64,000 bases of DNA from assembly GCA_027488835.1 (NCBI GenBank), contig JAIYAW010000002.1:62001-126000 (forward strand). The letters are read 5' to 3'. The translations under genes were made by a program, and so were the position numbers. This document shows, piece after piece, positions 1 to 64,000 of the stretch (within the stretch, counting starts at the first letter, position 1; every line of letters begins with the position of its first letter). The stretch is from Bacteroidota bacterium. Its GTDB lineage: Bacteria; Bacteroidota; Bacteroidia; NS11-12g; UBA955. The notes under the pieces were generated by a model. It saw only the letters and a program-made list of their open reading frames with translations. It had not been told where the DNA came from and searched no databases.

Positions 1-1
1 C

Positions 2-892
2 TTGGTATTTGCCATTTTTGCAGGTATTGTAAGTGGCGATTGGAAATATTTTTATCACAACAATCCATATATCAGGCATGAAATGGCAGGTAGGTTTGAT
101 CCCGGAAGCGGTGCGCTGTTTCATTATGTGAAAGCGCAACGTGAAATTACCGGTATTCTCATTACCTCCCTACTTATTGTTGCACTGGCTTTAATCTTCA
201 TCTACATCAAACAACGCATCAATAAAAAAACGCCCAATGAAATATCTCAATATGTTTTGTGGTTGTTTTTGCCATTGTTTTTCTCTTTTTTAATTGCACA
301 TACTATAATTTGGTATACCGGAACTATGGGTTCCCACGGATTAATTCGGGTATTTGTGGTGGTTGCGCCAATCTCAGCAATCATTGCCCAATTTGCACTG
401 CATAAGTTAATGTCCTTCAATATTAAAAAAATGAATCAAATCATGAAGGTTGTGATTATTGCAGGTTCGTTTTTTATTGCATTTTCTGGTGCGCACATGC
501 CTTATCCTTGGCAAAAAGGACCTTCAATTGAAGGGTTTCCAGGCCAAGCCAATGTTGATTCGGCCCTTGAATTTATTCAAAACCACCATTTAAACAACAA
601 AGTGTTGGTGCATCAGTTGCCAGCCTTGGATGTTCAATTAAATTTTGACCCTTGGGCAACTACCGAAAATGCCAAGTCATTTTATGTGTGGAGCATCGAT
701 ACCCATGAAGGAAAAGATTGGATGCCGGATTCTTGCGTGGTATTATGGGACAATGTTCACGCTAGGCGGGATGGGCCAATGCCATTGCATGTAATGAGGT
801 CGTTGAAACAATATAAAGAAATTGCTTACTTTCCAAGTAAGAACGATACGCTTTACGATGTAAGGTTGTTTTTAAAAGTCCCTCAAAAATAA
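2..892 (+). CDS. Membrane glycosyltransferase-like protein, C-terminal part (truncated by window edge)
   Basis: The frame is open to the left edge, so the true start is outside the window and only the last 296 or so residues are visible. Four hydrophobic segments can be seen at roughly residues 48-68, 82-105, 114-135 and 147-163. They are followed by a soluble tail of about 125 residues rich in Trp, Asp and His. Multi-spanning N-terminal and middle regions with a soluble C-terminal tail are the layout of GT-C type glycosyltransferases that use polyprenyl-linked sugars, and the segment with GSHGLIRVF fits a membrane enzyme. No catalytic motif is visible in this part, so the family call is inference. 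The gene ends 7 bases before the convergent recJ stop. Its last codons contain one copy of the TGAGGGA heptamer (reverse orientation, 879-885). Confidence 0.5.
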   Translation: MVFAIFAGIVSGDWKYFYHNNPYIRHEMAGRFDPGSGALFHYVKAQREITGILITSLLIVALALIFIYIKQRINKKTPNEISQYVLWLFLPLFFSFLIAHTIIWYTGTMGSHGLIRVFVVVAPISAIIAQFALHKLMSFNIKKMNQIMKVVIIAGSFFIAFSGAHMPYPWQKGPSIEGFPGQANVDSALEFIQNHHLNNKVLVHQLPALDVQLNFDPWATTENAKSFYVWSIDTHEGKDWMPDSCVVLWDNVHARRDGPMPLHVMRSLKQYKEIAYFPSKNDTLYDVRLFLKVPQK

Positions 893-899
893 GAAGACA

Positions 900-2600
900 T
901 TAAAGCGGTTTGATGTCTCTCAATCTCAATTGAACCGAGATTCTACCGTTGTAATTGTTTTCCTCAACACTGTAGCATGCGTTGAAAATGTTTCCATTTG
1001 AAACGGTGTGGTAATGTTCTGCCAATCCAAATCCAATGGCATCAAATGTATGTCGTGTGTTGCCCGACAATTGTAGTTTTAAATGTTTGTCTTTTAAAAC
1101 CCTTGCGGTATTTTGTGCTTTTACATTGTCGGTTTTGAAAATTGGAATGGTATTTCCTGGTCCGAAAGGCGCCATTTGCGAAACCAACTTCATCATATTT
1201 TCATTGATATCTGACAATTCTAATTCCAAATCGTATTCCACTTCTGGGGTCAAAGAACTCTCAGTAATGTTGGCAGCTACATATTTTTCAAATGCTTCAG
1301 CAAACACCTCAAAGTTCTCGAGTTTTACACTCAATCCAGCTGCGTATTTGTGTCCCCCAAATTGATCAACAAACTCTGAACAAGATTGAATGGCTTCGTG
1401 TATATCGAAGTCTTTAACACTTCTGGCAGAGCCGGTGTACATGCCATCGTTGAGAGAAAATACAATGGTTGGTTTATAAAACTGTTCAACCATTCTGCTT
1501 GCAACAATTCCAACAACCCCTTTGTGCCAATCTTCGCCGCGCAAAACAATGCTTTTACGGTCGAGTAGGCCTGGAGTGTTTTCAACGATATTCACAGCAT
1601 CTTTGGTAATGTCGGTATCGAGTTCCTTGCGTTCGTCGTTTCTGTCGTTTAAGATGCGAGAGAGTTTGCGTGCTTCAGGGAAATTTTGTTCAATTAATAC
1701 TTTGACAGCAGATTTTGCATCTGCAACGCGACCAGCGGCGTTGATTTTGGGGCCAATGCCGAAAATAATATCTTGGATGCTGTATTTTGTTTTTGCAGCG
1801 GCGCTTTCAAGAAGAGATTGCAAACCAATAGAAGGATTTTCATTGAGTTTTTTCAAACCAAAAAATGCCAAAACCCTATTTTCTCCGCGCATTTCCACCA
1901 AATCAGAAGCTATACTTACAGCCACTAAGTCAATGTATTCAAGAATTTTATCTTCGCTAAATCCCTGTTTTTGAGAATAAGCTTGAATGAGTTTGAACCC
2001 AATTCCCGCTCCGGAAAGTTCTTTGTAAGGGTAGGTGCAATCAAATCTTTTGGGATTCAATATTGCCGCAGCATTTGGCAATTTTTCGCCGGGCAAATGG
2101 TGGTCGCAAATGATAAATTCCACACCTTTAGAATTGGCATAATCTATCAAATCATTGGAGCGAATTCCACAATCTAGGGCAATAATGAGGTGAATGTTGT
2201 TTTCAGCGGCAAAGTCGATGCCTATTTTGCTTATGCCATATCCTTCTTTGTAACGGTCAGGAATGTAGTATTCAATATTTTGATTTAGTGTTTTAAAATA
2301 AGAGTAAACAATAGAAACCGCAGTGGTTCCATCTACATCATAATCGCCGTAGACCATCATTTTTTCTTGCTTTTTTACAGCATCTTTGATTCTGGTGTAG
2401 GCCAAATCCATGTCCTTCATCAAAAAAGGATCATGTAAATCACTCAAACTTGGTCGGAAATATTGTTTTGCTTTATCGAAAGTATCGATGCCGCGTTGCA
2501 CCAAAATATTGGCAATATGGATAGAAACATTGATTTCTTTAGACAGACGGGCAACAACTTCTTGATTGGGTATTTGCTTTGCACTCCATCTATTTTCCAT
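900..2600 (-). CDS. recJ: Single-stranded-DNA-specific exonuclease RecJ
   Basis: RecJ degrades single-stranded DNA 5' to 3' in RecF-type recombination, base excision repair and mismatch repair. The 566-residue length is normal for the family. The DHH phosphoesterase core is clear: DYDVDGTT at about residues 86-93 (motif I), LDCGIRS near 142, and CDHHLPGE at 165-172 (the DHH motif with metal ligands). GAGIGFKL follows, and the DHHA1 domain shows GGHKYAAG in the last third. The start is ATG at 2600. A box one base off the TAnnTTTG consensus (GATTTTTG) lies 7 bases upstream, which suggests a very short leader. The gene is divergent from the T9SS cargo gene at 2676, with a 75-base shared promoter region, and convergent with the partial gene at 2-892. 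Confidence 0.96.
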   Translation of the reverse strand: MENRWSAKQIPNQEVVARLSKEINVSIHIANILVQRGIDTFDKAKQYFRPSLSDLHDPFLMKDMDLAYTRIKDAVKKQEKMMVYGDYDVDGTTAVSIVYSYFKTLNQNIEYYIPDRYKEGYGISKIGIDFAAENNIHLIIALDCGIRSNDLIDYANSKGVEFIICDHHLPGEKLPNAAAILNPKRFDCTYPYKELSGAGIGFKLIQAYSQKQGFSEDKILEYIDLVAVSIASDLVEMRGENRVLAFFGLKKLNENPSIGLQSLLESAAAKTKYSIQDIIFGIGPKINAAGRVADAKSAVKVLIEQNFPEARKLSRILNDRNDERKELDTDITKDAVNIVENTPGLLDRKSIVLRGEDWHKGVVGIVASRMVEQFYKPTIVFSLNDGMYTGSARSVKDFDIHEAIQSCSEFVDQFGGHKYAAGLSVKLENFEVFAEAFEKYVAANITESSLTPEVEYDLELELSDINENMMKLVSQMAPFGPGNTIPIFKTDNVKAQNTARVLKDKHLKLQLSGNTRHTFDAIGFGLAEHYHTVSNGNIFNACYSVEENNYNGRISVQLRLRDIKPL

Positions 2601-2662
2601 ATTCTTGCAAAAATCGGTAATTTTTAGGGTATAGAAAAATAAATTAAAAAGAAAATTTTACT

Positions 2663-2670
2663 TATATTTG
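2663..2670 (+). promoter_or_regulatory. -7 promoter box TATATTTG
   Basis: Perfect match to the Bacteroidota -7 element TAnnTTTG, ending 5 bases before the ATG at 2676. Transcription would begin at or within a base or two of the start codon. No clear -33 TTTG is visible. Confidence 0.6.
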
Positions 2671-2675
2671 TTTTC

Positions 2676-3731
2676 ATGAGAAAATTAGCAAGAGTAATCG
2701 TTGTAATTGTTTCAGCCTTTTTTGGGTCTTTGAACGCACAAATTACAATTTCTTCTTCATCAATGCCTGCATCTGGTGATACCTTAAGATACTCTACCGC
2801 TGCTCCGTTAAATATTGATTCTACTTGGATGACACGTGGAGGCAATCAAAATTGGGATTTTTCAACGCTAACGCCAATAACACAAGGTTTGTTTGAGTAC
2901 AAAAGCGCCAATAAAACACCTTATGCGTTTTATTTCTTCGGTCAAATAGGACAAAAAACGGCAGATAGTTTGGGTGGCGGTCCATTCTTGTTTAAAAATA
3001 TTTATTCGTTTTACACGAAATCAACCTCTGTTTTCAAAACAGAAGGTTTAGGCTATTCATATTCAGGAATTCCTTTGGCTTCAAAGTACACAGATGAAGA
3101 TGAAATTTACCAATTTCCTTTGGAGTACAATGACAGCGACGTTTCTACATTCCGCTTTGTGTTTTCAATTCCCGGTCAAAACCTATTTTCATTCGTTCAG
3201 GCTGGTACGAGAACCAACGTGGTTGACGCTTGGGGAAGCATCAAAACTCCATATAAAACCTATTCTGACGTAATTCGTGTGATGACCTTGGTTGATGAAG
3301 TTGATACATTGGTTTCTCAATTTACAAAATTCCCTATTGCAAGGAAACAATTGAGCTACAAGTTTTTGGCAACCTCTGAAAAAATCCCAGTGCTGGAGGT
3401 AGTTGGAATCCTTACTCCAAACGGGGTTTTTACTCCCACGATTATCAACTACAGAGACAAATATTTGGCAAGTCCAAATGCAAGCAATACTGTCATTCAA
3501 AAACAGGCTTTGGTTTATCCGAATCCTACAAAAGGCAAGGTGTTTTTTGAGGGATACAAAGCCGTCGACAATCTTCAAATCTTGGATGTTTTGGGTAAAG
3601 TGGTTTCCAAAGAACAGTTTTCTTATGTTTTGAACAACAATGTATTGCAAATTGATATTGCTTCATTGCCAGATGGAGTTTATTTTATTGAAGTAAATAA
3701 TTCGGTTCGCCGTATTCTAAAACAGCAATAA
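2676..3731 (+). CDS. Secreted protein with C-terminal T9SS type A sorting domain
   Basis: The 351-residue protein has a signal peptide (about 1-22, cleaved after a Leu-Asn-Ala-Gln-type site). Its central region of about 240 residues matches no enzyme family I recognise. The C-terminal 80 residues are a T9SS type A sorting domain: VYPNPTKGKV, then LQILDVLGK, then LPDGVYFIEV, ending in a basic tail. It is therefore expected to cross the outer membrane by the type IX system and be attached or released at the surface. Aromatic and Ser/Thr-rich beta-like segments fill the middle. It stands alone, divergent from recJ, with 92 bases to the next gene on the same strand. The function of the cargo part is unknown. 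Confidence 0.85.
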   Translation: MRKLARVIVVIVSAFFGSLNAQITISSSSMPASGDTLRYSTAAPLNIDSTWMTRGGNQNWDFSTLTPITQGLFEYKSANKTPYAFYFFGQIGQKTADSLGGGPFLFKNIYSFYTKSTSVFKTEGLGYSYSGIPLASKYTDEDEIYQFPLEYNDSDVSTFRFVFSIPGQNLFSFVQAGTRTNVVDAWGSIKTPYKTYSDVIRVMTLVDEVDTLVSQFTKFPIARKQLSYKFLATSEKIPVLEVVGILTPNGVFTPTIINYRDKYLASPNASNTVIQKQALVYPNPTKGKVFFEGYKAVDNLQILDVLGKVVSKEQFSYVLNNNVLQIDIASLPDGVYFIEVNNSVRRILKQQ

Positions 3732-3823
3732 ACTTTTATTTACAGGGTATTATTTGATTGATTTTATGGATTCCTAATTGGTTTTCATTATATTCGCATG
3801 AAATCATTAATGATTAGTGCCAA

Positions 3824-4927
3824 GTGAAAATCGCTGTATTTAAAGAATCAAGGCCAGGAGAAAACAGGGTTGCAATTAGCCCACAAGTTTGTACCAGTCT
3901 TCAAAAAATGGGCTTTGAAGTTTGGGTCGAAAAAGACGCCGGTAAAAATGCCCATTTCACCAACGAAATGTATGAACTAACCGGAGCAACGGTAAAACCA
4001 GCTGCTGATTTACTATCTGCCGATGTTTTTGTTCAAATTAACGTTCCAACATTAGAAAAAATCAATGAATTGCCAGCAGGCAAAATTTGGATTTCTTCTT
4101 TGTACTACCGCACCAATGCCGAAGTAATTGATGCGCTAAATAAAAAGAACATTGCTGCCATTTCATTAGACGCCATTCCACGTATTTCTCGTGCTCAATC
4201 TATGGATATTTTGAGTTCTCAAGCAAATTTGGCTGGATATAGAGCGGTTATTGAAGGTGCATACCACTTAGATAAAATTTTCCCAATGCTGATGACAGCC
4301 GCCGGAACCGTTACCCCTTCAAAAGTATTAATTTTTGGAGTAGGTGTTGCAGGTTTGCAAGCAATTGCAACCGCAAAACGTTTGGGTGCCGTAGTTGAAG
4401 CAACAGATGTCCGTCCTGAAACAAAAGAACAAGTTCAAAGTTTGGGCGGTAAATTCATCGAAGTAAAAGGGGTAGAAGTTGGTTCTGAAGGCGGTTACGC
4501 AAAAGAAGCTTCTGAAGAATACCGCAAAGCACAACGCGATGCCGTGAACAAGTCTTTGGCGCAAGCCGACTTGGTTATCACCACTGCGTTGGTTCCAGGT
4601 AGAAAAGCACCAGTATTGATCGACGACGAACAATTGTCCCTCATGAAAACAGGTTCTGTTTTGATTGATATGGCTGCCGAACAAGGTGGTAACTGTACCC
4701 AAACCAAAACGGGTGAAATTATTGATGTAAACGGAGTGAAAATTGTAGGTTCAGTGAACTTGCCTTCGGCATTATCTGCCAATGCAAGTGAGTTGTTTGC
4801 AAGAAATATTTGGGAATTATTGAAATTAATGGCACCAAAAGGCGACGTTGCCTTTGACATGAACGACGAAATTGTTCAAGGTTGTTTGGTTGCCCATGAA
4901 GGTACTATATTATTAACATCGAATTAA
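3824..4927 (+). CDS. pntAA: NAD(P) transhydrogenase alpha subunit, NAD-binding part (PntAA)
   Basis: This is the soluble, NAD(H)-binding dI component of the proton-translocating transhydrogenase, which moves hydride between NADH and NADP+ across the inner membrane. The 367 residues hold an AlaDh/PNT N-terminal domain (about 1-135) and a Rossmann domain with FGVGVAGLQA at 171-180. The conserved RVAISP lies near the N-terminus. The start is GTG at 3824, and no in-frame ATG gives a better N-terminus. Alpha is split into two genes here: the membrane part begins 2 bases after this stop, as in many Bacteroidota and alphaproteobacteria. Gene order pntAA-pntAB-pntB and spacings of 2 bases indicate one operon ending at the terminator at 6741-6764. 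Confidence 0.95.
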   Translation: MKIAVFKESRPGENRVAISPQVCTSLQKMGFEVWVEKDAGKNAHFTNEMYELTGATVKPAADLLSADVFVQINVPTLEKINELPAGKIWISSLYYRTNAEVIDALNKKNIAAISLDAIPRISRAQSMDILSSQANLAGYRAVIEGAYHLDKIFPMLMTAAGTVTPSKVLIFGVGVAGLQAIATAKRLGAVVEATDVRPETKEQVQSLGGKFIEVKGVEVGSEGGYAKEASEEYRKAQRDAVNKSLAQADLVITTALVPGRKAPVLIDDEQLSLMKTGSVLIDMAAEQGGNCTQTKTGEIIDVNGVKIVGSVNLPSALSANASELFARNIWELLKLMAPKGDVAFDMNDEIVQGCLVAHEGTILLTSN

Positions 4928-4929
4928 TT

Positions 4930-5253
4930 ATGGAACAAATTTTAAGCTTTATAGGAAACAATATTACATACATCTACCTCATTGGTTTGATGATTTTTGT
5001 GGGTATTGAATTGATTTCACATGTGCCAAGTGTATTGCATACGCCTTTGATGAGTGGCGCAAACGCCATTCATGGAGTTGTATTAATTGGTGCCATCATT
5101 GTACTGGGTAAGGCAGATGCTTCCGACTATTTTTCACTTGTTGTGGGATTTGTTGGGGTGTTTGTAGGAACGCTAAACGTAATTGGTGGATTTGTAGTTA
5201 CCGACCGTATGTTGGAAATGTTTAAGAAAAAACCAAAAGGAGGTAATAAATAA
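4930..5253 (+). CDS. pntAB: NAD(P) transhydrogenase alpha subunit, membrane part (PntAB)
   Basis: Small integral membrane subunit (107 residues) with about three hydrophobic helices, near residues 10-30, 45-65 and 70-95. It corresponds to the C-terminal membrane half of the fused E. coli PntA and forms part of the proton channel with PntB. The conserved segment with ISHVPSVLHTPLMSGANAIHG (given here as positions 28-48) is characteristic of this subunit. The tail is strongly basic (KKKPKGG), consistent with a cytoplasmic end. It lies 2 bases from both neighbours in the operon. Confidence 0.95.
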   Translation: MEQILSFIGNNITYIYLIGLMIFVGIELISHVPSVLHTPLMSGANAIHGVVLIGAIIVLGKADASDYFSLVVGFVGVFVGTLNVIGGFVVTDRMLEMFKKKPKGGNK

Positions 5254-5255
5254 TC

Positions 5256-6716
5256 ATGCAACACTTATTAGAAATTTGCTATTTAATTGGTTCTTTTGGA
5301 TTTATCATTGGACTAAAATTAATGGGTCAACCAGACAGCGCAAGAAAAGGAAACTTGATTGCTGCTTTTGGAATGGCTGTTGCTGTTTTTGCAACTTTAT
5401 TTTTGAGTAAAACAGGTGGTTTCCAAGTAATCGGAAACATTGGTTATATTTTGGCTGCCATTGCATTGGGTACTGTTGTTGGTGCACTTATGGCAAAACG
5501 CGTACAAATGACGGCAATGCCCGAAATGGTGTCTATTTTCAATGGTATGGGAGGTTTGGCTGCGGCTTTGATCTCTATCATTGAATGGCGTGACATTGAA
5601 CACAAAATTAAAGAAAGTGATGTGGCTGAAATGGTGGCTGTTTTGGGACTTCCTGAAGGATTTTCAATTGTTCCATTGGCGCATTACTTACCAATTATTG
5701 CGGGTTTAATTATTGGTGCCATTTCTTTTGTGGGAAGTATCATCGCTTGGGGTAAATTGAATGGCAAAATTGGTGACTTCCGTTTTGCGGGTCAACAATT
5801 TATCAATGCCATTGTGTTGATTGCCATTATTGCTGCTGCTTACATGAACTATCATCATGTGAACACCTTAGAAGCCGGTACAAATATCTGGTTCTATGTA
5901 ACCATGGGCTTAGCTATAATATACGGATTATTGTTCGTATTTCCTATTGGAGGTGCCGACATGCCTGTTGTTATTTCATTGTTGAACTCGTTTACTGGTG
6001 TTGCCGCTGCTTGTGGTGGATTTTTGTACGACAACAACGTGATGTTGATGGGTGGTGTTTTGGTAGGTTCTGCAGGTACCATTTTAACTGTAGTAATGTG
6101 TAAAGCAATGAACCGTTCATTAACCAATGTATTGATTGGTATGGCGGGTTCTAACTCATCTTCTGGTGGTGCTGCTGTTTCTGGTAATGTAAGAGAAGTT
6201 CAGGCTACCGACGTTGCGGTGATGATGAAATATGCTTCTAAAGTAATTATTGTTCCTGGTTATGGTTTGGCGGTTGCGCAAGCGCAGCACGTTTGTCATG
6301 AGCTTGAAAACTTGCTTGCTGATGAAGGTGTTGATGTGAAATATGCCATTCACCCTGTAGCGGGTCGTATGCCTGGTCACATGAACGTATTGTTGGCGGA
6401 AAGTAATGTTGAATACGATAAGTTGATTGAAATGGAGCACATCAATTCTGAATTCCCAACAACCGACGTTGTGTTGGTGGTAGGAGCAAACGACGTTGTA
6501 AATCCAGCTGCTAAAACCGATCCTACATCTCCAATTTACGGAATGCCTATTTTGGATGTAGACCAAGCGAAGCAAATTGTGGTATTGAAGCGTTCAATGA
6601 AATCTGGATATGCTGGAATTGAAAACGCATTGTTCTTCGATCCTAAGTGCGGAATGCTTTTCGGCGACGCAAAAGACAGTTTACAAAAACTTGTAAACGA
6701 AGTAAAAGCTTTGTAA
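5256..6716 (+). CDS. pntB: NAD(P) transhydrogenase beta subunit (PntB)
   Basis: The beta subunit has 486 residues, close to the usual 460-490. The first 270 residues are highly hydrophobic membrane helices with Gly-rich segments such as FNGMGGLAAALI. A Ser/Gly-rich linker (GSNSSSGGAA) leads to the NADP(H)-binding dIII domain, where VIIVPGYGLAVAQAQH, HPVAGRMPGHMNVLLAE and DVVLVVGANDVVNPAA are visible. Together with PntAA and PntAB it forms the energy-linked transhydrogenase that supplies NADPH at the expense of the proton gradient. It is the last gene of the operon, and a strong intrinsic terminator follows 24 bases after the stop. Confidence 0.96.
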   Translation: MQHLLEICYLIGSFGFIIGLKLMGQPDSARKGNLIAAFGMAVAVFATLFLSKTGGFQVIGNIGYILAAIALGTVVGALMAKRVQMTAMPEMVSIFNGMGGLAAALISIIEWRDIEHKIKESDVAEMVAVLGLPEGFSIVPLAHYLPIIAGLIIGAISFVGSIIAWGKLNGKIGDFRFAGQQFINAIVLIAIIAAAYMNYHHVNTLEAGTNIWFYVTMGLAIIYGLLFVFPIGGADMPVVISLLNSFTGVAAACGGFLYDNNVMLMGGVLVGSAGTILTVVMCKAMNRSLTNVLIGMAGSNSSSGGAAVSGNVREVQATDVAVMMKYASKVIIVPGYGLAVAQAQHVCHELENLLADEGVDVKYAIHPVAGRMPGHMNVLLAESNVEYDKLIEMEHINSEFPTTDVVLVVGANDVVNPAAKTDPTSPIYGMPILDVDQAKQIVVLKRSMKSGYAGIENALFFDPKCGMLFGDAKDSLQKLVNEVKAL

Positions 6717-6740
6717 TTAAGAATTTATTTGATAATCAAA

Positions 6741-6764
6741 AAGAGGAACCGAGAGGTTCCTCTT
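6741..6764 (+). terminator. Intrinsic terminator of the pnt operon
   Basis: Perfect 10-base stem AAGAGGAACC / GGTTCCTCTT with a GAGA tetraloop, followed by a run of T to 6770. It lies 24 bases after the pntB stop. Confidence 0.9.
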
Positions 6765-6811
6765 TTTTTTGCACCAAAAAGTTAAAACAATGAATGTTTT
6801 AATAAATTGGG

Positions 6812-6840
6812 CCTAACCCAAAGCATATGTTTGGGTTAGG
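6812..6840. repeat. Perfect inverted repeat, 11-base stem
   Basis: CCTAACCCAAA (6812-6822), 7-base loop GCATATG, then TTTGGGTTAGG (6830-6840). No T tract follows on either strand, so it is not a canonical terminator. It could be an RNA hairpin protecting the pnt transcript, or a protein-binding site. Confidence 0.75.
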
Positions 6841-6905
6841 AAAGTGAATACTTTCATGACAAAGTTATTCGTTTTGTGAAGCAAATAAAGGGGATTTTTT
6901 TATCA

Positions 6906-6933
6906 TTCCATTAGTGACATGTCACTAATGGAA
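6906..6933. repeat. Perfect 28-base palindrome, candidate operator
   Basis: Each half reads TTCCATTAGTGACA and the full 28 bases equal their own reverse complement. It ends 16 bases before a TAnnTTTG box (6950-6957), so its right half covers the region where a -33 element would lie. That is the usual place for an operator bound by a dimeric repressor. A T-rich tract follows it on the + strand, so a terminator role is the alternative. Confidence 0.7.
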
Positions 6934-6949
6934 CTATTATTTTTTTATA

Positions 6950-6957
6950 TATTTTTG
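6950..6957 (+). promoter_or_regulatory. Orphan -7 promoter box TATTTTTG
   Basis: Perfect TAnnTTTG downstream of the 28-base palindrome. Five bases later comes a GTG opening a 21-codon frame that ends at 7028. The spacing is the same as at the boxes before 2676 and 44646. Any transcript would run antisense into the end of the YyaL-type gene. The sequence is AT-rich, so chance is possible. Confidence 0.35.
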
Positions 6958-7049
6958 CCACCGTGGATCACCTGATTTTAGGCACAAACAATAATTATGT
7001 AAGCTTCAATGTAGAGGGATGGATGTGATATGGCCCGAATTGTATTGAA

Positions 7050-9092
7050 CTAACCCATCGATACAACTTCGTCAATGATTTCGAAAGCTTGTTCTAAGGT
7101 TTGAACGGCTTCGAAACACTGATTGCCAGCGCAAACGTAAATGGCAGGTTCTGCAGATTCATTATGTTGTAGCCAAGCAAGAGTACTCTTTGGATTAATC
7201 TTGCCTACATGCACCCACGACGGTAATCCCGATTTGAACTTGAAAATGTCTCCCTCAGAGAAATGATTAGACAGGGCCACCGTAATTTGCCCAATTGCAT
7301 ACTCCATGTACAAACGAATCCAGTTTGTGTTCCATGCTGGATATTTCTCTAGCTGACTCATATTTTGCGACAATAAGCCCTTGGCAATTTCAGCGTATTC
7401 GATGTTGCCCGTGTGTAACGACAAGTCCATCAAACAATGCGCAAATAGGCTGTTCGGACTGGAAATAACATCGTCGGTGTTGTCAGATTTGTTTACAATC
7501 AATTGCTCTCCGTTATTTGGAGCAAAATAAAGTTGTTGGGTGTCTTTGTTGTAAAACAATTCCAAGGCCTTGTTGGTCAATATTTTTGCACGTTCAATGT
7601 ACATTTCGTTTCCTGAACTTTGGTACAACTGAATTTGTCCCTCAATAAAACACCCAAAATCTTCTAAAAACGCATCAATATATGTTTCTCCTTTTGCGTG
7701 AATGCGCTTTAAGGTTTGGGTAGATTCTTGGTAAAAAATATTCCAAAGCGCGGATTCAAGGGCTACCGCTTCGGCCAATAACGCATTGCTTTGCAAATGC
7801 AAGGCAGAAACAGCCAATGCTTTTAACATCAATCCATTCCAACACAATATAATTTTGTCGTCGAGGCCCGGACGCTCTCTTTTTTCTTGAAGTTGAAACA
7901 ATTTTTGTTTCATGGATTCCAAAAGGGCAAGGTATTGTTGGCTGCTTAAGTTTAATTTTTCAATCATTTGAAGCGGTGCCAGTTGGGTATGCAGAATATT
8001 CAAACCATGTTCCCAATTTCCAGACTCGGTAATGCCATATAATTGCTCGGCAAATTCAAATTCTTCAGGCGATAGCACTTGCAAAAGCTCGGTTTTGGTA
8101 AATACGTAAAAACGTCCCTCAATACCTTCGCTATCTGCGTCTAAGGCTGCATAAAAAGCACCATTGGCCGATTTCAATTCGCGCTTGCAAAATTCGATAG
8201 ATTCCAACGCAACATCCTTATAAACAGAAGCATTGCTCCAGCTATAAGCCCTTGCATACAACGCAATTAGTTGGGCATTGTCGTACAACATTTTTTCAAA
8301 ATGCGGTGCAAACCATTTTTTATCGGTGCTATAGCGGTAAAAACCGCCTCTGAGGGTATCGTAGATGCCCCCATTAAACATTTTGAGCAACGACAGATGC
8401 ATAAATTCTTTGGCTTGGATATCTTCTGAAATCAAAAAATAATCGAGCACATATTCATATTGGTTGGGCAACATGAATTTCGGAGAACGGTTGAGTCCAC
8501 CTTCTTGCCAGTCGATATCTTTTGCATAAAGTTCAAAAAAATCATAAATATTTTTTCGCGAAAATTGCAATTCTTGGGAGGGTAGGGCGGCATTCAATTT
8601 TTGAAGATCTTGAAACAATTTTGAGGCGTAATCTTCAAATTTTGCTGGATCGGATTGAAACTGGGTACTGAGTTCCATGACAATTTGTTGCCATTGTGCT
8701 TTTGGAAAGTAGGTTCCGGCATAAACAGGACGGCCATCGGGCAAGCAAATTGCGTTGAGGGGCCAACCACCGCGGCCTGTCATGAGTTGACAAGCATCCA
8801 TGTAAACCATGTCTACATCGGGGCGTTCTTCGCGGTCAACTTTGATATTTACCAATGCCAAGTTCATCATTTCGGCGGTTTGGTTATCTTCAAAGCTTTC
8901 GTGTTCCATAACGTGACACCAGTGGCAAGCGCTGTAACCAATGCTCACCAACACCAATTTGTTTTTTTCTTTTGCTTCGGCCCATGCTTCGCTGCTCCAA
9001 GATTGCCAATCAACAGGGTTGTATGCATGTTGCAAGAGATAGGGACTTTTGCTGTGAATTAATTTATTGGGGGTATTGTTGGAATGTTTCAC
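7050..9092 (-). CDS. YyaL/SPATA20-type thioredoxin-domain protein (DUF255)
   Basis: The protein has 680 residues, the normal length for this widespread family (bacterial YyaL, animal SPATA20). The N-terminal 165 residues are a thioredoxin-like DUF255 domain with the signature [17 protein letters not shown], where Cys56 and Cys59 form a CxxC pair. The remaining 500 residues correspond to an alpha/alpha-barrel resembling the six-hairpin glycosidase fold, with [11 protein letters not shown] and [14 protein letters not shown] visible. The biochemical role is not established, though a redox or carbohydrate-related role has been suggested. The start is GTG at 9092, and the conserved N-terminus ([21 protein letters not shown]) begins a few residues later. 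The upstream gene is divergent and begins about 20 bases away. Confidence 0.9.
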
Positions 9093-9112
9093 AATTGATG
9101 TTATTTTGTATT

Positions 9113-9712
9113 ATGTTGAAATTTCGGGTTGGTTATTTATGGGTGTTGTTTGTTTTGCTCATTGTGGCAAAACAGATATCTGCTATCCCTCAAAACCACC
9201 CTTCGAAGATAACATTTATTGGGCAATTGATGCGTGAAAACGCAGATTCGAGCACCAATCCTCAACAAAATGGTTTTGCATCTGAGCGCGAAGCGCTAGA
9301 CACGTTGGTGCATTATTTAATTAGTCCCAAACTAACAATGAATTATGGATTTTTATCTGAAGATTCATTCGTTGCCCAGGTGAGAAGGGTAGATACATTA
9401 ACGCCTGTTGTGATGGTTCATGCGCAGTATGTGCAATACAAATACCGGGTTCAAAAAGGGGTTGTGAAATTCAGGAAGTATTTGAAAGAACACACGTTAA
9501 ACCTAAAAAAGAAAGACAGCACCAATGGCTTGCCTGCATTAATTTCTTGGCCGCCGGTGGTTTACAAAAGCAAAGGAAATGCCTTTAATGTAACCCGTTA
9601 CGAGGTAGAAATTGTCAAACGAAAATTCAAATTTATTTTACAATACGAATTGTGGTGGATCAACGATAGGGCCTATTGGAACAACGATTTTCGGTATTAC
9701 GAAAACGATTAA
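9113..9712 (+). CDS. Hypothetical secreted protein
   Basis: A protein of about 199 residues that I do not recognise. It starts with a hydrophobic signal sequence (about 1-24, ending QISA), then a soluble region with several KKKD and RKY basic clusters, and ends in a Trp/Tyr-rich stretch (LWWINDRAYWNNDFRYY). The frame stays open upstream into the neighbouring gene. I chose ATG 9113 because it begins the signal peptide and lies 4 bases after a near-consensus -7 box (TTATTTTG). An in-frame ATG at 9098 is the alternative. It is divergent from the YyaL-type gene and converges on the nuclease gene. The two stop codons share TTAA at 9709-9712. Confidence 0.65.
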   Translation: MLKFRVGYLWVLFVLLIVAKQISAIPQNHPSKITFIGQLMRENADSSTNPQQNGFASEREALDTLVHYLISPKLTMNYGFLSEDSFVAQVRRVDTLTPVVMVHAQYVQYKYRVQKGVVKFRKYLKEHTLNLKKKDSTNGLPALISWPPVVYKSKGNAFNVTRYEVEIVKRKFKFILQYELWWINDRAYWNNDFRYYEND

Positions 9713-10479
9713 TCGTTTAAATCCCAATGTTCAAAATGCACCGTTTTTTCTATTTTATCTTGTTTCTTTTGAGGGATTTGGGAATAGAAATTACGTCCGG
9801 TTAGGCGCTCCAAACTGTCGATGGTAATTACAAATGTTTTAAGGGGGAGTTGGCTCCCTTGATTTTTCATTACAAAGGCAATTCCATTGCCCATTTTGTT
9901 GGTATCAACAACGGCTTTAAAAAAATATTCAGGAACAGTAATTTGGTGTTCTCTGCCAATTTTATTTACCAGGCGATTGTTTAAAATAGGACCTGTAACA
10001 ATAAATATTTGGTTGGTTTGACTCGCCCAATCTCTCACTTTTTCTTCAAGTTTTTTCCAAATGCCTCGGTTAAATTTGGGTGCTTGAGGAGAAATATTGC
10101 TGAGGTAAAAACACTCTCTCATTGCTGTTTCGGAATATTTCATGTCGGCAGCAGGTGCCAGATGTCCTCTATCAAATCCAGATTTTGTATAATCGTGGGT
10201 ATTGGCAGTTTGAGGTGTAATAAGAGGGTCGGGTGAAAATTTGTTGCTTCGTTCAACCACTCCCATCAATTTCTGTGGAGAAAGGGTATAGGCTACCCAG
10301 TTGGCTTGTTCGTGGGTATGATTGTATGAGGTTATATAACCAAGGTGCTTGGTGGGAGTTTCTCCCGCTAATAGCTCAGGACATTCAAGGGGCAAGATTG
10401 ATTTTTGAGATCCAATGAAAGTAAAACCACTTAGAGCAAGCAGCAAGCAAAAGGCCGATAATTTCAAAAATGTTTTCAC
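9709..10479 (-). CDS. DNA/RNA non-specific endonuclease, secreted
   Basis: A member of the Endonuclease_NS family (Serratia nuclease type, beta-beta-alpha metal), 256 residues. The catalytic DRGH motif is intact at residues 103-106 (GFDRGHLAPAADM). The conserved metal-binding segment FYLSNISPQAPKFNRGIW follows at about 124-141 with its Asn residues. A hydrophobic N-terminus (about 1-22) indicates export, so the enzyme should act outside the cytoplasm on extracellular nucleic acid. The start is GTG at 10479, directly before the signal sequence. Its stop overlaps the stop of the convergent + strand gene. pyrD lies 18 bases upstream in the same direction and may be co-transcribed. Confidence 0.9.
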   Translation of the reverse strand: MKTFLKLSAFCLLLALSGFTFIGSQKSILPLECPELLAGETPTKHLGYITSYNHTHEQANWVAYTLSPQKLMGVVERSNKFSPDPLITPQTANTHDYTKSGFDRGHLAPAADMKYSETAMRECFYLSNISPQAPKFNRGIWKKLEEKVRDWASQTNQIFIVTGPILNNRLVNKIGREHQITVPEYFFKAVVDTNKMGNGIAFVMKNQGSQLPLKTFVITIDSLERLTGRNFYSQIPQKKQDKIEKTVHFEHWDLND

Positions 10480-10497
10480 AAAAATTATAACGGCAAA

Positions 10498-11526
10498 TTA
10501 GTCGTTATAATTGATAGAATTTAAAATATTTTTCACGATCCAGGGTCCCTCATAAACAAATCCTGTATACACTTGAATGAGGTTAGCGCCTCGCATTAAT
10601 TTTTCGGAGGCGTCTTGACCTGTAAAGATGCCGCCTACGCCAATAATTGGTATTTTACCACCCAATTCGATGCTTAATGCCGCGAGCATTGCATTACTCG
10701 CTTCAAACACGGGTTGCCCAGACAAACCACCAGCACCCATCTTTTCAATTTCTTGGGTAGAAATTGATAGTTTCTCTCGAGAAACGGTGGTGTTCGTGGC
10801 AATGAGTCCATCAACTTTTGCAATTTTAATAATTCTCACAAGTTCTTTGATGGCATTCATTTGGAAATCAGGCGCTAATTTTAGAAAAATCGGTTTTGAC
10901 ACAGCTTTTTCAGATCTAATTGTATGAAGTTGCTCGAATAATCCAACAATAAATGATTCTTCTTGTAAATCGCGAAGTCCTGGGGTATTGGGGCTAGAAA
11001 TGTTCACAGCAATGTAGTCTACATGGTCATAAAGCATTTCAAAGCAGTAAACGTAATCAATAATTGCGTGGTCGTTTGGTGTGGTTTTGTTTTTGCCAAT
11101 ATTTCCACCAACAATCAATCCTTCAGGTCTGTTTTTTAGCCTTTCAACCATTTCCTCAACACCTCTATTATTGAAGCCCATTCTATTGATTAGGGCATAA
11201 TCTTGAGGGATACGGAAAAGTCGGGGTTTTGGGTTGCCAGATTGGGCTTTAGGAGTAACTGTACCTACTTCAACAAAACCAAATCCAAATTCTTTGAGGA
11301 GGTGTAATCGTTTTGCATCTTTATCAAAGCCTGCAGCCAAACCTACCATATTTGGAAAAGTTATTCCGGCAACGGTAACTGGAACTTGTTTGTTACTTTT
11401 AAAACTGCTTTTTAAATAACTACCTAGTAAAGGAAACGTCAATGCTTTTTCCATTAAATCAAGCGCAACATTGTGCGCTTTTTCTGGTGGAAGGAGAAAA
11501 AGAAAAAACTTAATTAATGAATACAT
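10498..11526 (-). CDS. pyrD: Quinone-dependent dihydroorotate dehydrogenase (class 2)
   Basis: It oxidises dihydroorotate to orotate in pyrimidine synthesis and passes electrons to the membrane quinone pool. The 342 residues fit class 2 enzymes. The N-terminal amphipathic segment (1-35) that docks on the membrane is present. The FMN barrel carries AAGFDKDAKR, VEVGTVTPKAQSGNPKPR and NRMGFNNRG. The class 2 catalytic serine lies in VNISSPNTPGLRD, and the phosphate-binding end is GVGGIFTGQDA. The start is ATG at 11526. purH follows upstream on the same strand with a 35-base gap, so purine and pyrimidine steps sit side by side. Confidence 0.96.
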   Translation of the reverse strand: MYSLIKFFLFLLPPEKAHNVALDLMEKALTFPLLGSYLKSSFKSNKQVPVTVAGITFPNMVGLAAGFDKDAKRLHLLKEFGFGFVEVGTVTPKAQSGNPKPRLFRIPQDYALINRMGFNNRGVEEMVERLKNRPEGLIVGGNIGKNKTTPNDHAIIDYVYCFEMLYDHVDYIAVNISSPNTPGLRDLQEESFIVGLFEQLHTIRSEKAVSKPIFLKLAPDFQMNAIKELVRIIKIAKVDGLIATNTTVSREKLSISTQEIEKMGAGGLSGQPVFEASNAMLAALSIELGGKIPIIGVGGIFTGQDASEKLMRGANLIQVYTGFVYEGPWIVKNILNSINYND

Positions 11527-11561
11527 ATTGTGTAATCTTCAATTGCGAAAACTGTACCAAA

Positions 11562-13061
11562 TTAGTGTTTAAAGTGACGAACACCTGTAAATACCATTGA
11601 TATTGCATTCGAATTACAATAATCGATGCTCAATTGGTCTTTTACGCTACCACCTGGTTGCACAACTGCCCTAATTCCTGCTTTGTCTGCAATTTCAACA
11701 CAATCTGGGAATGGGAAAAATGCATCACTTGCCATTACCGCACCTTCTAAATCAAATCTAAATCTATTTGCCTTATCAATTGCCTGCTGAAGTGCGTCAA
11801 CGCGGCTAGTTTGACCTGTACCACTAGCCAATAATTGACCATTTTTCACCAAAACTATGGTGTTACTTTTGGTTTGTTTTACCAATTTGATGGCAATTTC
11901 AAGGTCGTGGAATTGGGCATCAGTAGGATGAGTTTCGGTAACAACCGTCATGTTCGCTTTAACATCAGTAATTGTATCGCGTTCTTGAACAAGTTCTCCA
12001 TTTAATACAGTACGCGTTAATGGATTTTTCAATTGTATTGGATTTTTACTTTGTAAAATAATGCGGTTTGTTTTACCCGATAATATTTCTTTTGCTTTTT
12101 CTGAATAGCCAGGTGCTATCAATACTTCAAAAAACAAGTTGTTAATTTCAACGGCTGTTTTCTCATCAATTTCAGAATTTGTTGCCAAAATACCACCGAA
12201 AGCACTTACTGGATCGCATGACAATGCATCAATCCAAGCATCAAAAACATCTGTTCTGGTTGCAACACCACAAGCATTGTTGTGTTTGATAATCACAAAC
12301 GTGCTTCCTGGAGTTTCTTTGAATTCATTCAATAAGCAAATGGCACTATCAACATCAAGCAAGTTGTTGTATGATAATTCTTTGCCCTGGATTTTGTCGA
12401 AAATCGCTTCTAAATTGCCATTAAATGTTGCTTTTTGGTGTGGATTTTCTCCGTAGCGCAATGCATAAACATTGTCGCCACGAAACCAATTTGCAATTTG
12501 AGTATCGTATTTAGAGGTAACACCAAAAGCGTTTCCTGCCAATGCTTTTCTGGTTTCTAACGACAAGGTGCCGTTTCCTTCAGAATATGCATTTAAGAAA
12601 GTGATGTAATCAGATTTGTCGGCAACGATGCAAGTATGTGCATGGTTTTTTGCCGCAGCACGAATCAATGAAACACCGCCAATGTCAATTTTTTCAATAA
12701 TATCTTGTTCCGTTCCACCTGCTGCTACTGTTTCAGCGAAAGGATAAAGGTCAACTATAACAAGATCGTATAAAGGAATTTGATACTCAGCAATTTCTTG
12801 CATGTCTGATGCCAATTCTCTGCGGGCTAAAATCCCCCCAAAAACTTTCGGATGAAGTGTTTTCACACGGCCACCCAAAATACTTGGATATCCAGTTACA
12901 TCTTCAACGGCCACACAAGGAATGCCTAAATCTTCAATAAATTTACGGGTTCCGCCAGTAGAATAAAGAGTTACGTTGTTATTATGGAGTGCCTGAATAA
13001 TTGGCTCTAAACCATCTTTGTAAAATACAGAAATGAGTGCTGATTGAATTTTCGAATTCAC
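11562..13061 (-). CDS. purH: Bifunctional AICAR transformylase / IMP cyclohydrolase PurH
   Basis: It catalyses the last two steps of IMP synthesis. The MGS-like cyclohydrolase domain is at about 1-190 (STGGTRKFIEDLG, GGRVKTLHPKVFGGIL). The AICAR formyltransferase domain follows, with the catalytic Lys-His in FVIIKHNNACGVATRTD, where the usual Pro before Cys is Ala. At 499 residues it is slightly shorter than E. coli PurH. The start is GTG at 13061, preceded by a perfect -7 box TAAATTTG at a 4-base distance. An overlapping out-of-frame ATG sits two bases upstream but is immediately followed by a stop (ATGTGA), so it cannot be the start. Confidence 0.96.
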   Translation of the reverse strand: MNSKIQSALISVFYKDGLEPIIQALHNNNVTLYSTGGTRKFIEDLGIPCVAVEDVTGYPSILGGRVKTLHPKVFGGILARRELASDMQEIAEYQIPLYDLVIVDLYPFAETVAAGGTEQDIIEKIDIGGVSLIRAAAKNHAHTCIVADKSDYITFLNAYSEGNGTLSLETRKALAGNAFGVTSKYDTQIANWFRGDNVYALRYGENPHQKATFNGNLEAIFDKIQGKELSYNNLLDVDSAICLLNEFKETPGSTFVIIKHNNACGVATRTDVFDAWIDALSCDPVSAFGGILATNSEIDEKTAVEINNLFFEVLIAPGYSEKAKEILSGKTNRIILQSKNPIQLKNPLTRTVLNGELVQERDTITDVKANMTVVTETHPTDAQFHDLEIAIKLVKQTKSNTIVLVKNGQLLASGTGQTSRVDALQQAIDKANRFRFDLEGAVMASDAFFPFPDCVEIADKAGIRAVVQPGGSVKDQLSIDYCNSNAISMVFTGVRHFKH

Positions 13062-13065
13062 ATGG

Positions 13066-13073
13066 CAAATTTA
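13066..13073 (-). promoter_or_regulatory. -7 promoter box TAAATTTG of purH
   Basis: Perfect TAnnTTTG on the minus strand, 4 bases before the GTG of purH. It predicts a leaderless message. Confidence 0.6.
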
Positions 13074-13105
13074 CTACTCAACAAGAGCCAATGCCAAAAA
13101 GGTTT

Positions 13106-13303
13106 TTACAACTTTTGCACAAATTCAGGGAATAAAACCACATTTCCCTTCTGGTGTTTGGGTTGATAAGGACAATGACGGCAACCATTGCCGCAACATG
13201 TGCCTCTTTTGATCAAAAACGACTCTTTAAAAACACAAAACCCATTGTCGAAGTAATATTCTTTTTCAATGGGTTCTGGTTGATTATTGTTTGTTTCAGA
13301 CAT
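13106..13303 (-). CDS. Small Cys-rich DUF5522 protein
   Basis: A 65-residue protein with the DUF5522 pattern: an acidic N-terminus, then YYFDNGFCVFKESFLIKRG and the cysteine cluster CCGNGCRHCPY at about 36-46. The spacing of four cysteines suggests a bound metal, probably zinc or an Fe-S centre, but no function is known. It ends 45 bases before purH and starts 3 bases after the secA stop, so it is probably translated from the secA transcript. Coupling to secA is common-looking but says nothing definite about its job. Confidence 0.8.
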   Translation of the reverse strand: MSETNNNQPEPIEKEYYFDNGFCVFKESFLIKRGTCCGNGCRHCPYQPKHQKGNVVLFPEFVQKL

Positions 13304-13306
13304 TGT

Positions 13307-16300
13307 TTAATCTTTGCCGTGACAAGATTTGAATTTCTTACCGCTTCCACAAGGACAAGCGTCGTTGCGGCCTACTTTAAGTTCATTTCTTATTGGATTT
13401 TGAGGGATTTTAGGTGCAGAATTTTCAATAGCCTCTTGGCTATCTGAACCATGGCTAAATTCTTCTTTGCTTGCAATCACTTTCGGATTTTCTTTACGCA
13501 TTGGTTTACGTGCTTCACCCACTTGATTGTCGTCTAAAATTCTGGTTCTAAACAACAAGCCAAGAACTTTGTGATTAATGCGTTGAAGCATTTTTCCAAA
13601 CAATTCAAAACTTTCAATTTTATAAATTAGCAAAGGATCTTTTTGCTCGTATTGGGCATTTCCAGTACTTTGTTTCAATTCATCCAATTCGCGTAAATGT
13701 TCTTTCCATTCATCGTCGATGCTTTGAAGCGTTGTAGATTTTTCAAAATCATTGCTTAATGAACGACATTCTGTATCTAACGCTTTTTGCATTGAAACGG
13801 TTAATTGAAATTGGTGGGTTCCGTCGGTCATAGGAACAACCACATTTTCAATTTTTTCGCCTTGTTCGCTTCTGATATGCTGGAAAACAGGGTAGGCCTG
13901 TTTAGCAATTTTTTCAAGTTTGTTTCTGTATTTCGCTGATAAATCTGCAAAAAGCATATCTACCAAATCGTCGGTTTTGGTTGAATCAAAAGTTGCTTCA
14001 TCAAAAGGCAATCCTGCAGCAAGGGTGCGAATTACTTCCAATTCTAATTCTTCGTAATTGCCTTGATCTTTGCAATTGGTAACAACATCGTTGCACCAGT
14101 TGAACAACATATTGCGCAAATCGATGCTCAATTTGTCACCCCACAGTGCATTTTTTCTCATTCTGTAGATATTAGAACGTTGTTTGTTCATTACATCATC
14201 ATACTCCAATAAACGTTTACGGATACCAAAGTTATTTTGTTCCATACGCTTTTGGTTACGCTCAATGGTTTTGGTCATCCAGCTGTGTTCAATTACATCG
14301 CCTTCTTTGTAACCAATTTTATCCATCAAGTTAGAAACTCTTTCTGCACCAAAAATACGCATCAAGTCATCTTCCAAACTTACGTAGAAACGAGAACTTC
14401 CTGGATCACCTTGACGTCCTGCACGACCTCTTAACTGGCGGTCAACACGACGAGAATCGTGGCGTTCTGTACCAATAATAGCCAAACCACCTGAAGCTTT
14501 TACTTCGTCGGAAATTTTAATATCTGTACCACGTCCAGCCATGTTGGTTGCAATGGTAACAGCTGAAGGGTAACCCGCTTCTGCTACAATTTCAGCTTCT
14601 CTTTGGTGCTGTTTTGCATTCAATACATTGTGCTTGATGCCTCTAATTTTAAGCATTCTTGCCAACAATTCACTCACTTCAACAGAAGTAGTACCCACTA
14701 ATACCGGACGACCCGCTTGGCTCAAAGCAACCACTTCATCAATTACTGCATTGTATTTTTCACGTTTGGTTTTGTAAACCAAATCTTCTTTGTCAATTCT
14801 AATAACAGGTTTGTTGGTTGGAATAACCTTAACCCCCAATTTGTAAATATCCCACAATTCTTGCGCTTCAGTTTCAGCAGTACCGGTCATACCCGCCAAC
14901 TTATGGTACATTCTGAAATAGTTTTGCAAAGTAATGGTAGCATAAGTTTGCGTAGCTGCTTCAACCCTTACGTTTTCTTTTGCCTCAATTGCTTGATGCA
15001 AACCGTCGGAGTATCTGCGGCCTTCCATAATACGACCTGTTTGCTCATCTACAATTTTTACTTTTCCATCTTGAAGGATGTATTCAACGTCAATTTCAAA
15101 TAGGGTATAAGCTTTTAATAATTGTTGAACAGAGTGAATGCGTTCGCTTTTTTCAGCAAACTCTTGCATTAGAATATCTTTCAATCTGATTTTCTCTTCT
15201 GTAGAAGCTGTAGATTTTTCAATCTCTGCAATTTCATTTCCTACATCAGGCAGTATAAAGAATTGTGTGTCTTCGCCATTTCCGGTAATCAATTCAATAC
15301 CTTTTTCTGTTAAGTCAACAGAATTGGTTTTTTCATCAATTGTAAAGAACAAAGGTGCATCGGCCAACGGCATTTCTTTTTGTTGGTCTTGCATGTAGTA
15401 GTTTTCAGTTTTGGTTAAAACATTGCGCATTCCAGACTCACCTAAGAATTTGATCAACGCTTTGTTTTTTGGCAAACCTCTGTGTGCACGCAATAATGCC
15501 AATCCGCCTTCACCTTCTTTATGACCGCTCTTTCCTTCTGCAACTAATTTTCTTGCATCTGAAAGGGCGTTGTTAATATATTTCTTTTGTGCATCAACCA
15601 AGGCTTGAATTCTAGGCTTTAACGATTCAAATTCTTGAATGTCGCCTTTAGGTGTTGGTCCACTAATAATCAATGGGGTTCTTGCATCGTCAATTAAAAC
15701 GCTATCAACCTCATCAATCATTGCAAAATGGTGTTTGCCTTGTACCAACTCGTCAGTTTCATGTGCCATATTGTCACGCAAGTAATCAAAACCAAACTCG
15801 TTGTTTGTGCCATAAGTGATATCGGCTTTGTAAGCCAAACGGCGTTCTTCGCTGTTCGGGCTGTGATATTCTAAGCAATCAACTGTAAGTCCCAAGAAAT
15901 TAAACAATGGACCATTCCACTCACAGTCACGTCGAGCCAAATAGTCGTTCACGGTAACCATGTGAACACCACGTCCACCCAGTGCATTTAAGTAAGCTGG
16001 CAAAGTACTCACCAACGTTTTACCTTCACCCGTAGACATTTCGGCAATGTTTCCTTGGTGCAATGCAATACCACCAATCAACTGAACATCGTAATGAACC
16101 ATGTTCCATTTGATTTTACCACCTGCTGCCAACCATTCATTTGCGAAAATGGCTTTATCGCCTTCAATGCGTACGTTTGGTTTTTTAATTGCAAGTTCTC
16201 TATCTATTTCAAGTGCAGTGCATGTAATTTCATCATTCACACTTAATCGATGCGCTGCTTCTTTTACAGTGGCAAACGCTTCAGGTAGAATTTCTTTTAA

Positions 16301-16624
16301 AATTTCTTCTAATTTTTCATCACGTTTCTTTTCAAGATTCGTAATTTGCTGATAAAGTTCTTCTTTTTCATCAATTTCGCTTGCTGTTAATTCATTCACT
16401 CTAGAATGTGAATCCGCAATTTCAGTATCGATCTCAGAAAGATAATCGCTTATTCTCGCTTTGAATTCTGCGGTTTTGTTTCGCAGTTCATCTGTGCTAA
16501 TTGATTGATATGAATCGTAGTATTGATTGATTTCAGCCACAACTGGCATGATTTCTTTCATGGCTTTTTCGGCAGCATTTCCACCAAAAATTTTTGCAAT
16601 GTTGTTTATAATATTCCCGAACAT
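13307..16624 (-). CDS. secA: Preprotein translocase ATPase SecA (long Bacteroidota form)
   Basis: This motor ATPase pushes unfolded preproteins through SecYEG. At 1105 residues it is about 200 longer than E. coli SecA, as usual in Bacteroidota. The extra length lies in inserts within the N-terminal DEAD region and the helical scaffold. Visible motifs are the Walker A MSTGEGKTLVSTLPA, the helicase-like FDYLRDNMA and MAGRGTDI, GRAGRQGDPGSSRFY, and the C-terminal zinc-binding SEC-C tail NDACPCGSGKKFKSCHG. The start is ATG at 16624. It is divergent from the TonB receptor gene, with a 178-base intergenic region. No TGAGGGA copies occur between 13407 and 21183, so nearly all of secA lacks them. Confidence 0.97.
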   Translation of the reverse strand: MFGNIINNIAKIFGGNAAEKAMKEIMPVVAEINQYYDSYQSISTDELRNKTAEFKARISDYLSEIDTEIADSHSRVNELTASEIDEKEELYQQITNLEKKRDEKLEEILKEILPEAFATVKEAAHRLSVNDEITCTALEIDRELAIKKPNVRIEGDKAIFANEWLAAGGKIKWNMVHYDVQLIGGIALHQGNIAEMSTGEGKTLVSTLPAYLNALGGRGVHMVTVNDYLARRDCEWNGPLFNFLGLTVDCLEYHSPNSEERRLAYKADITYGTNNEFGFDYLRDNMAHETDELVQGKHHFAMIDEVDSVLIDDARTPLIISGPTPKGDIQEFESLKPRIQALVDAQKKYINNALSDARKLVAEGKSGHKEGEGGLALLRAHRGLPKNKALIKFLGESGMRNVLTKTENYYMQDQQKEMPLADAPLFFTIDEKTNSVDLTEKGIELITGNGEDTQFFILPDVGNEIAEIEKSTASTEEKIRLKDILMQEFAEKSERIHSVQQLLKAYTLFEIDVEYILQDGKVKIVDEQTGRIMEGRRYSDGLHQAIEAKENVRVEAATQTYATITLQNYFRMYHKLAGMTGTAETEAQELWDIYKLGVKVIPTNKPVIRIDKEDLVYKTKREKYNAVIDEVVALSQAGRPVLVGTTSVEVSELLARMLKIRGIKHNVLNAKQHQREAEIVAEAGYPSAVTIATNMAGRGTDIKISDEVKASGGLAIIGTERHDSRRVDRQLRGRAGRQGDPGSSRFYVSLEDDLMRIFGAERVSNLMDKIGYKEGDVIEHSWMTKTIERNQKRMEQNNFGIRKRLLEYDDVMNKQRSNIYRMRKNALWGDKLSIDLRNMLFNWCNDVVTNCKDQGNYEELELEVIRTLAAGLPFDEATFDSTKTDDLVDMLFADLSAKYRNKLEKIAKQAYPVFQHIRSEQGEKIENVVVPMTDGTHQFQLTVSMQKALDTECRSLSNDFEKSTTLQSIDDEWKEHLRELDELKQSTGNAQYEQKDPLLIYKIESFELFGKMLQRINHKVLGLLFRTRILDDNQVGEARKPMRKENPKVIASKEEFSHGSDSQEAIENSAPKIPQNPIRNELKVGRNDACPCGSGKKFKSCHGKD

Positions 16625-16802
16625 AGGTTAAGTCTGCGAAGTTAATGTTTTATTCTGTTAGCGAAAAGTCTGCCAAATGCTATTTACTGACTATTTGACG
16701 TAGAATTATTCACACTTTCTTCAGTTTCCGCTCAAATATAACCACAATATTAAATTTTGTGTAATTTTTAAACCCTTTTGGAATTTGTTTGTTAAACTAT
16801 TT

Positions 16803-19229
16803 ATGCAAAAAAACATTAAACTATTTTTCGCAATTTTCGCCATTGCATTCATGGGGCAAATTCAAGCGCAAATAGTTGTCATTAAAGGAAAAGTGGTTGA
16901 TGCCCAAACCAATGCGGCCATCAAAGGAGTGAAAGTGTTGGTGCCTAAAACCGATTTTGTAGCAACATCCGATGAAAATGGTTTATTCGAAATCAAAGGC
17001 GTTGAGCCAGGATTTTATACCGTTACAGCCCAATTAGACGGATATAAAGACGGAAGTAGCTACGAGCAATTGTTTACCTACGACAAACAAAACGAAGTTG
17101 TGATTGAAATGGAATCGCTTGCCGAAACTGTGGGTCAAGTGAATATTAGTCGTTCTGCATTGCAAAAACGCTCTGCCGAAAGTCCAATATCTTCTCAAGA
17201 ACTTTCAATTCGTGAAATTGAGAAAAACCCAGGGGGTAACCGAGATATCTCTAAAATTATTCAGTCGCTGCCAGGGGTTATTTCTATTCCAGGCTTCAGA
17301 AACGACATTGTAATTCGTGGGGGATCTCCGGTAGAAAATAAATTTTATTTAGATGGAATTGAAATTCCAATTATCAATCACTTCCAAACCCAGGGAAGCA
17401 CAGGCGGTCCTGTTGGTTTGTTAAACGTTAACTTTATTAAAAAAGTTGGGTTTTACTCAGGTGCATTTCCTATCAACTATGCCAACGGATTGAGTGCTGT
17501 TTTGGATTTTCAACAGATTGATGGAAATCTTCAAAAAGGCAAATACCGATTTACCGTGGGTAGTAGCGATTTGGGATTTACGGCAGATGGTCCAATTGGT
17601 AAGAAAAAGAAAGTGAGTTATATTTTCTCTGCCCGCCAGAGCTATTTGAAAAGTTTGTTTACATTGTTGAAACTTCCTTTCTTCCCTAATTTTATTGACT
17701 ATCAAGGAAAGGTCAAAATACAATTGAAGGGCAAGGATAATTTATCGTTTATTACAGTGGGAGCCAACGACTTTTTTCAGTTAAACGAAAAAGTAAACGA
17801 TGGCATTACAGATTCTACGGTATTAAAAACAAACAAATACATTTTGGGTTATTTGCCCGTATACACACAATGGAATTATACCTTTGGTATGATTTACACC
17901 CATTTCTCAGAAAAGAACAAAACGCAATTGTTTTTAAGCAGAAATATGTTGAATAACGAAACTGTAAAATATGCAAACAATGATCAAAGCTCTGAGTCAA
18001 ATTTAAATTTGAAATACAAAAGTAGAGAGGCTGAAAACAAACTTCGTATTGAGCACTCCGGTAAATTACATGGCTGGGATTGGATGCTTGGAACAGGGGT
18101 TGAGTATGTGAAATATAGCGTTAGTACTTACAACAAAATTATAAAACCATTTTTGCCTGCTCCAATTATTATAAACTTCTCTAGCTTATTGGAAACCTTT
18201 AAATATGCAGGTTTTGCAAGAATTTCAGGCTTGGTAGGAAACCGCGGTACCATGGTTTCATTGGCAGGAAGATTAGATGGTTCGTCTTATGGCAGCAACA
18301 CCAAAAATCCTTTTTCGCAACCTACTATTTCTGCGTCGGTCTCTGTCCCTCTAAAAAATAAACTTTATTTCAACGCCAATGCAGGTCAATTTTTCCAATT
18401 GCCAGCCTATACTGTTTTGGGTTACAGAGATGCCAATTTTAATTTGGTAAACCAATCTAGGGTAAAATATATCCGAAATAGAATGGTTTCTGCCGGATTC
18501 CAATACAACCAAGGGCAGGAGACAAAAATTACTTTGGAGGGATTTTATAAATATTACGATCAATATCCTTTGGCTTTGAACGACAGCATAAGTTTGGGCA
18601 ATTTGGGAGCTGATTTTGCGGTTGTGGGAAATGAACCGGTGTCGTCAATTGCGAAAGGTCAAGCCTATGGAACTGAACTTTTGGTTCAACGCAGGTCCAG
18701 AAATGGTTTGTATGGAATTTTGAGTTACACGTTGGCGTGGTCGCAATTTGCCGACAAAAACGACAATATGGTAGCGAGTGCTTGGGATAGCCGACATACA
18801 CTATCTGTGGTTGCAGGTAAAAAATTGAAAAAGAACTGGGAAATAGGAGCGAAGTGGAGATTTGTTACAGGTAGACCTTACACACCAAATGATATTGCAA
18901 CGTCAATGAATGTATCAAATTGGAACGCAAAAGGCGTGGCAGTTTTGGATTATAACCAATTAAATAATAGAAGGCTAGGTAATTTTAATCAATTCGATTT
19001 AAGGGTTGATAAAGTTTGGTATAAAAAGAAATGGTCGTTGAATTTGTACATCGATATTCAGAATTTCTTCAATTACCAGTACATTGGTCCACCAACGTTG
19101 ATTGCCAGACAAGATGCGCAGGGTAATTTGATTAAGGATCCGAGCAATCCAAATCAATATGCCACAGACTATTTGGTAAACTCATCGGGCAATGTATTGC
19201 CAACGATTGGTATCATTTTAGATTTTTAA
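16803..19229 (+). CDS. TonB-dependent outer-membrane receptor with carboxypeptidase-like N-terminal domain
   Basis: The protein has 808 residues from ATG 16803. A signal peptide (about 1-23, ending QIQAQ) is followed by a CarboxypepD_reg-like beta domain (about 25-110, VVDAQTNAAIKGVKV). A plug domain follows, with ISKIIQSLPGVISIPG and DIVIRGGSPVENKFYLDG, and then a long beta-barrel ending in Phe (GIILDF), as outer-membrane proteins do. An in-frame TTG lies 18 bases upstream, but ATG gives the better signal peptide. The substrate is unknown. No SusD-like partner or TonB gene is next to it, so it is a stand-alone receptor. It ends in a perfect 22-base bidirectional terminator. Confidence 0.9.
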   Translation: MQKNIKLFFAIFAIAFMGQIQAQIVVIKGKVVDAQTNAAIKGVKVLVPKTDFVATSDENGLFEIKGVEPGFYTVTAQLDGYKDGSSYEQLFTYDKQNEVVIEMESLAETVGQVNISRSALQKRSAESPISSQELSIREIEKNPGGNRDISKIIQSLPGVISIPGFRNDIVIRGGSPVENKFYLDGIEIPIINHFQTQGSTGGPVGLLNVNFIKKVGFYSGAFPINYANGLSAVLDFQQIDGNLQKGKYRFTVGSSDLGFTADGPIGKKKKVSYIFSARQSYLKSLFTLLKLPFFPNFIDYQGKVKIQLKGKDNLSFITVGANDFFQLNEKVNDGITDSTVLKTNKYILGYLPVYTQWNYTFGMIYTHFSEKNKTQLFLSRNMLNNETVKYANNDQSSESNLNLKYKSREAENKLRIEHSGKLHGWDWMLGTGVEYVKYSVSTYNKIIKPFLPAPIIINFSSLLETFKYAGFARISGLVGNRGTMVSLAGRLDGSSYGSNTKNPFSQPTISASVSVPLKNKLYFNANAGQFFQLPAYTVLGYRDANFNLVNQSRVKYIRNRMVSAGFQYNQGQETKITLEGFYKYYDQYPLALNDSISLGNLGADFAVVGNEPVSSIAKGQAYGTELLVQRRSRNGLYGILSYTLAWSQFADKNDNMVASAWDSRHTLSVVAGKKLKKNWEIGAKWRFVTGRPYTPNDIATSMNVSNWNAKGVAVLDYNQLNNRRLGNFNQFDLRVDKVWYKKKWSLNLYIDIQNFFNYQYIGPPTLIARQDAQGNLIKDPSNPNQYATDYLVNSSGNVLPTIGIILDF

Positions 19230-19244
19230 GGATATATTATAGTT

Positions 19245-19290
19245 CTGATAACAAAAAAGGCTGCCCTTGGGCAGCCTTTTTTGTTATCAG
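19245..19290. terminator. Bidirectional intrinsic terminator, 22-base perfect stem
   Basis: The stem 19245-19266 pairs perfectly with 19269-19290 around a TT loop. The GC core GGCTGCCC is flanked by A and T runs, so it works for both the TonB receptor gene and the convergent universal stress gene, whose stop is 14 bases away. Confidence 0.93.
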
Positions 19291-19303
19291 GTTTTATTAA
19301 GAA

Positions 19304-20173
19304 TTAATAATCGTAGTTGAATGCAGTTTCACGTGGGTGAATGCACATTACGGCTACGTTGTTGGCTCTATTTACAATTTGTTGGGTAAGGGTTCCAATG
19401 ATGATTTCAGAGATGCCTTTTTCGGTATGTGTCATTGCCAAAATTAAGTCGGCATTTACAATATTTGCATAGTTGTGAATTTCAGTTGCGAAGTTGTCTA
19501 AAACGCCGTCTTTGAATTCATAAATTTGGTATTTTACATTTTTAGATTTCAAATCAAATTCAACTTGGGCAATGTTATTTTGGATTTTACGGTCTAAATA
19601 TTCATCGCTAGACTTTGAATAAACGACGTGAATTTCAGAATCGAATTTTTTAGCAACGTGGATGGCCCAATCCACTTTTTGACGGGTTTCAACGGTTAAG
19701 TCAATCGGCATTACAATTTTGCTATAACCTTTTGCCCCAATATTTGAATTTTTCACAACTACAACCGGAACCTCAGCATATTGAATGGTTCTAGAAGCGT
19801 TTGATCCAACAATTTGTTCCAAACCAGATGCACCATGGCTACCCATGATGATAGAATCAAAATGTTCTTCATTGGCAATTTCAGAAATGGCTTTGTACAC
19901 CTTTCCTTTGCCAATTCTATAAGAAGTTTTGATACCAGATGCTTTGGTTATTTCGTCGGCTTTCAATTGCAGTTTTGTTCCAATTGCATCCTTCATTACA
20001 TCAGATTGAGAACCAGAAAACAAACCACCTAAAATTCCTTCTTCGAATATAAAAAGAAGTGTGATTTCATTTTTATAGGCTTGAGCTACTTTAATTGCGT
20101 GCTGTAAAGCACATTCAGCAACATCAGAAAAATCTGTTGGTACCAAAATGTTGTTGTTCGTTTTTCTATTCAT
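19304..20173 (-). CDS. Universal stress protein with two UspA domains
   Basis: The 289 residues form two tandem Usp domains (about 1-145 and 150-289). The first has the start NNILVPTDFSDVAECAL and an intact ATP-binding signature GSHGASGLEQIVGSNAS. In the second the loop reads MTHTEKGISEIIIGTLTQQ, so the second nucleotide site looks degenerate. Such proteins are induced under stress or growth arrest, and their direct activity is often unknown. The start is ATG at 20173. Two overlapping consensus -7 boxes (TACCTTTG at 20194-20201 and TAGATTTG at 20202-20209) precede it on the minus strand, giving a leader of about 15-25 bases. Confidence 0.9.
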   Translation of the reverse strand: MNRKTNNNILVPTDFSDVAECALQHAIKVAQAYKNEITLLFIFEEGILGGLFSGSQSDVMKDAIGTKLQLKADEITKASGIKTSYRIGKGKVYKAISEIANEEHFDSIIMGSHGASGLEQIVGSNASRTIQYAEVPVVVVKNSNIGAKGYSKIVMPIDLTVETRQKVDWAIHVAKKFDSEIHVVYSKSSDEYLDRKIQNNIAQVEFDLKSKNVKYQIYEFKDGVLDNFATEIHNYANIVNADLILAMTHTEKGISEIIIGTLTQQIVNRANNVAVMCIHPRETAFNYDY

Positions 20174-20193
20174 AATCGTAAATAATTATAGTT

Positions 20194-20209
20194 CAAAGGT
20201 ACAAATCTA
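20194..20209 (-). promoter_or_regulatory. Tandem -7 boxes of the universal stress gene
   Basis: TACCTTTG (20194-20201) and TAGATTTG (20202-20209), both perfect TAnnTTTG on the minus strand and directly abutting. They lie 20 and 28 bases before the ATG at 20173. Confidence 0.5.
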
Positions 20210-20244
20210 ATTATGAAAAAAAATGACAGAAATCATAAAAGAGG

Positions 20245-20268
20245 AAAGCCCCAATGAACTGAGGCTTT
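20245..20268 (-). terminator. Weak intrinsic terminator after hemW
   Basis: AAAGCC / GGCTTT stem with a 12-base loop, followed on the minus strand by a short T-rich stretch. It lies 44 bases beyond the hemW stop. Confidence 0.45.
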
Positions 20269-20311
20269 ATTTCTATAAAAGGTAATTAATTCTTGATGAA
20301 TTTTACTAAAA

Positions 20312-21436
20312 TTAAATCATCAAGGTGGAAATAATATAATCGGAAATCAATTTTCCACTATTGGTTAAATAAAGCGCATTATTGCTTACTGTGATGTTTC
20401 CTTTTAATGATAGGTTATCGATGTTTTTTGATTGGTTTTTCTTCCAATTTGGATTTATTGTTTCAATATAATTCAAGTCAATTCCCTCCTTTGTGCGGAG
20501 TTTTGTCATTAAATATTCGTTGAATTTATTTTCAAATGTGAGTATTTCATTTTCCCAATAATCGGTTCCGTTTTCAATTCCCTTTATGTAAAGTGCGTTG
20601 TTTGAAACATTCCAACGGCGGCTATTTTGTCCATCAAAAGAATGGGCCGAAGGACCAATACCCAAATAAGGTTTGCCTGCCCAATAGTTTGAATTGTGAA
20701 CTGCTTTGTGACCAGGTTTGCAATAATTGCTGATTTCATATGCTTCCCAACCGTTTTTTGAAATATATTCTTGAAGGATATTGAATTGTGATTCCATTCT
20801 TTCGTCGGTTGGTGACAGTAAGATGTTTTTGCTAATTTGATTTGCTAGCTGCGTTTTTGGCTCAACGGTTAATGCGTATGCCGACAAATGTGTAATGCCC
20901 GCATTCAATGCCCAAGTTAATTCTGATTTCCAATCTTCGTCGGTTTTCCAAGGGCTACCGTAAATATAATCGATGGTGATGTTTTTGAAATTTGCATTTA
21001 GGGCAAGTTCAATGGCTGCTTTTGATTGAATGGCATTGTGGTTTCTATTCATGAACGTCAATTCGACCTCGTTCAGTGATTGCACTCCAATACTGAGCCT
21101 GTCAATGTTGAGCTTTTTCCAAGTTTCTAAAGATTCAGTGGTAATGTCTTCTGGATTTGCTTCTAAGGTGATTTCTTTTATGTCCCTCAAATTGAAATTA
21201 CTTTCAATAGTTTCGAAAATTTGTAGCAAATGGTTTTGATTGAGCAAAGAAGGGGTGCCTCCACCAAAATAGATGGTTTCAATAGGGGTGTTAAATAATT
21301 CCAACTTACGCTGCTTTAATTCAGTACAAATTGCATGAACCATTTGATCAACAATTTTTAAGGAAGTGCTGAAATGGAAATTGCAATAATTGCATGCTTT
21401 TCTACAAAAAGGAATATGGATATAAATACCTGCCAA
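20312..21436 (-). CDS. hemW: Radical SAM heme chaperone HemW
   Basis: A radical SAM protein of the HemN/HemW group that binds heme and a 4Fe-4S cluster and delivers heme to enzymes. The cluster motif CxxxCxxC is near the N-terminus (IPFCRKACNYCNFHFS). GGGTPSLL (SAM binding) and LSIGVQSLNE follow. At 374 residues it fits HemW and is shorter than true HemN. No ATG is in frame. I chose TTG 21436 because it gives MAGIYIHIPFC, the usual N-terminus. A TTG three codons earlier is the alternative. A near-consensus -7 box (GACCTTTG) ends 6 bases before the chosen TTG. It is divergent from DUF4271-hemD, making a small heme block. Confidence 0.9.
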   Translation of the reverse strand: MAGIYIHIPFCRKACNYCNFHFSTSLKIVDQMVHAICTELKQRKLELFNTPIETIYFGGGTPSLLNQNHLLQIFETIESNFNLRDIKEITLEANPEDITTESLETWKKLNIDRLSIGVQSLNEVELTFMNRNHNAIQSKAAIELALNANFKNITIDYIYGSPWKTDEDWKSELTWALNAGITHLSAYALTVEPKTQLANQISKNILLSPTDERMESQFNILQEYISKNGWEAYEISNYCKPGHKAVHNSNYWAGKPYLGIGPSAHSFDGQNSRRWNVSNNALYIKGIENGTDYWENEILTFENKFNEYLMTKLRTKEGIDLNYIETINPNWKKNQSKNIDNLSLKGNITVSNNALYLTNSGKLISDYIISTLMI

Positions 21437-21506
21437 TGTTTGCAAAGGTCTTGAATATTTATTGAAATCTAATTCCAGAAAATATCATTCTCAATAATTT
21501 ATCGAT

Positions 21507-21514
21507 TATTTTTG
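21507..21514 (+). promoter_or_regulatory. -7 promoter box TATTTTTG of DUF4271-hemD
   Basis: Perfect TAnnTTTG, 7 bases before the ATG at 21522. Confidence 0.6.
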
Positions 21515-21521
21515 CAGCAAT

Positions 21522-22481
21522 ATGAAACAAAATAAAACAATGAATTGGGGCTTAAAATGCCTTTTTGCTGTTTTTCTTTTGTTTTTTAGTCATGAGGGAC
21601 ATTCGTTTTCTCCCCAAGAAAAAGATAGTCTGGATATTCAAATGACAGATACGGGAACCAAGATTCACAAAATGTCTTGGCCCGAATACCATGCCTATTT
21701 GTTTATTGATTCTTGTAAAACGGATAGTTTGGTGAAAGTTTTAGAAAGTGCTGTTTCCATAAAATTACCTGAAAAAAGGGTAGCGCATTCACCGGATCCA
21801 TTCAATCCATTTATCCATGAAACCTATTTGCATGTTGCGCGGGGTAGGTTCTGGTTTTTTGGTTTAAGCTTATTTATAATATTGTATTTAATTTATTACA
21901 GGGCGGTGTTTTCAAAGCATTTAGAACTGAGAATGAAGAGTTTTTTGAAAAAATATTATTTTGAAGATTTGATCAATGAACAAAAAATAAGTTCTGTTGC
22001 GGGAAGTATCCATGCATACGTGATTGGCTTATTGGTTTTTTGCCAAGGGGTTTTATTGTATGTGATTACCTCAGAATATGTCGCTTTAAATAGTTTAATT
22101 ACATTCTTTGTAGCACTTTTGTTTGTATCCATCTTATTTCTTATTCACTATTTCATGCAGTTTACATTTACTTCGAGTTTAGAAATTGCAGATTTATGGA
22201 AACGTCAAATGCAACGTCAAATTAATGTGAATCTTGTTTTTGGCATTATAATGATCCCAGTTTTTATACTGATTTATTACAACGGCTCTCAATTACAGAA
22301 TATTAACTTGTCGTTAATCGTGCTCACAATACTCATAATTTGGATAATGACAAGGTTGATTGTACAATTATTGGGGCTATTTCAAGATAATTATCGTTCT
22401 TTCGTTGCAATTTTGTATTTTTGCACCTTGGAAGTTATTCCATACTTACTGCTTTTTAAATATATCAAAAGTAATTTATAG
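21522..22481 (+). CDS. DUF4271 membrane protein upstream of hemD
   Basis: The 319-residue protein has a cleavable-looking hydrophobic start (about 10-24), a soluble periplasmic-like region to about 105, and then several membrane helices (about 112-130, 162-185, 190-212, 235-255, 262-282 and 290-310). This is the Bacteroidota family DUF4271, often found directly before hemD, as here (2 bases to hemD). Its biochemical function is unknown. Co-transcription with hemD and the divergent hemW suggest a link to heme or tetrapyrrole metabolism, which is inference. The start is the first ATG, 7 bases after a perfect -7 box. Confidence 0.85.
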   Translation: MKQNKTMNWGLKCLFAVFLLFFSHEGHSFSPQEKDSLDIQMTDTGTKIHKMSWPEYHAYLFIDSCKTDSLVKVLESAVSIKLPEKRVAHSPDPFNPFIHETYLHVARGRFWFFGLSLFIILYLIYYRAVFSKHLELRMKSFLKKYYFEDLINEQKISSVAGSIHAYVIGLLVFCQGVLLYVITSEYVALNSLITFFVALLFVSILFLIHYFMQFTFTSSLEIADLWKRQMQRQINVNLVFGIIMIPVFILIYYNGSQLQNINLSLIVLTILIIWIMTRLIVQLLGLFQDNYRSFVAILYFCTLEVIPYLLLFKYIKSNL

Positions 22482-22483
22482 AT

Positions 22484-23245
22484 ATGACAGCCGAAAGAGA
22501 GATTAAAGTTAAGAGTATTCTGATCACTCAGCCACCACCAGAGCCGGGGAAAAATGTGTATGAGGAATTTGCTAAAAAACACAAAATCACAATAGATTTT
22601 CGTGCATTTATTCACATCGAACCGCTTACTCCAAAGGAAATTAGAAAACAAAAAGTAAATTTCGCTGATTTTACTGCCATTATTTTTAATTCAAAAAATG
22701 CGGTAGATTATTTCTTTTCGTTGGCTGCTGAAATGAAAATTGAAATGTCGGCGGAAACAAAATACTTTTCTATCAATGAAAATGTTTCTAATTACGTCCA
22801 AAAATATATTGTTCCTAGAAAACGTAAAATGTTTACTTCCAAAGGAAATGAAAAAGATTTTTTAACTTTATTCAAAACGCATAAAAAAGAAAAATTCTTG
22901 TTCCCATGTTCCGACATTCGTAAATCTAGCATTCCAGATTATTTTACTGAAAATGGATTTGATTTTTCAGAATGCATCATTTATAGAACTGTGAGCTCTG
23001 ATTTGAGCGATTTGAAAGAAGTATTTTACGATATCTTGGTGTTCTTTAGTCCTGCAGATATCAAAAGCCTTTACGATAATTTTCCAGACTTTATTCAAAA
23101 TAAAACCAGGATTGCTGGTTTTGGAGCCAGTACCCAAGCTGCAATTGCTGAACACAACTTAATCTTAGATATTACCGCACCTGCCCCTGGAATTCCAAGT
23201 ATGGTTGCCGCTTTAGAAGATTACGTAAGTCGCTGTTCTAAGTAG
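22484..23245 (+). CDS. hemD: Uroporphyrinogen-III synthase
   Basis: It cyclises hydroxymethylbilane with ring D inversion to uroporphyrinogen III, the branch point to heme, siroheme and cobalamin. The 253 residues fit the family, which is poorly conserved in sequence. Visible markers are the N-terminal VKSILITQPPPE, FTAIIFNSKNAVDYFF, FLFPCSDIRKSSIPDYF, VFFSPADIKSLYDNF and the C-terminal FGASTQAAIAEHNL. The N-terminus is slightly extended relative to E. coli. It overlaps the convergent methyltransferase gene by 8 bases at the 3' end. It is probably translated from the DUF4271 transcript. Confidence 0.9.
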   Translation: MTAEREIKVKSILITQPPPEPGKNVYEEFAKKHKITIDFRAFIHIEPLTPKEIRKQKVNFADFTAIIFNSKNAVDYFFSLAAEMKIEMSAETKYFSINENVSNYVQKYIVPRKRKMFTSKGNEKDFLTLFKTHKKEKFLFPCSDIRKSSIPDYFTENGFDFSECIIYRTVSSDLSDLKEVFYDILVFFSPADIKSLYDNFPDFIQNKTRIAGFGASTQAAIAEHNLILDITAPAPGIPSMVAALEDYVSRCSK

Positions 23246-24443
23246 GCTTTACGCATACCCAAGCCAAAAAGTCATTTCCCTTTTTCGTAAGTATTAAAAA
23301 GTGGGTGTCACTTTCTTTTAACCCCAAACTTTTTCTTATTTCTTCAGTAGACAGTTTGCATTCCCTTGCTGTAATTGAAGCCGCATCAATATTGAATTCA
23401 CTTTTTATGGTTTTGCCAATTTTATTCAATCCCCCCAAAATAGGTTCTTCATGAATAGGTAAAAACAATCGTCCCATTTCTAAGGGAACAATCACATTGC
23501 ATTTGAAAAAAGTATGTTGAATATTCAAAGGGGTGAATCCATCCAATTCATGCAAACTTCTATTCAATTTCAAACAAAGTAACCCACCATTAGGTTCGAA
23601 AATGTATTCTTGGGTTGATTTTGCCAAATGTCCCTCATCAAAAATAGAACTCGAATAATTGTATTGTGTTCCATCAATGGTTACCACTTCTCTTTTTGTT
23701 TTTGATTGACTATCTGTGAATTGAATATGAACCAAGAGCTCTTTTACCTCTTGTTTTACAACAACGGCGTAATAAGTTTTGTTGCCAGGTAGATGGGCTT
23801 CTATAAAATCGGCATCCACCATTGGACTCAACTTTATGAGCCAATTGAGATTTTGATTTTGAGCAATAATTTCAAATATGTTGGGACTGTAACTTGCAAC
23901 TTGATTGGTGATTCTGGTATTGCCGTCTCTCCGATCTGGGTCAATGTAAATTAAATCGTAATTGTTTAGCTCATTGTTCAATATGAAATCATTGGCGTCA
24001 GAGGTTTGTCGGTCAATTTCAACTTTGAGTTTGTCGAAATTGTATTTTGCCAAATGATTTAAGTTCGAATCAATATCAATGGAAGTAACCTCTGTGCCTG
24101 ATTTTGCCCAAGCCCATTCATCAACGCCAAGCCCTCCGGTTAGGCTTAAAAGCTTTTTTGAGGGAAAGAAATGGGCTTTCCAAATGGCAACATCCTCAGA
24201 AGTGCATTGCTCGTAAGCCCTTTTTTCGAGGATACAACCGGCATGAATAAAACTCGGAATTTTTTTCAGTGCTTTCTTCTGCAATTCATGTTGGGTGGCT
24301 GCAATAGGAAAGAAATCTCCATGTGATTTTTGGAGTTTGCCAAGGTTCAAAGGAAGTTCGCCGATTATTTTTGAATTTATTTCGGAAATCGCTTCTGATT
24401 TGGCATCAAATTTGTTTAATTTGCAGTAAATATAAGAAACCAT
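23238..24443 (-). CDS. PG_1098-type SAM-dependent methyltransferase with THUMP-like domain
   Basis: A 401-residue class I methyltransferase of the family typified by Porphyromonas PG_1098. It has an N-terminal helical part, a Rossmann domain with LLSLTGGLGVDEWAWAKSG (SAM motif I) and VTSIDIDSNLNHLA, the catalytic-loop motif YIDPDRRDGNTR, and a C-terminal THUMP-like region. Proteins of this kind are predicted to methylate RNA, but the target is unknown. The frame is open to a GTG at 24494. I chose ATG 24443 because the start MVSYIYCKLNKFDAK fits the family and a perfect -7 box (TAACTTTG) lies 8 bases upstream. Its ATG shares two bases with the ATG of the small lipoprotein on the other strand. 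Confidence 0.85.
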   Translation of the reverse strand: MVSYIYCKLNKFDAKSEAISEINSKIIGELPLNLGKLQKSHGDFFPIAATQHELQKKALKKIPSFIHAGCILEKRAYEQCTSEDVAIWKAHFFPSKKLLSLTGGLGVDEWAWAKSGTEVTSIDIDSNLNHLAKYNFDKLKVEIDRQTSDANDFILNNELNNYDLIYIDPDRRDGNTRITNQVASYSPNIFEIIAQNQNLNWLIKLSPMVDADFIEAHLPGNKTYYAVVVKQEVKELLVHIQFTDSQSKTKREVVTIDGTQYNYSSSIFDEGHLAKSTQEYIFEPNGGLLCLKLNRSLHELDGFTPLNIQHTFFKCNVIVPLEMGRLFLPIHEEPILGGLNKIGKTIKSEFNIDAASITARECKLSTEEIRKSLGLKESDTHFLILTKKGNDFLAWVCVKPT

Positions 24444-24561
24444 GAAAATTGCAAAGTTAATCGTCGTTGTTGGAATTGCCACACTTTTTATCACTTCTTG
24501 TGGAACTTCAAAAAAGAACCAGTGTCCTTCTATGGGTGCTAAAACTTTTAAAACCCGTTAA
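24442..24561 (+). CDS. Small lipoprotein, 39 residues
   Basis: A short gene with a textbook lipoprotein signal: M-K start, hydrophobic core LIVVVGIATLF, and lipobox ITSC with Cys20 as the lipidation site. A 19-residue hydrophilic mature part (GTSKKNQCPSMGAKTFKTR) contains one more Cys. After processing it would be a tiny lipid-anchored peptide. The ATG at 24442 overlaps the start of the divergent methyltransferase gene (CATG). ytxJ begins 9 bases after its stop, so it is probably the first gene of lipoprotein-ytxJ-thioesterase-smpB. Similar tiny lipoproteins are common in this phylum, mostly without known function. Confidence 0.75.
   Translation: MKIAKLIVVVGIATLFITSCGTSKKNQCPSMGAKTFKTR
24452..24459 (-). 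promoter_or_regulatory. -7 promoter box TAACTTTG of the PG_1098-type methyltransferase
   Basis: Perfect TAnnTTTG on the minus strand, 8 bases before the ATG at 24443 and lying inside the coding region of the divergent lipoprotein gene. Confidence 0.55.
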
Positions 24562-24570
24562 TCGTTCGCT

Positions 24571-24912
24571 ATGAACATTAAATGGAAAGTATTAAATTCC
24601 ATTGAACAGTTAGATGCTATCATTTCAGAATCTAACGACAAATCATCTGTAATATTCAAACATTCAACCCGTTGCTCTATAAGTACAATGGCGTTGAATC
24701 GCTTGGAGAAATTAGAAAGTGCCTTTTACGATAAGGCTAATTTTTATTATTTAGACTTGATTGCTTATCGCGATGTTTCTAACGCAATAGCCGAAAAATT
24801 AAGTGTTCACCATGAATCACCTCAGGTTCTTTGGGTTGAAAATGGGGATTGCACATACGATGCTTCGCACATGGAAATCAATTGTAAAGAGCTCGTGGAA
24901 CTCCTTAAATGA
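24571..24912 (+). CDS. ytxJ: Bacillithiol-system redox protein YtxJ (monothiol bacilliredoxin-like)
   Basis: A 113-residue thioredoxin-fold protein of the YtxJ family, linked to bacillithiol, the low-molecular-weight thiol of Firmicutes and many Bacteroidota. The active-site region is FKHSTRCSISTMAL (about 29-42), where the single conserved Cys35 of the TRCSIS motif would react with bacillithiol-mixed disulfides. SPQVLWVENG is the cis-Pro segment near residue 84. It overlaps the next gene by 4 bases (ATGA), showing translational coupling. Its presence implies bacillithiol synthesis genes elsewhere in the genome. Confidence 0.88.
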   Translation: MNIKWKVLNSIEQLDAIISESNDKSSVIFKHSTRCSISTMALNRLEKLESAFYDKANFYYLDLIAYRDVSNAIAEKLSVHHESPQVLWVENGDCTYDASHMEINCKELVELLK

Positions 24913-25307
24913 TAAACATTTTCGAAGTTGGAAATCAAATTCGCTTTGTTCATTTAGTTGAACAATCAGATTTGGCAACATTCGAAACAGGAAATGTGCA
25001 TCCATTTTATAGCACATTTGCACTTGGCAGAGATGCCGAATGGACCTGTAGGCAATTTGTCCTTCAAATGAAAGAAAACGACGAAGAAGGAATTGGTACA
25101 TTTTTAAATATCAGACATAAATCACCCGCAATGCTCGGCGATACAGTTGAATTTATTGCTACTATTTCTGTTCTTGAGGGACATCAAATCGATTGCACCT
25201 TTGTAGCGAAAGTGGGAGATAGAATTGTTGCCGAAGGCGAGCAAGGACAAAAAATATTAAAAAAAGAAAAGCTCGAAAGGCTTGTAAATCAAATCATCAA
25301 TGGCTAA
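24909..25307 (+). CDS. Hotdog-fold thioesterase, FlK-like
   Basis: A 132-residue single hotdog domain similar to the thioesterase family that includes fluoroacetyl-CoA thioesterase FlK. A conserved acidic/aromatic segment around FALGRDAEWTCRQF (about 37-50) and the catalytic-type HKSPAMLGDTVEF (about 69-81) are visible, with the expected helix between. The natural substrate in Bacteroidota is not known. Fluoroacetyl-CoA is unlikely, and an acyl-CoA housekeeping or detoxification role is inferred. It overlaps ytxJ by 4 bases and smpB by 8 bases, so all three are coupled. Confidence 0.8.
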   Translation: MINIFEVGNQIRFVHLVEQSDLATFETGNVHPFYSTFALGRDAEWTCRQFVLQMKENDEEGIGTFLNIRHKSPAMLGDTVEFIATISVLEGHQIDCTFVAKVGDRIVAEGEQGQKILKKEKLERLVNQIING

Positions 25308-25752
25308 GGGTATTAAGAAAATTGAAATTTCCAACAAACGTGCGAGATTCAATTTTCATATTGAGGAAACCTATGAGGCCGGAATGCAATTGGTGGGCAC
25401 AGAAGTGAAATCTATTCGCAATAACTCGGTCAATATGGGCGATGGATATTGTGTTTTACAAGAGGGTGAACTGTTTCTAAAAAACATCCACATTTCTGAG
25501 TTTAGTTTGGCAAGTTATAACAGCCATGAACCCATGCGCGATAGAAAACTTTTATTGAATAAGAGAGAATTGCGCAAAATTGAAATGAAAATCAAATCAA
25601 AAGGGTATACCGTTTTTCCTATTCGTTTGTACGAGAACGAACGTGGTATTTTCAAAATGGAAATCGGTTTGGGACAAGGTAAGAAAACCTTCGACAAGCG
25701 CGACGATTTGAAGGAGAAAGACATTGCCCGCGATATTCAACGCTACAAATAA
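25300..25752 (+). CDS. smpB: SsrA-binding protein SmpB
   Basis: It binds tmRNA and carries it to stalled ribosomes in trans-translation. The 150 residues match the family. AKGIKKIEISNKRARFNFHI opens the OB-fold, GMQLVGTEVKSIRNNSVNMGDGYC is the RNA-binding core (about 28-51), and the basic C-terminal tail (FDKRDDLKEKDIARDIQRYK) would fold into the decoding centre. It overlaps the thioesterase gene by 8 bases. It is convergent with the GDSL hydrolase, with the two stop codons directly adjacent (25750-25755). No ssrA gene is in the window. Confidence 0.96.
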   Translation: MAKGIKKIEISNKRARFNFHIEETYEAGMQLVGTEVKSIRNNSVNMGDGYCVLQEGELFLKNIHISEFSLASYNSHEPMRDRKLLLNKRELRKIEMKIKSKGYTVFPIRLYENERGIFKMEIGLGQGKKTFDKRDDLKEKDIARDIQRYK

Positions 25753-27027
25753 TTATTCTACCAGTAACTTGAATGCCAAGTTGTTGTTCAAGAATAAATA
25801 ATACATTCCAGATTTTACTTTTGGAATGTTGTATAAATGATTGGCTTCATTCACTTTTGTATCAACGATTCTACCGTGAATATCAATCAACTGAATTGTT
25901 TCTGATTTAGTTTTATTTGGCAGCACAATTTCTTTTCCAACTGTAGTTTGAATACATTTTAAACCAGTGGTTTTTTTAATTGCTTTTACCGATACAAATA
26001 CAAAATTCTGTTGGCTTGAATCGGTGCCGCAGGCATTTTTTACTTTTAAATAAAAGTGGCTATTCTTGCTGGTTTTGAATGAATCTATTGAAAAGCCGCT
26101 GCCAATTTTACTGTATTTGTTTCCCGTTCCTTTCACAAACCAATGGTAGTCTGCCCGTGGGTCTTTGCGTACCGCATTCAATGTAAGAACGCAACTGTCA
26201 CCACTGAGGTTTTTCACAATAGTGTATTCAAATTGCATGGGTACTTTGCAGGTATCGTGATTCCAATTTGAAATACTATCGTTAAAAACAGAGGTGGCAG
26301 TATTTTTAATTTTATTGTGGTTTGTTTGATTGAGCGAACCAACAAAGCAATTGTCATTGATTTTCTTTTGAAACAATGCTTGGTAAATGGTAAGTGCCGC
26401 CAAATGCGTTCCTTCAAATGATGGGTGACTTCCATCGCCTTGGTATAGGTTTATATTGGTAGTATCGCGAATGTCCCTCCAAATTGATCCAATTGGCGCA
26501 ACCCAAGTGTAATTGTCTTTTGCCATTTGAATATACCTGTCGCGGAGCAATTGGTTCATGCCTTTGAATGTGCAAACAGGCGGCCAATTTTGGCAATTTT
26601 GTGCATCTCCATCTTTTCTACCCCAGGTCATATAAAAAACAATTTTTGCAAATGGGTTGTTGTCTCGAATGCTATCAACCAATAATTTTGCAAACGGATA
26701 ACATTCGGTTTCAACTTGATCCGTTGGAAAAGAGGGGAGTTGACTTTGCTCTTGTAAAACAACTGCATCGTAATTTCTTTGTTGAATGAGCATTAACAAT
26801 TGTGGATCTTGAGAATGTCCTTGGAAAGTTCTTCCACCTGGCGCAAAACTTGTTACTTCAAACGTATCTCCTTGACTTGCCCCAACCAAACGAACCCAAT
26901 TGGGTAAGTCGTTTACTGCAGTGTAGCTATTTCCCACGAAGAGCACACTTTTAATTTTAACATTTTGGGAAAATCCTATTTGGCTGGTAATGAATGAGAA
27001 AAGGAATATGAAAATGATTTTGCGCAT
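25753..27027 (-). CDS. SGNH/GDSL-type hydrolase with C-terminal T9SS sorting domain
   Basis: A 424-residue exported protein. A signal peptide (about 1-20, ending GFSQ) is followed by an SGNH hydrolase domain. The nucleophile serine is in SVLFVGNSYTAVND (about 28-41), an Asn block is in FAPGGRTFQGHS, and the Asp-His pair is in GDGSHPSFEGTHLAA (about 198-212). A beta-rich linker with Ig-like features (ADYHWFVKG) precedes a C-terminal T9SS-like sorting domain (IQLIDIHGRIVD, SGMYYLFL) that lacks the usual YPNP start. It probably acts at the cell surface as an esterase or acetylhydrolase on glycans, with the substrate unknown. menD lies 10 bases upstream on the same strand. Confidence 0.85.
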   Translation of the reverse strand: MRKIIFIFLFSFITSQIGFSQNVKIKSVLFVGNSYTAVNDLPNWVRLVGASQGDTFEVTSFAPGGRTFQGHSQDPQLLMLIQQRNYDAVVLQEQSQLPSFPTDQVETECYPFAKLLVDSIRDNNPFAKIVFYMTWGRKDGDAQNCQNWPPVCTFKGMNQLLRDRYIQMAKDNYTWVAPIGSIWRDIRDTTNINLYQGDGSHPSFEGTHLAALTIYQALFQKKINDNCFVGSLNQTNHNKIKNTATSVFNDSISNWNHDTCKVPMQFEYTIVKNLSGDSCVLTLNAVRKDPRADYHWFVKGTGNKYSKIGSGFSIDSFKTSKNSHFYLKVKNACGTDSSQQNFVFVSVKAIKKTTGLKCIQTTVGKEIVLPNKTKSETIQLIDIHGRIVDTKVNEANHLYNIPKVKSGMYYLFLNNNLAFKLLVE

Positions 27028-27037
27028 ATTTTTGCTT

Positions 27038-28636
27038 TTAATTAGAAACGATTTCGAGGCATTGAATATTGCCGTTTAAAAAGGAATCAAAAGTATCAAC
27101 GGTAAAATAATCAATGCTTTGGTGCTTTACATTATAAAATTCACATAATTTAGATATGTTATAATCCTGCGGCGTTTCTATATATGGCATCAATTTGGGT
27201 TCTTTTTTTGGCCCATCGATCCAATTGAAAATTTGTCCCCCTTTGTTGTTTAATACCACAATTTTTAAATTTGATGGAAATTGACTGGTCCACATACCAT
27301 GGGCGTCGTAAATGAAAGAGATGTCGCCAAGTACACAAACAACAGGTTGGTCTGAGTTTGCCATGGCATAACCAACGGCGGTACTTAAACTTCCATCGAT
27401 CCCACTGGTGCCTCGGTTTCCAAATATTTTGGCTTTGCTATTTCCAGCCCAAGAAGCATATCTAATACTCATTGAATTTCCAAAATGCAAAGCCATTGAT
27501 TCTGAAGCATTTTCCATGATAAGCTTTACTGCATTAAATTCTTGGAGGTAATATCCTTTGAACTTATTCGTATTTGCTATGCTTGCAGCTTGTTTCCATG
27601 AATTCAAGTAAGATTCATTTTCATTAGAATGCAAATACAAAGCAGTAAGGAAATCTGCATCGTGGTGAGTTAAAATTGCCGGGTTCGTATTGAATGGGTT
27701 ACCTACTTCGCCAGATTCTGTAATATGTAAGTGAGTTAGTTTGGTATTGGAAAGTGCTTTCTTGAGCGGTTTGCTTATCATTGCCATGCCTACAGTAACA
27801 AGAATGTCGGGCAGTAATTCAGAATTAAATCCCTCAGAAGTCAAAGCCAAATCCCATTGCTGAATGCCGTATTCAATCTGATGGCTGCAAATATCACAGA
27901 GCGTTGGGAATTTGTTTTGAATCAAGCTAAGGGCCTGAGAAAGCGATTCAGATGGACTATGTTGTCCTACAAGGATTAATATTTTAGGATTTGTAGGTAT
28001 ATGTTTATTTGAAAGGATTTTCTGAATCAAATCAGCCGATACCGGAGGGGTAACAGCATGATGGTAAATAAAAGGTTTTGAAGGTTGGTTTTGAAAGAAA
28101 GGTTGATCCATTTCGTTGTAAATAGGATCTTCCAATGCAATATTTACATGAACAGGACCTGTAACAGGGAATTGGGTCACCTTTACCGCTTCATAAATGG
28201 TATTTTCTATTTCTAAAAATGAATCTTCATTGGCGTTGATAGCCAATGATTTTCGAATGTGAGGTTCGTAAATGTTGGTCTGATGAATGGTTTGACCATC
28301 CCACTGATCAATTAAATAATAGGGTCTGTCGGCGGTAACCAGAACCAAGGGTACGCGTTGGTAAAAAGCTTCGCAAACTGCAGGATAAAAGTTCGCTGCA
28401 GCAGTACCGCTGGTGCAAATAACTCCACAAGGATATTGGGTTGCAATGGCCATTCCCATTGCAGCAAAGGCAGCGGCCCTTTCATCTGGAAAACTATGTA
28501 ATATAAATCCGCCGTGACGAATGAGTCCGGCCACAATGGGTGCATTTCTAGAACCTGGGCTAACAATCCAATTTGTTACTCCCGCTTCAAAAAACAGGGT
28601 GGCAATAAAATCGAGATTGTTGCGCAAATTTGTCAT
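27038..28636 (-). CDS. menD: SEPHCHC synthase MenD (menaquinone biosynthesis)
   Basis: A thiamine-diphosphate enzyme joining isochorismate and 2-oxoglutarate in menaquinone synthesis. The 532 residues fit. N-terminal pyrimidine-binding signs are WIVSPGSRNAPIVAGL, FPDERAAAFAAMGMA and GTAAANFYPAVCEA, with the catalytic Glu in DERAA. The C-terminal pyrophosphate motif is VLGDISFIYDAHGMW ending in LNNKGGQIFNWI. Menaquinone is the standard respiratory quinone of the phylum and would be the electron acceptor for PyrD in this window. No other men genes are next to it. It sits between the GDSL hydrolase and an MBL hydrolase, all on the minus strand. Confidence 0.95.
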   Translation of the reverse strand: MTNLRNNLDFIATLFFEAGVTNWIVSPGSRNAPIVAGLIRHGGFILHSFPDERAAAFAAMGMAIATQYPCGVICTSGTAAANFYPAVCEAFYQRVPLVLVTADRPYYLIDQWDGQTIHQTNIYEPHIRKSLAINANEDSFLEIENTIYEAVKVTQFPVTGPVHVNIALEDPIYNEMDQPFFQNQPSKPFIYHHAVTPPVSADLIQKILSNKHIPTNPKILILVGQHSPSESLSQALSLIQNKFPTLCDICSHQIEYGIQQWDLALTSEGFNSELLPDILVTVGMAMISKPLKKALSNTKLTHLHITESGEVGNPFNTNPAILTHHDADFLTALYLHSNENESYLNSWKQAASIANTNKFKGYYLQEFNAVKLIMENASESMALHFGNSMSIRYASWAGNSKAKIFGNRGTSGIDGSLSTAVGYAMANSDQPVVCVLGDISFIYDAHGMWTSQFPSNLKIVVLNNKGGQIFNWIDGPKKEPKLMPYIETPQDYNISKLCEFYNVKHQSIDYFTVDTFDSFLNGNIQCLEIVSN

Positions 28637-28655
28637 CTACTTTTTATTTTATGAA

Positions 28656-29291
28656 TTAGAAAAACGGATTATTTTGTTTTTCATTTTCTACAGTGGTGTC
28701 AATTCCGTGTCCTGGGTACAGGGTAAAATTATCGGGAAGTGTAAAAATTTCTTCTTTAATTTTTTGAATGAGTAAATCGTGGTTGCCACCGGGTAAATCT
28801 GTTCTACCAATACTTCCCTCAAAAATGGTATCTCCAACAACGGCCCATTCATCTTTGTGGGAAATAAAAACCACATGTCCTGGAGCATGTCCTGGTACAA
28901 AACGTACTTCCAATTCTCCATTTCCAACTTGAATGGTTTGACCTCCTTCAAGAAAGAAGTCGGGTTGTGGCGAGGTGGTGTAATTTAAATTCCAGATTGA
29001 TGCCATGGTTTCAGATCTGTCGATCATAACAACGTCATCTTTGTGAAGATAATAGGGAAGATTATAGACTTGCTTGATCCACCAATTGCCAAAAATATGG
29101 TCAATGTGGGCATGGGTTCCGAGCAAGTGGGTAGGAATGAGTCTTAATTTATCAATAAAGGCACGAATTTGTTCATGCTCAGAATAATCGTAATTACCGG
29201 CATCAAAGATGGCGCAGTTCAATGTTTCTTCACACCAAGCGATGTAGGTATTTTCTTGTAAAGGATTAAAGGTAAAACGATGAATTTTCAT
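28656..29291 (-). CDS. MBL-fold metallo-hydrolase (glyoxalase II-like)
   Basis: A 211-residue metallo-beta-lactamase-fold hydrolase. The first metal motif is THAHIDHIFGN (about 58-68, HxHxDH), and further ligands sit in PGHAPGHVVFIS, VVGDTIFEGSIGRTDLPGG and YPGHGIDTTVENEKQNNPF. The pattern is that of glyoxalase II or persulfide-dioxygenase-like enzymes. The length and the GRTDLPGG loop match the generic Bacteroidota group whose substrate is not fixed. The start is ATG at 29291, 7 bases after a perfect -7 box TAACTTTG. It may run on into menD, which begins 20 bases after its stop. Confidence 0.88.
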   Translation of the reverse strand: MKIHRFTFNPLQENTYIAWCEETLNCAIFDAGNYDYSEHEQIRAFIDKLRLIPTHLLGTHAHIDHIFGNWWIKQVYNLPYYLHKDDVVMIDRSETMASIWNLNYTTSPQPDFFLEGGQTIQVGNGELEVRFVPGHAPGHVVFISHKDEWAVVGDTIFEGSIGRTDLPGGNHDLLIQKIKEEIFTLPDNFTLYPGHGIDTTVENEKQNNPFF

Positions 29292-29298
29292 TGGGTAG

Positions 29299-29306
29299 CA
29301 AAGTTA
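29299..29306 (-). promoter_or_regulatory. -7 promoter box TAACTTTG of the MBL hydrolase gene
   Basis: Perfect TAnnTTTG on the minus strand, 7 bases before the ATG at 29291. It sits immediately after the lpd terminator. Confidence 0.6.
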
Positions 29307-29310
29307 ACAA

Positions 29311-29334
29311 AAAAGGCCGCAAACGCGGCCTTTT
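29311..29334 (-). terminator. Intrinsic terminator of lpd
   Basis: Perfect 10-base stem AAAAGGCCGC / GCGGCCTTTT with a 4-base loop, followed on the minus strand by more T. It lies 21 bases after the lpd stop. Confidence 0.9.
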
Positions 29335-29354
29335 GAATATAAAAATAGTTTGGA

Positions 29355-30743
29355 TTATAAGTGGATACACTCATCGTACGCTTGAGCAACAGCTTCCATA
29401 ACTGCTTCACTCATTGTAGGGTGAGGGTGAACAGATTTAAGTATTTCGTGACCTGTAGTTTCAAGGTTACGGGCAACAACTGCTTCGATAATGAAATCGG
29501 TAACGCCTTCGCCCACCATGTGGCAGCCTAACCATTCACCGTATTTTTTATCGAAAATTACTTTTACAAATCCGTCTTTTGCACCGCTAGCAGCAGCTTT
29601 ACCGCTTGCGCTGAATGGGAATTTACCCACACGAATTTCAATTCCTTTTTCTTTCGCTTGAGCCTCAGTTAAACCAACACTTGCAACTTCCGGGTGTGTA
29701 TAAGTACAACCTGGGATATTGCCATAGTTTAACGGTTCTGGATGATGACCGGCAATTGCTTCAACGCATATAATGCCTTCAGCACTTGCAACGTGAGCCA
29801 ACGCAGGACCAGGAACGATATCACCAATTGCATAAACGCCAGGAGCAGAAGTTTGATAGAAATCATCAACTACTACTTTTCCTTTGTCGGTTTTGATGCC
29901 CATTTCTTCAAGTCCAAGGTTTTCAAGATTTGTTTGAACACCTGCAGCACTTAAAACGATATCACATTCAAGTTTTTCTTCACCATTTTTAGTTTTCACC
30001 GTTACAATACAACGATTGCCAACAACGTCAACTTTTTCAACGCTACTTTCGGTCATTACAGTAACGCCTTTTTTCTTGTAGGTTGTAGCCATTGCTTTAG
30101 AAACGTCTTCATCTTCAATAGGAAGAATGCGGTTCATGAATTCAACAATAGTAACTTTTGTTCCGATGGTATTGTAGAAATATGCGAACTCCATTCCAAT
30201 TGCACCTGAACCAATGATTACCATTTCTTTAGGTTGTTTTGGCAATACCATTGCTTCACGGTATCCAATTACGTGGGTTCCATCCATTTTCACAGAAGGA
30301 AGTTCACGTGAACGAGAACCAGTAGCCAAAATAATGTGGTCAGCTTCAACCATTGAAGATTTTCCATCAGCGTCAGTAACAGAAATTTTACCTTTTCCAG
30401 CCAATTTTGCACTTCCTTTGATGACTTCAATTTTGTTTTTCTTCATGAGGAAGGCAATTCCCTTGCTCATTCCATCGGCAACACCGCGGCTACGTTTGAT
30501 CATACCATCAAAGTCAGATTTGAATTCACCAACGGTAATTCCATAATCTGCAGCGTGGTTGATGTAGTCAAAAACTTGGGCACTTTTAATCAGTGCTTTG
30601 GTTGGAATACAACCCCAGTTTAAACAAACTCCGCCTAAATCGGCTTTTTCGATGATGGCAACTTTTTTGCCCAACTGAGAAGCGCGGATGGCAGCTACGT
30701 AACCACCAGGTCCACTTCCGATGACAGCTATATCAAATTTCAT
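29355..30743 (-). CDS. lpdA: Dihydrolipoyl dehydrogenase (E3)
   Basis: The FAD enzyme that reoxidises lipoyl groups of pyruvate and 2-oxoglutarate dehydrogenase complexes and the glycine cleavage system. At 462 residues it is complete. Visible are the FAD-binding GSGPGGYVAAIRASQLG, the redox-active disulfide GGVCLNWGCIPTKAL (about 38-52), the NAD-binding IGSGAIGMEFAYFY, GVYAIGDIVPGPALAH and the catalytic C-terminal HPHPTMSEAV. It stands alone with its own terminator, typical of an E3 shared by several complexes. TypA is the upstream gene on the same strand, 32 bases away. Confidence 0.97.
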   Translation of the reverse strand: MKFDIAVIGSGPGGYVAAIRASQLGKKVAIIEKADLGGVCLNWGCIPTKALIKSAQVFDYINHAADYGITVGEFKSDFDGMIKRSRGVADGMSKGIAFLMKKNKIEVIKGSAKLAGKGKISVTDADGKSSMVEADHIILATGSRSRELPSVKMDGTHVIGYREAMVLPKQPKEMVIIGSGAIGMEFAYFYNTIGTKVTIVEFMNRILPIEDEDVSKAMATTYKKKGVTVMTESSVEKVDVVGNRCIVTVKTKNGEEKLECDIVLSAAGVQTNLENLGLEEMGIKTDKGKVVVDDFYQTSAPGVYAIGDIVPGPALAHVASAEGIICVEAIAGHHPEPLNYGNIPGCTYTHPEVASVGLTEAQAKEKGIEIRVGKFPFSASGKAAASGAKDGFVKVIFDKKYGEWLGCHMVGEGVTDFIIEAVVARNLETTGHEILKSVHPHPTMSEAVMEAVAQAYDECIHL

Positions 30744-30775
30744 GGTTATTTATGTTTTTGCGAATATAAGTTATT

Positions 30776-32587
30776 TTATCCAAGTAAGGCTTTACTACCT
30801 GCACGTTTGCGTTCGTTTTCATCGAGGATGATTTTTCTCAAACGAATATTTTCAGGTGTTACCTCCACGTATTCGTCCTCTTGAATGTATTCCATCGCCT
30901 CCTCTAAGTTGAATTCTTTTGGTGGAGCCAACACTGTGTTGTCGTCTTTACCCGCAGCACGGAAGTTGGTCATTTGTTTTGCAGTACACAAATTCAAAAC
31001 CAAATCTCCTGGTTTAATGTGTTCACCAACAATTTGACCCGTATAAATATCAGCACCTGGATGAATGAAGTAATTTCCACGGTCTTTCAATTTATCCATA
31101 CTGTATCCAGTAGAAAATCCTTTGTCTTTAGAAATCAAAACACCATTAATACGGGTTGGCATAGTACCTTTCCATGGTTCAAATGCTTTGAAACGGTGGG
31201 CCATAATTGCTTCACCTTGAGTAGCAGTAAGTAAGTTGTTTCTTAATCCCATCAAACCTCTTGAAGGAATTTCGAACTCTAATCTTACCATATCGCCTTT
31301 TGGCACCATACTCAGCATTTCCCCTTTGCGTTGGCTTACATATTCAATTACTTTACCACTGTGGTGTTCAGGAACGTCAACAGTTAAAATTTCAATAGGT
31401 TCGTGTTTTTTACCGTCAATTTCTTTCAAGATTACACGAGGTTGTCCTACTTGTAATTCGTAACCTTCTCTACGCATGGTTTCAACCAATACGCCTAAGT
31501 GAAGAATACCTCTACCAAAAACCAAGAATTGATCTGCACTGTTTGTATCTTCTACTCTCAATGCCAAGTTTTTCTCAGTTTCTTTATATAAACGTTCACG
31601 AATTTTTTGAGACGTAACATGCTTTCCTTCTTTACCAAAGAAAGGAGAGTTATTAATGGCAAACAACATACTCATTGTAGGCTCATCAATTTTCATTGTT
31701 GGCAATGCTTCTGGGTTTTCAAAATCGGCAATGGTATCACCAATTTCAAAGTTTTCAATCCCTGTAATTGCACAAATGTCCCCCGCAAAAACTTCAGTAG
31801 TTTTCAATTTACCAAGTCCGCTAAAGGTATAAAGTTCTTTAACACGCTGACGCTCAAGTTTTCCATCTCTTTTTACCAAAGTAATAGGCATGTTCTCTTT
31901 CAAATGTCCGCGCTTCAATCTACCAACAGCAATACGACCTGTATAGCTGCTGAAATCTAAGCTTGTAATTTGCAATTGAACTGTTCCTTCTTCAATTACA
32001 GGCTCAGGAATAACATTAATAATGGTATCCATTAAGAAAGATAAATCTTCCGTTGGGGTTCTGAAGTCAGGACCAAACCAACCATTTTTACCAGAACCGA
32101 AAACGGTGGTAAAATCCAATTGGTCTTCGTTTGCTTCCAAATTGAAAAACAAATCGAAAATATCGTCATGGGTTTTGTCAGGATCACAGTTTGGTTTGTC
32201 TACTTTGTTAATAACAACAATAGGTTTTTTACCAAGTGCAAGTGCTTTCTGTAATACAAAACGGGTTTGAGGCATTGGGCCTTCAAATGCATCAACCAAA
32301 AGCAATACGCCATCACACATATTTAACACACGTTCAACCTCACCACCGAAATCGGCGTGACCTGGTGTGTCAATGATGTTAATTTTTGTACCCTTCCAAA
32401 TAACACTTACGTTTTTCGCAAGAATGGTAATACCACGCTCACGCTCTAAATCGTTATTGTCGAGAATTAAATCTCCAACTTCTTGATTCTCACGAAAAAG
32501 TTGGGCTTGGTGAAGCATTTTGTCAACCAAAGTAGTTTTACCGTGGTCAACGTGTGCAATGATTGCAATGTTGCGCAGTGAAGACAT
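30776..32587 (-). CDS. typA: Translational GTPase TypA/BipA
   Basis: A ribosome-associated GTPase needed for ribosome assembly and stress growth. The protein has 603 residues from ATG 32587. The G domain shows [20 protein letters not shown] (G1, about 6-25), ERERGITI (G2), [14 protein letters not shown] (G3) and NKVDKPN (G4). Beta-barrel and EF-G-like domains follow, with the TypA-specific [17 protein letters not shown] near the C-terminus. A TTG lies two codons upstream in frame, but the ATG gives the standard MSSLRN start. No TGAGGGA heptamer occurs anywhere in it or in lpd. Confidence 0.97.
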
Positions 32588-32781
32588 GTTCAAATTAAAA
32601 ATTGTGCAAATTTCGTGAATTTATATGATAACTCAACCTTTTTTATAAAGAATAATAAAAAAACAACATATATTCATCTTATTTGCTATTATTGCATTCG
32701 ATGTGAATTTTATACCTTTTCACTGTAACATTTCAATCTTAAAGGTTGCTTCTAGATAAGTTTCGTTTCAATCACAAGGTA

Positions 32782-33291
32782 TTATGCTTTGGATTGAAGC
32801 GTTTTTTGCATCCAAACCAAATCGAGCCAACGGTTAAATTTATATCCAACTTCGTTCATCCTTCCAACGATTTCAAATCCAAATTGCTTGTGAAATTCGA
32901 TGCTATTTTGATTGTTGGCATCAATTCCCCCAATAAGTGTATGAATATTTTGGTTTTCGGCAATTTTAATTAAAGCTTGCAAAAGTAATTTTCCAACGCC
33001 ATTCCCTTTTTTGTTATGCGCAACATATACTGAATGTTCCATGCAGAATTTATATCCAACTTTGGGTCTAAATTGAGCATAAGAGGCAAATCCAATTAAT
33101 TCATTGTCAATCTTTGCCACCAAAACAGGGTAGTTATTCGCCGTTTGGTTGTTGAACCATTCCATTTGTTTTTCAAGCAATCTTGGTTCTAAGTCGTAAA
33201 TGCAAGTATCATTTTCAATGTAATGATTTACAATATCCAATATTTGAGGGATATCGTTTTTTGTTGCTACAATAATTAGAACCGACGACAT
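32782..33291 (-). CDS. GNAT N-acetyltransferase, phosphinothricin-acetyltransferase-like
   Basis: From ATG 33291 the protein has 169 residues. An upstream in-frame start exists, but MSSVLIIVATKNDIPQIL is the natural beginning of the fold. GNAT features are the beta-bulge segment MEHSVYVAHNKKGNGVGKLL (about 81-100, acetyl-CoA loop), GGIDANNQNSIEFHKQFGFE, and the C-terminal NEVGYKFNRWLDLVWMQKTL typical of the Pat/Bar-like subgroup. Such enzymes acetylate amino groups of amino acids or analogues such as phosphinothricin or methionine sulfone. The real substrate is not predictable. It is divergent from prfC, with 69 bases between starts. Confidence 0.85.
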   Translation of the reverse strand: MSSVLIIVATKNDIPQILDIVNHYIENDTCIYDLEPRLLEKQMEWFNNQTANNYPVLVAKIDNELIGFASYAQFRPKVGYKFCMEHSVYVAHNKKGNGVGKLLLQALIKIAENQNIHTLIGGIDANNQNSIEFHKQFGFEIVGRMNEVGYKFNRWLDLVWMQKTLQSKA

Positions 33292-33315
33292 AACACGAAG
33301 GTAAGGAAAGAGAAA

Positions 33316-33323
33316 CAAAACTA
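33316..33323 (-). promoter_or_regulatory. -7 promoter box TAGTTTTG of the GNAT gene
   Basis: Perfect TAnnTTTG on the minus strand, 24 bases before the ATG at 33291, in the divergent region shared with prfC. Confidence 0.45.
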
Positions 33324-33345
33324 AATTCATCTAAATCAATTTATG

Positions 33346-33353
33346 TAACTTTG
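33346..33353 (+). promoter_or_regulatory. -7 promoter box TAACTTTG of prfC
   Basis: Perfect TAnnTTTG, 7 bases before the ATG at 33361. Confidence 0.6.
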
Positions 33354-33360
33354 CACCTTT

Positions 33361-34935
33361 ATGTACGAATCGGAAATTGCCAAAAGAAAAACCTTTGCTA
33401 TTATTTCGCATCCTGATGCTGGTAAAACTACCTTAACAGAGAAGTTTCTTTTATTTGGTGGTCAAATTCAAACAGCAGGTGCCGTTAAATCGAATAAAAT
33501 CACCAAGACTGCCGCTTCAGATTTCATGGAAATTGAGAAGCAACGTGGTATTTCGGTTGCAACTTCGGTAATGACTTTCCCCTATAAAAATAGCTGGGTG
33601 AATATTTTGGATACTCCAGGTCACAAAGATTTTGCTGAAGATACCTATAGAACCTTAACTGCTGTTGATAGCGTAATCTTGGTAATTGACTGTGTGAAAG
33701 GGGTAGAGGAGCAAACCGAACGCTTGATGGAGGTTTGTAGAATGCGCAAAACTCCTGTGATTGTGTTTATCAATAAAATGGACCGAGATGGTAAAGATCC
33801 ATTCGATTTATTAGACGAGTTAGAAGAAAAATTAAACATTGGTGTTCACCCCTTGAGTTGGCCAATTAATGGCGGTAGAGACTTTAAAGGCGTCTATTTA
33901 TTGCATAATCAGTCGTTGAATTTGTTTGAAAGTAACAAAACAAAAAAAGCCGATGACATGATTAAAATAGATGGAGTAAACGACACTAAACTTGACGGAA
34001 TTCTAAACGCAAAAGACGTTTCTAAATTGCGTGAAGACGTTGAACTCATAGAAGGTGTTTATGGCGATTTGGATATGGAATATTATTTGGATGCTCAAAT
34101 TGCACCGGTATTCTTTGGTTCTGCATTGAATAATTTTGGTATTCAAGAGTTGTTAGATACGTTTGTTGAAATAGCGCCTAATCCATTGCCTCGTGCCACA
34201 TCTTTGAGGGAAGTTGAACCAAATGAGCCTAAATTTTCCGGATTTGTATTTAAAATACATGCCAACCTTGATCCAAAGCACCGCGATAGAATTGCATTCT
34301 TGCGTGTTTGTTCAGGTAAGTTTGAGAGAAATAAAAATTACAAACATGTTCGATTAGAAAAGCAATTCAAATTTGCAAATCCGTATATGTTTTTGGCCCA
34401 ATCAAAGGAAGTGATGGAAGATGCATTTCCAGGCGATGTTGTGGGTTTATACGACACAGGAAACTTCAAAATTGGCGATACCCTAACCGAAGGAGAAAAC
34501 TTCACTTACAAAGGAATTCCAAGTTTCTCTCCAGAAATTTTTAAAGAATTGATAAACCTCGACCCAATGAAAAGCAAACAATTGGAAAAAGGAATTCAGC
34601 AATTAACCGATGAAGGATTGGCGAGTTTATTCGTTCAAGAAATGGGTAGTAGAAAATTTGTAGGTACAGTGGGTGAACTTCAATTTGAAGTTTTACAATA
34701 TCGCTTAGAGCATGAATACAACGCCAAATGTAGGTTTGAAGCTAGGGTAATCAATAAAGCGTGTTGGATGACTGGTTCTGAAGCTGATTTAAAAGACTTT
34801 ATGAAATACCGTCAAAATAACATTGCATACGACAAAGACGGTAGGCCTGTATTTTTGGCAGAAACTGGATATATTTTAAGAACTGCAATTGACAAATATC
34901 CAGACATCAAATTCCACACCACTAGCGAACATTAA
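33361..34935 (+). CDS. prfC: Peptide chain release factor 3
   Basis: A class II release factor GTPase that recycles RF1/RF2 from the ribosome. The 524 residues are typical. G1 is [15 protein letters not shown] (about 15-29), G2 is KQRGISV, G3 is [15 protein letters not shown] and G4 is [12 protein letters not shown]. The RF3-specific domain shows [17 protein letters not shown]-like and [16 protein letters not shown] segments. It starts 7 bases after a perfect -7 box, so the leader should be one to a few bases. It overlaps the convergent DUF3078 gene by four bases, the stops sharing TTAA at 34932-34935. Confidence 0.96.
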
Positions 34936-35867
34936 ATTCTATATAGGTATCCAATACCGAACACCCAGCTATTTTGCCATGCAGAGGCGCCTGGTTTTAC
35001 AAAATCTTTATCGAAAAGTGCAATTAGGGTATAGTTGAAATTGACGTATTTGGTAATTTTAGCCAAAATGCTCATATCAATCCTGCTATCCAGTAAAGCT
35101 TGCTTAGATTGATAGGGAATAAATCCCAAGTAGTTGAATTTCATAGAGAAAATTTTGTTTGCATCGAGAAATTTATTTGCTCCCATTTGAACTTGCATGC
35201 CAATTTCATTGTCAATAAATTGGCCTCTTTTTACCCTTGCAATGGTTTCTTCTTGTCTGATTAAGTATAAGTTTTGATTGATCAAATAGGTTTGTTTTAG
35301 AGCCAAATATCCCAAACGAACATAATAAGTTTGTCCAAATTTATTTTCTGTTCCAATAGCCAATTGGGTTTGCCCTTGGCTTAAAAAGCTTGAAGTAAGT
35401 GTCTTAGTTTCTCTTCCAGTTATATCCTTCCCAAAAACAAATCCATTCAGCATTTGAGTTTGGAAATTTAATCCTCCATAAATCGATAAAGAGGGATATT
35501 CAGGAAATTCACGACCAAATTTACTATCTATGAATAAGTTATCAATATTTTTACGCATGCTCCAATATCCCTCACCAAAAATATCGCTTTGTCTGTTGGC
35601 AATAATACCTAAGTTCATTTTAAGGGAATTATCCCAGCTCATTTTATTTTTTTTCAAATAGGCATAAGCATTCACAATTCCGGTAATGGTAATGTTATTA
35701 GAGGCACCACTGGTCCAATTTGGAGAGGAGTTTGCCAATGAGAAATTCGCCTTGAAATCTGCTCCATAGACCCAACTTTTATTTTTAGAACTATCTTGGG
35801 TACGGTCTTTTATTCCATCAATAGATGGAAATATAGAAAGTGCCGAAAAAAGTAAAGTAGAGAGCAT
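34932..35867 (-). CDS. DUF3078 outer-membrane-like protein
   Basis: A 311-residue protein of the Bacteroidota family DUF3078. A short hydrophobic N-terminus is followed by alternating beta segments rich in aromatic and Asn residues: [53 protein letters not shown]. It ends [11 protein letters not shown] with an aromatic, as outer-membrane beta-barrels do. Function is unknown, and an outer-membrane porin-like or assembly role is inferred from the pattern only. The N-terminal signal is short (about 1-16), so the true start could lie slightly upstream, but ATG 35867 is the only good candidate. Confidence 0.8.
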
Positions 35868-35948
35868 ATATAAATGAAAAGTGCAAAGTTTGTGATAAAT
35901 TATGTAAACATATAATAAAGGCTATCCACAAATGTGAATTGCATAAAA

Positions 35949-35972
35949 AAAGGCCACCCGAAGGTGGCCTTT
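35949..35972 (-). terminator. Intrinsic terminator of sucC
   Basis: Perfect 10-base stem AAAGGCCACC / GGTGGCCTTT with loop CGAA. The minus-strand T run follows. It lies 24 bases after the sucC stop. Confidence 0.9.
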
Positions 35973-35995
35973 AAGATAGGATAATGTTTTATTAA

Positions 35996-37222
35996 TTAGG
36001 CTGTTAGTGTGCCTTTTAGTACTTTTTCAACCAAATCAGCAGCCTCATGCAACGCAATTGCTGAGTACACTTTCAATCCGCTTTCATCGATAATTCTTTT
36101 TGCTTCTTCCGCATTTGTTCCCTGTAAACGAACAATGATAGGGATTTGAACCTCACCAATTTTACGATAAGCTTCAACTACACCATTTGCAACTCGGTCG
36201 CAACGAACAATACCACCAAAGATATTGATCAAGATTGCTTTTACGTTAGGGTCGCTCATGATAATTCTAAAGCCCGCTTCAACAGTTTCAGCGTTCGCTG
36301 TACCTCCAACATCTAAGAAGTTAGCCGGTTCACCACCGCTTAATTTGATAATGTCCATAGTGGCCATTGCCAAACCTGCGCCATTTACCATGCAACCAAC
36401 GTTACCGTCAAGTTTTACATAGTTAAGGTTAAATTTACCAGCTTCAACTTCAGTTGGATCTTCTTCAGCCAAATCGCGCAACTCTAAAAATTCTTTGTGG
36501 CGATATAAAGCATTGTCGTCAAGATCTACTTTGGCGTCAACAGCAATAATACGGTCGTCAGAAGTTTTTAAAACTGGGTTAATTTCGAACATAGCAGAAT
36601 CTGTTTCGTCGTAAGCTTTGTAAAGCGCAGATACAAAAGTTACCATTTCTTTGAATGCTTTTCCCTCAAGACCTAAATTGAATGCAATTTTACGCGCTTG
36701 GAAAGGTTGTAAACCTGTAGCAGGGTTGATCCATTCTCTGTGAATTTTTTCTGGAGTATGTTCAGCAACTTCTTCAATATCCATTCCACCTTCGGTGGTA
36801 TAAATGATTACGTTTTGTTTCTTTTGACGGTCAAGGAGAACACTCATGTAGTATTCTTTAGGTTCATTTGCTCCAGGGTAGAACACATCTTGGGCAACCA
36901 AAACTTTGTTCACTAATTTCCCAGCTTCGCCGGTTTGAATTGTTACCAAAGTGCCACCCAACATGTTTTGTGCAATTTCAGCAGCTTGATCTGCAGATTT
37001 TGCAACTTGCACGCCACGTTGTTCTGAGCCTTGAATTTTACCTTTTCCTCTTCCTCCAGCGTGGATTTGGGCTTTCACCACACACCAACCACTGTCGAAT
37101 TCAGTTTTTACACGCTCTGCAGCTGCTTTTGCTTCTGCAGGAGTTTCTGCAACAAATCCGTTTTGTACGGCAACACCGTATTTTTTTAAGATTTCTTTTG
37201 CTTGATATTCATGTATATTCAT
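35996..37222 (-). CDS. sucC: Succinyl-CoA synthetase beta subunit (ADP-forming)
   Basis: It couples succinyl-CoA cleavage to ATP formation in the TCA cycle, together with SucD (not in the window). From ATG 37222 it has 408 residues, normal for SucC. The ATP-grasp domain opens with [17 protein letters not shown], and [16 protein letters not shown] follows. The CoA-ligase domain carries [15 protein letters not shown] and [17 protein letters not shown]. The open frame continues 41 codons upstream, but that extension overlaps the promoter region and is not conserved. A -7 box (TATTTTTG) lies on the minus strand 34 bases before the ATG. Confidence 0.96.
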
Positions 37223-37256
37223 AAGATCTTTTTCAGATATTTTGCTTTTTCGCTTG

Positions 37257-37274
37257 CAAAAATAACTAACTTTG
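37257..37274. promoter_or_regulatory. Back-to-back divergent -7 boxes for sucC and the LolD-like gene
   Basis: TATTTTTG on the minus strand (37257-37264, for sucC) and TAACTTTG on the plus strand (37267-37274, for the ABC gene) lie two bases apart, pointing outward. A plus-strand TTTG at 37241-37244, 22 bases upstream of the second box, could be its -33 element. Two RNA polymerases could hardly occupy both at once. Confidence 0.6.
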
Positions 37275-37306
37275 AGCCCATTCCATAAACATTTTACTAA
37301 AACATC

Positions 37307-37960
37307 GTGATTTCCTGTAAGAATCTTCAAAAAAATTACAACCAACTAGCCGTTTTAAAAGGCATTGACCTTGAAATTCAAGCAAAAGAAATTGTTTGTA
37401 TCACTGGCGAAAGCGGAGCAGGTAAAAGTACTTTGTTGCATTTACTTGGCACATTAGATGCACCTACTTCGGGTGAAATATTTTTTGAAGAAAAAGACAT
37501 TTCGTCTCTCAAAGGAAATCAACTTGCGGATTTTAGAAATAAAAATATTGGATTCGTATTTCAGTTTCATCAACTGATACCTGAATTTTCAGCCATTGAA
37601 AATGTAATTGTTCCCATGCTAATTGCCAAAAAATCAATGAGTGAAGCAAACACTGCAGCAGTGCGAATATTGACATACTTGGGACTAGGAGAGCGTTTGG
37701 CGCACAAACCTTCTCAATTGTCGGGTGGGGAGCAACAGCGCGTAGCCATTGCTAGGGCATTGATTATGAATCCGAAAGTTATCTTAGCAGATGAGCCAAG
37801 TGGGAATTTAGATTCAAAAAACGCCAAATTTATTCACGAATTATTTTTCAAAATGAGGGACGATTTTAACTTGACATTTATTATTGTAACACACAATCCC
37901 GAATTAGCTCAAATGGCTGACCGCCAAATTGTGCTGAAAGACGGTCAGTTGGCTAACTAA
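37307..37960 (+). CDS. ABC transporter ATP-binding protein, LolD-like
   Basis: A 217-residue ATPase subunit of the LolD/MacB type. Walker [16 protein letters not shown] is at about 34-48, the Q-loop is [12 protein letters not shown], the signature [15 protein letters not shown] is at about 137-151, Walker B is [13 protein letters not shown], and the H-loop is [10 protein letters not shown]. This group usually powers extraction of lipoproteins from the inner membrane or related export. No permease gene is adjacent, so the partner is elsewhere. The start is GTG at 37307, about 32 bases after the -7 box. It ends before a bidirectional terminator. Confidence 0.9.
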
Positions 37961-37987
37961 AGTCGTTCAATAAAAATATCAAAAATA

Positions 37988-38019
37988 AAAAAGGCTGTTT
38001 CACTTGAAACAGCCTTTTT
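37988..38019. terminator. Bidirectional intrinsic terminator
   Basis: Perfect 14-base stem (37988-38001 with 38006-38019), 4-base loop ACTT, core GGCTGTTTC, flanked by A and T runs. It serves the LolD-like gene and the convergent CsgG-like gene. Confidence 0.92.
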
Positions 38020-38047
38020 CTTTGTATCAATTCAAAAAATTAAATGT

Positions 38048-39232
38048 TTAATCTTGGCGCAATGTTCTGCGGTCTTTGCCATTCCAACCAACCGAAACAC
38101 CCCAACGCAAACCGTGTGTGCTTGGCATGCAGAATAGGTTTATTGGTAAATTTAATTTTCCAGAACGGAATGTTTTACCAGCGGCAAATAAAAATCCGGT
38201 GGTTATGGTTACATCCCCACGACTGTCAGGTCGTTCTTCGATACTTGCATTTGGATTTTTTATTTTAAATTCATTTGCTTCTGGACTACCTTCCAATAAA
38301 AATGAACCCGTTGCGTAATCTGTTGTATTGCTTGGGTTGCTCCAATATCCTTTTGCATAACTACCAAAAGAAAAGTTGGGACCAAAAGCAAATTCCCAAC
38401 CGGTGGTATTATTACGAATACCATTTAAAAAGTTGATACTCGGAATGAATCTTCCTTGGTCTAATCCAGTTACCATTGGTACAAATTCAAACAATGCTTG
38501 GAAATTGCCTTCGTTCAAGTATTGTTTCTCAAATTGGTAACCGAACTGGAACATTGCTGCGGTGGAGCCATATCCGCCGGCATAACCACCTTTGGCTTCT
38601 GGTGCTTTTAAAACAGCAGCACCAACTCCTGTTAAAAACACACCACCCATTCTTGGGCCATCATTTTGCAAACGCAATTCGTATGGATTGTTGATTGTAT
38701 TATCCAATTCAGACACTTTGGTTAACTTATCAACCATGTCTTTGTCGTTTGGCTGATCAAATAATTCATTCAATACAATGCGAATCATTTGAAAGTCGTT
38801 TCCTTGAATGAGCAAAAACTCTCTGGTTTTCATTTTTTCGAAAACACCTTTGTTTACATCAAGTAATCTAAATGTAACTGCAATATTATTTCCCAATTCA
38901 GAAATAGAACCGGTAATCATTTTGTCTACTTTTAATCTTTTACCAATGTCTTGCAAACAAATTTTAGAAAAGCATCCATTTAATTTTAAAGTATCTTTTT
39001 TTGCTAAATATTCAATGTCGTATTTGTCCATTACTTCATATTGACCAATGCGGATAAGTTCATTGATTAAATATTGAATCACTTGTTGCTGATTCATTTG
39101 ATGCGCGCGGCTGTCGAAGTCAACTATGGCAATACTCGGTTTAGGGTTTTCGGCTGTTTGTGACTTTAAATGGTTCATATTTAGCATCAAAAACGCGGAA
39201 ATTAAAAAAGAATTAATGATTATTTTTTTCAT
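38048..39232 (-). CDS. Exported CsgG-like protein with beta-barrel-like C-terminus
   Basis: A 394-residue protein. A signal peptide (about 1-25) is followed by a domain of about 145 residues resembling CsgG/TolB-N: KPSIAIVDFDSRAHQ, LINELIRIGQYEVMDKYDIE, then VDKMITGSISELGNNIAVTFRLLDV. From about 195 on, the sequence becomes Gly/aromatic-rich and beta-like (GGVFLTGVGAAVL, WEFAFGPNFSFGSYAKGYW). It resembles an outer-membrane barrel, ending in LRQD and not in an aromatic. No lipobox is present, unlike classical CsgG. Role unknown, but an envelope or secretion-related one is likely. It is not part of a curli operon, since no other curli genes are nearby. Confidence 0.65.
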   Translation of the reverse strand: MKKIIINSFLISAFLMLNMNHLKSQTAENPKPSIAIVDFDSRAHQMNQQQVIQYLINELIRIGQYEVMDKYDIEYLAKKDTLKLNGCFSKICLQDIGKRLKVDKMITGSISELGNNIAVTFRLLDVNKGVFEKMKTREFLLIQGNDFQMIRIVLNELFDQPNDKDMVDKLTKVSELDNTINNPYELRLQNDGPRMGGVFLTGVGAAVLKAPEAKGGYAGGYGSTAAMFQFGYQFEKQYLNEGNFQALFEFVPMVTGLDQGRFIPSINFLNGIRNNTTGWEFAFGPNFSFGSYAKGYWSNPSNTTDYATGSFLLEGSPEANEFKIKNPNASIEERPDSRGDVTITTGFLFAAGKTFRSGKLNLPINLFCMPSTHGLRWGVSVGWNGKDRRTLRQD

Positions 39233-39453
39233 AATTTTATGGTTTTTTTATAGAGCAAATATCATTGCAATAAATTTGCAAAACAAATTCACGAAAACAC
39301 CAAAACGGTAAAAAATCATAAAAAAACTTGTTTAAAAGGGAAAAAAGAGCATTTTTGTTGTGGAGTTATCTCATTTGAAGAAAAAATTCATTTTCATTAT
39401 TAAAATACCTTAAAAATCAAATTAGCAATTACGGATTAACGCAAAAAATAATT

Positions 39454-40449
39454 ATGACAGAAAGAAAATTTCAAATCGCATTTGTTGAGTTATTAAAGAA
39501 TTCAGTACCCGCTCATATTAATTTGGCGGAGGAATTGAGCAGTAGAATGTCTATGAGCTTAGATAGTGTTTACCGAAGATTGCGTTGCGAAACAGATTTT
39601 TCATTAGAAGAATCCTTGCAAATAGCGGAACAATTCAATATTTCTATAGCCAATTTAATAGCTTCTCACACCAATATGGTGACGTTTAGAGCCAATAACT
39701 TAAATGATAATTCTGATTCTTTTGCGGGTTATTTGAGAGTATTGCATGCCGATCTGGATTGGTTGCGTAATTCTCCCAATGCCTCAGTTACCTATGCTGC
39801 GGAAGATTTGCCTGTTTTTTATAATTTCTTTTTTCCAGAATTGGCCAGATTTAAAATGTGTTATTGGAATAAGTCTACATTGAATTCTCCTGCTTTTCAG
39901 GGTTTGAGTGTTGAAGATGTAGCAGTTCCTGTTGATTGGGCTGCTGAAGCTGCCAAAATTAGAGAAGCATTTATGAGAATCCCATCTACTGAAATTTGGC
40001 ATGAAGACACATTGAAAAGTACACTTAAACAAATTCAATTTTATTGGGCTGCAGGTTTTTTCAAACATAAAGATACCTATCTAAATGTGTTAAATGAACT
40101 AATTCAATTAATTGAAATGGTAAAAAAACAAGCAGAAGCAGGCAAAAAATACAATCCATTAACAAAAGAATATTCTGAAATGGATTATACCCTTTATGCT
40201 TGTGATTTAATGATTGGCAACAATTGTGTTTATTTGAAATCAGATAATAAAAGTGCGAGTTATTTAGGCTATAATACCTTTAATTTCATTCAAACCAAGA
40301 ATGATTATTTTAACAGACAAACAGAAGAATGGTTGAGTAATTTAATTTCTAAAAGTGATAAGGTGAGTCAGATTTCAGAAAAAACGAGAAATCAGTTTTT
40401 TATGAATTTATTATCATACATAGACCGAATTAAAGTACAAATTCTTTAA
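39454..40449 (+). CDS. HTH-domain protein of unknown function
   Basis: A 331-residue protein I do not recognise by name. The N-terminal 70 residues look like a Cro/XRE-type helix-turn-helix: INLAEELSSRMSMSLDSVYRRL, then ETDFSLEESLQIAEQFNISIANL. The remaining 260 residues are helical with no enzyme motif (ASYLGYNTFNFIQTKND and an aromatic-rich centre). It is probably a transcription regulator with a large sensory or dimerisation part, by inference. It ends 4 bases before recQ and could be co-transcribed with it. A perfect TAAATTTG box lies far upstream at 39271, leaving a long AT-rich leader if used. Confidence 0.6.
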   Translation: MTERKFQIAFVELLKNSVPAHINLAEELSSRMSMSLDSVYRRLRCETDFSLEESLQIAEQFNISIANLIASHTNMVTFRANNLNDNSDSFAGYLRVLHADLDWLRNSPNASVTYAAEDLPVFYNFFFPELARFKMCYWNKSTLNSPAFQGLSVEDVAVPVDWAAEAAKIREAFMRIPSTEIWHEDTLKSTLKQIQFYWAAGFFKHKDTYLNVLNELIQLIEMVKKQAEAGKKYNPLTKEYSEMDYTLYACDLMIGNNCVYLKSDNKSASYLGYNTFNFIQTKNDYFNRQTEEWLSNLISKSDKVSQISEKTRNQFFMNLLSYIDRIKVQIL

Positions 40450-40453
40450 AAGC

Positions 40454-42340
40454 ATGTCCTCAACACCCGAGCAAATACTGCTCAAATTTTGGAAATACGA
40501 TAAGTTTAGGCCCGGTCAAATAGAAATTGTTCGCTCTATTTTGAACCAACAAGATGTATTGGCATTGTTGCCAACTGGTGGCGGTAAAAGTATTTGTTTT
40601 CAAGTTCCTGCGCTGATTTTAGGAGGATTAACCCTCGTGGTTTCTCCATTAATTGCACTAATGAAGGATCAAGTTGATGGACTAAAAGACAAAGGCATAT
40701 CCGCCATTTATATTCATAGCGGACAAACTTGGTCGGAAATAAAGCTCATTATGGAAAATGCTTTAAAAGGCCACTACCAATTGCTTTATGTGTCGCCAGA
40801 AAGATTAACTTCAAAAAACTTTGAGGGATATTTGGAGAATCTACCCATAAAACTACTGGTTGTTGATGAGGCCCACTGTGTTTCCATGTGGGGAAAGGAT
40901 TTTCGTCCTTCGTTTCTCAAGATTTCACAAGTGAGAAAATTCATACCTAAGGTGCCCATTTGCGCCTTTACTGCAAGCGCTCCACAATGGATTCAGAATG
41001 ACGTCATTCAGGGGTTGGCTTTACGCAATGTGCAAATTCATCAGGGTTCTTTTGATAGGAATAATCTTGTTTTTTATGCAATTGAAACAGAAAACAAAAG
41101 TGGGGTCTTGTTAAATTCTCTTCAAAAATCTCAAGGTTGTAGCATTGTATTTTCAAATACAAGAAGGGAAGTACAAGAAATTGCAAGGTTTTTGGAGAAG
41201 AACAATATTTCTGCGCATTTTTACCACGGTGGACTCGATTCTGTTACACGATCGAAGCGACAACAAGAATGGATACAAAACAAGGTTCGTGTGATGGTTT
41301 GTACAAACGCATTCGGAATGGGAGTTGATAAGCCCGACGTCCGTTATGTCTATCACATGATGCCTTCTGCAACACCTGAAGATTATTATCAGGAAGCTGG
41401 AAGGGCGGGGCGAGATGGGAAATTAAGCTATTGCGTGATGCTGCACCAACACCAAGATTGGAATCAATTGTTTAAACATGTTGAGAACCAACATCCCTCA
41501 GAGCAAGCCTGTAATAGGGCTTACCATGCAATCATGAATTCTGTTGGAATTGCTCCAGGATATGGGTATCAAGTATCGTATCCTGTAGATTTTCAAAAAA
41601 TTGCAGACAATTATAAAATACCAATGTTTGAGCTTTATTATGCGGCAAAAGCAATAGAGTCAATGGGACAATGGCAACTGAGTGAAGGGGTTAAAACACC
41701 TTCAAGGGTTAAGTTTATTTATGATTTTCAATCGGTTTACGACTTTAAACTGCGTTATCCCGTTTATGAACCTATTATTGATGTTCTTTTAAGATCTTTC
41801 GGAGGGATATTTGATGCACATGCAATTATATATGAAGTACAGTTGGCAAAAAGAGTGAGGGCAACCGAAACACAAATTATTCAATGGTTAACACAATTGC
41901 ACAAAGCCAAAATGATTGAATATTTGCCAAGAACAGAAGATCCTTTGGTTACCCTGTTGGAAGACCGCTCTATGTATCCCTCATTTAAAATGTCCGTTAT
42001 TCAAGAGCTTAAAGCCAGAAGAATCAATGCGGTGCAAAAAATGGAAAAATATAGCAATTTACAAGACTGTAGGTCGGTTTTTTGGATTGAACACTTTACC
42101 AAAATTCAAAATGAACCTTGTGGTCAATGCGATAATTGTAAAAAATACAAATTGAAGCCCACCGTTTTATCCATTCAAAACCAAATATTTCAATTGCTTG
42201 TAACAGAAATATCTTTGGATGACTTTTCTTTGAATGTGCCACACCAATTTAAAGACGATTATTTTGCAGTATTGAATGAATTAATTGATAGAAAGAAAGT
42301 AGGTAAAACGGAAAATAATCTATTATTTTTGAACGCTTGA
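40454..42340 (+). CDS. recQ: RecQ-family ATP-dependent DNA helicase
   Basis: A 3'-5' superfamily 2 helicase of 628 residues. Walker A ALLPTGGGKSICFQVP is at about 37-52, motif II reads VVDEAHCVSMWGKDFRP, motif III is AFTASAP, and motif VI is YYQEAGRAGRDGK. The zinc cysteines (CRSVF and CGQCDNC at about 556-562) are present but sit near the C-terminus. In E. coli RecQ they directly follow the core at about 380-400. About 200 residues without a clear known domain separate core and zinc cluster, and no HRDC domain is visible. The stop overlaps the TTG start of the next gene (TTGA). Confidence 0.9.
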   Translation: MSSTPEQILLKFWKYDKFRPGQIEIVRSILNQQDVLALLPTGGGKSICFQVPALILGGLTLVVSPLIALMKDQVDGLKDKGISAIYIHSGQTWSEIKLIMENALKGHYQLLYVSPERLTSKNFEGYLENLPIKLLVVDEAHCVSMWGKDFRPSFLKISQVRKFIPKVPICAFTASAPQWIQNDVIQGLALRNVQIHQGSFDRNNLVFYAIETENKSGVLLNSLQKSQGCSIVFSNTRREVQEIARFLEKNNISAHFYHGGLDSVTRSKRQQEWIQNKVRVMVCTNAFGMGVDKPDVRYVYHMMPSATPEDYYQEAGRAGRDGKLSYCVMLHQHQDWNQLFKHVENQHPSEQACNRAYHAIMNSVGIAPGYGYQVSYPVDFQKIADNYKIPMFELYYAAKAIESMGQWQLSEGVKTPSRVKFIYDFQSVYDFKLRYPVYEPIIDVLLRSFGGIFDAHAIIYEVQLAKRVRATETQIIQWLTQLHKAKMIEYLPRTEDPLVTLLEDRSMYPSFKMSVIQELKARRINAVQKMEKYSNLQDCRSVFWIEHFTKIQNEPCGQCDNCKKYKLKPTVLSIQNQIFQLLVTEISLDDFSLNVPHQFKDDYFAVLNELIDRKKVGKTENNLLFLNA

Positions 42341-43419
42341 AAATTCTTTTTACTGTCACTAACGATTTGAACTACGACCAACGAATGAACAGAATTTGTT
42401 CAACTTTGACCGATGCCGGAGCCGATGTTTGGCTAATTGGTCGTTTGAGAAATGATTCAATAGCATTAACAGACAAACCTTACCAACAAAAAAGATTGAA
42501 CTGTATTTTTCAATCGGGGAAATTATTTTATGTAGAATTCAATATTCGTTTGTTTTTTTATTTGATTTTTCAATCTTTTGATAAATTGTGCTCTATAGAT
42601 TTGGATACAGTACTGCCAGGATTAGCAGTTTGTAAGTTAAAAAACAAGAAGCACTTTTACGATGCCCATGAACTATTTCCTTTTGTGCCTGAAGTCATAA
42701 ACCGGCCGAGCGTTCAAAAATTTTGGATGTGGGTGGAAAAGTTGACTTTCAAACATTCAAATTCAGTGTATACTGTTGGTGGGGCAATTGCCGATTGGTT
42801 TCAAAACCAATACAACAAACAAGTTGCTGTTGTTAGGAATATGCCCATAATTACGGAAAGTACAGATTTTTGCGATATCGATTTGCCCGATGAACCATTT
42901 ATTTTATATCAAGGTGCATTGAATGAAGGTAGGGGATTAGAAATTTTATTGAACGTTTTGGTTGATACAAGCTATCATTTGGTAATAGTAGGAGAAGGCG
43001 ATTTGAGCGCTTTATTGAAGACAAGAACAAAGGAATTAAACTTAGAAAGTCAAGTGCATTTTGTCGGATTTGTGGTGCCTTCAAAACTTCCCTCAATAAC
43101 AAAAAGGGCTTTTGTGGGATACAATGTGAGCGAAAATTTAGGGTTAAGTTATTATTATTCTTTGAATAATAAATTCTTCGACTACGTAGCAGCAGAATTG
43201 CCGTCGCTGGTAAACAACTTTCCTGAATATACGAAATTAATGGCAGATTTTCAAGTAGGGCTCCCTACAGAATACAATAAAATTTCAATTCGTAATAATT
43301 TAGATTTGATTTATTCTAATAACTTGACACATCAAGTATTAAAAGAACAATGTAAATTGGCCAAGCAAGTTTGGAATTGGAAAATGGAATCACAACGAAT
43401 AATCGAGATTTACTTCTAA
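42337..43419 (+). CDS. Glycosyltransferase, GT4-like
   Basis: A 360-residue GT-B type glycosyltransferase. The N-terminal half starts with KILFTVTNDLNYDQRMNRI. The C-terminal nucleotide-sugar half shows FILYQGALNEGRGLEILL (about 188-205), YHLVIVGEGDLSALL and a variant of the EX7E region (VGYNVSENLGLSYYYSLNNK). The start is TTG at 42337, overlapping the recQ stop by 3 to 4 bases. It overlaps the next glycosyltransferase gene by one base (TAATG). Together they are probably surface-polysaccharide enzymes. Donor and acceptor sugars cannot be told from sequence. Confidence 0.85.
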   Translation: MKILFTVTNDLNYDQRMNRICSTLTDAGADVWLIGRLRNDSIALTDKPYQQKRLNCIFQSGKLFYVEFNIRLFFYLIFQSFDKLCSIDLDTVLPGLAVCKLKNKKHFYDAHELFPFVPEVINRPSVQKFWMWVEKLTFKHSNSVYTVGGAIADWFQNQYNKQVAVVRNMPIITESTDFCDIDLPDEPFILYQGALNEGRGLEILLNVLVDTSYHLVIVGEGDLSALLKTRTKELNLESQVHFVGFVVPSKLPSITKRAFVGYNVSENLGLSYYYSLNNKFFDYVAAELPSLVNNFPEYTKLMADFQVGLPTEYNKISIRNNLDLIYSNNLTHQVLKEQCKLAKQVWNWKMESQRIIEIYF

Positions 43420-44561
43420 TGGAAAACGCGAAATTCAAACACGTGCATGTAGTAGCTTTTGATTTGCCATTTCCACCAAATTACGGCGGTTCAACCGACA
43501 TGTATTTTAAGTTGGTGCATTTGCAAAAGTTAGGAATTTCGGTCACCCTCCATGTTTTTTTATATGATGGAAAAGAAAAAGCGCCAGATTTAGAAAAAGT
43601 AACGTTTAAAACGATTTATTACTCTAGGAAGAGGTATAAAAATCCATTTTTTGGCAAATTACCGTATATTGTTAAAACACGAAAAAATGATGAATTATTT
43701 CAAAATTTGTTATTGGATATTTCGCCAATTTTGTTTGAGGGACTTCACACTACGTATTACTTGAATCATCCACTTCTAATCGATAGAATTAGGGTAGTTA
43801 GGGCACACAATGTTGAACATAATTATTATGCTGCATTGGAGAAAGCAGAAGATAGTTTTTTTAAGAAGTTATTCTTTAGGATTGAGGCTGAACGGTTGAG
43901 GAAATATGAAAGTGTTTTGCTTCAAGCAAATGGAATTGCAGGAATATCGCCTGCTGAAACCAATTATTTGAATCAAGCCTATGGAAATACTCAATATATT
44001 CCTGCATTTCATGCGAACTCTGATGTGGTGTCAAGATTGGGGAAGGGTGAATTTGTTTTGTACCATGGTAATTTGTCAGTTCCCGAGAATAATCGAGCTG
44101 CGCTTTATTTGGTAGAAGAAGTTTTCCCATTGGTAAATAGACCATGTATAATTTCGGGATCAAATCCCTCAAAGAAATTAATAAAAGCCATTTCCAAACA
44201 TGATAATATTACACTTAGGGCCAATATTTCCACAGAGGAAATCTTGGAATTAATTGAAAGCGCCCATGTGAACGCAATGGTTACATTTCAATCCACTGGA
44301 ATCAAATTGAAATTATTGAATTCGCTATACCGTGGAAGATTTGTTGTGGCAAACACGGCCATGGTTGATGAAACTCAAGTAGAAGAGTTGTGCCGTATTT
44401 CAGACAAAGCAGTTGAATTTGCTACATACATAGAAGATTGTTTTACCCAAGATTTCTGTGAAATTGAAAAATCAAAGCGAATTGAATTATTGGGTCAACT
44501 TTTTAACAACAATGAAAATGCCATTAAATTGGCAAATATGTTGAAATTAGAAATAAACTAA
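43419..44561 (+). CDS. Glycosyltransferase, GT4-like
   Basis: A 380-residue protein with a GT-B layout. The N-terminus VHVVAFDLPFPPNYGGSTDM (about 9-28) has the Gly-Gly acceptor-domain loop, and VRAHNVEHNYYAAL is typical of this group. The C-terminal half carries FVLYHGNLSVPENNRAALYL, CIISGSNPSKKL and STGIKLKLLNSLYRG. The frame is open 16 codons upstream inside the preceding gene. I chose ATG 43419 because it forms a TAATG overlap and starts MENAKFKHVHVV. It is the last gene of a recQ-GT-GT run. An 84-base gap separates it from the TPR gene. Confidence 0.85.
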   Translation: MENAKFKHVHVVAFDLPFPPNYGGSTDMYFKLVHLQKLGISVTLHVFLYDGKEKAPDLEKVTFKTIYYSRKRYKNPFFGKLPYIVKTRKNDELFQNLLLDISPILFEGLHTTYYLNHPLLIDRIRVVRAHNVEHNYYAALEKAEDSFFKKLFFRIEAERLRKYESVLLQANGIAGISPAETNYLNQAYGNTQYIPAFHANSDVVSRLGKGEFVLYHGNLSVPENNRAALYLVEEVFPLVNRPCIISGSNPSKKLIKAISKHDNITLRANISTEEILELIESAHVNAMVTFQSTGIKLKLLNSLYRGRFVVANTAMVDETQVEELCRISDKAVEFATYIEDCFTQDFCEIEKSKRIELLGQLFNNNENAIKLANMLKLEIN

Positions 44562-44632
44562 TTTACTGTACACTTTTTAACGCACTTGAATTTGTGTGAA
44601 GAAGTGCAAAAAGATTAGTCTTGCCTTGCCCT

Positions 44633-44640
44633 TACTTTTG
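44633..44640 (+). promoter_or_regulatory. -7 promoter box TACTTTTG of the TPR gene
   Basis: Perfect TAnnTTTG, 5 bases before the ATG at 44646. Confidence 0.6.
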
Positions 44641-44645
44641 AAATC

Positions 44646-47600
44646 ATGAGAAAATCTCTGTTTTTCATTCTATTGTTAATGTGTTCGTCAGTGAACGCGC
44701 AGCAACATGCTGTAAATCAATATCCTCAAATTTATTTTGATAGGGGAGTTGAATTGTATGAGGAAGGTAGATATAACGCTGCTATCTCGCAATTTGATGA
44801 ATATTTTAGAAATAGCAATTCTGCATTAATTAACACCGATGCTTCATTCTACTATGCAATGTCTAAACTAAAGGCAGAGCACGATGATGCGGTGGCGTCA
44901 GTTGTGAGTTTTTTGAATCAAAATCCTAACTCTGTTAAATCATCTCTTGCCAATATGGCATTGGGTGATTTTTATTACCGAAAGGAAAAATATTCCACGG
45001 CATTGAGTTATTACCGCAGCGTTGATTTTGGTGGGGTGAGTTTGGATATTCGCGATCAGTTTCAATTTAGAAAAGGATTTTGTTGCGTGTTTACAAAGAA
45101 ATTTAAGGAAGCGAAACAAGAGCTTGAACCCGTTTCAAAACACGGTGGACAATACCAAACGTTAAGCAAATATTATTATGGATACGCTTGTTTGATGGAA
45201 AAAGATCACGAAAATGCATTGTTGGCATTTCAATCAATCAAAGATAAAAAGTTTGAAAAAGTAAGATTTTATATAGCTCAGGTATATTACCAACTATCAA
45301 AATACGATGAAGCAATTGCTGAATTGAATCAATTATCGAGCAGTAAAGTTGCGTTGAAAGAGATTGAGTGGCTGAAAGGGAAATGCTATTTTAGAAAAAA
45401 GAATTTCGAAAATGCTTCCATTTCATTTGGGCGGTCTGGAATGTCACCTGAAAGCATGAAGGCACAAGAGCAATTTGAAATTGGATATGCTTTTGCCAAA
45501 ACTGGCGACTATAGTTCAAGTTTGCAATGGTTTAGATTGGTAGCAAAAAACAACGACAGTTTGGCGCAAATTGCGAGTTTTGAATTGGGTAATTCACTGT
45601 TGAAATTGAAAAATTTTAGAGAAGCAATGAATGCCTATTCTGAAGTTTGGCGAACAGGTTTTAATGAAGAAATAGCTGAAATATCACTATTTACCCAAGC
45701 CAAAATAGCCGTTCAGTTGGGAGAATCTAATAGCACCACATTATTGGATAAATATATCAAGTTGTTCCCGAAAACTACAAATGCAAAAGAAGCTTCAAAA
45801 TTAAAAGCGCGATTGTTGTTAAATACAGATAAGTACAGAGAAGCGGTTGCTATTTTAGAGGGTATTGACGATTTAGATCCTCAAACGGAGGAAATTTATC
45901 AGAAAGTGACATTGGCACGTGGTATGGAGTTATATAAAAGTAGAAATTGGGATGGTGCCATAAGTTTGTTTGATAAATGTATTAAGAAACAAGCAAATAA
46001 ATTGTTTTCTGCTGAGGCCTCTTATTGGAAAGCAGAATCAATTTGGCAAAGTGGAAATTCGGAAGTTGCTATGACTGCTTTTAAAGATTTCTTGGAAATG
46101 ACACAATCGAATAAAATTGACGTGTTTCCATACGCTTACTACAGTTTGGGATATATTCAGTTTACTAAGAAAAATTACAGTGATGCTGCCATGTATTTCT
46201 CTGAATTCACCAGTAAAGTGTCTGGATTGCGTTATGATGAACGTTTGGTACATGATGCTTACCTTAGATTAGGAGATTGTTACATCATGACAAAGAACTT
46301 GGAAAGTTCTGTAAAAGCGTATGCATATGTTTCCGGTAAAAATGGAGCAGATGCCGATTATGCGCTTTACCAAAGTGGAATTATTTATGGATTATTGTCT
46401 AAATCAGATGAAAAAGTTGGTGCATTAAAACGATTGAATCAAGCTTTTCCGAAGTCGCGCTTTACTATTGATGCGTACAATGACATTGCCACTGAGTATA
46501 TGTTAACCAAACGTTTTAGCGAAGCGGAGGTTTATTACAATAAAATATTAAATGAATTCCCTGGCAATGCCTTAACATCTAGGGCTTATTCTACACTTGG
46601 AAAGATTTACTATAACGAGAAGAAAATCGATCAATCTGTTGGGGCTTATACAAGTCTGTACGATAAATTTCAAGGCACAAGTGAAGCAAAATCTGCGGCC
46701 GAAATGGTTAGAACCATTTATACAGATGCGGGAAGAGCCAAAGATTATATCAAATGGGCATCTACAAGACTTGGTATTTCCAAAATGGAAGAAGATAGTT
46801 TGATGTATGAAACAGCAATGAATGCGTATGACCGTGAAGATTTTGCGCTGTCAGTAAAAAGTTTTGAAAGTTATTTGCAAGAAATGCCGGCAGGTAATTT
46901 TGTGATTGCTGCACACTATTACAAAGCAATGGCTTACGAAACACTTAAACAGCCTCAAAAAGCGATTGATGGATATCAATATGTATCAAAAGCCAATACC
47001 ATTGAATACAAAGAGGATGCAACCTTGTCTGTGTTGAGAATCTACGGAAACAATGCAACATGTGAGGAGATTTTACCTTACGTGGAAATACTTGAGCAAA
47101 TTACAAAATCAAAGGATATTCAGCGCAGGGCATGGAAATCATTGATGTTCTGTTATTCAAAGTCGAATAATACGGAGGGATTAAAAAAGGTTGCAGCTAA
47201 GGTAATGGAAGACAATTCTTCTGATGAGGATATGAAATTTGAATCTAAGATGATTTTGGCTAAATCAGATATTGCCAGCGGAGATAGAACCAAAGCATTT
47301 GTTTCTTTGAAAGATTTATATACGAACAATACCACCCGATTTGGTGCTGAAGCTAAATATTTGGAGGCAGAATTGTTGTTAACAATAGATAGTATTGAGC
47401 CTTGTAAAGAGGCTTGCTATGCTGTACTTGATGTATTCAATGCGTATGATTTATGGGTAGGTAAATCATTGTTGCTTTTGGGTGATGCATTTGCCAAAGA
47501 AGGCGACTTATTCAATGCAAAGGTTACATGGAATACCATTGTAGAGAACTTTAGTGATAAGATAATCTTAGCAGACGCTAAAAAGCGTTTAAAAGAAAAC

Positions 47601-47663
47601 AATCTCGATACTCCAGAGAAATCAGAGAAACCTCAAGCTAAACCAGAAAACAAGAAAAAATAG
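44646..47663 (+). CDS. Large exported tetratricopeptide-repeat protein
   Basis: A 1005-residue protein. A signal peptide (about 1-19, ending SVNAQ) precedes a nearly continuous series of TPR units. Examples are YEEGRYNAAISQFDEYF, YRKEKYSTALSYYRSV, YQLSKYDEAIAELNQL, AKTGDYSSSLQWFRLV, YKSRNWDGAISLFDKCI, FTKKNYSDAAMYFSEF and FAKEGDLFNAKVTWNTI. The C-terminal 20 residues are Lys/Pro/Glu-rich (EKPQAKPENKKK). It should act as a periplasmic or outer-membrane-associated scaffold. Bacteroidota use such proteins in envelope assembly, but the specific role is unknown. It has its own promoter box and terminator. No TGAGGGA copy occurs in its 3 kb. Confidence 0.85.
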   Translation: MRKSLFFILLLMCSSVNAQQHAVNQYPQIYFDRGVELYEEGRYNAAISQFDEYFRNSNSALINTDASFYYAMSKLKAEHDDAVASVVSFLNQNPNSVKSSLANMALGDFYYRKEKYSTALSYYRSVDFGGVSLDIRDQFQFRKGFCCVFTKKFKEAKQELEPVSKHGGQYQTLSKYYYGYACLMEKDHENALLAFQSIKDKKFEKVRFYIAQVYYQLSKYDEAIAELNQLSSSKVALKEIEWLKGKCYFRKKNFENASISFGRSGMSPESMKAQEQFEIGYAFAKTGDYSSSLQWFRLVAKNNDSLAQIASFELGNSLLKLKNFREAMNAYSEVWRTGFNEEIAEISLFTQAKIAVQLGESNSTTLLDKYIKLFPKTTNAKEASKLKARLLLNTDKYREAVAILEGIDDLDPQTEEIYQKVTLARGMELYKSRNWDGAISLFDKCIKKQANKLFSAEASYWKAESIWQSGNSEVAMTAFKDFLEMTQSNKIDVFPYAYYSLGYIQFTKKNYSDAAMYFSEFTSKVSGLRYDERLVHDAYLRLGDCYIMTKNLESSVKAYAYVSGKNGADADYALYQSGIIYGLLSKSDEKVGALKRLNQAFPKSRFTIDAYNDIATEYMLTKRFSEAEVYYNKILNEFPGNALTSRAYSTLGKIYYNEKKIDQSVGAYTSLYDKFQGTSEAKSAAEMVRTIYTDAGRAKDYIKWASTRLGISKMEEDSLMYETAMNAYDREDFALSVKSFESYLQEMPAGNFVIAAHYYKAMAYETLKQPQKAIDGYQYVSKANTIEYKEDATLSVLRIYGNNATCEEILPYVEILEQITKSKDIQRRAWKSLMFCYSKSNNTEGLKKVAAKVMEDNSSDEDMKFESKMILAKSDIASGDRTKAFVSLKDLYTNNTTRFGAEAKYLEAELLLTIDSIEPCKEACYAVLDVFNAYDLWVGKSLLLLGDAFAKEGDLFNAKVTWNTIVENFSDKIILADAKKRLKENNLDTPEKSEKPQAKPENKKK

Positions 47664-47685
47664 TAGTCGATTTTTTATAGTAATC

Positions 47686-47717
47686 AAAAAACGGGAAGGG
47701 AAACCTTCCCGTTTTTT
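47686..47717 (+). terminator. Intrinsic terminator of the TPR gene
   Basis: Perfect 14-base stem AAAAAACGGGAAGG / CCTTCCCGTTTTTT with a GAAA loop and further T. Confidence 0.93.
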
Positions 47718-47724
47718 TTCATAA

Positions 47725-47750
47725 AAAAAGCGCAGTCTCCTGCGCTTTTT
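47725..47750 (-). terminator. Intrinsic terminator of the coiled-coil protein gene
   Basis: 10-base stem AAAAAGCGCA / TGCGCTTTTT with a 6-base loop, and a minus-strand T run beyond it. It lies 8 bases from the plus-strand terminator, so the two convergent genes each have their own. Confidence 0.85.
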
Positions 47751-47770
47751 AAAATATGTTAGGAATAAGA

Positions 47771-48688
47771 TTATTTCAAATCAATTACACTTGATCCCAT
47801 TAAATAACCTTCAGTAAATAATTCAATTGAATATTTGCCTTTGGTTAATTTGTTCGTAGGCTTCCAAACTGTTGCAGGAACTTGTTTGCTGTCTTTTTCA
47901 AAAACAACATTCGTTTTATATGAATATTTGGTAGATTTTCCGTCTGATAATTCAGCAATTCCACCTTCTCCGTCGCGGCTAAGTGTAACACCTTCCGGCC
48001 CGGTAATTTTAATGTAAATGTTTCTTTCACCAGCTTCTGCTACTTTATTCTCAGCAAGATTAAAACTAATTCTCAATGCTTCAACATCTTTTGCTCTGTT
48101 TGTATTTGTTTCTTTTTTAGTAATCCATTGTTTCTTTAAAGTTTCAATTCTGATTTCGCTACTTTGAATTCTTGCAGCTAAGTTTTTTAATCTGCGACCC
48201 TCTTTTGTCAATATAGTGTTGTCATTGGTTAATTGGTCATTTGCCGTTGCTAATGTTGCATTTTTCTCTTTTAGTTCGATATTTTCTTTCTCTAATTGTG
48301 CCAATCGATCTCCCATCACAGCCAATTTTTTCGTCAATTCATTTATTAACTGTTGATTTTTGTCGCCGCTCACATTTGCTTGGCGCAATTGAAATGCCAA
48401 ACGGGCAATTTCATTCCCTTTTTCTGCAAGTTCTTTAGAAATCTTTTTATTTGCAGATGACATTGCTGAGCTATCTGTTTTGTATTGCGCAATCATCGCA
48501 TCTGCCGCAGCCAATAAATTTTCTTTTTGCTTAATTGTACCAGCAAGTGAAGAGTTTTCGGTTGTTAAAGCATCTCTTGTAGAGTTTCCTTTTTGCCATA
48601 AATAAAATAATCCCAAATTGAATAATAATAGGATAACGATAATTGCATACAATATTGATTTATTGTTGCCCTCTTGTTGGTTTTGCAT
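47771..48688 (-). CDS. Membrane-anchored coiled-coil protein of unknown function
   Basis: A 305-residue protein. A short cytoplasmic N-terminus (MQNQQEGNNKS) is followed by one membrane helix (about 12-30), a long heptad-rich coiled coil (about 40-190, with ELAEKGNEIARLAFQL and LAQLEKENIELKEKNATL), and a C-terminal beta-type domain of about 100 residues (IYIKITGPEGVTLSRD, GKYSIELFTEGYLMG). The layout suggests a periplasm-facing or cell-envelope spacer protein. I do not recognise the family. It is divergent from rfbC, with 69 bases between starts. Confidence 0.75.
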   Translation of the reverse strand: MQNQQEGNNKSILYAIIVILLLFNLGLFYLWQKGNSTRDALTTENSSLAGTIKQKENLLAAADAMIAQYKTDSSAMSSANKKISKELAEKGNEIARLAFQLRQANVSGDKNQQLINELTKKLAVMGDRLAQLEKENIELKEKNATLATANDQLTNDNTILTKEGRRLKNLAARIQSSEIRIETLKKQWITKKETNTNRAKDVEALRISFNLAENKVAEAGERNIYIKITGPEGVTLSRDGEGGIAELSDGKSTKYSYKTNVVFEKDSKQVPATVWKPTNKLTKGKYSIELFTEGYLMGSSVIDLK

Positions 48689-48757
48689 AGTAAATAGTTT
48701 TAAGTTTATGTGATTGAGTTAACAAATTAACGTAATTTTACGCACTTTATTATAAAA

Positions 48758-49297
48758 ATGCAAATTGAATCATTATTAACAGGACTTTATTTGATTAAAC
48801 CTAAGGTATTTGAAGACCACCGTGGTCACTTTTTTGAAAGTTTTAGGGAGGATGTGTTGAAGGAAAATGGCGTAGAAACCAATTTTGTTCAAGACAATCA
48901 AAGCTTATCTCAGAAAGGAATATTACGTGGTTTACATTTTCAATCGCCGCCATTTTCACAAGGTAAATTTGTACGGGTAATAAAAGGAGCTGTTTTAGAT
49001 GTAGCTCTTGATATTAGAAAAGAGTCTGACACCTATGGAAAATTCGTATGTGTAGAATTGACGGAGAAAAACTTTAATATGCTCTATATACCTCCGGGAT
49101 TTGCGCATGGTTTTTTAACATTAGAAGATAATACAATATTTACGTACAAATGCACTGATTATTACCATCCAGAGGTGGAAGGTGGTGTTTTATGGAATTC
49201 TCCGGAATTGAATATTCCTTGGAATATAGAAAATCCAGTCTTGTCGGTTAAAGACATTTCATTACCTACATTTTCTGAATTTGTATCCCCATTTTAA
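48758..49297 (+). CDS. rfbC: dTDP-4-dehydrorhamnose 3,5-epimerase
   Basis: It epimerises dTDP-4-keto-6-deoxyglucose at C3 and C5 in dTDP-L-rhamnose synthesis. The 179 residues form the usual cupin. VFEDHRGHFFESF starts the domain, and GILRGLHFQSPPFSQGKFVRV contains the catalytic His (about residue 66). LDVALDIRKES holds the paired Asp, and FTYKCTDYYHPEVEGG carries the catalytic Tyr. Rhamnose partners rfbA, rfbB and rfbD are not in the window. The two glycosyltransferases at 42-44 kb may draw on the sugar, by inference. Confidence 0.95.
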   Translation: MQIESLLTGLYLIKPKVFEDHRGHFFESFREDVLKENGVETNFVQDNQSLSQKGILRGLHFQSPPFSQGKFVRVIKGAVLDVALDIRKESDTYGKFVCVELTEKNFNMLYIPPGFAHGFLTLEDNTIFTYKCTDYYHPEVEGGVLWNSPELNIPWNIENPVLSVKDISLPTFSEFVSPF

Positions 49298-49306
49298 ATT
49301 AGGGAA

Positions 49307-49639
49307 ATGAAAGATATGTCAATTTCTGAACTTCAATCTGAAGTAGATAATTGGATCAAAACTGTGGGGGTTCGTTATTTTTCTGAACTTACCAACCTTG
49401 CCATTCTAACAGAGGAAGTAGGTGAATTGGCTCGAATTATGGCCCGGAAATATGGTGATCAGTCATTTAAAGAAAATGAACTGAATCTCGATTTGGCCGA
49501 TGAAATGGCAGATGTATTGTGGGTTTTGATTTGTTTGGCAAATCAAACAGGGGTAAATTTAACAGAAGCCATAGAAAAAAACATACAAAAAAAGACAATT
49601 CGAGATTCAGACAGGCACAAAAAAAACGATAAATTATAG
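49307..49639 (+). CDS. MazG-like nucleotide pyrophosphohydrolase
   Basis: A 110-residue single-domain all-alpha NTP pyrophosphatase. The metal-binding Glu cluster is in LTEEVGELARIMARKYGDQ (about 31-49), and the second motif is LADEMADVLWVLICLANQTG (about 64-83), i.e. the ExxE and ExxD pattern of MazG-type enzymes. They hydrolyse NTPs or modified dNTPs as house-cleaning. It lies 9 bases after rfbC and probably shares its transcript. An ATG four codons inside (MSIS) is an equally plausible start. Confidence 0.88.
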   Translation: MKDMSISELQSEVDNWIKTVGVRYFSELTNLAILTEEVGELARIMARKYGDQSFKENELNLDLADEMADVLWVLICLANQTGVNLTEAIEKNIQKKTIRDSDRHKKNDKL

Positions 49640-49680
49640 GATTTGGTCAAATTCAAAAACAATCCATCCTAATTTTTTGT

Positions 49681-49688
49681 TAATTTTG
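49681..49688 (+). promoter_or_regulatory. -7 promoter box TAATTTTG of the mevalonate operon
   Basis: Perfect TAnnTTTG, 7 bases before the TTG start of fni. Confidence 0.6.
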
Positions 49689-49695
49689 TAAAACT

Positions 49696-50703
49696 TTGTC
49701 AGACCAATCGTTACACACTCGCAAATTAGACCATATTCAATTGGCCTTTCAATCTCAGTTATCTGAACAAGATTCGCGTTTTTATTACGAACCTCTGTTT
49801 TCTGCATCACCAATTTCTGGATGTATTCCGCCGATGCAAATGGCCGGTAAAATTATGCGATTTCCTCTCTGGATTAGCAGCATGACGGGTGGCGCGGAAT
49901 TGGCAGGTGACATTAATAGAAACTTAGCAATTGCTTGCAAAGAATTTGGCTTGGGAATGGGATTGGGCTCGTGCAGACCAGTTTTGGTAGATGCTTCAAA
50001 CGCCAAAGATTTTGCAGTTCGTAAGTTCATAGGAAATCAACCCCTGTATGCAAATTTGGGTATTGCACAAATCGAAGAATTATTTGCATCAAAACAAGAG
50101 AATAAAATTTCTGAGTTGGTTGATTTGTTAGAGGCGGATGGACTCATCATTCATGTGAATCCATTGCAAGAGTGGTTTCAGCCTGAAGGTGACAAGTTTC
50201 AATTGCCTCCCATTGACACAATAAAAAGGGTGATTGACAAATTCCATTTTCCCATTATGGTGAAAGAAGTTGGTCAAGGATTCGGACCAAAGTCCCTCAA
50301 TGCATTGATGAAATTACCTTTGGAAGCTGTTGATTTTGGCGCTTTTGGAGGGACGAATTTCAGCGTTCTTGAAAGTTTGCGCAGAACCGATGTAAGAAAG
50401 GAATCCTGGGAAAGTGCAACACATATTGGACATACTGCATTGGAAATGTCGGAATGGGTGATAGATGGTTTAAATCATAATCCCGGTGAAATCAAAGCCA
50501 AATCTGTTATCGTTTCAGGTGGAATTAATAATTTCTTAGATGGCTATTATTTCTTGAAATCAATCCCTCATAAAACGTTATATGCCCATGCTTCTTTGTT
50601 TTTGAAATATGCAATGCAGGGAGAACAAGAATTATTGACATTTGTTGAAAGTCAAGTCCAAGGACTAGAAATGGCTCAAACTTATCTTACATTAAAAAAA
50701 TGA
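49696..50703 (+). CDS. fni: Type 2 isopentenyl-diphosphate isomerase
   Basis: An FMN- and NADPH-dependent enzyme that interconverts IPP and DMAPP. The 335 residues fit the type 2 family. Visible are ISSMTGGAELAGDINRNLAI, LGMGLGSCRPVL, PLYANLGIAQ, VKEVGQGFGPKSL, VDFGAFGGTNFSVLE and VIVSGGINNFLDGYYFLKS. No ATG exists at the N-terminus. TTG 49696 gives MSDQSLHTRKLDHIQLAF, matching the family start, and sits 7 bases after the -7 box. It is the first gene of the six-gene mevalonate operon and overlaps HMG-CoA reductase by four bases (ATGA). Confidence 0.95.
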   Translation: MSDQSLHTRKLDHIQLAFQSQLSEQDSRFYYEPLFSASPISGCIPPMQMAGKIMRFPLWISSMTGGAELAGDINRNLAIACKEFGLGMGLGSCRPVLVDASNAKDFAVRKFIGNQPLYANLGIAQIEELFASKQENKISELVDLLEADGLIIHVNPLQEWFQPEGDKFQLPPIDTIKRVIDKFHFPIMVKEVGQGFGPKSLNALMKLPLEAVDFGAFGGTNFSVLESLRRTDVRKESWESATHIGHTALEMSEWVIDGLNHNPGEIKAKSVIVSGGINNFLDGYYFLKSIPHKTLYAHASLFLKYAMQGEQELLTFVESQVQGLEMAQTYLTLKK

Positions 50704-52052
50704 TGAAAAACGAACCAATCAAAGGATTTAGTAAATATACAAAAGAAGCCAAGATAGAATGGCTTATTGATAATTATACCAATCAACCTGATGAATCCCG
50801 TCAAATGATTGAGGGATATTGGCATGCACAACCTGAAGTGCAAAAATTACACGATGAATTTATTGAAAATACAATCAGTAATTTTTACATGCCGTTTGGT
50901 GTTGCGCCTAATTTTTTAATCAATAACAAGATGTACGCAATTCCAATGGCTATTGAAGAAAGTAGCGTTGTGGCTGCTGCATCTAAATCTGCAAATTTTT
51001 GGTTAGAACGCGGCGGATTCAAAACCGAGGTAATTGGAATGGTAAAAGTGGGTCATGTTCACTTTTTGTGGGAGGGTTCAGACCTAAATTGGTTAACGGA
51101 ATTATTTGAAAGCAATAAGAATTTATTCTATACCAATACAGAAGACATTACCAAAAACATGAGAATTCGTGGGGGAGGAATTCAAGAAATTACTTTGTTG
51201 AATAAAACCGAATTCGAATCTGGATACTTTCAAATTGAGGTGAAATTTGATACCCGCGATAGTATGGGTGCTAATTTTATAAATAGTTGTTTAGAAGAAA
51301 TTGCCAAAACTTGGAAGCAATTGGTTGACGACAGAGAGTCTGATAATCAGCCAAATGTTACCATTGTAATGAGTATATTAAGTAATTTCACTCCTGAGTG
51401 CTTAGTGAGGGCTGAGGTTTCTTGCGCCATAGAAGACATTAATGAGGGAAGTGGAATAGGAAATCAAGAGTTTGCTGATAAATTCTGCAGGGCCATCAGA
51501 ATTGCTTCTATCGAACCTTACAGGGCTGTTACCCACAACAAAGGTATCATGAATGGAATTGATGCTGTAATTATTGCAACTGGAAATGACTTTCGTGCCA
51601 CTGAAGCTTGTGCCCATGCCTATGCCGCAAAAGATGGCCGATATACGAGTTTAACTCATGCTTCTGCCAAAGATGGAATTTTCAAGTTTTGGATAGAAAT
51701 GCCACTTTCAATTGGTACCGTTGGTGGAATAACAAGTTTACATCCCATGGTTAAATTTGCACATGAACTTTTGGGTTATCCCAATGCTTCTGGCTTAATG
51801 GAAATTGTTGCCGTTGCAGGTTTGGCTCAGAATTTTAGTGCTGTTCGTTCTTTGATTACAAGCGGTATTCAAAAAGGACACATGAAAATGCACCTGTTGA
51901 ATATTTTAAATCAACTCGAAGCTACTGATGAGGAGAAAGTTGAAATTGTAAACTACTTTAAAGATAAAGTGGTGAGTTTCAGCAATGCAGTTGAAATATT
52001 TTGTAAAATAAGAGGAATTTCAGCCGATTCTTTGACTTCTCACAAAAAATAA
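50700..52052 (+). CDS. mvaA: Hydroxymethylglutaryl-CoA reductase (class II-like)
   Basis: It reduces HMG-CoA to mevalonate, the committed step of the pathway. The 450 residues have no membrane anchor, as in class II enzymes. Key segments are FYMPFGVAPNFLINNKMYAI, the catalytic Glu in IPMAIEESSVVAAASKSA, DTRDSMGANFINSCLEEI, the catalytic Lys in AYAAKDGRYTSLTHAS, the NMNGID-like KGIMNGIDAV, and the late His in IQKGHMKMHL. In the operon a biosynthetic role is clear. It overlaps fni by 4 bases and the next kinase gene by one base. Confidence 0.95.
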   Translation: MMKNEPIKGFSKYTKEAKIEWLIDNYTNQPDESRQMIEGYWHAQPEVQKLHDEFIENTISNFYMPFGVAPNFLINNKMYAIPMAIEESSVVAAASKSANFWLERGGFKTEVIGMVKVGHVHFLWEGSDLNWLTELFESNKNLFYTNTEDITKNMRIRGGGIQEITLLNKTEFESGYFQIEVKFDTRDSMGANFINSCLEEIAKTWKQLVDDRESDNQPNVTIVMSILSNFTPECLVRAEVSCAIEDINEGSGIGNQEFADKFCRAIRIASIEPYRAVTHNKGIMNGIDAVIIATGNDFRATEACAHAYAAKDGRYTSLTHASAKDGIFKFWIEMPLSIGTVGGITSLHPMVKFAHELLGYPNASGLMEIVAVAGLAQNFSAVRSLITSGIQKGHMKMHLLNILNQLEATDEEKVEIVNYFKDKVVSFSNAVEIFCKIRGISADSLTSHKK

Positions 52053-52987
52053 TGCGTTCGTATTTCGCTCCAGGTAAAATTATGATCACCGGTGAATACC
52101 TGGTGATGAATGGATTTGAATGCTTGGCAGTACCTACCAAATTAGGACAATGGATGCATGTTTGGGAATTTGAAACACCTAAGGGGTTGTCAGATTTTAT
52201 CATGTATCAAGCCAAAGATTTAAAAGATAATGTTTGGTTCGAAACTAAAATCATCCTTCCGCATTTTGAAATTAGTGATCCCTCTCAAGTTGATAATATT
52301 CAAGTTAATCGTCTTGTTGGAATCCTAAAATTAGCGGATTCAGAATTTTGGCAAGAAGGGAAATCTTATCGAATAGAAACGGTTTTAGAATTTGAAAGAA
52401 CTTCAGGTTTGGGAAGTAGCAGTACCTTGGTTAATCTTTTTTCAGATTATTTGAATATCGATCCATTTAAAATTCAATTTGATATTTTTGGGGGAAGTGG
52501 ATATGATGTGGCTGTAGCTAAATTTCAGAAACCTTTGATTTATTGGTTAACTGAGGATGATTCTCATTGGAAATATTGGAAATTAGATAAGTCGTTAACT
52601 GAAAATTGGAATGTGGTTTTTTATGGTCAAAAAATGGATTCCAGGGCAAGTGTTTCAGGGGTTCAAGATGCTTTGAATGACATTGCTGAAGATGATTTTT
52701 ATACGGCACAGTTCGATAAAATATTAGAAATGTCAAAAAATGCTTCCGATATGATTTCTTTAGAATCGAGTTTAGAGATGTATCAAATGCTTTTGGCTCA
52801 AGCCTTGATCATTCCAACTACATACGATTTATTGGAAATAAAACCAGTAAACAAAGGATTGTGCAAATGGCTGGGCGCTTGGGGTGGTGACATGATTTTG
52901 GTGAATCAAACCATTTTAGATGCATATCCAGGGGCATTCGATAATTTTAGTATAGTGAAATGGAATGATTTGGTAATTAATGAATAA
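52052..52987 (+). CDS. GYDIA-family GHMP kinase
   Basis: A 311-residue GHMP-superfamily kinase of the Bacteroidota GYDIA type. Motif 1 is FAPGKIMITGEYLVMNGFE (about 4-22), the ATP-binding motif 2 is SGLGSSSTLVNLF, and the name motif appears as GGSGYDVAVAKF (about 148-159), with Val in place of Ile. The late motif is WLGAWGGDMIL. Its position between HMG-CoA reductase and mevalonate diphosphate decarboxylase, with a separate mevalonate kinase downstream, suggests it phosphorylates mevalonate or phosphomevalonate. No other phosphomevalonate kinase is in the operon. It overlaps the reductase by 1 base and mvaD by 8. Confidence 0.85.
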   Translation: MRSYFAPGKIMITGEYLVMNGFECLAVPTKLGQWMHVWEFETPKGLSDFIMYQAKDLKDNVWFETKIILPHFEISDPSQVDNIQVNRLVGILKLADSEFWQEGKSYRIETVLEFERTSGLGSSSTLVNLFSDYLNIDPFKIQFDIFGGSGYDVAVAKFQKPLIYWLTEDDSHWKYWKLDKSLTENWNVVFYGQKMDSRASVSGVQDALNDIAEDDFYTAQFDKILEMSKNASDMISLESSLEMYQMLLAQALIIPTTYDLLEIKPVNKGLCKWLGAWGGDMILVNQTILDAYPGAFDNFSIVKWNDLVINE

Positions 52988-54017
52988 CAAAAAGATGCAA
53001 GTGAAATACCGTTGTCCGAGCAATATTGCTTTGGTGAAATATTGGGGGAAAAAAGAAGGCGGAGTGCAATTGCCTGCAAATGCAAGTATCAGTTGGTCGC
53101 TGAGCGATTTATTTGCAGAAACTACAATGATTGCATCTACCGAAGCAGGCTCAAAACTCACATTTACGTTTAAAGGTGAATCAAAACCCTCTTTTGAACC
53201 CAAAATATTGGCATTTTTAGAGCGAATTTCGGAATACAGTGAGTTTGTTAAAACACATAATTTCATTATCGATACTGTAAATAACTTCCCTCATGGAACT
53301 GGGATAGCAAGTTCTGCTGCCGGTTTCGGAGCATTGGCAATGTGTATTGCCGATTTGGAGGGTAAATATGAAAATGATAGTGTTGAGTTTTTAGAACGTG
53401 CAAGCTTCTTTGCCCGTTTGGGTTCTGGTAGCGCATGTAGAAGTGTTTACGGCAAACCTTCCGTTTGGGGTGAACATCCTGAAATAGACAATAGCAGTGA
53501 CTTGCATGCAGTTCCTTTCGAAAAAGGGATTCATCAATCGTTGAGCAATTGGAAGGATTGTGTATTAATCGTTGATGATGGAGAAAAGAAGGTGAGTAGC
53601 ACAGCAGGACATGCTTTGCTTCAAAATCATCCATATGCTACTGCGAGATTTAAAAACGCACAACAGAATATCGTTAAAATTACCAATTATTTCCAAAGTG
53701 GAGATGTGGCTAATTTTATTGCATTGGTAGAATCCGAAGCCCTTCAATTGCATTCAATGATGATGTCCTCTATTCCATATTTTACCTTGATTAGGCCCAA
53801 TACCTTGGCTATTTTGGAGGAAATTTGGTCTTTCAGAGAAGAAACACATTTGCCTTTGGCATTTACCTTAGATGCTGGAGCAAATGTTCACCTATTGTAT
53901 GATAAACAATACGAAATAGAGGTTTCAAACTTTATTAACAATAAGTTGTTAGTATACTGCAAAAATGGTACGTATCTTTGTAGTAATATTGGAGGTACCC
54001 CTCATAAAATAGCCTAA
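52980..54017 (+). CDS. mvaD: Diphosphomevalonate decarboxylase
   Basis: It makes IPP from mevalonate 5-diphosphate with ATP. The 345 residues are normal. The N-terminal substrate loop is RCPSNIALVKYWGKKEGGVQ (about 10-29), with PANASISWSL next. The ATP motif is FPHGTGIASSAAGFGALAMC, SGSACRSVYGKPSVWG follows, and the catalytic Asp region FTLDAGANVHLLY is near the C-terminus. It overlaps the upstream kinase by 8 bases and the downstream kinase by one base (TAATG). Confidence 0.96.
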   Translation: MNNKKMQVKYRCPSNIALVKYWGKKEGGVQLPANASISWSLSDLFAETTMIASTEAGSKLTFTFKGESKPSFEPKILAFLERISEYSEFVKTHNFIIDTVNNFPHGTGIASSAAGFGALAMCIADLEGKYENDSVEFLERASFFARLGSGSACRSVYGKPSVWGEHPEIDNSSDLHAVPFEKGIHQSLSNWKDCVLIVDDGEKKVSSTAGHALLQNHPYATARFKNAQQNIVKITNYFQSGDVANFIALVESEALQLHSMMMSSIPYFTLIRPNTLAILEEIWSFREETHLPLAFTLDAGANVHLLYDKQYEIEVSNFINNKLLVYCKNGTYLCSNIGGTPHKIA

Positions 54018-54958
54018 TGTTAAAAGAGTCCTTATATTATGCCAAAATATTATTGTTTGGTGAATATGGAATCATCGAAGATTCTATGGGATTAAGCATT
54101 CCTTACACTTTTTTCAAAGGGAAATTCGAATTTTCTTCTCAGTTTAATGAAGAACAAAAAGATTCAAATGAAAGCATTGCCAAGTTTGTTGCCCATTTGA
54201 AAGTTATGGATGCAAATGGTGATTTGCCTTGTAAATTTGATTTTTCTAAAATAGAAGCCGATTTAAGCAGCGGTTTGTATTTCAATAGTAGCATTCCCCA
54301 AGGTTTTGGTGTGGGTAGTTCGGGTGCTTTGGTTGCAGCGTTATACAATCAATATGCTACAGATCAAGTAGCTGCAGACATGGTAATGAAAGGAGATAAC
54401 CTCGCCAATTTAAAAGTGATTTTATCTACCCTTGAATCTTATTTCCACGGAAAAAGCTCTGGTTTAGATCCTTTGATTTGTTATTTGAATTTGCCAATTT
54501 TGATTAAAGGCAAAGGCAATTTAGGGGCGGTTGGTATGCCTACTGAAAATATAGAAGGAAAAGGTGCTATTTTCTTGATGGATTCAGGAAGTCCCGGAAA
54601 AACCCAAGGAATGGTTGCCATTTTTCTCCAAAAATTAAAAGACGAAGGGTTCAGGAATTTAGTTAGAACCCAACTTAAAAAATACAATGATGGCGCTGTG
54701 AAATCTTTCTTGAAAGGCGAAAACAAACCATTGTTTGAGAATGTAAAAGCAATTTCTTCACTTTTTCTTGACAATTTTAAACCGATGATCCCTCAAAAAT
54801 TTGAAGGAATTTGGCGTACAGGATTAGAAACAAATGCATATTACTTAAAACTTTGTGGAAGCGGCGGTGGTGGTTTTGTTCTTGGCTTTACTCAAGATTT
54901 TGAGCAAGCTGAAAAAATGCTTAGTGGTCATAAATTACAAGTAATTTATAAGATTTAA
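54017..54958 (+). CDS. Mevalonate kinase-like GHMP kinase
   Basis: A 313-residue GHMP kinase. Motif 1 is YYAKILLFGEYGIIEDSMGL (about 7-26), where FGEYGIIEDS matches mevalonate kinases. Motif 2 is PQGFGVGSSGALVAALYN, FHGKSSGLDPLICYLN contains the catalytic Asp, and the late motif LKLCGSGGGGFVLGF is complete. Bacteroidota mevalonate operons usually hold one such kinase plus the GYDIA protein. This one is the better candidate for mevalonate 5-phosphorylation. It overlaps mvaD by one base and lies 2 bases before the prenyltransferase gene. Confidence 0.88.
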   Translation: MLKESLYYAKILLFGEYGIIEDSMGLSIPYTFFKGKFEFSSQFNEEQKDSNESIAKFVAHLKVMDANGDLPCKFDFSKIEADLSSGLYFNSSIPQGFGVGSSGALVAALYNQYATDQVAADMVMKGDNLANLKVILSTLESYFHGKSSGLDPLICYLNLPILIKGKGNLGAVGMPTENIEGKGAIFLMDSGSPGKTQGMVAIFLQKLKDEGFRNLVRTQLKKYNDGAVKSFLKGENKPLFENVKAISSLFLDNFKPMIPQKFEGIWRTGLETNAYYLKLCGSGGGGFVLGFTQDFEQAEKMLSGHKLQVIYKI

Positions 54959-54960
54959 GT

Positions 54961-55869
54961 ATGCCATTTATGGGCAACAAAAAAATAATTAAATTTATTT
55001 ATTTCTTGGGTATCATTCGTTGGTACAATGTATTGCTCATGATTTTGGGACAATATTTTTTAGCTTTGTTTGTTTTTGGTCCACAATATTCATTTCGACA
55101 AATAGTATTCGACAAAACGCTACATTTAATGGTATTATCAACCATATTTACCTTATGTGGTGCATTTGTAATTAATTCATTTTATGACTCCGATAAGGAC
55201 TTGGTGAATAAACCTAAATTGGCACTTGTGGGTAGGGCAATTGGTACAACGTTTTTAGCAAATAGCTATGTTCTTTTTAACTTATTGGCTTTGTTATTTG
55301 CCTTTTGCGCATCTAAGAAAATTCTTATTTTCTATTTTTTTTACATATTAATTTGTTGGTTTTATTCGCATAAATTGCAAAAGAAACCGATAGTCAGAGA
55401 ACTTTCTGCCAGTCTATTAACGATGGCGCCGTTGATTGCAATTTGGATACATTATGGTGTGTGGGATTGGAAATTGATGTATTTCTTTTGTACGCTGCTT
55501 ACATTATTATTCACCAAAGATGTGGTCAAAGATTTGGCCGGACACAAAGGGAATTTGATTTTCGGTTATAATACAGTTGTTGTAGCTGCAGGAAAATCAA
55601 AGGTTAAACTAGGATTGGTTATATTTAATGTAGCGGTATTTGTTGTTTTTATAGGAATTTATTTGATTCAAAAAGATCAGTTTTATAAAAATGTAGATTT
55701 GATATTGGGCTCGTCGATTACATTAATTTCTACAATTTTGGTCACGGCAATGGGATTAACATCTTGGACTGAAAAATACAAAAGAATGGATTTGATGCTG
55801 AAATTTTTAATTACCTTTCATTTGGCGTTGCCCTTGTTTACCTTCTTTATAAATATTGCCTCAATATAG
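54961..55869 (+). CDS. UbiA-family prenyltransferase (geranylgeranylglycerol-phosphate geranylgeranyltransferase-like)
   Basis: A 302-residue membrane protein with about eight or nine helices. The first Asp-rich motif is FVINSFYDSDKDLVNKP (about 74-90), and the second is TKDVVKDLAGHKGNLIFGYN (about 185-204), as in UbiA enzymes. The closest annotated Bacteroidota relatives are called geranylgeranylglycerol-phosphate geranylgeranyltransferase. That would attach a second prenyl chain to an archaeal-type lipid headgroup, but quinone or other polyprenyl acceptors are not excluded. It lies last in the mevalonate operon, 2 bases after the kinase, so it probably uses the C20 or longer product of the pathway. 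Confidence 0.75.
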   Translation: MPFMGNKKIIKFIYFLGIIRWYNVLLMILGQYFLALFVFGPQYSFRQIVFDKTLHLMVLSTIFTLCGAFVINSFYDSDKDLVNKPKLALVGRAIGTTFLANSYVLFNLLALLFAFCASKKILIFYFFYILICWFYSHKLQKKPIVRELSASLLTMAPLIAIWIHYGVWDWKLMYFFCTLLTLLFTKDVVKDLAGHKGNLIFGYNTVVVAAGKSKVKLGLVIFNVAVFVVFIGIYLIQKDQFYKNVDLILGSSITLISTILVTAMGLTSWTEKYKRMDLMLKFLITFHLALPLFTFFINIASI

Positions 55870-55940
55870 TTATTTAATTACTTCTCCACGATTTCAAAAT
55901 CCATATTCCCTTTTTAATTGCTTTGACGTAATTTCGAAGG

Positions 55941-56351
55941 ATGAGATTTATTAAGATTTTCATATGTTTTTTAAGTTTGGTTTGTTTCCAAGATGCTTCT
56001 TGTCAAACAATTGCTGAACTAAATGCCAAAATTGCAACGTTAGAAACTAAAGTAGTTGTTTTAGAAACGAAAGTTTCAATATTAGAAGAAAACAATAAAG
56101 CATTAAATCTGCGTATCGATAATATTTTATTGAACTTGAAATCAGGCATAAACAATGTGAATCCTGAGATAAAATCACTAACAACTACCAATACCCCTCA
56201 GCAAAATAAGGTTGCTGCACCATCCGGTTCAACACCAGACCGCGTTAATAATAGCTCAGGTGGACAGTGTTCAGCCACCACAAAAAAAGGATCAAGGTGT
56301 TCTAGGAAAGCATCATCCAATGGATATTGTTGGCAACATGGCGGAAATTAA
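55941..56351 (+). CDS. Exported coiled-coil protein with C-terminal DUF5763 zinc-knuckle-like motif
   Basis: A 136-residue protein in three parts. The signal peptide (about 1-22, ending ASC-Q) is followed by a short heptad repeat (about 26-70, LNAKIATLETKVVVLETK and so on). A Ser/Asn/Pro-rich linker leads to the DUF5763-type tail CSATTKKGSRCSRKA plus GYCWQH (about 109-133). The Cys/His pattern C-x8-C-x10-C-x2-H suggests one metal site. The tail is also found on cytoplasmic and phage proteins, so its export is notable. No function is assigned. It lies between the mevalonate operon (71-base gap) and priA (13 bases). Confidence 0.75.
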   Translation: MRFIKIFICFLSLVCFQDASCQTIAELNAKIATLETKVVVLETKVSILEENNKALNLRIDNILLNLKSGINNVNPEIKSLTTTNTPQQNKVAAPSGSTPDRVNNSSGGQCSATTKKGSRCSRKASSNGYCWQHGGN

Positions 56352-56364
56352 TTAAATTTTAATT

Positions 56365-58821
56365 GTGACCGAGAGAATTACCCTTTTTGTAAAAATCATT
56401 TTACCGATACCTCTTCCTAAGATGTACACATACCGTGTGCCTCAAGAATGGGTTGATTTGGTTTTTGTGGGACAAAGGGTAGCTGTTCCATTTGGTTCTA
56501 AGAAGATATACTCTGGCATTGTTTATGAATTATCGGAAGTCCCACCAGAAGGATATCAAGCGAACTATGTATTGGATCTTTTAGATGAATATCCCATCGT
56601 TTCAATAAAACAAATTCAGTTTTGGGAATGGATGTCGCAGTATTATCTCTGTTACTTAGGAGATATTCTGGCGTCGGCATTGCCAGCAGGATTTAGGGTT
56701 CAATCACAAACAAAAGTTACATTGCATCCTGATTTTGATCCCGATGAAATACCTGAATTGGATTCTCGTGAAAATGAAATTTTATCCATTCTATTAACCA
56801 ATAAAAGTGTTGCGGTTGAGCAAATTCAAAGTTCATTAAAGCTAAAATCGATATTGAAATACATCAAATCACTTTATATGAAGGGTTTGATTTCAATGGA
56901 AGAAGAATTGAGAGAAAATTACAAGCCCAAATTTGTTGAAATTGTGGAATGTACAGATTTGTGGGAAAACGAATTTGAGGCAAATTTGGCTTTAAATAAC
57001 CTTGCCAAAAGCTCTGAAAAACAGTTTCAAGCCATGATGAAGCTATTGGGTTCAGCGTCTCGAAAATCAAATGTGAAGCGGTTAACCGAAGATAAAACTG
57101 TTGGTAAACCTATTCTAAAAGCGCTTGAGAAGAAAGGGCTATTGAAAATTTACAAACAACGCGAAGACCGTTTTCATGCCATTCAAGGAGAAGGTGAAAA
57201 AATAGAATATACGTCAAACCAATTGGCTTCAATTGCTGAGATTCAGTTTGCGTTTGATCAAAATAAACATGTGCTTTTGCACGGGGTTACTGGCTCAGGC
57301 AAAACGTTAATCTATTTGCACTTCGCTATTGAGTCCCTCAAAAAAGGAAAACAAGTATTGTTTTTGGTGCCTGAAGTTGCCCTCACCGAGCATTTGGTAA
57401 CCCGTGTTGCTCAAATAATTCCCGACGAAATAGGAGTGTGGCATCATTATTACAGCACTTCTGAAAGAACTGAATTATACGAAAAAGTAAGATTAAGGGA
57501 AATTAATTTTGTTATAGGTACGCGAAATGCAATTTTTGCACCTTTTGCAGAGTTGGATTGTATTATCATTGATGAGGAACACGAAAGCAGTTTCAAACAG
57601 TTTGAAAAACGACCTATGTTTCATGCCAGAGATGCAGCTTTTCAATTGTCAAGAATTACTGGAGCCAATATTATCATGGGTTCGGCAACGCCAAGTTATG
57701 AAATGTTGCAACTTTCAAAGGATCACGGAATTCAATATGTTTCATTGAGTCAACGATATGAACAACAGCAGTTTGCTGAATTAATCACACTCAATTTGAG
57801 TGAGTTAAAAAAGCAAAATCGAATGAATGGGTTTTTCTCAGATATGGTAATTTCTGAAATTACTGAAAAACTCAAAAGGAAACAGAAAATTATTGTTTAT
57901 CACAATAGAAAAGGATATGCCCCCTTTATTCAATGTTCTTTGTGTGGACATACCACCCAATGTGTTCAATGTGATATTGCTTTAACTTTTTACAAAAGTT
58001 CCAATCAACAACGTTGCAGTTACTGTGGATACCAACAACAAGTGCCTAAAGTTTGTCCTGCTTGTAATGGAAACGAACTTTTACTCAAAGGGGTAGGAAC
58101 CGAAAAAATTGTAGAAGAATTAAATATTGTTTTTCCTGAAATTAAAATTGGCCGTTTTGATCAGCAGAGTATCAAAAAACGCAATGATTTTCAAAAAATA
58201 TTAAATGCATTTGAGACTGGAGAAATAGATATTTTAGTGGGTACGCAATTGTTGGCAAAGGGAATTGACTTTGAAGATGTTGCTTTAATTGTTGTGCCTG
58301 ACTCAGATATTTTATTGAATGTTCCCGATTTTAGATCTCACGAAAGGGCGTTTCAGCAGTTATATCAACTTTCGGGTAGGGCAGGAAGAGGCAAAAATCA
58401 AGGTTTGGTAATGATTCAAAGTTATCAACCCAATCACTTGGTTTTAAATGCAGTGAAACAAGAAGCATATATGGAACTTGCCGAAAGCGAATTAATTGAA
58501 CGCAAAACATTTAACTATCCGCCATTTAGCAGATTGATAGAAATTCAAATTAAACATAAAGACCAACAAACCGTTTTTTCGGCAGCTGCCTATTACAATA
58601 ATTTAATTCGAGGTAGGTTGGGAGATCGATTATTGGGTCCTTTAACCCCGTCGGTCTCTAAAGTGAAGAATTTGTATTTGCAACAATTTTTGTTGAAAAT
58701 GGAAAGAGGAAAAGACAATATCCCCAAAATAAAAGAATACATTTTATGGGCACAAAATCAGATGCAACAAGCCAACGGATTCTCAGGAATTCGTGTTGAT
58801 TTTGATGTTGACCCAAATTAA
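56365..58821 (+). CDS. priA: Primosomal replication restart helicase PriA
   Basis: It restarts collapsed replication forks. The 818 residues include an N-terminal DNA-binding part (about 1-110, PLPKMYTYRVPQEW), helicase motifs HGVTGSGKTLIYLHFAI (Walker A, about 305-321) and IIDEEHESSFKQ (DEEH). The eight-cysteine zinc region is CSLCGHTTQCVQC, then CSYCGYQQQVPKVCPAC (about 525-570). KGVGTEKIVEEL, VGTQLLAKGIDF and SGRAGRG follow. The start is GTG at 56365, giving MTERITLFVKIILPIPLPK, the expected N-terminus. All key motifs are intact. Confidence 0.96.
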   Translation: MTERITLFVKIILPIPLPKMYTYRVPQEWVDLVFVGQRVAVPFGSKKIYSGIVYELSEVPPEGYQANYVLDLLDEYPIVSIKQIQFWEWMSQYYLCYLGDILASALPAGFRVQSQTKVTLHPDFDPDEIPELDSRENEILSILLTNKSVAVEQIQSSLKLKSILKYIKSLYMKGLISMEEELRENYKPKFVEIVECTDLWENEFEANLALNNLAKSSEKQFQAMMKLLGSASRKSNVKRLTEDKTVGKPILKALEKKGLLKIYKQREDRFHAIQGEGEKIEYTSNQLASIAEIQFAFDQNKHVLLHGVTGSGKTLIYLHFAIESLKKGKQVLFLVPEVALTEHLVTRVAQIIPDEIGVWHHYYSTSERTELYEKVRLREINFVIGTRNAIFAPFAELDCIIIDEEHESSFKQFEKRPMFHARDAAFQLSRITGANIIMGSATPSYEMLQLSKDHGIQYVSLSQRYEQQQFAELITLNLSELKKQNRMNGFFSDMVISEITEKLKRKQKIIVYHNRKGYAPFIQCSLCGHTTQCVQCDIALTFYKSSNQQRCSYCGYQQQVPKVCPACNGNELLLKGVGTEKIVEELNIVFPEIKIGRFDQQSIKKRNDFQKILNAFETGEIDILVGTQLLAKGIDFEDVALIVVPDSDILLNVPDFRSHERAFQQLYQLSGRAGRGKNQGLVMIQSYQPNHLVLNAVKQEAYMELAESELIERKTFNYPPFSRLIEIQIKHKDQQTVFSAAAYYNNLIRGRLGDRLLGPLTPSVSKVKNLYLQQFLLKMERGKDNIPKIKEYILWAQNQMQQANGFSGIRVDFDVDPN

Positions 58822-58851
58822 TAATAGATTTAAACTAACCAAAAAAATAAT

Positions 58852-58859
58852 TAACTTTG
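58852..58859 (+). promoter_or_regulatory. -7 promoter box TAACTTTG of hppD
   Basis: Perfect TAnnTTTG, 4 bases before the ATG at 58864. Confidence 0.6.
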
Positions 58860-58863
58860 AAAC

Positions 58864-59988
58864 ATGGAACTGGAAACTTTAGAAACCACAACTACAACAA
58901 CTGATTTTTTGCCATTAAATGGCACCGATCATATTGAATTCTATGTAGGAAATGCTAAGCAAAGCGCATACTACTATCAGTCTGCTTGGGGATATAAATT
59001 CGTGGCCTATAGCGGCCCAGAAACTGGTGTAAGAGATAGAGCGAGTTATGTACTTGAACAAGGTAAAATTCGTTTGGTATTGACTACTGCAATCAATCCG
59101 GATTCAGAAATTGCAAAACATCATATTTTACATGGCGATGGAGTTAGGTTTTTAAGTTTATGGGTGGATGATGCAACCAAAAGTTTCGAAGAAACTGTAA
59201 AACGCGGTGCCAAACCATACATGGAACCAACACGTTTTGAAGATGAAAACGGCTATGTAATTATCTCTGCCATTCATACATACGGTGATACCATTCACAA
59301 ATTTGTTGAACGTAGAAATTACAATGGTCCTTTTTTGCCAGGATTTGTAAAACCTGCATATGCAATGGACGTTACTCCCGTTGGATTGAAATATGTTGAC
59401 CACTGTGTAGGAAATGTTGAACTTGGTCAAATGAACAATTGGGTGAAGTTTTACGAAGATGTAATGGGATTCAAACTTTTATTAACCTTTGACGATAAAG
59501 ACATTAGCACAGAATACAGTGCGTTGATGAGTAAAGTTGTTAGTAATGGAAATGGATATGTAAAATTCCCAATTAATGAGCCAGCCTCAGGTAAAAAGAA
59601 ATCTCAAATTGAAGAATATATCGAGTTTTATAAAGGATCTGGGGTTCAACACATTGCAGTTGAATCGCATGATATTTTAGAAACTGTTGCCGAACTTCGC
59701 AGAAGAGGTATTGAATTTTTGTATGTTCCAGATACTTATTATGACGACGTTTTGGATCGTGTTGGACATATTGATGAAGATTTGCAGGCATTGAAAGCAT
59801 TGAATATTTTAATTGACAGAGATGAAGAAGGATATTTGTTGCAAATTTTCACAAAACCGGTAGAAGATAGACCAACCGTATTCTATGAAATTATTCAACG
59901 TCACGGAGCAAAGAGCTTTGGTAAAGGAAACTTTAAAGCGTTGTTTGAATCTATCGAAAGAGAACAAGAAGTTAGAGGAAATCTCTAA
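58864..59988 (+). CDS. hppD: 4-hydroxyphenylpyruvate dioxygenase
   Basis: A non-heme iron enzyme that converts 4-hydroxyphenylpyruvate to homogentisate in tyrosine degradation. The 374 residues form two VOC domains. The N-terminal domain has GTDHIEFYVGNAKQSAYYYQ (about 20-39). The C-terminal domain carries the iron ligands His in LKYVDHCVGNVEL (about 182), His in GSGVQHIAVESHD (about 262) and Glu in VFYEIIQRHGAKSFGKGNFK (about 342), all intact. The start is ATG at 58864, 4 bases after a perfect -7 box. The next enzyme, homogentisate dioxygenase, is not in the window. A terminator follows, so it is a single-gene unit. Confidence 0.96.
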   Translation: MELETLETTTTTTDFLPLNGTDHIEFYVGNAKQSAYYYQSAWGYKFVAYSGPETGVRDRASYVLEQGKIRLVLTTAINPDSEIAKHHILHGDGVRFLSLWVDDATKSFEETVKRGAKPYMEPTRFEDENGYVIISAIHTYGDTIHKFVERRNYNGPFLPGFVKPAYAMDVTPVGLKYVDHCVGNVELGQMNNWVKFYEDVMGFKLLLTFDDKDISTEYSALMSKVVSNGNGYVKFPINEPASGKKKSQIEEYIEFYKGSGVQHIAVESHDILETVAELRRRGIEFLYVPDTYYDDVLDRVGHIDEDLQALKALNILIDRDEEGYLLQIFTKPVEDRPTVFYEIIQRHGAKSFGKGNFKALFESIEREQEVRGNL

Positions 59989-60010
59989 TCTATTATAAAA
60001 ATTAATTTTG

Positions 60011-60032
60011 AGGGATAAGGAAACTTATCCCT
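60011..60032 (+). terminator. Intrinsic terminator of hppD
   Basis: 9-base stem AGGGATAAG / CTTATCCCT with a GAAA loop and T run. The run overlaps the stop codon of the convergent membrane-protein gene (60035). A TGAGGGA copy (60009-60015) overlaps the left stem arm. Confidence 0.85.
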
Positions 60033-60034
60033 TT

Positions 60035-61171
60035 TTATTTTAATACACTTTGAATGAATAAAATTCCTAGTGGATAAGCAAATACAATAAATGCGGCCAG
60101 CGCAACAATTGTTTTCCTGTAGTTGATACTTTGAATGAGAAATATCCAAGATGGGATCAAAACCACTGCATTTCTATAAATTGCGGTAATTGGACTGGTG
60201 CTATAAGGCACAGCCAAAAACAAAAAGGTAAAACTCAAGAAAAATATCCAGTTTTTATTTTCATTTCGGAGTTTCCAATATTCATAACATGCGTATAGAA
60301 CTACAATCCATAATGCAAAATTTTGGATTTCTATCCATTTATCCCGTTTGTGCCAATTTTGAATCATGTCTGTATAACGGACCTCCATATATTTCCAAGG
60401 TGTATTGAAACTATGTCCGTATTTGGCTTGAACTAGAAATAAGGCATTCCAATGTCCTGTATTTATATAATCATAAATAAACCATATGAGAATTCCAACA
60501 ATGGGTAAAAGCAACAAACTAAATTTCCTCAAGTTTAATTTCATTTTTTCATTCACAAAAAAATCGTGAATAAACCAAACAGCAAATGCCAAAATCAAAA
60601 CGAAGCCAATGCTGTAGGTGAGTACCGCAAAAAATGCGAAAATTCCTGAGGTTATAAATTGCGATTTTTGCAAAAAATAAAAACCCACAAGCAATAGAAA
60701 CACCAGCATTGACAGTGGAAAAATTGCATGTAAGTATATATTTCCTGGTGCAAAAACGTAAATCAGGCATGTCAATAAATGGATATACCATTTTGCATTT
60801 GGAAACATAAATGGAATAAATAATAGACCACAGATTACGAAAAAATGGCTCAAATATAATCCTACTGTAAGCCATTCAAATTGTGGAAGAATAAAGTGTA
60901 TTATTCGAATGGTCAAGGGATACAATGGAGCCCAACCAGCGTTTCCGCACCAATCTTTTGGGTAATCGGGGCAATGAATCAAGTTATGACCGTTTTGAGC
61001 AACATCGATATACAATGCACTGTCCCATCGGCTCCAACAGTCGGCTCCAAATCCACCCCAGCAATTGCCTGCAATGGAAATAAAGTTTCCGAAATAAAGG
61101 AAAATGGCAAAAGCGATTAAACTGATGCCTAATAGTTTTATAAGGTTTTTATTTAGTTGTATTGTGCCCAT
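60035..61171 (-). CDS. GT-C-like membrane glycosyltransferase (PIG-V-like)
   Basis: A 378-residue protein with about nine to ten hydrophobic helices. The first extracytoplasmic loop reads CWSRWDSALYIDVAQNGHNL (about 45-64), and GWAPLYPLTIRII comes soon after. The acidic residue in the first loop and the downstream PLYP motif are typical of GT-C mannosyltransferases of the PIG-V group, which use a polyprenyl-phosphate sugar. Donor and acceptor are unknown. It overlaps the upstream oligoendopeptidase gene by 19 bases, so the two are translationally coupled. It is convergent with hppD. Confidence 0.7.
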   Translation of the reverse strand: MGTIQLNKNLIKLLGISLIAFAIFLYFGNFISIAGNCWGGFGADCWSRWDSALYIDVAQNGHNLIHCPDYPKDWCGNAGWAPLYPLTIRIIHFILPQFEWLTVGLYLSHFFVICGLLFIPFMFPNAKWYIHLLTCLIYVFAPGNIYLHAIFPLSMLVFLLLVGFYFLQKSQFITSGIFAFFAVLTYSIGFVLILAFAVWFIHDFFVNEKMKLNLRKFSLLLLPIVGILIWFIYDYINTGHWNALFLVQAKYGHSFNTPWKYMEVRYTDMIQNWHKRDKWIEIQNFALWIVVLYACYEYWKLRNENKNWIFFLSFTFLFLAVPYSTSPITAIYRNAVVLIPSWIFLIQSINYRKTIVALAAFIVFAYPLGILFIQSVLK

Positions 61172-62847
61172 TGATTGTGCACAAAATCCATTAATTCTTT
61201 GATGTATTCTGATGAAAACTCAAATTTAACACCCGCTTCTTCATAGATTTCATGAATGGGTTTTGTATAGCCCAATTTCATAAATGACATATATTTTTCT
61301 AGGGCTTCAGATTTGTTTTCATTAAAGTTTTTCCAAACACCAATGGCGCCTAATTGTGCGAATCCATATTCAATATAATAGAAAGGAACTTCAAAAATAT
61401 GAAGTTGCTTATGCCAAGCATATGAGCGCGCATCCGGATAATTTGTGTAATCAACCAATCCACTTGAAAAACGCGATTGCTCAATAATCCATTGTGCTTT
61501 TCTTTGTTCTTGGGTATGGTTGGGATTTTCGTATATCCAATGTTGAAATGCATCAACGGTTGCAATCCAAGGCAGCGTGCCTAAAATTCCTTCTAGTTGT
61601 TCGCATTTTGCACGATTTAATAATTCTGGGTTTTCTAAATAATGACTCCATGCATCCATGCTTAATAATTCCATACTCATTGAAGCCAACTCAGCAACTT
61701 CACTTGGTGTGTTTTTGAAAGCATTCAACTTTAATGGTGCCATTTGGAAACTATGAATTGCGTGACCTGCCTCATGCACCAAGGTTTCAACGTCCCTCAA
61801 ATTACCCGTAGCATTCATAAATATGAAAGGCATGTTGGTTTTTGCCAATGGGTAGTTATATCCACCAGGCGCTTTTCCTAATCGGCTGTCTAAATCTAAC
61901 AATGATTTTTCTTTCATTGTTGTTAAACACTGACTAAAAAATGGATCCAATTCATTTAATGCATCTATTCCTTTGTCGAGTAAATCAACCCCATTTTGAA
62001 AAGGTTTCAAAGGTTCTCTATTCAAAGGATCTACAGCAGTATCCCAGGGTTTTAATGAATCGATATTCATTAATTCAATCCTGCGTTTTTGAATCGCTTT
62101 TAACAACGGAACCACATGCTCTTCAACAGATTGATGGAACTTCTTGCAATCTTCTGTGGTGTAATCAAACCTACCCAATGATGAAAACATATAATCGCGG
62201 AAATTTGCAAATCCTGCATTTACCGCAACTTGATGTCTTTTCGCTACCATTTTGTCAAATAAATCTTCAAGTTTTTGAGAATCCATTTGACGGCGTTCAT
62301 TCATCAGTTTCCATGCTTTTTCTCTCAATTCCCTGTCTGTTTCCATCAACAAATTGGAAGCTTTTTGCATGGTAATGGTTTCTTCATTCCACTGAATTGT
62401 CATTGCCCCTTGAATCGCAGAATATTCTTGTGCCAGTGTGTTTAATTCTGCTTGTAGAGGGATATTTTCTACTCTGAATAAGTCAATTGCACTTTGTAAC
62501 GACCTAAAATAAATGAAATAGGCTTGATCGCTTTCTTTTTCTGATTTGAAAGGACAATCGATTATTTTATGATTCAGCTTATCTTCAAAAGGAGCAAGTT
62601 TTGGTTGAATTTCTTGCACAAATTGTAAATAAGCATTTTCATGTTCCTCATTTTGTGTATCGCAAGTCATGTTGATATAACGCCATGCCATATCTTCAGA
62701 CAAAAAACTCTCTAAATCACTCACATCCATCAAAAATTGATCAAAATCAACAATTGAGTGAATAGGGCGATCTAATAATAATTGGAATAGGGATTCAACA
62801 TCCTCTGGTTTTTGGATGCTGAAATTTTTAGGAATGAATTGCGACAT
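61153..62847 (-). CDS. M3-family oligoendopeptidase (PepF-like)
   Basis: A zinc metallopeptidase of 564 residues that cleaves short peptides in the cytoplasm. The zinc-binding site is VETLVHEAGHAIHSFQMAP (about 353-371), HEAGH with the catalytic Glu, and the third ligand Glu is in SEVAELASMSMELLSMD. The helical N-terminal region with DVSDLESFLSEDMAWRYINM is typical of M3 oligoendopeptidases. The length fits the M3 group of Bacteroidota. No signal peptide is present. It precedes the GT-C-like gene, with which it overlaps by 19 bases, and starts 15 bases after the DUF5606 gene. Confidence 0.93.
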   Translation of the reverse strand: MSQFIPKNFSIQKPEDVESLFQLLLDRPIHSIVDFDQFLMDVSDLESFLSEDMAWRYINMTCDTQNEEHENAYLQFVQEIQPKLAPFEDKLNHKIIDCPFKSEKESDQAYFIYFRSLQSAIDLFRVENIPLQAELNTLAQEYSAIQGAMTIQWNEETITMQKASNLLMETDRELREKAWKLMNERRQMDSQKLEDLFDKMVAKRHQVAVNAGFANFRDYMFSSLGRFDYTTEDCKKFHQSVEEHVVPLLKAIQKRRIELMNIDSLKPWDTAVDPLNREPLKPFQNGVDLLDKGIDALNELDPFFSQCLTTMKEKSLLDLDSRLGKAPGGYNYPLAKTNMPFIFMNATGNLRDVETLVHEAGHAIHSFQMAPLKLNAFKNTPSEVAELASMSMELLSMDAWSHYLENPELLNRAKCEQLEGILGTLPWIATVDAFQHWIYENPNHTQEQRKAQWIIEQSRFSSGLVDYTNYPDARSYAWHKQLHIFEVPFYYIEYGFAQLGAIGVWKNFNENKSEALEKYMSFMKLGYTKPIHEIYEEAGVKFEFSSEYIKELMDFVHNQWAQYN

Positions 62848-62862
62848 AAAAAATGGCAGGAA

Positions 62863-63414
62863 TTAGCTACCCATTTTACGTGGTGTAGTTGCTTTTACCT
62901 TCACTCCAGAAGATGTTTTTGTAGGAGTTTTTGTTTTTGGCGCTGCAGTTACTTTTGGTTTTTCAGTAGATTTTGCTTTTACCTCTTTGGTTTCAGTACC
63001 GGTCTCTTCAGTTTCTTCAATATTGTCTAATGTATCAAAGTTCAAAGTAGCTTTTAGCATGGTGTACCAAACGAAAAGTTTTTTCATATCGGAAGGATAT
63101 ACTTTTTCGCGATCGTAATTCGGCAATACTTTTGACATAAAAGCGCGAACTTCATCGGCCTCAGATTTAGACGTTGGAATAACAGCTCCTTCATCTTCAA
63201 GCTTTTTAATGGTTTTCAATGCTTCTGCAAGGCGAACTTCGCCTTCTTCAGTGAAGATTGAAATATCGGCCAATACGCTTACGCGTTGACGTGCATTCGT
63301 CCCAAATTTTTTATTATCGGTAAGTGATTCTAATATTAACCCTGATTTATTTTGTCCAACTACTTTGTGCAACCCAGGCATTCCAGTTACAGAAACAACG
63401 TCTTTTAATTCCAT
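62863..63414 (-). CDS. DUF5606 protein with basic Pro/Thr/Lys tail
   Basis: From ATG 63414 the protein has 183 residues. Its N-terminal 120 residues match the Bacteroidota family DUF5606: MELKDVVSVTGMPGLHKVVGQ, then SLTDNKKFGTNARQRVSVLADISIF (about 34-58) and VRAFMSKVLPNYDREKVYPSDMKK (about 92-115). The last 50 residues are a low-complexity tail of Lys, Thr and Pro, reminiscent of histone-like or nucleic-acid-binding tails. Function unknown. A TTG lies 3 codons upstream in frame. A near-consensus -7 box (GAAATTTG) ends 6 bases before the ATG. It is probably the first gene of the unit with the M3 peptidase. Confidence 0.8.
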   Translation of the reverse strand: MELKDVVSVTGMPGLHKVVGQNKSGLILESLTDNKKFGTNARQRVSVLADISIFTEEGEVRLAEALKTIKKLEDEGAVIPTSKSEADEVRAFMSKVLPNYDREKVYPSDMKKLFVWYTMLKATLNFDTLDNIEETEETGTETKEVKAKSTEKPKVTAAPKTKTPTKTSSGVKVKATTPRKMGS

Positions 63415-63517
63415 ATAGGGCAAATTTCAGTAAATGCAGATAAAATACCAAGTTTTTAACGGCGATTTGCAATATAAATAAAAAATAAAGGCTTTAATAT
63501 TTGCAAAAACTGCAAAA

Positions 63518-63859
63518 TTAGCTGTAAATAAGTCTGTTTTTGACTTTTTGAAATTCCCTCAAAACAACAGCTTTTGCCATGTTTAACGGGGTACTTCCAC
63601 CTAAATTCTGTACAAATTTATATTGTTTTTCGGTTAAATCTACCCGATAAACAATTTTCATCCATTTTGAATGATTTTCTTGTTGAAGATTTGCAATTAT
63701 GGATTCCAATTCAGGTAGGAGTGATTCAAGTTTCAAATAAGGCGCATTTGAAAATTCAAAACCCACCATTCCAAAATCTTTTTCAATTTGTGAAATTACT
63801 TCTTGAATTACCTTTAATTCTGGTTCCTGAAAAACCAAGTATGCTTCCTGATCGGTCAT
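63518..63859 (-). CDS. Hypothetical protein, 113 residues
   Basis: A small soluble helical protein I do not recognise. It has no signal peptide, membrane segment or cysteine. An acidic N-terminal half (EPELKVIQEVISQIEKDFGM) and a more basic C-terminal end (KAVVLREFQKVKNRL) are visible. It begins 2 bases after the stop of the symporter gene, so it is translated from the same message. Its real nature is unclear, but the tight spacing and good length argue that it is expressed. Confidence 0.6.
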   Translation of the reverse strand: MTDQEAYLVFQEPELKVIQEVISQIEKDFGMVGFEFSNAPYLKLESLLPELESIIANLQQENHSKWMKIVYRVDLTEKQYKFVQNLGGSTPLNMAKAVVLREFQKVKNRLIYS

Positions 63860-63861
63860 GA

Positions 63862-64000
63862 TTAACTTTCTAAATTTTCTTCGCCCAATTCACCTTCCCA
63901 TTTGCTTACTGCACTTGTTGCGAGTGCATTTCCAAGTACATTGGTCATGGAACGACCCATATCGCAGAAATGGTCAATTGGAAGAATTAAGGCAATTCCT
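63862..64000 (-). CDS. Dicarboxylate/amino acid:cation symporter, C-terminal end (truncated by window edge)
   Basis: Reading the minus strand from the edge gives 45 codons ending in TAA at 63864-63862. The peptide starts GIALILPIDHFCDMGRSM and continues TNVLGNALATSAVSKWEGEL, with an acidic last stretch. The segment LPIDHFCDMGRSMTNVLGN matches the last transmembrane part of DAACS-type (GltP/DctA) symporters, where the family has D-R-F-x-D-M-x-R-T-x-x-N-V-x-G-D. Here His replaces the usual Arg, and Asn replaces the usual final Asp. The gene runs out of the window at 64000. It is followed by the 113-residue hypothetical gene at a 2-base distance. Confidence 0.82.
   Translation of the reverse strand, partial: GIALILPIDHFCDMGRSMTNVLGNALATSAVSKWEGELGEENLES

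Follow-up and report, generated by a model that had tools for sequence, protein, structure and literature searches.

The window, a 64,000-nucleotide stretch of DNA from a Bacteroidota bacterium, contains a tight six-gene mevalonate operon (49696-55869, every ORF on the + strand), and the question it raises is which protein acts as the phosphomevalonate kinase (PMK). For Flavobacteriaceae, a 2014 genome paper (PMC4026382) states that PMK "seems to be missing"; this gap would be closed if the GYDIA-type GHMP kinase of the operon is the PMK. The reading that we favor, with a probability of roughly 0.88, is a eukaryote-type mevalonate operon in which the GYDIA kinase is the PMK, a second kinase starting at 54017 is the mevalonate kinase (MVK), and the decarboxylase is a diphosphomevalonate decarboxylase (MDD). 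The six ORFs and their family matches are as follows.

49696..50703, + strand: divergent isopentenyl-diphosphate isomerase of type 2, with TTG as start codon (TIGR02151, 191.5 bits; cut-off 281.3)
50700..52052, + strand: HMG-CoA reductase, class II, "degradative" model (TIGR00532, 261.5 bits; cut-off 259.95; PF00368, 302.6)
52052..52987, + strand: GYDIA-type GHMP kinase, proposed PMK (NF040656, 196.9 bits, E 4.2e-58; cut-off 225)
52980..54017, + strand: putative MDD (TIGR01240, 158.3 bits, E 2.1e-46; cut-off 171.35)
54017..54958, + strand: probable MVK, divergent, hereafter the 54017 kinase (TIGR00549, 59.6 bits, E 3.3e-16; cut-off 163.05)
54961..55869, + strand: UbiA-family prenyltransferase (PF01040, 51.2 bits; cut-off 34.2)

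This is the gene order given by an earlier sequence-only reading, and the family matches bear it out. The overlaps of 1 to 8 bases in that reading hold for four of the five junctions (4, 1, 8, and 1 bases in order), but a 2-base gap precedes the UbiA gene; likewise, its range of 50700-54958 covers the four inner genes but leaves the isomerase and UbiA genes just outside. Four of the six proteins are divergent members of their families because they score below the NCBIfam cut-offs. The decarboxylase exceeds the Pfam cut-offs of PF22700 (124 bits) and PF18376 (37.1 bits), and the isomerase had no Pfam match up to E 1. Promoter and terminator scans of the locus gave no more hits than scans of shuffled sequences.

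All six genes occur in the same order in two related loci, and two others have an identical order interrupted only by a contig start; the UbiA gene holds the same place in all four. The operon position is also kept in two MAGs labeled as Bdellovibrio-like families. Because the order recurs in related genomes, it is more than chance. Among 80 named GYDIA loci (the best 80 of 557), the HMG-CoA reductase gene lies at most 250 bases upstream of the GYDIA gene on the same strand in 69.

We infer each reaction of the operon and its direction as follows. HMG-CoA reductase would produce mevalonate, which the 54017 kinase would phosphorylate at O5; phosphorylation of that product by the GYDIA kinase would then yield mevalonate 5-diphosphate. 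MDD would convert this product to isopentenyl diphosphate, from which the type 2 isomerase would form dimethylallyl diphosphate, and the UbiA protein presumably takes a longer prenyl chain.

Kinase complement and co-occurrence across the phylum

Searches of the whole genome with PF00288, the GYDIA family model, and TIGR01220 bear out the earlier claim that only two GHMP kinases are available: PF00288 found two places (the MDD and MVK genes), the GYDIA model found one, and TIGR01220, the model for Gram-positive-type PMK, had no match at E 0.001. A separate PMK elsewhere in the genome, which the sequence-only reading had named as its refutation, was not found by these three models. DXR and the AcnX dehydratase were not found in the genome either.

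We then surveyed 395 genomes of the phylum, taken in one draw, with strong matches set by us at E < 1e-50 for GYDIA and E < 1e-25 for MDD. Strong MDD was present in 61 genomes and strong GYDIA in 54, and all 54 were among the 61. The remaining seven strong-MDD genomes have a full-length TIGR01220-type PMK beside MDD, and GYDIA and the Gram-positive-type PMK occurred together in 0/61; Fisher's test on this co-occurrence ignores relatedness. In five of the seven PMK genomes, the weak match of the GYDIA model itself lands on the PMK gene. These counts leave out seven genomes with weak GYDIA matches (the five on PMK genes and two partial ones) and 187 with weaker PF22700 matches, of which 91 exceed the Pfam cut-off as partial matches of approximately 29 to 36 bits. 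TIGR01220 exceeded its cut-off in 0/395 genomes and 0/14 controls, Lactococcus included, and the seven PMKs of the phylum are themselves below it. DXR was detected in 335 genomes, none of them from families carrying GYDIA. GYDIA would be read here as a PMK-type GHMP kinase of approximately 300 residues, in place of the Gram-positive-type PMK of the seven other MDD genomes.

The GYDIA protein might instead stand outside the chemistry of the pathway, with an unrecognized kinase elsewhere acting as PMK. The genome search covered GHMP-type models and not the animal-type PMK, and diverged GHMP proteins can slip past PF00288, as the GYDIA protein illustrates with only 12 bits. However, the presence of MDD in 54/54 GYDIA genomes, the complementarity with known PMK, and the operon position kept in relatives and in the Bdellovibrio-like-labeled MAGs make this explanation extremely improbable.

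Assignment of the two kinases

Judged by its sequence, the window GYDIA protein is a divergent relative of the NF040656 family: it carries the family motifs (SGLGSSS, GGSGYDVA, and GAWGGD) and matches the model over positions 2-277 of 299, yet its 196.9 bits fall below the curated cut-off of 225. Lys194 and Trp277 are invariant in GYDIA. In a quick tree search, a branch with SH-aLRT 100 kept 21/21 GYDIA sequences together, and the window protein and four relatives formed a group (support 94) distinct from the remaining 16 GYDIA proteins in the sample. This tree of 64 GHMP kinases gave no placement for GYDIA or the second kinase: each forms a single clade whose stem is very long, and the deep order was not settled.

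The active-site motifs were compared in samples of 66 GYDIA proteins, 16 second kinases, seven PMKs, seven fused MVKs, and 22 other GHMP proteins. Both PMK motifs, a third motif ending in GGD and GS..D(I/V/L)(A/V), were present in 66/66 GYDIA proteins and 7/7 PMKs but in 0/7 fused MVKs and 0/22 others. For the second kinases, the GGD third motif was found in 0/16 and GS..D(I/V/L)(A/V) in 1/16, whereas HG..SG.D and GGGG were found in 16/16, as in 7/7 fused MVKs; in the 54017 kinase they read HGKSSGLD and GSGGGG. The patterns were picked after the PMK alignment had been inspected; Listeria 3k17, which was outside the pattern choice, shows GSCGDIA and GSGGGD in its alignment. Listeria Lin0012 (3k17) is a PMK by similarity. 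The PMK motifs and the predicted fold are common to GYDIA and Gram-positive-type PMK (TIGR01220; 3gon, 1k47, and 3k17), which is likewise paired with MDD in the genome. GYDIA differs in being approximately 30 to 60 residues shorter than the seven PMKs of the phylum and in the Trp of its third motif (GAWGGD).

Profile-profile comparison sorted the kinases in the same way. With hhalign, the GYDIA profile matched PMK (E 4.6e-16, score 119) ahead of fused MVK (1.3e-9, 73) and the second kinase (1.6e-9, 73), whereas the second kinase matched fused MVK (2.6e-12, 90) ahead of PMK (2.5e-8, 65). Of the profiles compared, the nearest to GYDIA was therefore PMK and the nearest to the second kinase was MVK; comparisons against PMK repeated with smaller sets gave 127 and 39. 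The assignment of GYDIA as the PMK candidate and of the 54017 kinase as MVK, already made in the sequence-only reading, is supported at the sequence level by phylogenetic profile, profile-profile comparison, and motifs.

That reading had also allowed for swapped roles, with GYDIA as mevalonate kinase and the 54017 kinase as PMK, and some of the comparisons with solved structures point in this direction. Against the PDB, the GYDIA profile found the archaeal MVK of M. jannaschii (E 4.9e-11) as its best match and no PMK, and the GYDIA family model matched M. jannaschii below cut-off among the 14 control genomes. MVK and PMK are so closely related that the PDB match counts for less here: hhalign of PMK against fused MVK gave E 5.5e-25, and the PMK profile found Leishmania MVK ahead of pneumococcal PMK in the PDB. 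The 54017 profile had its best PDB match in Staphylococcus aureus MVK (E 3.4e-5), contrary to a swap.

The AlphaFold model of GYDIA (pLDDT 95.1) gave the highest Z scores with 3k17 (24.8) and pneumococcal PMK 3gon (24.1), the latter tied with WcbL (23.3) and mevalonate kinase 8tfo (23.2); another pneumococcal PMK entry, 1k47, reached 21.9, beneath several MVKs. By Foldseek E-value, MVKs lead and 3gon ranks 12th, which speaks against the PMK reading, but among the 50 matches listed 3gon has the best TMq (0.70). For the second kinase (pLDDT 81.8), PMK had the leading Z score (18.1), level with or slightly higher than that of the MVKs (17.1), so that its predicted fold does not discriminate PMK from MVK. 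Against a swap, the motifs sort the opposite way in every sampled GYDIA protein and second kinase, as does hhalign for both, and the GYDIA model matches PMK genes in five genomes. We consider swapped roles quite improbable.

Decarboxylase and the order of the steps

The nearest solved relative of the decarboxylase is the Anaerolinea mevalonate 5-phosphate decarboxylase (6n0x/6n0y), which would fit a shifted order: the window enzyme would convert mevalonate 5-phosphate to isopentenyl phosphate, and GYDIA would be a GHMP-type isopentenyl phosphate kinase. If true, this branch of Bacteroidota would follow a haloarchaea-like step order, using a kinase whose fold differs. A position that may set specificity is His in 28/28 decarboxylases of the window type and in the Anaerolinea enzyme, and Met in 7/7 classical MDDs and in the Anaerolinea variant 6n0z. 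The usual isopentenyl phosphate kinase was not above cut-off in the window genome; its one match (21.2 bits; cut-off 120) sits in a UMP-kinase-like ORF adjoining an elongation-factor-Ts-like ORF (both named by eye).

However, the same His occurs in Legionella MDD 3lto, and TIGR01240 is the best model for the decarboxylase, with 158 bits versus 76 for the phosphomevalonate decarboxylase model. The YWGK lysine and the DAG aspartate are present in 28/28 window-type decarboxylases, whereas the Anaerolinea enzyme has Asn in place of this lysine. Together with the PMK motifs of GYDIA and the general pathway reportedly found in Flavobacterium johnsoniae, these features leave the shifted order a distinctly unlikely alternative to GYDIA as PMK and the decarboxylase as MDD.

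Upstream step and earlier work

Neither PF01154 nor a Bacteroidota HMG-CoA synthase query found an HMG-CoA synthase in the window genome, and TIGR00748 gave KAS III-like matches only; most other GYDIA genomes tested also had none. That the synthase was not found adds another gap to this pathway. In a set of 14 genomes, the HMG-CoA synthase-like protein of genome G012 has a clear relative in just one other, G178; G029 gave a weak match (E 3e-4). A KAS III-like protein of approximately 354 residues, considered as the flavobacterial HMG-CoA synthase, had its best NCBIfam score with a FabH-like model.

The reaction of GYDIA had been described as not firmly assigned. This agrees with NCBIfam of June 2026, which still labels NF040656 a hypothetical equivalog. 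In the open literature, searched mostly by terms other than the family name, we found no paper assigning GYDIA a reaction. The description omits, however, a biochemical study on F. johnsoniae (Hayakawa et al. 2017, BBRC 487:702). This relative of the window bacterium is reported to run the general pathway, and its kinases to be distant relatives of the known MVK and PMK. The surprise is low, as the PMK gap of 2014 and the F. johnsoniae pathway, as reported, precede this analysis; the wiring in which GYDIA very probably takes the second phosphorylation is common to a branch of Bacteroidota and largely described already for a relative. If GYDIA is the PMK, databases could rename the "GYDIA family GHMP kinase" in a large bacterial group. 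In a family that by resemblance is Flavobacteriaceae, HMG-CoA reductase-GYDIA and MDD-MVK-UbiA form separate clusters, whereas the window has one operon, which makes it a compact system for testing.

Operon structure and kinase complement of the window genome

An operon of six genes on the + strand encodes a type 2 isomerase, HMG-CoA reductase (HMGR), the GYDIA kinase, a decarboxylase (MDD), a mevalonate kinase (MVK)-like protein, and a UbiA prenyltransferase, with successive overlaps of 4, 1, 8, and 1 bases and then a 2-base gap. The coordinates of three of these genes are:

52052-52987, + strand, GYDIA kinase, which the sequence-only reading proposed to be the phosphomevalonate kinase (PMK)
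52980-54017, + strand, decarboxylase
54017-54958, + strand, second, MVK-like kinase

The window genome (G000) consists of nine contigs totaling 2.49 Mb, with a completeness of 99.37%. A model search found no DXR in it, and thus the usual MEP pathway is absent. Using PF00288, we found no GHMP proteins in this genome beyond the decarboxylase and the second kinase; one or more extra GHMP proteins, judged by eye to be galactokinase or homoserine kinase, were observed in 6 of 8 other GYDIA genomes. Because PF00288 missed the GYDIA kinase (12 bits), the GYDIA and PMK models were also run on the window genome, giving one match and none, respectively.

Distribution of the kinases and related operons

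Strong hits to GYDIA (E < 1e-50) were obtained in 54 of the 395 phylum genomes, all belonging to four family groups (f1, f4, f5, and f6) of the window's class. The decarboxylase was strong (E < 1e-25) in 61 genomes, comprising all 54 GYDIA genomes and seven others (G066, G159, G227, G235, G266, G297, and G314), in which HMGR is fused to MVK and a Gram-positive-type PMK lies next to the decarboxylase. This nesting, together with the PMK in the other seven genomes, indicates that GYDIA fills the slot of PMK in these genomes. Partial matches to the PMK model (22 bits) were detected in two GYDIA genomes, G088 and G331. None of the 335 DXR-positive genomes belongs to the four family groups, and DXR is kept in six of the seven genomes that pair the decarboxylase with PMK.

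The PMKs of the seven genomes did not reach the TIGR01220 cut-off, nor did 14 control genomes; for the two PMKs scanned against NCBIfam (L089 and L095), the best model was PMK. At these seven loci (L089-L095), all outside the window's class, the HMGR-MVK fusion is 747 to 774 amino acids long and lies near PMK and MDD.

In 69 of the 80 named loci (the best 80 of 557), HMGR precedes GYDIA by no more than 250 bases. Four metagenome-assembled genomes (MAGs; L098-L101) share the gene order of the window, with GYDIA 41 to 44% identical to that of the window. In f5, the pathway genes are split, with HMGR-GYDIA at one site and MVK adjoining MDD at another (8/8 decarboxylase regions fetched). MVK did not adjoin MDD in any of 13 regions from f4 and f6, and was located elsewhere in all three genomes examined (G012, G281, and G037). 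Isomerase, HMGR, GYDIA, MDD, and MVK also form one operon, in which UbiA was not detected, in two MAGs labeled Bacteriovoracaceae (L118) and Halobacteriovoraceae (L165). The genes downstream are similar by eye between the two; either the operon was transferred between phyla or both MAGs were misbinned.

Assignment of the two kinases

Profile-profile comparison placed PMK nearest to GYDIA and MVK nearest to the second kinase, and smaller sequence sets repeated the PMK side. The GYDIA motifs GKLLLTGEYxVLDGAxAL, GGSGYDIA, and GAWGGD aligned to GKLILLGEYAVLExAPAL, GKxGSGVDIA, and GAGGGD of PMK, respectively, and HG..SG.D and GGGG are present in both MVK and the second kinase. The predicted structure of GYDIA (pLDDT 95.1) gave the highest Z-scores with 3k17 (24.8) and 3gon (24.1), but WcbL and a mevalonate kinase came close behind, at 23.3 and 23.2, respectively, and another PMK entry scored 21.9. 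By Foldseek E-value, MVKs ranked first, and the model of the second kinase did not distinguish MVK from PMK. Counter to the PMK reading, a PDB sequence search grouped GYDIA with archaeal MVK. A tree of the kinases left the deep order open.

Hayakawa and colleagues reportedly described the general pathway in F. johnsoniae, with kinases said to be distant relatives of known ones. A passage in a 2014 genome paper (PMC4026382) states that PMK "seems" missing from Flavobacteriaceae, with a GHMP kinase as its potential stand-in, and a statement in PMC8431678 credits Hayakawa et al. (2017) with identifying pathway enzymes in F. johnsoniae. Because of this work, the assignment of GYDIA as PMK, which is well supported, is fairly ordinary and modestly new.

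Decarboxylase specificity and HMG-CoA synthase

The decarboxylase is a diphosphomevalonate decarboxylase (DMD) by Pfam and by its best NCBIfam model, the latter under the cut-off. Its nearest solved relative, 6n0x, is identical in sequence to 6n0y, titled as an Anaerolinea mevalonate 5-phosphate decarboxylase (PMD). The Anaerolinea protein and the variant 6n0z differ at two positions in the printed alignment, where the window decarboxylase has a variant-like (DMD-like) Lys and a wild-type-like (PMD-like) His; all 28 decarboxylase relatives, the window's included, have this pair. According to a passage in a 2022 paper (PMC9254496), mutagenesis switched PMD specificity to that of DMD. The two positions above are inferred to be the ones altered. 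The Lys/His mix therefore leaves a small chance of a route through isopentenyl phosphate. Model searches of the window genome detected neither an isopentenyl phosphate kinase above the cut-off nor AcnX.

No HMG-CoA synthase (HMGS) was detected in G000, whether with PF01154 or with an HMGS from Bacteroidota as the query. Including G000, PF01154 gave no match above the cut-off in 10 of 12 GYDIA genomes tested, and the HMGS query gave none at E 0.01 in 11 of 14. TIGR00748 matched only KAS III-like proteins in G000. At about 342 to 346 kb on contig C1 of G000 (L212), KAS III-like genes stand in tandem, followed by a short-chain dehydrogenase gene, and in G012 (L216) a similar KAS III-like gene is accompanied by a dehydrogenase gene.
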